Positions 1-14,893 of a stretch of DNA of 14,893 nt are shown one piece after another (the stretch's first letter is position 1; each line of letters begins with the position of its first letter). The stretch is taken from contig JAKSBO010000258.1 of assembly GCA_022361095.1 (NCBI GenBank), positions 1-14,893 of the forward strand. The letters are read 5' to 3'. The translations under genes were made by a program, and so were the position numbers. Below the pieces are notes generated by a model. It searched no databases. It was not told where the DNA came from and worked only from the letters and a program-made list of their open reading frames with translations. This DNA comes from Desulfobacterales bacterium (GTDB lineage Bacteria; Desulfobacterota; Desulfobacteria; Desulfobacterales; Desulfobacteraceae).

Positions 1-20
1 CAAAAAAGCGGGGAGGTCCC

Positions 21-821
21 ATGACAATTTCCATTAACCAAAACCCCTCGGCATTAATCGCCGCAACAATGCTTGAAAAAAATAACGCAGGGTTGGCAGA
101 CTCTCTGGAACGTATCGCAACGGGCCGGAAAATCAACTCAGCGGCAGACGATGCAGCAGGCATGACCATTGCAAACAGCCTGAGAAGTCAATCTATGGCA
201 GCCGGCCAGGAAATTCAGAATCTCAACGACAACGTATCCATCGCCCAAACGGCTGACGGCGCATTAGGCCAGATCACCGATATTCTCCAGAATATCAGAA
301 CCCAGGCCGTAAATGCCGCCGGCGGAAGCCATTCCCAGGAGAGTCTGAACGCCATCCAGTCTGATATTCAAGGCTCTCTGGATGCCATTAATGATATTGT
401 AGACTCGACATCTTATAACGGGCAAAATCTTTTAAACGGTGATTACAACAAAAACGGACTTTCAATATCGTCTGCATATACATCAGCCCTTGGTTCCCAG
501 GAAGCAGGCTTTTTGTCTGACATTGACATCACTACCCAGGAAGGTGCCCAAAAAGCGCTGGAAACGCTGGACCTTGCTCTTGACCAGGTCAGCCGGAATC
601 GCTCCTCAGTGGGGTCTGCCCAGAATCAGTACACCTCGGATATAGACAATCTATCCACCATGCAGCTTAATCAGATGGCATCGGAATCCGAAATCAGGGA
701 TGTGGACATCGCAGAAGAGAGTATCATTCTAAATCAAATGAAACTGCTCAGGGAAGCAAATATCTACGCTCTGAATCAATCCAATGAAACCCAGAATAAA
801 TACGCGGACCTGCTGGGATAA
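21..821 (+). CDS. fliC: Short flagellin (filament protein)
   Basis: Structural protein of the flagellar filament, exported by the flagellar type III system. The 266 residues carry the conserved flagellin N-terminal D0/D1 helices (about 1-140, with the GRKINSAADDAAGMTIA-type block at about 36-52) and the C-terminal D1/D0 helices (about 175-266, with RDVDIAEES and an ALNQ...DLLG tail). Only about 35 residues lie between the two conserved parts, so the surface-exposed D2/D3 domains are essentially absent; Salmonella FliC is about 495 residues. The ATG at 21 follows a strong GGGGAGGT site at 10-17, three bases away. The upstream promoter is outside the window. The N-terminus reads MTISIN rather than the common MALRIN type. 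It could be one of several flagellin paralogues, so the symbol is generic. Family call is firm. Confidence 0.95.
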   Translation: MTISINQNPSALIAATMLEKNNAGLADSLERIATGRKINSAADDAAGMTIANSLRSQSMAAGQEIQNLNDNVSIAQTADGALGQITDILQNIRTQAVNAAGGSHSQESLNAIQSDIQGSLDAINDIVDSTSYNGQNLLNGDYNKNGLSISSAYTSALGSQEAGFLSDIDITTQEGAQKALETLDLALDQVSRNRSSVGSAQNQYTSDIDNLSTMQLNQMASESEIRDVDIAEESIILNQMKLLREANIYALNQSNETQNKYADLLG

Positions 822-1237
822 TTTAGCTGCATCACCTCCACAGCCCCCCGGAAACGGTGGTTACCGCCGCCAAGCACCGTAACCGGGGTGGAACCTCCGT
901 AATCCCCGCCCCATGCCGGGGTTGTTGCCAGAGCAATCCCGGCCCATGGGCCCAATACTCATGACTTCTGCAATATTGGGGTCTATTATGCTTGACTTCC
1001 TTTCTTTTTCTCATATATTTTTAAATAAACAGTGATGAGACGGATCTCGATCCAAGGCCAAAACACAACCCATAACAGAAGACCCCAACAATTTAAACCC
1101 TTAAGGCCCGTCTCACAACCCCTTGGGCTGCCCCGCGCTTCAGCCCGTAACAAAAGCAATAAGATTGATTAGGCTGCACCTGCTTTGTTGTGAAAGGCCA
1201 CAATAAAGTCCACCCATAATATTATGAGGAGATAGCC
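822..1237. other. Non-coding gap rich in GC hairpins downstream of flagellin
   Basis: No convincing gene. The stretch 859-980 holds a chain of partly overlapping inverted repeats: GGTTAC 859-864 with GTAACC 879-884; CGGGG 884-888 with CCCCG 904-908, enclosing GGA/TCC; CCCCG 904-908 with CGGGG 917-921; TTGC 925-928 with GCAA 933-936 around a CAGA loop, flanked by CCGGG 916-920 and CCCGG 938-942; the palindrome GGCCCATGGGCC 941-952; and CCCAATA 951-957 with TATTGGG 974-980. The last is followed by mixed T-rich sequence but no clean T run. Farther on, TGAGACGG 1036-1043 pairs with CCGTCTCA 1108-1115, and TTGTG 1188-1192 with CACAA 1199-1203. It probably includes the flagellin terminator. No recognised riboswitch or sRNA family. 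GAGGAG at 1226-1231 serves the next gene. Confidence 0.5.
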
Positions 1238-1783
1238 ATGAAAGAAATTCTTATAAAGACGGTTATGACCCCCTTACCCAATTATGTGACCCTTAAGGAA
1301 ACGGACACCATTTATGATGTATTCCAGATTTTGGAACAAAATAAGTCCGAAGACCGTGAAGCCCACAGGGATGTCATTGTCGTTGATGACAACGGCAAGT
1401 TTAAGGGAAAAGTGACCATGCTTGATATCTTCAGAGCGCTTGAGCCCAATTATAAAAAAGTGTTCAAAACCTTTGGAGACGGGACACTGACTAAGGATTA
1501 TGTGATTAATGCCATCAGGGATTTCAACCTATGGATGGAGCCCATTCAAAATCTTTGTGAACGCGGGGCCAATATCAAGATTGCAGATGTCATGCATGTT
1601 CCTGCGGATCTTGAATATATTCAGGAGGACGATTCCCTGGAAAAAGCGCTGCATGAATATGTTATGGGCGTACACCAACCCCTGATCGTGAAAAATGGCG
1701 ACACAGTCACCGGTGTGCTTAGATTCTGTGATTTGTATGAAGTGATCCGGGAACGGATGCTGGCCTGCCCCGCCCCCGAATAA
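1238..1783 (+). CDS. CBS-domain pair protein
   Basis: Cytoplasmic protein of 181 residues consisting of little more than two CBS motifs (about 1-72 and 112-175). Each begins with a V/I-x-D-V-M or T-V-M-T-P type stretch (TVMTPLP near 8-14, IADVMHVP near 115-122) and ends with a G-x-V/L-T/R-x-x-D-L/I block (GKVTMLDIFRAL, GVLRFCDLYEVI). CBS pairs usually bind adenine nucleotides and act as energy or ligand sensors for a partner. No catalytic domain is attached, so the partner is unknown. The segment between the motifs (about 72-110) is aromatic and charged rather than a simple linker. The ATG at 1238 follows GAGGAG six bases upstream. It is a single gene convergent with the decarboxylase operon, and its TAA stop lies inside the repeat starting at 1780. 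Domain assignment firm, function unknown. Confidence 0.85.
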   Translation: MKEILIKTVMTPLPNYVTLKETDTIYDVFQILEQNKSEDREAHRDVIVVDDNGKFKGKVTMLDIFRALEPNYKKVFKTFGDGTLTKDYVINAIRDFNLWMEPIQNLCERGANIKIADVMHVPADLEYIQEDDSLEKALHEYVMGVHQPLIVKNGDTVTGVLRFCDLYEVIRERMLACPAPE

Positions 1784-1879
1784 CAGCCATGGGCTGACCT
1801 GGCATATCAACTGCCAGGCTCAGCCCACAACAAAGTTTGAAAGATCTTAATAACTTACACAGACTTTCTTATAAAAATT
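1780..1879 (-). repeat. Dispersed 100-bp palindromic repeat, copy R1
   Basis: Reverse-complement copy of the repeat at 11180-11279: aligned by eye without gaps over 100 bases, with about 84 matches. It contains a strong hairpin: GGGCTGA with TCAGCCC outside, CTGGCA with TGCCAG inside, and a loop of about seven bases (about 1790-1827). The left edge includes the TAA stop of the CBS gene, and the unit fills most of the gap to the convergent gcdB end. It may act as a terminator for the CBS gene, although no T run follows the stem. Confidence 0.8.
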
Positions 1880-1964
1880 TGTATATCATCCGCCATAAAG
1901 ATAAAGACCCAGGTGCCCTCTGATTCCCTGTTTGGTGTGCCGGGCAGATAAAACCGCAGGAGGG

Positions 1965-3083
1965 TCACCCCCCTAAAAGGGTTAAAAAAATACCCGCGGC
2001 AATCACGGTACCGATCACACCAGCCACATTGGGTCCCATGGCATACATAAGCAGATAATTTTTCTTATCCGCTTCCATACCCACCTGATGAACCACCCTG
2101 GCAGCCATGGGTACGGCAGAGACACCGGCTGCGCCCAGCAAGGGATTGATTTTATTTTTGGAAAAAAGGTTCATGAGTTTGGCCAGAATCACCCCTGTCA
2201 TGGTTGAAACCACAAAGGCAAAAAGTCCTAAACAAAAAACAAATATCACCTGGGGCCTTAAAAAGTTCTCCGCATTCATGGTGGCCCCCACGGGCACCCC
2301 AAGAAAAATGGTGACAATATTCATCAGTTCATTCTGGGCGGCATCATTGAGACGATCAACCACCCCGGACTCCCTGAACAAATTACCCAGCATAAACATG
2401 GAGATCAACGGTGCGGATGCAGGCACCAGTAAGATGATGATGAAGGTGGAAACAATGGGGAACAAGGTCTTTTCAAGCTTACCCACCTTTCTGCCCTTGG
2501 CCATGCGGATTTTTCTTTCATCTGCGGTGGTCAAAAGTTTCATCACCGGGGGCTGGATAATGGGCACAAGGGCCATATAGGAATAGGCAGCCACGGCACA
2601 GGCCCCCAAAAGAGAGGGGGCCAGTTTGGATGCCAGGAATATGGTGGTGGGGCCGTCCGCCCCGCCGATGAGACCGATGGTTGCCGCCGCTTTCAGGTCA
2701 AACCCAAAGGCCTGGGCCGCAAAAAAGGTGATGTACACCCCGGCCTGGGCACCGGCACCAAGGAAAATCAGCCTGGGATTGGCAATGAGCGGCCCAAAAT
2801 CCGTGAGTGCCCCTAATCCTAAAAATATTACCGGCGGAATGATCTCCCAGTGGATACCATACTCGTAAAATTTCCAGAGCAGCCCTTCATGGGGGGTCAT
2901 AAGCCCTGCCAAAGGCAGGTTCACAAGAATAATCCCAAATCCGATGGGCAACAGCAAAAGCGGTTCATAGGACTTGCCGACAGCAAGGTAAATCAGGGTC
3001 AATCCAATGATCCACATCACCACAAGGCCCGGGGTAACATGAAACAGGCCCGTGGCCTGGAACAGGGAATACAAGGCATTCAT
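1965..3083 (-). CDS. gcdB: Glutaconyl-CoA decarboxylase beta subunit (Na+-pumping membrane subunit)
   Basis: Membrane subunit of the biotin-dependent decarboxylase sodium pumps (GcdB/OadB/MmdB family). It removes CO2 from carboxybiotin and couples this to Na+ export. The 372 residues are largely hydrophobic with many membrane segments, close to the about 375 of Acidaminococcus GcdB. Family signatures are visible: GGADGPTTIF at 140-149, with D143 matching the essential Asp of Klebsiella OadB (D203); NAENFLRP near 270; and GVSAVPMAAR at 320-329, where S322 and R329 keep the seven-residue spacing of the OadB pair S382/R389. The ATG at 3083 overlaps the previous stop by four bases, and GGGAGGGGG lies just upstream. 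It is the last gene of the operon. Sequence alone would also fit an oxaloacetate or methylmalonyl-CoA pump; the neighbours decide for glutaconyl-CoA. Confidence 0.92.
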   Translation of the reverse strand: MNALYSLFQATGLFHVTPGLVVMWIIGLTLIYLAVGKSYEPLLLLPIGFGIILVNLPLAGLMTPHEGLLWKFYEYGIHWEIIPPVIFLGLGALTDFGPLIANPRLIFLGAGAQAGVYITFFAAQAFGFDLKAAATIGLIGGADGPTTIFLASKLAPSLLGACAVAAYSYMALVPIIQPPVMKLLTTADERKIRMAKGRKVGKLEKTLFPIVSTFIIILLVPASAPLISMFMLGNLFRESGVVDRLNDAAQNELMNIVTIFLGVPVGATMNAENFLRPQVIFVFCLGLFAFVVSTMTGVILAKLMNLFSKNKINPLLGAAGVSAVPMAARVVHQVGMEADKKNYLLMYAMGPNVAGVIGTVIAAGIFLTLLGG

Positions 3084-3238
3084 TTGCCCCCTCCCTGCCC
3101 GGGTGCTTCCCTGGACTTCTTCCTGGACGCCAAAGCAGAGACGGCTGCTCCGGTAAGCTTGATGGAAAGATAAAGAAAAGCCATACCTGTGAATACCCCT
3201 AAAATACCGACGAGAAACACCCCTACCCCATCATCCAT
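3080..3238 (-). CDS. Small one-helix subunit of the decarboxylase pump (OadG/GcdD-like)
   Basis: A 52-residue gene, below common ORF cut-offs, filling the gap between the alpha and beta genes. It starts at ATG 3238, three bases after the alpha stop, with AAAGGGA-type sequence upstream, and its TGA overlaps the gcdB start (ATGA). Translation gives MDDGVG, then one hydrophobic segment (residues about 5-28: VFLVGILGVFTGMAFLYLSI), then KLTGAAVSALASRKK and a Gly/Lys tail. This layout (short acidic N-terminus, one membrane helix, polar C-tail) is that of the gamma/delta subunits (OadG, MmdD, GcdD) that hold the carboxyltransferase on the membrane beta subunit. Acidaminococcus GcdD is about 107 residues, so this is a minimal version. 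Function is inferred from position and topology, not from a firm sequence match. Confidence 0.8.
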   Translation of the reverse strand: MDDGVGVFLVGILGVFTGMAFLYLSIKLTGAAVSALASRKKSREAPGQGGGK

Positions 3239-3241
3239 GAT

Positions 3242-4999
3242 TTATTCCCTTTCCTTTGCGGCCGCATGATCCCGTATAATCCTGGGCAGAATCATCTGGT
3301 GCTGGGGGCAGATGGATTTGGGGTTCTGGTAGGCTGCGCCTGCAAAGGCCTGCATATAGTGCCGCAGGTCTGCAAGCCGTACCACCTCATCCACCATGCC
3401 GTGTTTTGCGCAATATAACGGGGTTGACGTCTCCTTGTATTTTTGGGCAAGGGCGTTCATCTTCTCCACCACGGGTTCAAGGTCCCGGCCGGCCTCCTTT
3501 TCCTTTACGAGCCGCCTGGCATAGGTCGCCACCGCAGCCGTCTCGCCATGCATCACACAGACTTCAGTGGCACAGGTGCCCAGGGTAAAGGCATTGTTCC
3601 GGTTGGCCTGGGGACCGCCCATGACATAGTGGGCGGCAGCCGTTCCCTTGCGCAAAACGGCAAGCATCATGGGAAGCCCGGACTGCTGGATGGAGTAGAC
3701 CAGGGACTGGCCCAAGCCTAAAAGCTCTGCTTTTTCGGCAATATCGCCCACATCAATACCGGAGGTGTCCTGGAACCAGATCACAGGGATCCTGTCCCTG
3801 CCGCAAAGGGTCACAAACTCATTCATTTTAAGCAGCCCCTGGCGGTAAAGCTTGGCGCCCATACCGGGATAATCGGCGTATTCGGGATACCCCTTGCCAA
3901 GGTATCCCTGGCGGTTGCCGATGCAGGCCACAAGCAAACCGTCCACCTTGCAAAGCCCGGTGTAAACTTCCGGGCCGTAGCCGGGGCGATATTCCATGTG
4001 CTCGGAACCGTCCACAAGCCTTGCTAAAATATCGTCAAAATCATACACGGTCTTGGAGGCGATAGGCAGCAGCCGCATGACTTCTTGGGCGTCAAACCCA
4101 GGCGCTTTCGGCTCGGTTACCCTGAAAAATTCAGGATCGTAAGCCGGCAGCTTTTTCATATAATCTCTTACACCGTCCAGCACCTCTTTTTCCTCCTTGT
4201 ACACAAAGCGGAAAAAACCGGTGTGGTCATAATGGGTGGTCACGGATCCGGGCGGTCTTTCCCTGTGTTCCTTGGCTTTTTGAACCAAAGCCTCAGCCAT
4301 CTCCACGGTAAATCCGCCCTGGGGGGCCATGCCGCTGACAATGCCGGCACCGCCCACAGCCATGTTGCATTTCTCATGGGCAAACAAAACCGTAGGGCTG
4401 ATGGACTGGTAACCGCCGCCGGCAGGGTTGGTGCCGTAAATGGCCGCAAGCACCGGAATACCCTCCTGCTCAAGTTCCGCATGCCGGAAAAACGGGGTAC
4501 CCGAACCCCTTCGGTTGGCATAAAATTTTTCCTGTTCGGTCAGCTTGGCCCCGCTGCAATTGACCAGCCAGACCAACGGGATATTGAGCCTTTCGGCAAG
4601 GTCCGTGGCCCGCAGAATATTCTCGGACTGACCGGCCAGCCAGGCCCCGGCCATGACTTTATTGTCAAACCCGATCACAACCGCCCATTTGCCGGCAATT
4701 TTACCAAGGCCGTCAATCACATTGGTGGTGCCCTCAATATTATCCGCCGGATTATAAAGCGTATGAAGCGGGGTCCAGGTTCCCGGATCCACGATATATT
4801 CCAGGCGCTGCCATACGGTCATCTGGCCGCGCTGGTTGATCTTTTCTTCGGAAAGGCCAAGATGTTTAACTTCGTCAACGGCGGCTAAAATCTTGTTTTC
4901 CGCCTCAAGCACCTGTTCATAATTGCTCTGGGTACGTTTTATGGTCCCCTTTTTAAGTGCTTTGCCAAAGGGCGTCATGTTTTCAAAATAGGATTTCAT
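3242..4999 (-). CDS. gcdA: Glutaconyl-CoA decarboxylase alpha subunit (carboxyltransferase)
   Basis: Carboxyltransferase that moves the CO2 of glutaconyl-CoA onto the biotin of the carrier protein, giving crotonyl-CoA. At 585 residues it almost equals the 587 of Acidaminococcus fermentans GcdA. It has two crotonase-fold carboxyltransferase halves in one chain. The N half carries AGQSENILRATDLAERL (122-138), NPAGGGYQS (191-199) and GGAGIVSG (216-223), typical acyl-CoA/oxyanion stretches. The C half has IGNRQGYLGKG and VLRKGTAAAHYVMGGPQ. The distinctive N-terminal extension (1-90) favours GcdA over propionyl/methylcrotonyl-CoA carboxylase beta subunits. ATG 4999 is preceded by AAGGAA. It is separated from the upstream carrier gene by a 124-bp inverted-repeat element, whereas the downstream small subunit follows after three bases. 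Confidence 0.93.
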   Translation of the reverse strand: MKSYFENMTPFGKALKKGTIKRTQSNYEQVLEAENKILAAVDEVKHLGLSEEKINQRGQMTVWQRLEYIVDPGTWTPLHTLYNPADNIEGTTNVIDGLGKIAGKWAVVIGFDNKVMAGAWLAGQSENILRATDLAERLNIPLVWLVNCSGAKLTEQEKFYANRRGSGTPFFRHAELEQEGIPVLAAIYGTNPAGGGYQSISPTVLFAHEKCNMAVGGAGIVSGMAPQGGFTVEMAEALVQKAKEHRERPPGSVTTHYDHTGFFRFVYKEEKEVLDGVRDYMKKLPAYDPEFFRVTEPKAPGFDAQEVMRLLPIASKTVYDFDDILARLVDGSEHMEYRPGYGPEVYTGLCKVDGLLVACIGNRQGYLGKGYPEYADYPGMGAKLYRQGLLKMNEFVTLCGRDRIPVIWFQDTSGIDVGDIAEKAELLGLGQSLVYSIQQSGLPMMLAVLRKGTAAAHYVMGGPQANRNNAFTLGTCATEVCVMHGETAAVATYARRLVKEKEAGRDLEPVVEKMNALAQKYKETSTPLYCAKHGMVDEVVRLADLRHYMQAFAGAAYQNPKSICPQHQMILPRIIRDHAAAKERE

Positions 5000-5029
5000 T
5001 TATTTTTCCTTAATGTCGAACCGAACCCC

Positions 5030-5153
5030 GTGTTTGGCCAAAAAGTTACCCGGATGCAAGGCGCAGAAAAATTTTCAACCGGCGCATACCGACGTATATG
5101 AGGATTGCAAATTTTGCTTCAACGCCCAGGTGGGGGACTTTTCGGTCAAACAC
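5030..5153. repeat. Imperfect inverted-repeat (REP/MITE-like) element inside the operon
   Basis: The ends are inverted copies: GTGTTTGGCCAAAAAGT at 5030-5046 and, read on the other strand, GTGTTTGACCGAAAAGT at 5153-5137, 15 of 17 matching. Weaker symmetry continues inward (GCGCAGAAAAATTT against GTTGAAGCAAAATTT) to a centre near 5091 (CATACCGACGTATATG). The whole could fold as one long hairpin. No coding capacity and no clear target-site duplication. It occupies most of the 153-bp gap between gcdC and gcdA in an otherwise compact operon and touches the carrier stop codon. I have an uncertain memory of similar CGTCGGTAT-centred repeats in other Desulfobacteraceae. Confidence 0.75.
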
Positions 5154-5368
5154 TAATCGATAACTGCCAAAAGGTCATCCTCTTCCACCGCATCTCCCTC
5201 CTTGACCACGATTTTGGATACGGTGCCGGAGCAAGGCGCAAATACGGGCGTTTCCATTTTCATGGCTTCGATCACCAAAACTTCGTCATCCTCTTCTATT
5301 GTTGCCCCCGGTTCAACGCTTAAACTGACAATTTTTCCGGACAGGGGAGCTAATACGTCTTCAGACAT
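5153..5368 (-). CDS. gcdC: Biotin carrier subunit of glutaconyl-CoA decarboxylase
   Basis: Free-standing biotinyl domain of 71 residues that shuttles carboxybiotin from the alpha carboxyltransferase to the membrane beta subunit. The biotinylation motif EAMKMETP is at about 34-41, with K37 the modified lysine, 34 residues before the C-terminus as is usual. The start was chosen at ATG 5368 because GGAGGT (5373-5378) stands four bases upstream; the longer open frame to 5437 would overlap the dehydrogenase gene and add residues without family resemblance. It lacks the Pro/Ala-rich linker and N-terminal part that make Acidaminococcus GcdC about 145 residues, so it is a minimal carrier. It lies 20 bases after the dehydrogenase stop. 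A lipoyl carrier is unlikely because of the MKM context. Confidence 0.92.
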   Translation of the reverse strand: MSEDVLAPLSGKIVSLSVEPGATIEEDDEVLVIEAMKMETPVFAPCSGTVSKIVVKEGDAVEEDDLLAVID

Positions 5369-5388
5369 GCCGACCTCCTTTTTAAAAA

Positions 5389-6552
5389 CTATCTGTTTGC
5401 TTTTCTGATACCCAACTGATCCAGGGCAATAATCCACTTACATATATTTGCGGAACCCTCCACCATGGCATAGGTGGGCGCATCCCGGTAGTAGCGGGCC
5501 ACGGGATATTCAGTGGAATAACCGTAGGCACCCAGAATCCTCATGGCGTAGTTGGCGCATTTATAGGCCACTTCGCCGGCCATATATTTAGCCATGGCCA
5601 CATCCATGCCGTTGTTCAATCGCCCCTGATCCTTGGCCCAGGCCGCTTTGTAAACAAGCAGGCGAGCGGCTTCGATTTCCGTGGCCATCTGGGCGATCAT
5701 ATCCTGGTTCATCTGGAATTCGCCGATCTTTTTGCCGAACTGTTTTCTCTGATTGCAGTATTTTACGGCTTCGTCCAGACAGGCCTGGGCCAATCCCACG
5801 CCGCCTGCCGCTGCAGACAAACGGGTCTGATTCAAAGATGAAAATACAATTTTAGCACCATCGCCGGGTTTGCCAAGGATATTTTCCTTGGGTACCTTAA
5901 CATTATCCAAAAACAGTTCACCTGTGGGAGAAGAGTGGGAGCCCAGCTTGTCCAGGGAAGAGGTTGTGACGCCGTCAAAATTTTTGGGTTCAATCACAAA
6001 GGCGGACAGCCCCTTGGAACCGGCAGATTTATCCGTATAGGCGTAGTATAGCATACAGTCCGCCACATCGGCATTGGAGATCCAGGTTTTACTGCCGTTG
6101 AGCAGCCAGTGGCCGCCTTTATCTTCGGCAGTAGAAGCAATGTTCATGACATCGGAACCGGCATCCGGTTCAGTGATGCCAAACCCGCCGATGTATTCGG
6201 CGGTGCACAATTTTTCCACATATTTTTTGCGGACCGCGTCATTGCCGTATTGATAAATGGCGTATGCACACCCCAGCACCTGCATATTCACCTGGACCCG
6301 CAAAGAAGACGACGCCTTGGCCAATTCTTCGGTCACAACCATGGCCGCCAGAAAGCCCAAATCTTCTCCGCCGTACTCTTCGGGAATCACGGTGCCGAAA
6401 TACCCCATTTCACCCAGAGGACGCATCACCTCTTTAATCGGCAGATAGTGTTCCTCATCCCACTGGTCTGCAAAGGGAACGATCTCTTTTTTTGCAAATT
6501 TCCGCAGCTCTTTCCGGAGCATTTGCAACTCTTTGCTTAATTCAAAATCCAT
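5389..6552 (-). CDS. Glutaryl-CoA dehydrogenase, nondecarboxylating type (acyl-CoA dehydrogenase family)
   Basis: FAD-dependent acyl-CoA dehydrogenase, 387 residues, first gene of the operon; ATG 6552 follows GGGGAG six bases away. Family blocks are present: GGFGITEPDAGSD near 122-134, GSKTWISNADVADC near 153-166, and the C-terminal RYYRDA...EGSANI. E365 is the expected catalytic base. Arg85 (in SSSLRVQVN) aligns with human glutaryl-CoA dehydrogenase Arg94, which holds the substrate carboxylate. The residues aligned with human Glu87 and Tyr369 are Ala78 and Val364. From memory, replacement of Tyr369 by Val is a mark of the nondecarboxylating Desulfococcus enzyme. It would therefore release glutaconyl-CoA for the decarboxylase encoded downstream. 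Electrons would go to electron-transfer flavoprotein, not encoded here. Another short-chain acyl-CoA dehydrogenase is possible but the operon argues against it. Confidence 0.88.
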   Translation of the reverse strand: MDFELSKELQMLRKELRKFAKKEIVPFADQWDEEHYLPIKEVMRPLGEMGYFGTVIPEEYGGEDLGFLAAMVVTEELAKASSSLRVQVNMQVLGCAYAIYQYGNDAVRKKYVEKLCTAEYIGGFGITEPDAGSDVMNIASTAEDKGGHWLLNGSKTWISNADVADCMLYYAYTDKSAGSKGLSAFVIEPKNFDGVTTSSLDKLGSHSSPTGELFLDNVKVPKENILGKPGDGAKIVFSSLNQTRLSAAAGGVGLAQACLDEAVKYCNQRKQFGKKIGEFQMNQDMIAQMATEIEAARLLVYKAAWAKDQGRLNNGMDVAMAKYMAGEVAYKCANYAMRILGAYGYSTEYPVARYYRDAPTYAMVEGSANICKWIIALDQLGIRKANR

Positions 6553-6649
6553 TTTGTTCTCCCCGGCCTCTATTGTGGTGTATTAATCCTTTTCCATGTA
6601 GATAGCACTAACGTAAAATAAAAAACCGGTCAAGAAAAATCTGATTAAA

Positions 6650-6663
6650 TATTTGATCAAATA
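6650..6663. promoter_or_regulatory. 14-bp palindrome, candidate operator of the glutaryl-CoA operon
   Basis: TATTTGATCAAATA is a perfect palindrome about 97 bases upstream of the dehydrogenase start. A TTGACC (minus strand, 6628-6633) lies just downstream of it in the direction of transcription, but no good -10 box follows at 16-18 bases. The site fits a dimeric repressor or activator upstream of a promoter; the regulator is unknown and not encoded in the window. Confidence 0.4.
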
Positions 6664-6739
6664 AAAGTTCAAAACTTCCTTTTTTCTATTGTATCCATGC
6701 TGATTTGATAGCATTTACAGTTCATATAAATAACAAAGA

Positions 6740-6777
6740 AACCATCCATTTTCAGTGTTGAAAATGGGTGGTTTTTT
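6740..6777 (-). terminator. Strong hairpin terminator, probably bidirectional
   Basis: Arms 6740-6754 and 6759-6773 pair over 15 positions (one T-G wobble) around a GTGT loop. On the plus strand a T6 run follows (6772-6777); on the minus strand a weaker T-rich tail follows. It lies 47 bases past the end of the ABC ATPase gene, so it should end the importer transcript and insulate the glutaryl-CoA operon downstream. Confidence 0.8.
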
Positions 6778-6820
6778 ATTTAAACACGGAATTCCCGGTC
6801 AGGCTAAAACAGACGCATGG

Positions 6821-7594
6821 TCAGGCCGCTTTTGAGGCGCCTTCAAGGGGAACCACCAGGGGGTAGCCCTTATGCCGGATAATTTCAACCGGCAGTCCGT
6901 AAACCTTTGTAAGCAGATCTGAGCGGATCTCTTCAATTTTTCCCGCCCCGAACACGGTGTGACTTTTTAGGCAGATATACCGGTCCGCATACCGCAAGGC
7001 CGAGTTCAGGTCATGCATGGTCATGATCACCGCAAGGTTGTGGTCCTGTGCAATATCCCGGACAAGCGTTAATATCCGTGTCTGATTTTTTAAGTCCAGA
7101 CTGGAGGTCGGTTCGTCCAGCAGCAGAATATCGGTCTCCTGGACCAGGGCCCTGGCAATGGCCACCTGCTGCAGTTCACCGCCGGAGAGTTCATACAAAT
7201 TTTTAAGGGCCATGTGGGTCAGGTTCAGATGGTCCAGCACCGACCCGGTCTTTGTCAGATCTTCTTTGGCGGCCGTAAACCGGATATGGGGGTAGCGGCC
7301 CATGAGCACGGCGTCAAACACCGTAATTTTACCGGCTTCATGGTGCTGGGCCACATAACTGATCTCCTTTGCAATCCGGCGGATATCCATGGTTTTCAAC
7401 GGTTGGCCCTTCACATCTATCCGGCCCGTTGACGGGGTTAAAATTTTATTGAGGCATTTAAGCAATGTGGTTTTCCCCACGCCGTTGGGCCCTAATATTA
7501 CGGTGATCTCACCCCGGGGGACGGAAAAACTGATGTCCTCAAGAATTTTAACGGATTTATATCTAAAATCAACTTGGTTAACGGTCAGAATCAT
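6821..7594 (-). CDS. ABC importer ATPase (FepC/BtuD family)
   Basis: Cytoplasmic ATPase, 257 residues, powering the importer encoded with it. All nucleotide-binding motifs are intact: Walker A GPNGVGKT 35-42, Q-loop Gln83, signature LSGGE 136-140, Walker B ILLLDEP 156-162, D-loop SSLD 164-167, and H-loop His194. The sequence is typical of iron-siderophore, heme and cobalamin (class II) importers. The ATG at 7594 overlaps the permease stop by four bases (ATGA), so the two are translationally coupled. It is the last gene of the three-gene importer operon, followed by the terminator at 6740-6777. The C-terminal 30 or so residues after the core are short and have no extra domain. Confidence 0.93.
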   Translation of the reverse strand: MILTVNQVDFRYKSVKILEDISFSVPRGEITVILGPNGVGKTTLLKCLNKILTPSTGRIDVKGQPLKTMDIRRIAKEISYVAQHHEAGKITVFDAVLMGRYPHIRFTAAKEDLTKTGSVLDHLNLTHMALKNLYELSGGELQQVAIARALVQETDILLLDEPTSSLDLKNQTRILTLVRDIAQDHNLAVIMTMHDLNSALRYADRYICLKSHTVFGAGKIEEIRSDLLTKVYGLPVEIIRHKGYPLVVPLEGASKAA

Positions 7595-8661
7595 CTGGAA
7601 TTGCCTTTAATAATAAGGTAAATAAAAACCGGTGTCCCTAAAAATGCGGTAAAAATCGAGACCGGCAGTACATGGGGCAGCATAACAAGACGCGCCGTCA
7701 TATCTGCTGCCAGAAGAATCAAGGCCCCGGCCAGAATGGATGCCGGCAGCAGGAACCTGTGGTCATCACCGATGATGCGCCGCACAATATGGGGGGCGGC
7801 CAGCCCCACAAAACTGATAATGCCCACAAAGCTGATGATCAAAGCCGTCATCAAAGAGGCGGCCAGCATACCGGAAAGCCGGACCCATTCCACCCGTATG
7901 CCGATGCCTTTGGCACTTTCATCCCCAAGGGCCATGCCGTTGTAGTCCCTTGATTTCACCAGGAAAAAACCTAACAACCCAAGCACAACCGGGGTTACCA
8001 GCGCAATGTCGTTCCAGTCCGCCCTGGCCAGATCCCCGAAGGTCCAGAAGACCATGGCCGCCAGTTGCACATCATCGGCAAAAAACTGCAGGAACATTGT
8101 TCCGGCGGTAAAAAGGGAACCCAATGCCACCCCGGTGAGCACCATGATCTGGGGAGATGCCCCTTTTCTGCCGGATATAAAAATAATAATCAGCGCAGTG
8201 ATAATGGAAAATGAAAATGCCGTTGCCACGGTGATTACCGGATTTGAAACGGCCACGGCATCAACCGAAGACGATGCCATCACCCCGGTCCCCATGATGA
8301 TCACGGACAACGCCGCCCCGAATGCCGCCGCATGGGAAATGCCCAAAGTAAAAGGTGACGCCAAAGGATTTTTCAATACCGACTGCATCACGGCACCGGA
8401 AACAGCCAGGCCTGCCCCGCCTAAAACGGCAATGACGGTCTGGGGCAGACGGATATTCCATATGATGAGGCCGGCCTTTCGGGACGGGGCTTCTAGTATT
8501 AATGTCTGCACCACGTCAATTAAGGGAAGCTTTACCGAACCTTTGGATAAAGAGATGAGAAACAATACGGCCATCAGGCTGAACAAGGCGAACAGCAGCC
8601 ATGATTTTTTGCGGATATACCCGGCATAGGCCTTGGGTACCGCACCATGATCAAAGTGCAT
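7591..8661 (-). CDS. ABC importer permease (FecCD/BtuC family)
   Basis: Inner-membrane permease of a class II metal-chelate importer, 356 residues, with about nine to ten hydrophobic segments. The first begins near residue 21 after a charged N-terminus. FecCD signatures are visible: RLPQTVIAVLGGAGLAVSGAVMQ near 72-94, NPLASPFTLGIS near 98-109, and the late GIISFVGLAAPHIVRRIIGDDHR block near 278-300, which carries the coupling helix that contacts the ATPase. ATG 8661 begins five bases after the binding-protein stop. The nearest good Shine-Dalgarno (AGGAG, 8674-8678) is about 12 bases away, inside the previous gene, so translational coupling is likely. Only one permease gene is present, implying a homodimer. 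The substrate (iron chelate, corrinoid, or an oxyanion as in MolBC) cannot be read from the sequence. Confidence 0.92.
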   Translation of the reverse strand: MHFDHGAVPKAYAGYIRKKSWLLFALFSLMAVLFLISLSKGSVKLPLIDVVQTLILEAPSRKAGLIIWNIRLPQTVIAVLGGAGLAVSGAVMQSVLKNPLASPFTLGISHAAAFGAALSVIIMGTGVMASSSVDAVAVSNPVITVATAFSFSIITALIIIFISGRKGASPQIMVLTGVALGSLFTAGTMFLQFFADDVQLAAMVFWTFGDLARADWNDIALVTPVVLGLLGFFLVKSRDYNGMALGDESAKGIGIRVEWVRLSGMLAASLMTALIISFVGIISFVGLAAPHIVRRIIGDDHRFLLPASILAGALILLAADMTARLVMLPHVLPVSIFTAFLGTPVFIYLIIKGNSR

Positions 8662-8666
8662 ACCCT

Positions 8667-9770
8667 TTATTTCGCTCCTAAATCAACAGGTTTGAATGCC
8701 TTGTTCCGGAACAGGGCATCCATCTCTGCATAGACTTTGGCCGATAACAGAAATTCATAAATTTCATCCGCTTTTCCGGCCGGGTCCACATCGGCAAACC
8801 GGTCGGGATAAAGCACCTTACCCACATACCAGGCATCGGCCAGGATGGAACCGAAATTGCGGGTGTACCAGTTATATGGCAGCACCCCGTATACCCGGCC
8901 ATTTGCCACGGCATCCAGGGCCTGTAATACGGGATCTGTCTTCAACTCATAAAGCCCGCCATGGCCCTCCCCCATCTGCAGGGTGGAAAGGTCCAGAAAC
9001 AACACCTGGGGATTTTCATCCAGCAGTTTTTCTTTGGAAAACGTTGAATGGGATAAATTTTGCACTTTAACGTCCGATGCCCTTGCAATATTGGCGGCAT
9101 TCACAAAGGCGAAGGGCGGATAACCGGGTTCTGTGGACAAAAATCCATGGGGGCCTTTATGGGCAATGCCACCGACAAAACACGTTTTTTTATTTTCAAC
9201 GGCTGCGGTACGCCGGTTGAGTTCTGCGATCTGCCCGTCAAAAAAGCCGATCAATGCATCTGCCCGTTCCTGCCGGTCCAGCACCTGGCCGATGATGCGA
9301 AGACTTTTGTAGATCACATCCCTTTGAACGGCAAGATTACCGTATCCCAGCACCACCACCGGGGTATCCGTTTTCTTTGACAATTCAACCGGGTCATACC
9401 CCATGGTGGCATAGGTTTTAAAAATGACCTGGGGCGGTGTTGCAAGCCCCAGAATTTTTTCAGGATCATCGTTGCCCCTGAACTCCCCGAATACCGGCAG
9501 TTTTTTGTACCTAGGATTGGCAATGGCATAGGGCCTTGCATCAAACTGTTTTCTGGCCGTCTCCATATCATCCACCGCCACCACCAGTTCCTGGGCATTG
9601 AAATAAGTGATCAGGCGCAAAGCCCCCGGGCCCGAACAAATGATGCGGCTGACCTGGTCCGGTACCGAAACGGTATTACCCGTGCTGTCCACAATATTTT
9701 TTGCATTTGCCGGAAAAACCGATAAGCTCAGGAACAAAAAGCCCCATAAAAATGCAGGTTTTATCTTCAT
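8667..9770 (-). CDS. Periplasmic substrate-binding protein of the importer (FecB/BtuF-like)
   Basis: Exported binding protein that delivers substrate to the permease, 367 residues. The start was chosen at ATG 9770: it has AAGGAG at 9776-9781 and gives a clean signal peptide (MKIK, a hydrophobic core, likely cleavage after FPANA near residue 23). A longer GTG start at 9797 would lie in the terminator hairpin. No lipobox cysteine, so it should be soluble in the periplasm. The mature part opens with IVDSTGNTVSVPDQVSRIIC, the usual start of the class III (FecB/BtuF) fold, then a helix-linked second lobe. The block GGIAHKGPHGFLSTEPGYPPF (near 200-220) resembles a subgroup usually labelled iron or metal-complex binding in anaerobes and archaea; its ligand is not certain. 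First gene of the importer operon. Confidence 0.9.
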   Translation of the reverse strand: MKIKPAFLWGFLFLSLSVFPANAKNIVDSTGNTVSVPDQVSRIICSGPGALRLITYFNAQELVVAVDDMETARKQFDARPYAIANPRYKKLPVFGEFRGNDDPEKILGLATPPQVIFKTYATMGYDPVELSKKTDTPVVVLGYGNLAVQRDVIYKSLRIIGQVLDRQERADALIGFFDGQIAELNRRTAAVENKKTCFVGGIAHKGPHGFLSTEPGYPPFAFVNAANIARASDVKVQNLSHSTFSKEKLLDENPQVLFLDLSTLQMGEGHGGLYELKTDPVLQALDAVANGRVYGVLPYNWYTRNFGSILADAWYVGKVLYPDRFADVDPAGKADEIYEFLLSAKVYAEMDALFRNKAFKPVDLGAK

Positions 9771-9786
9771 TTCAACTCCTTGAAAT

Positions 9787-9846
9787 AAAAAAGCCACAAA
9801 GGTCCGCCGCCTTTAAAAAAAGGATTCCGGTATGCCTTCGTGGCTT
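9787..9846 (-). terminator. Terminator-like hairpin just before the binding-protein gene (attenuator candidate)
   Basis: On the minus strand AAGCCACGAAGG (9846-9835) pairs with CCTTTGTGGCTT (9802-9791) over 12 positions with one G-U, and is followed by a T6 run (9792-9787). An inner hairpin, CCTTT/AAAGG, spans 9810-9823. The stem ends only six bases before the Shine-Dalgarno site of the binding-protein gene, downstream of the promoter at 9949-9977. It cannot serve an upstream gene alone without also affecting this operon, which suggests conditional termination. Confidence 0.75.
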
Positions 9847-9861
9847 AAATTTTATATGTAT

Positions 9862-9930
9862 GGCAAAGTTTACTTAGTGCCTGAACGAAAACTTACGGTT
9901 TCCGGCCGGGCACAACTTTTATGGCTGCCT
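9862..9930 (-). ncRNA. Folded 5' leader of the importer operon, riboswitch-like, class unknown
   Basis: Between the promoter and the terminator hairpin, the leader RNA can form a nested stem: AAAGTT (9919-9914) with AACTTT (9870-9865), GTGCC (9913-9909) with GGCAC (9881-9877), and CGGAAAC (9904-9898) with GTTTTCG (9892-9886) around a five-base loop. GGC/GCC segments outside could extend it. I compared it by memory with cobalamin, Moco, TPP, glycine, c-di-GMP and NiCo motifs and see no match. With the terminator hairpin downstream it has the shape of an aptamer plus expression platform. Confidence 0.5.
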
Positions 9931-9948
9931 TCAAACAGCGTTACGCCC

Positions 9949-9977
9949 ATCCTATTGAACAGGCAATCAAGTGTCAA
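9949..9977 (-). promoter_or_regulatory. Near-consensus sigma-70 promoter of the ABC importer operon
   Basis: On the minus strand a perfect -35 box TTGACA (9977-9972) is separated by exactly 17 bases from TAGGAT (9954-9949). A transcript would start near 9942, giving a leader of about 170 bases before the ATG at 9770. It is the best promoter match in the window. Confidence 0.8.
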
Positions 9978-9984
9978 CAGGCTG

Positions 9985-10013
9985 TTACGGAATACGGCAC
10001 CTTCCGTCCGTAA
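9985..10013 (-). terminator. Hairpin after dgcN, possible weak terminator
   Basis: TTACGGA (9985-9991) pairs with TCCGTAA (10007-10013), with an inner CGG/CCG and a three-base bulge. It lies 31 bases after the dgcN stop and just upstream of the importer -35 box. No T run follows, so termination would be inefficient or factor-dependent. Confidence 0.35.
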
Positions 10014-10043
10014 AAATGTTCAATGGCCCTTTTGCAGGATGCC

Positions 10044-11156
10044 CTATCTTATTGCGGGATTGTGCGTGTCGATGAAGGCCCTGACGACGGGCAACAGCAT
10101 TGATATATCATCGTCCAGGGGATCAAAAACCGGCAGTTGCGTGGTTGCCTTCAGTTGCCGTGCATACCGCACAAGGTCTTCCCGGCTGCCGCCTTCACCG
10201 TTCAGCGTCACGGCAATGACCTTTGCCCCGTACATTTCAATGAGCTTGATCTCATCCTCGACCTTGGGCAGGCGGCAGCCAAAAGCCTCCACCGTGTCAA
10301 AACATTTCCTGAAAGGCGTATGCTGCAGGATCACCCCCTTTGCATTGCCGGACACAATCAATTCCGCGCCGCAGGGGCCCAAGGGGTTACGCAGCGCGGA
10401 CTGTCCTTCAAGAATCATGAGATCCGGGTTTGATTTTTCCGCACATTCAACAATGGCCGCTTCAAGCTCGCCGCAGACAAAATCATTGGGGGTGGCATCC
10501 AGAATAAATCCGTATGGGGAGCCCTGGAGCCACCCGGTCTGCCCGGTGAAAATCATTTCCGTTTTGATTGCATTTGACCGGCACATCTGCATCAGCATCC
10601 TGCTGGTGGTCCGTTTACCCACTGCACAGTCCGTGCCCAGCACGGCGATTTTAGGCGCGGCAACCTCAAAGACTTGTCCGGTCCAGTATTTTAGCCGGCC
10701 AAAGGGCTTGCTGCGCCTGAAATCAATGATCTCAACATTGTATTTTTCGGCGGCGGCCTTGAACGCCGGGATATCCGATAGCGGCATATGCAGTCCGTTT
10801 ACAATGGAAATCCCCTGGGACATGACATCCAAGACAAGGGCCTGCCAATCGTCATCCAGGCGTCCCCCGCACAGGGCCACCCCGATCACCGCATAATCCG
10901 GGGTTGTGCCGGTGGCCCCGGTGAATGCCTCGACACTTGAAAAAATAGGAATGTCCCTTTGGGTACCGTCCAGTACAACACCGGCATCCTTGCCGGCGTT
11001 CACCTCATCAATGACGCCCATAATCCTGAACCGTTCGGTTCCCCGCACAAGACCGTGGGCGGTTTTGGCACCATTGAGGTGGAACAGGCCCTTGGTCAGG
11101 ACCACGGCGGTTCCCATATAAATCCCGTTCGTATTTTCTTTGTAAGTTGGGTTCAT
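10044..11156 (-). CDS. dgcN: DUF1611 family protein, probable D-glutamate N-acetyltransferase (DgcN type)
   Basis: Cytoplasmic protein, 370 residues, of the DUF1611 family. Characterised members (DgcN) acetylate D-glutamate to N-acetyl-D-glutamate. The N part (about 14-150) has TKGLFHLNGAKTAHGLVRGTERFRIMGVID and a VIGVALCGGRL strand-loop. The C part holds a P-loop-like GTDCAVGKRTT at 174-184, then LILEGQSALRNP-type residues (MILEGQSAL) and a GCRLPKVEDEI stretch. The ATG at 11156 has no clear Shine-Dalgarno; an internal ATG at 11117 (residue 14) has GGGA nearby and begins where the family similarity begins, so the protein may be 357 residues. It follows the dgcA-type gene on the same strand after 216 bases that contain two palindromic repeats. 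Family firm; activity inferred from the pairing with DgcA. Confidence 0.82.
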   Translation of the reverse strand: MNPTYKENTNGIYMGTAVVLTKGLFHLNGAKTAHGLVRGTERFRIMGVIDEVNAGKDAGVVLDGTQRDIPIFSSVEAFTGATGTTPDYAVIGVALCGGRLDDDWQALVLDVMSQGISIVNGLHMPLSDIPAFKAAAEKYNVEIIDFRRSKPFGRLKYWTGQVFEVAAPKIAVLGTDCAVGKRTTSRMLMQMCRSNAIKTEMIFTGQTGWLQGSPYGFILDATPNDFVCGELEAAIVECAEKSNPDLMILEGQSALRNPLGPCGAELIVSGNAKGVILQHTPFRKCFDTVEAFGCRLPKVEDEIKLIEMYGAKVIAVTLNGEGGSREDLVRYARQLKATTQLPVFDPLDDDISMLLPVVRAFIDTHNPAIR

Positions 11157-11179
11157 AATATCTGATCTTTTTTTGTGTT

Positions 11180-11279
11180 AATTTTTATAAGAAAGTCTGG
11201 GTAAACGGCTCAGATCTTTCAACATTTGTTGTGGTCTGAACCTGGCAGATGATATGTCAGGCCAGCCCGTGGCAGTTAT
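11180..11279 (+). repeat. Dispersed 100-bp palindromic repeat, copy R2
   Basis: Matches the reverse complement of 1780-1879 without gaps over 100 bases (about 84 identities by eye). The hairpin is kept: CCTGGCA (11241-11247) faces TGTCAGG (11255-11261) with one wobble, and the outer GGTCTG faces CAGCCC with one mismatch. The longest perfectly shared end is the 20-base AATTTTTATAAGAAAGTCTG at 11180-11199. Located between dgcA and dgcN. Confidence 0.8.
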
Positions 11280-11319
11280 ATGACAGTCTCAATAAATTGT
11301 TGCATTACTCTCTTGTTCC

Positions 11320-11374
11320 GTTGTGGGTCAAAGCCTGGGTGTCGATAGACCAAAATCGGCCCATGGCCGTTATT
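11320..11374 (+). repeat. Partial, diverged copy of the same repeat, R3
   Basis: Begins GTTGTGGG and ends CCCATGGCCGTTATT, like the half of the repeat nearest the stop codon. About 41 of 54 aligned columns match R1 with two one-base gaps. It lies in tandem with R2, same orientation, and its end overlaps the dgcA stop codon, as R1 overlaps the CBS gene stop. The AATTTTTATAAG half is missing. Confidence 0.65.
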
Positions 11375-12440
11375 AAAGGATGCGGACTCCCAATCCCGGC
11401 CGATCCGTCAGGCGCATTACGCCGTCTTCAATGACAAACCCCTCATCCACCATATCCCTGGCAAGATCCAGACTGCCGTCAAGGTCCAGGTACCGGGTGG
11501 CCGGGCTTGCAAAGGCGGCATGCAGGGCCGCGGCAATGCTTACACGGCTTTCGTCCATACACCCCCACATCAATCCGATGCTGCAACGGCGGGCGATCTG
11601 GGCAATTTCCAGACCCTGTGCAATGCCGCCGCATTTCATCAGTTTGATGTTGAACAATCCAAAGGGCCGGGGCGGATGGAGTAAGGCATAGGCCTGGGCA
11701 GGGTTGTGCAGACTCTCGTCAGCCATGGAAAAACTGCGTGCATCTTCGGAGAGCTCTGCCATGGCAGCAGTCCGGTCCACATGGAGGGGCTGCTCCACAA
11801 ATTCCAGATCCGCGTTCCTTGTGCCTGCCAGAAATTTTTTATACTGCGCCATATCATATCCCTGATTGGCGTCCACCCGGATGCGGACATCGCTGCTGAC
11901 ATGCGCCTTGAGGCGGCAGACCCGTTCGACATCCTGATCCGCATCCATGCCTGTTTTTACCTTAAGAATCCTGAATCCCCGCCCGGTATATTCGTCCGCT
12001 TCGGCCAGCATTTCGTCAAGATTTTTAATGCCGATGGTGATGGATGTGGGCATGGCGGTGTGCACCTGCCCCAGGATCTCCACCAGGGGACGGTCCAGGG
12101 CCTTGCCCATGAGATCATACAGGGCAATATCCATGGCGGCCATGGCAGCAGGCGTTGCCGCCATCTTTGTTTCCATGATTTTAAGCCGGGAAACCGCATC
12201 GGACAGATCCATGCCGTCAAAAAGGTCGCATGCCTCCTCTTTCAGCGCCTTCTCACAGGCATCAATACTTTCATTGGTAACATCTTCAGCCGGTGCCCCT
12301 GCCCCGATACCCACAAGCCCCGTGTCCGTTTCAAGGAGAACAAACACATTTTCCGCATGGGTAAAGGTATCGTAGGCAATGGTGTAAGGCCGCGTTAACT
12401 CCAGATTCTCCCTGGAAATTGTCACTTTTTTTATTTTCAT
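11373..12440 (-). CDS. dgcA: Enolase-superfamily epimerase/racemase (DgcA or dipeptide-epimerase type)
   Basis: Cytoplasmic Mg2+-dependent enzyme, 355 residues, of the muconate-lactonizing subgroup of the enolase superfamily. The N-terminal capping domain (1-125) is followed by the barrel with every expected residue: KVK 160-162 (two-base pair with the Lys of NIKL, 266), metal ligands D190 (DANQGYD), E216 (EQPL) and D241 (DES). DLDG at 319-322 resembles the Asp-x-Asp that binds the amino group in L-Ala-D/L-Glu epimerases. Next to a DUF1611 gene the likely job is racemising N-acetyl-D-glutamate to the L form (DgcA). The Asp-x-Asp keeps murein-dipeptide epimerisation open. ATG 12440 has AGGTGA at 12447-12452. 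Divergent from the amidohydrolase gene across 153 bases. Superfamily certain, substrate not. Confidence 0.82.
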   Translation of the reverse strand: MKIKKVTISRENLELTRPYTIAYDTFTHAENVFVLLETDTGLVGIGAGAPAEDVTNESIDACEKALKEEACDLFDGMDLSDAVSRLKIMETKMAATPAAMAAMDIALYDLMGKALDRPLVEILGQVHTAMPTSITIGIKNLDEMLAEADEYTGRGFRILKVKTGMDADQDVERVCRLKAHVSSDVRIRVDANQGYDMAQYKKFLAGTRNADLEFVEQPLHVDRTAAMAELSEDARSFSMADESLHNPAQAYALLHPPRPFGLFNIKLMKCGGIAQGLEIAQIARRCSIGLMWGCMDESRVSIAAALHAAFASPATRYLDLDGSLDLARDMVDEGFVIEDGVMRLTDRPGLGVRIL

Positions 12441-12593
12441 ATGATTTCACCTGATATGTTTGTTATGGTTGAACCGGGTCCCGGCAAAGGTCATCTCCAT
12501 CAATCAATGCACGTTTGATGACAACGTCGGCACCAGCATTTTTGTTATTATGGAAATTATGTCAAGCGTTTTTTTATATTAGGAAGCCATACA
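12441..12593. promoter_or_regulatory. Divergent intergenic region between dgcA and the amidohydrolase gene
   Basis: On the minus strand TTGACA (12565-12560) could be a -35 box for dgcA but only a poor -10 lies 17 bases on. GTCATC (12491-12496) pairs with GATGAC (12530-12535), and ATCAA with TTGAT inside it, a possible operator shared by both genes. No strong plus-strand promoter is evident; AGGAAG (12581-12586) is the amidohydrolase ribosome binding site. Confidence 0.3.
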
Positions 12594-13832
12594 ATGGAAA
12601 ATGAAATTGTCATACACAACGGTACACTTTTAACCATGGAACAGGGCATGCCTGTCATTGAGAACGCCATTGTCCGTATCAAAGGGGATAAAATTGCCGA
12701 ATGCGGCCCGGCTCTCCCCGGCCACCCCCCGGAGGGAGCAACCCTGATTGATGCCCGGGGCGGAATCATTATGCCCGGACTTGTGAACGGCCACACCCAT
12801 ACGCCCATGTCCATGTTCCGGGGACTGGCCGATGACCTGCCCCTGGATGTCTGGCTCCATGAACATATTTTCCCTGCAGAGGCAAGGGATGTAAGCCCGG
12901 AATCCGTGGCCCGATGGACGGCCCATTCCTGCAAGGAGATGCTGGCCGGCGGCATCACCACCTGCTGTGACGGCTATTTCCTGGAAAACCATGCGGCACA
13001 GGCCATGGCAGACACCGGTATCCGGGCCGTGGCCGGCCAGGGCGTCATTGACTTCCCAGCCCCGGGCGTTCCTGATCCTTCCAACAATATCGGTCATGCA
13101 AAGGAATTTATCGAAAAAACCCGGAACCTGTCCCCACGGGTTACCCCGTCGGTTTTCTGCCACTCACCCTACACCTGCTCAAAGCAGACCCTTACCGCAG
13201 TAAAGAACCTTGCCCGGGATACCGGGGTTCTGTTCCAGATCCATGCGGCAGAGACCCGGGCCGAACCGGGCATGATCAAAGAGGGCAAAGGCCTGTCCGT
13301 GATCGCCTACCTGGACAGCCTGGGCATCCTTGATCCGGATACCCTTTTGGTCCACTGCGTATGGGTGGATGAAAAGGACATTGAGACCATTGCCAAACGC
13401 GGGTGCAAAGTCATCCACTGCCCGGAATCCAATATGAAACTGGCAGCCGGGGTGGCACCGGTACCGGACATGGCCGAAGCCGGTCTGACCGTGGGCCTTG
13501 GCACGGACGGATGCGCGTCCAACAATGATCAGGATATGTTTTCCGAAATGGACACAGCGGCCAAACTGCATAAGGTGGTGCGCCTGGATCCCTGCGTCAT
13601 GGATGCCCGAACCTGCCTGAAAATGGCGACCATCGACGGCGCTAAGGCCCTGGGGCTGGGCGATATCACAGGCTCCATACGCCCGGGCAAGGCTGCGGAC
13701 ATCATTGTGGTGGACACAAGAGGTCTCCACATGACCCCCATGCATGACCCTTATTCAGGGATCGTCTATGCAGCAAGGGCTTCGGATGTCATGTTGACGA
13801 TGGTGGACGGCAAAGTGCGCTCTAAAAAATAG
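12594..13832 (+). CDS. Amidohydrolase, probable MTA/SAH/adenosine-derivative deaminase (MtaD/TrzN family)
   Basis: Cytoplasmic metal-dependent hydrolase, 412 residues. A small beta-sandwich formed by both ends (about 1-58 and 365-412, closing with GSIRPGKAADIIVVD) encloses the barrel. Metal and catalytic residues are in place: HTH 67-69, H217 and E220 in IHAAET, H254 in VHCVWVD, H276 in IHCPESN, D305 in GTDGCASNND. The order HxH, HAAET, HCPxSNxKLAxG, GTDGxASNN is that of 5-methylthioadenosine/S-adenosylhomocysteine deaminases and the related 5'-deoxyadenosine deaminases of anaerobes. Atrazine chlorohydrolase relatives share it, so the exact substrate is open. ATG 12594 follows AGGAAG eight bases upstream. 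It stands alone, divergent from dgcA; no methylthioadenosine or SAH recycling gene is nearby. Family firm, substrate moderate. Confidence 0.88.
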   Translation: MENEIVIHNGTLLTMEQGMPVIENAIVRIKGDKIAECGPALPGHPPEGATLIDARGGIIMPGLVNGHTHTPMSMFRGLADDLPLDVWLHEHIFPAEARDVSPESVARWTAHSCKEMLAGGITTCCDGYFLENHAAQAMADTGIRAVAGQGVIDFPAPGVPDPSNNIGHAKEFIEKTRNLSPRVTPSVFCHSPYTCSKQTLTAVKNLARDTGVLFQIHAAETRAEPGMIKEGKGLSVIAYLDSLGILDPDTLLVHCVWVDEKDIETIAKRGCKVIHCPESNMKLAAGVAPVPDMAEAGLTVGLGTDGCASNNDQDMFSEMDTAAKLHKVVRLDPCVMDARTCLKMATIDGAKALGLGDITGSIRPGKAADIIVVDTRGLHMTPMHDPYSGIVYAARASDVMLTMVDGKVRSKK

Positions 13833-13904
13833 CCTGCCTTCTCCACGGGCCGGACAAACGGGCTGCGGCCATTGCAATAGAGCAGGAACACTTCAGGGCA
13901 GGCT
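13831..13904 (+). terminator. Stem-loop after the amidohydrolase gene
   Basis: AGCCTGCC (13831-13838), overlapping the TAG stop, pairs perfectly with GGCAGGCT (13897-13904). Inside, GGCCG (13849-13853) faces CGGCC (13866-13870). There is no T run directly after it, so it may be a 3' stabilising fold or factor-assisted terminator. Confidence 0.45.
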
Positions 13905-13950
13905 CACATGATACATTACTTTGGCTCTATTAAAAGACCCGTCCAAAACA

Positions 13951-13974
13951 TTGCCCCGGATAAACTCCGGGACA
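13951..13974 (+). terminator. Compact GC hairpin, possible terminator
   Basis: CCCGGA (13955-13960) and TCCGGG (13966-13971) pair around TAAAC, extended by TTG/CAA across one mismatch. A T6 run appears only 18-20 bases later (near 13991), so it is not a textbook terminator, but it lies between the amidohydrolase end and the next promoter. Confidence 0.35.
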
Positions 13975-14001
13975 AGTTGATCTGCTCACCTTTTTTATGA
14001 T

Positions 14002-14030
14002 TTGACCTGATACTTAAGTTAACCTATAAC
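14002..14030 (+). promoter_or_regulatory. Sigma-70-type promoter of the quinone oxidoreductase gene
   Basis: TTGACC (14002-14007), exactly 17 bases, then TATAAC (14025-14030). A transcript would start near 14037, giving a 5' leader of about 90 bases. The leader can fold CGGGA/TCCCG (14036-14054) at its very start and CGTAAAT/ATTTACG (14090-14111) just before GGAGG (14114-14118). Confidence 0.7.
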
Positions 14031-14032
14031 TT
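14016..14032. promoter_or_regulatory. Palindrome overlapping the -10 box (candidate operator)
   Basis: AAGTTA and TAACTT are separated by five bases and cover the spacer end and the -10 element of the promoter at 14002-14030. A repressor bound here would block RNA polymerase. No candidate regulator gene is in the window. Confidence 0.4.
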
Positions 14033-14127
14033 GAACGGGAGAATTTTAATCCCGGTAACTTTTGCAAAACCCTGACGCTATTTAATGGACGTAAATTCAT
14101 AATCATTTACGATGGAGGAAATCAGCG

Positions 14128-14893
14128 ATGACATCCACATTACCAGAACAGATGAAAGTGATTGAAATTACCGAACCGGGCGGTCCCGAGGCCCTTTCTG
14201 TGGGAAGCAGGCCCCTGCCCCAGCCGAAACCGGCAGAGGTGCTGATCAAGGTGGCGGCCACCGGTATAAACGGGCCCGATATAGTTCAGCGTAGAGGGCA
14301 TTATCCGCCGCCAAAGGGCGCATCGGACCTTCTGGGTCTGGAGATCGCAGGAACTATCGTTGCCGTGGGCAGCGATGTCAGCGATTGGTCCGTGGGAGAC
14401 CAGGTCTGTGCCCTGACCAACGGCGGCGGTTATGCCGAGTATTGTGCCGTTCTGGCGCCCCATTGCCTGCCGATTCCAAAAGGCTTGAGTTTGGTGGAAG
14501 CCGCGGGGATTCCCGAAACGTTCTTCACGGTTTGGAGCAATATCTTCATGGGAGCCGGACTCAAAGAAGGGGAAATCTTTCTTATCCACGGCGGTTCAGG
14601 CGGTATCGGCTCAACGGCCATCATGCTTGGAAAAGCTTTCGGTGCAAAGGTCTATGCCACCGACAGCCCTGCAGAACGATGTGAAGCCTGTAAAGGTTTC
14701 GGCGCCGATCGGGTGATTGACTACAACGCCGAAGATTTTGTTGAAGTTGTTAGAGATGAGGTCAAGGGCGCCAATGTGATTCTCGATATTGTCGGAGGAG
14801 ACTACATTGCACGCAATATCAAGGCGTCGGCGCCGGATGGACGCATCGTTCAGATTGCATTTAACAAGGGCTCAAAAGTTGAAATTAATTTGA
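14128..14893 (+). CDS. NAD(P)H quinone oxidoreductase, PIG3-like (partial, cut by window end)
   Basis: First 255 residues of a zinc-free medium-chain dehydrogenase/reductase; the frame is open to the window edge, and PIG3-type proteins run to about 325 residues. The N-terminal GroES-like domain contains PAEVLIKVAATGINGPDIVQRRGHYPPPKGASDLLGLEIAG (about 35-75). Residues matching zinc ligands of alcohol dehydrogenases are missing, as in quinone reductases. The Rossmann domain has FLIHGGSGGIGSTAIMLGKAFGA (about 150-172), the NADPH-binding loop of this family, and YATDSPAERCEACKGFGADRVIDY (about 175-198). The likely role is one-electron or two-electron reduction of quinones or enones with NADPH. 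ATG 14128 follows GGAGG (14114-14118) with its own promoter; it seems independent of the amidohydrolase gene upstream. Confidence 0.88.
   Translation, partial: MTSTLPEQMKVIEITEPGGPEALSVGSRPLPQPKPAEVLIKVAATGINGPDIVQRRGHYPPPKGASDLLGLEIAGTIVAVGSDVSDWSVGDQVCALTNGGGYAEYCAVLAPHCLPIPKGLSLVEAAGIPETFFTVWSNIFMGAGLKEGEIFLIHGGSGGIGSTAIMLGKAFGAKVYATDSPAERCEACKGFGADRVIDYNAEDFVEVVRDEVKGANVILDIVGGDYIARNIKASAPDGRIVQIAFNKGSKVEINL

Follow-up and report, generated by a model that had tools for sequence, protein, structure and literature searches.

A predicted leader RNA family with an NGAA-loop hairpin and a terminator ahead of metal-uptake genes in Desulfobacterales

The importer operon found in the 14,893-nucleotide stretch of Desulfobacterales DNA analysed here (the window; contig JAKSBO010000258.1) raises the question why a transcription terminator should be placed between a promoter and the first gene of the same operon. 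The original prediction had described a promoter, a nested three-tier stem, a 12-pair hairpin with a T6 run, a Shine-Dalgarno sequence and an ATG, and had taken them for a conditional-terminator leader RNA of unrecognised class. The promoter, the 12-pair hairpin with T6, the Shine-Dalgarno sequence and the ATG are all present on the minus strand, from 9977 to 9770, together with further landmarks of the locus:

9949..9977, minus strand: promoter, with -35 TTGACA (9977-9972), a 17-base spacer and -10 TAGGAT (9954-9949)
9924..9939, minus strand: H1, the 5'-end hairpin GCUGUU-UGAA-GGCAGC (covariance model match 9943-9787)
9876..9914, minus strand: 39-base REP-like dispersed repeat within the linker (matches in the own genome; missing from sister leaders)
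9847..9875, minus strand: rest of the linker, AT-rich by sequence
9834..9844, minus strand: H2, GCC-ACGAA-GGC, predicted second NGAA-type hairpin that excludes the terminator (A4 column pair 122-132)
9791..9846, minus strand: intrinsic terminator stem, 12 outer pairs plus an inner stem (arms 9846-9835/9802-9791; fold -25.2 kcal/mol)
9787..9792, minus strand: terminator T6 run, by sequence
9776..9781, minus strand: Shine-Dalgarno AAGGAG, by eye, with the ATG at 9770
8667..9770, minus strand: periplasmic binding protein (Peripla_BP_2) of an ABC importer, by domain match
7591..8661, minus strand: FecCD-type permease, by domain match
6821..7594, minus strand: importer ABC ATPase, by domain match

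The 12-pair hairpin consists of AAGCCACGAAGG (9846-9835) paired with CCTTTGTGGCTT (9802-9791) and is followed by T6 (9792-9787); a simple terminator scan, which covered loops of 3-8 only, did not list it. The leader of the window folds better than 200 of 200 shuffled sequences (z -3.69), and the promoter of the window, taken alone, does not exceed chance (1 occurrence, with 1.3 expected from shuffles). The binding protein has 2etv as its nearest solved relative by sequence (E 1.4e-72), which is annotated as a putative iron(III) ABC transporter protein and does not settle the substrate of the importer. Upstream of the leader, on the same strand, lie DUF1611 (DgcN-like) and enolase-superfamily (DgcA/epimerase-like) genes (10044-11156 and 11373-12440), both far below the NCBIfam cut-offs. 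Inspection by eye of 1965-6552 (minus strand) revealed a biotin-dependent decarboxylase-like cluster with membrane beta subunit, carboxyltransferase and biotin carrier, and an acyl-CoA dehydrogenase.

The three-tier stem, in which the original prediction had seen the sensing fold of a riboswitch, is present as sequence and appears in the predicted fold, but its core (9914-9876) is a repeat insertion of this species, and a role as aptamer is not supported. The 39-base stretch is missing in the orthologous leaders L010-L015 and L017 of the same genus, which run from H1 to the terminator without it, and when the whole leader was searched against the own genome, 11 non-self matches were obtained at E<=0.01, all of which overlap 9914-9876, as do 33 of the 42 matches at E<=10; seven of these repeat loci were re-aligned to the insert. 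Moreover, a different long near-perfect palindrome occupies the same linker in the sister genome G018 (L016, 2618-2804, minus strand). Since the core is found elsewhere in the genome, is missing from orthologous leaders and has a different palindrome in its linker in G018, we give an aptamer role of this stem almost no credence.

The conserved part of the leader was sought through orthologs of the binding protein in 59 genomes, 47 of which gave some match at E<=0.001. The covariance model R1 finds the element at 20 of the 22 orthologous loci of at least 49% identity (the window and L010-L030), a figure to be read as a count and not as a test, R1 having been built from 17 of those 22 loci and six pattern hits. 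At L016, R1 took a part of the inserted palindrome for H1; L028 shows the element by eye, with a long linker, and L030 the terminator only. At three loci of 42% identity (L031-L033) R1 gave no match within the sequence stretch available. Conserved pairing across orthologous leaders, which the original prediction had proposed as a check, was indeed found: an MAFFT alignment (A1) contains 26 covariation cells against 9.6 after shuffling, and the 48 sequences of A3, which were aligned to R1 and are hence biased to its structure, contain 90 against a shuffled mean of 21.9, with changes on both sides in 11 of 18 pairs. All six pairs of H1 show two-sided changes in A3, while its loop reads GAA in 48 of 48 rows with U, A or C as first base ([UAC]GAA), in the form NGAA in 46 rows and ANGAA in two. 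Judged from these alignments, H1 covaries strongly and keeps its NGAA loop while the sequence of the stem varies freely. The linker measures about 27-79 nt across sites by a rough count, and the predicted architecture of the family is a 5'-end hairpin H1, a variable linker and a terminator.

A search of Rfam 15 at gathering score gave no match in the window and none in nine motif loci; at 20 motif loci none was found at the motif, the only match being a TPP riboswitch elsewhere in L133. The latter (1542-1635, plus strand), itself above gathering score, lies on the strand opposite to the leader. A permissive scan of 9650-10060 returned seven matches far below the gathering scores (best E 0.49; trpB best by score, a plant microRNA by E-value), which were taken as chance. 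The window leader thus matches no known Rfam class, as had been anticipated, and we regard it, on these comparisons, as one copy of a conserved RNA family missing from Rfam 15. Among the papers listed in literature searches, no title or abstract opening describes the element. The gcsH motif has been reported from two Desulfobacteraceae genera, in a paper whose main text gave no nickel, cobalt or TonB in a word search (PMC11109978).

The position of the promoter is a property of the family. TTGAC occurs within 60 nt upstream of the motif at 92 of 111 distinct sites, and at -33 to -41 at no fewer than 83 of the 111, whereas it was found anywhere in only 111 of 1994 random 60-nt control windows. 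Because of this position, H1 is expected at the very 5' end of the transcript and the terminator inside it; in the window, H1 begins about 3 nt past the start expected from the promoter. The reading as a conditional terminator of unrecognised class is accordingly supported by covariation, by the upstream promoter and by the lack of an Rfam match.

The two arms of the terminator are conserved to a different degree. In A4, comprising 104 distinct rows from the kept sites, the 5' arm CCAYGAAGG is nearly invariant and the 3' arm drifts via G-U pairs and mismatches, a contrast that is in part due to ascertainment since the rows were found with a model rewarding consensus on both arms. The near invariance of the 5' arm beside a drifting 3' arm suggests a second job for the former. 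In another reading, the hairpin would be a plain terminator that shields the importer from transcription arriving from upstream, and H1 would be a palindromic DNA operator located at the start site. We hold this to be very unlikely. H1 does form an inverted repeat near the promoter and intergenic terminators are common, but the promoter lies upstream of the terminator, the arms are unequally conserved, and H1 keeps its pairing and loop but not its sequence, the opposite of what an operator would do.

The second job might be an alternative hairpin. The nearly invariant 5' arm of the window's terminator, CCACGAAGG, can refold into H2 (9844-9834), which excludes the terminator; in the family the 5' arm alone folds as RCC-AYGAA-GGY, carrying the H1 loop plus one A (loop A[CU]G[AG]A). 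The H2 pair of A4 columns 122-132 forms in 103 of 104 rows (GC 63, AU 28, GU 12, AG 1), column 132 lying outside the modelled terminator pairs, and the association of the two columns (Fisher 4e-16) comes from related sequences that are not independent and partly follows gene type and descent. On A3, the covariation score of H2 is reached by 1 of 500 shuffles; two of the five shuffle measures are no better than chance, namely two-sided change (1 of 5 pairs, reached by 485 of 500 shuffles) and further pair types (equalled in 435 of 500). Of the 48 rows of A3, 24 and 16 can form the two outer pairs. On A4, the stem has a mean length of 3.77, compared with 3.47 (sd 0.07) after shuffling, where the maximum among 2000 shuffles was 3.80. 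H2 as predicted is a short hairpin of three firm pairs whose outer pairs are weakly supported. The leader shows what is looked for in an attenuator or riboswitch, a conserved covarying structure joined to an expression platform, with an alternative fold of three firm pairs only. Over 106 sites, the terminator state is on average 13.4 kcal/mol better than the H2 state; therefore the default would be off, and read-through would need a helper.

NGAA-type hairpins also occur outside H1 and H2. Extra copies lie directly upstream of H1 at L106, L108, L114 and L128 and further from it at L111, L121, L134 and L173 (raw tallies without control), and the terminator apex carries an (A)NGAA loop at 31 of 106 sites (likewise a raw count without control), the apex of the window's own terminator having none. 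These modular copies suggest a factor that recognises the loop, as a protein might. In L106, L108 and L114, which come from more distant genomes, the extra hairpin is GGTTC-TGAA-GAACC or close to it. Desulfonema magnum has two tandem leaders (L130, 1801-1906 and 1955-2063, plus strand, the same as L225, 4300-4405 and 4454-4562, plus strand), which lie upstream of genes for an FmdE-like protein and a TonB-type receptor. L109 (1501-1599, plus strand) and L110 (1501-1599, minus strand) have H2 and an NGAA-type terminator apex with, by eye, a promoter-like TTGACA at the place of H1, and are possible H1-less variants.

Building on the computed family, the covariation of H1 and terminator, the short terminator-excluding H2, the promoter position and the gene neighbourhood, we propose with moderate confidence that the leader is an attenuator of a new RNA family in which termination is the default and, under shortage of nickel (or cobalt), is lifted by a factor that binds NGAA hairpins. 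Transcription would start just ahead of H1, and by default the strong terminator would form, so that the polymerase stops before the importer genes. Under shortage of the metal, most likely nickel and otherwise cobalt, a trans-acting factor, most likely an RNA-binding protein, would bind hairpins with (A)NGAA loops, H1 first and then H2 on its emergence; H2, held folded, would block the 5' arm of the terminator and allow read-through. The existence of the factor, its protein nature, the direction of the response and nickel as the signal are what we infer here. Transcription of the importer genes is probably decided by the leader.

The chief rival mechanism is a true riboswitch, in which Ni2+, Co2+ or a metal chelate would bind the paired hairpins directly and set the choice between H2 and terminator without a protein. 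This is possible, and we rate it as rather unlikely. The family precedes metal-uptake genes in genomes where NikR is mostly not found, and only the loops and H2 are conserved, for which the guanidine-II riboswitch offers a precedent of a sparse aptamer with variable linker. On the other hand, no conserved defined core is seen, the linker varies over the range given above, the first base of the H1 loop varies so that loop-loop complementarity is not evident, and the H1 stem is free in sequence; moreover, if the metal held H2, more metal would mean more uptake, which is the less expected direction. Hairpins with short NGAA loops at variable spacing would suit an antitermination element bound by a protein no less well than an aptamer for a ligand. 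Among the upstream neighbours no RNA-binding regulator was evident by eye in the 14 largest clusters, the nearest being a CBS-domain-like protein at six loci. The gene for this protein, likewise recognised by eye, stands upstream of the leader in L145, L163, L167, L174, L175 and L184.

Many sulfate reducers and related bacteria carry the element. At E<=0.01, R1 gives a match in 177 of the order's 291 genomes, and R2, at E<=1e-4 with strict filters, matches 22 of 395 genomes of the phylum sample, of which 8 belong to the 17 that the sample lists under the order. Named carriers are Desulfobacter latus, Desulfosarcina widdelii, Desulfonema magnum and Desulforapulum autotrophicum, and a genome-wide DNA pattern search gave 35 stretches, mostly under Desulfobacterales names. 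The own genome holds a second good copy (L116, 2492-2606, plus strand, contig C565; 52.2 bits) ahead of another FecCD permease at the contig end and a doubtful third one (L117, 43.8 bits). A pattern match in an Acidobacteriota MAG (L204) was rejected as chance, H1 and promoter being missing by eye and the model giving no match. In a MAG labelled as Actinobacteria, a match of 52.7 bits (L215, 1947-2053, plus strand) lies ahead of a gene that by eye resembles a NikA-type binding protein; its H1 is imperfect and the bin may be misassigned.

The genes behind the leader were compared at 112 sites, kept out of 138 matches after dropping 26 (antisense to the terminator palindrome, weak, or one tandem copy, L130 1955-2063); they come from other loci and from 80 fetched regions, which were hand-chosen mostly among the best listed matches and not at random. 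The first gene within 800 nt belongs to DUF4198/NikK at 26 plus 3 sites, to the binding protein at 20, TonB receptor at 9, CbiM at 5, FecCD at 4, LbtU porin at 4 and other recurrent families at 27, with none at 14, the families having been defined on the same 112 sites and some contigs ending early. Within 7 kb of the leader, CbiM occurs at 27 sites, NikL at 22 and CbiQ at 21. The family names rest on one representative each, binding protein and FecCD being named from the window; the representative of NikL, a nickel/cobalt ECF subunit, scored above cut-off, and CbiM, CbiQ, DUF4198, LbtU porin, DUF3842, FmdE, methyltransferase, TonB plug, ExbB, ExbD and DUF3450 were named as well. Taken together, the 112 sites mainly precede NikK(DUF4198)-CbiM-NikL-CbiQ-CbiO, TonB receptors and binding protein-FecCD importers. 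The converse search, over 76 genomes, listed 58 NikK matches; among the best 30 of these, 23 have the motif directly upstream (E<=0.01), and none of those 23 loci was in A3.

DUF3842 genes repeatedly follow the leader (L139, L154, L146, L123, L105), together with a methyltransferase in L154 and L146, and are candidate orphan members of a metal-uptake pathway. FmdE recurs directly after the leader or behind importer genes (L132, L136, L138, L151, L182); the one scanned, from L132, carries a dksA/traR-type zinc finger.

The expectation that the leader would reveal the substrate of the importer was borne out in part, in that the other genes of the family are mostly of nickel/cobalt uptake type. 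Nickel is not proven as the signal, since the name of CbiM refers to cobalt transport and that of FmdE to an enzyme of molybdenum. Cobalt, for which CbiM speaks, is the chief alternative, and some NikK1ML1QO operons are reported to adjoin B12 genes or to follow B12 riboswitches (PMC2667541).

The distribution of NikR, which usually serves as nickel repressor, was compared with that of the leader. Sulfate reducers without NikR are expected to need much nickel for their hydrogenases and CO dehydrogenase. A search for NikR (PF08753) gave matches in 4 of the 291 genomes from the order and in 182 of the 395 that make up the phylum sample. None of 32 motif genomes had a match, while 5 of 14 named genomes searched as a control did. 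Beyond the order, NikR is present in 2 of 14 motif genomes compared with 180 of 364 genomes without a motif match (Fisher 0.012, the figure to use; 0.0004 without two atypical sites, as a sensitivity check only). Inside the order, 1 of 177 motif genomes and 3 of 114 others have it, which is not significant; one of these three, G073, has a weak R2 match ahead of its NikK gene (L240, 31.5 bits). All these contrasts are confounded by descent. NikR and motif occur together in G018, G419, G658 and, weakly, G073. The motif sites of G419 and G658, which may be variants, lack a standard H1: L109 has TTGAC at the place of H1, and L111 has a hairpin with an AGAA loop about 34 nt further upstream. In G018 the NikR-type match adjoins genes that by eye resemble urea-carboxylase-associated ones.

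A wider, more tentative proposal, to which we lend somewhat less than even credence, is that the whole order replaced NikR by RNA-based nickel control, in which one NGAA-hairpin leader family would switch NikKMLQO, TonB receptors, ExbBD and FecCD-type importers by antitermination via an undescribed metal-sensing RNA-binding protein or riboswitch. If true, this would explain the control of nickel uptake in sulfate reducers without NikR, and would tie orphan genes (DUF3842, FmdE, methyltransferases, LbtU porins, TonB receptors and the FecCD importer of the window) into one metal regulon. The leader hairpins would offer a simple RNA bait for catching an undescribed RNA-binding metalloregulator or riboswitch.

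Among known systems, the NiCo riboswitch (RF02683) resembles the present element in the control of Ni/Co-related genes by RNA; it differs in that the targets here are importers and that Rfam gives no match at the motif. RF02683 matched neither the window nor any of 32 motif genomes, and since the control genomes were silent as well, its genome-wide absence is not proven by this search. The guanidine-II (mini-ykkC) riboswitch also consists of two small hairpins with conserved loops and a variable linker, but its loop is ACGR closed by G-C, whereas NGAA/ANGAA closed mostly by C-G is found here, with no Rfam match.

A like architecture is that of the dual-hexaloop elements of eut leaders bound by ANTAR response regulators (PMC8934654): a 5' hairpin and a second, like hairpin in the 5' arm of a terminator, with mutually exclusive folds and read-through on binding. 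Indeed, the second hairpin of our leader overlaps the 5' arm of the terminator in the same manner. However, two hexaloops with A1 and G4 are not found, the loops being NGAA/ANGAA of 4-5 bases, and the linkers are long and variable, whereas 20 additional nt abolished EutV antitermination (PMC8934654). An ANTAR domain was found in 21 of 32 motif genomes, with no match in the other 11, including the window's own (G000), nor in 14 control genomes. An ANTAR-protein target, which we had considered, was rejected on the differing loops and the genomes without the domain, and we hold it to be highly improbable. NikR, too, acts on operons of the nikKMLQO kind, and its DNA sites have been predicted upstream of nik operons in the delta-proteobacteria Geobacter, Desulfuromonas, Desulfovibrio and Desulfotalea (PMC545781). 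Unlike the leader RNA it is a DNA-binding repressor, and within the order in which the RNA occurs it was found in only 4 of 291 genomes.
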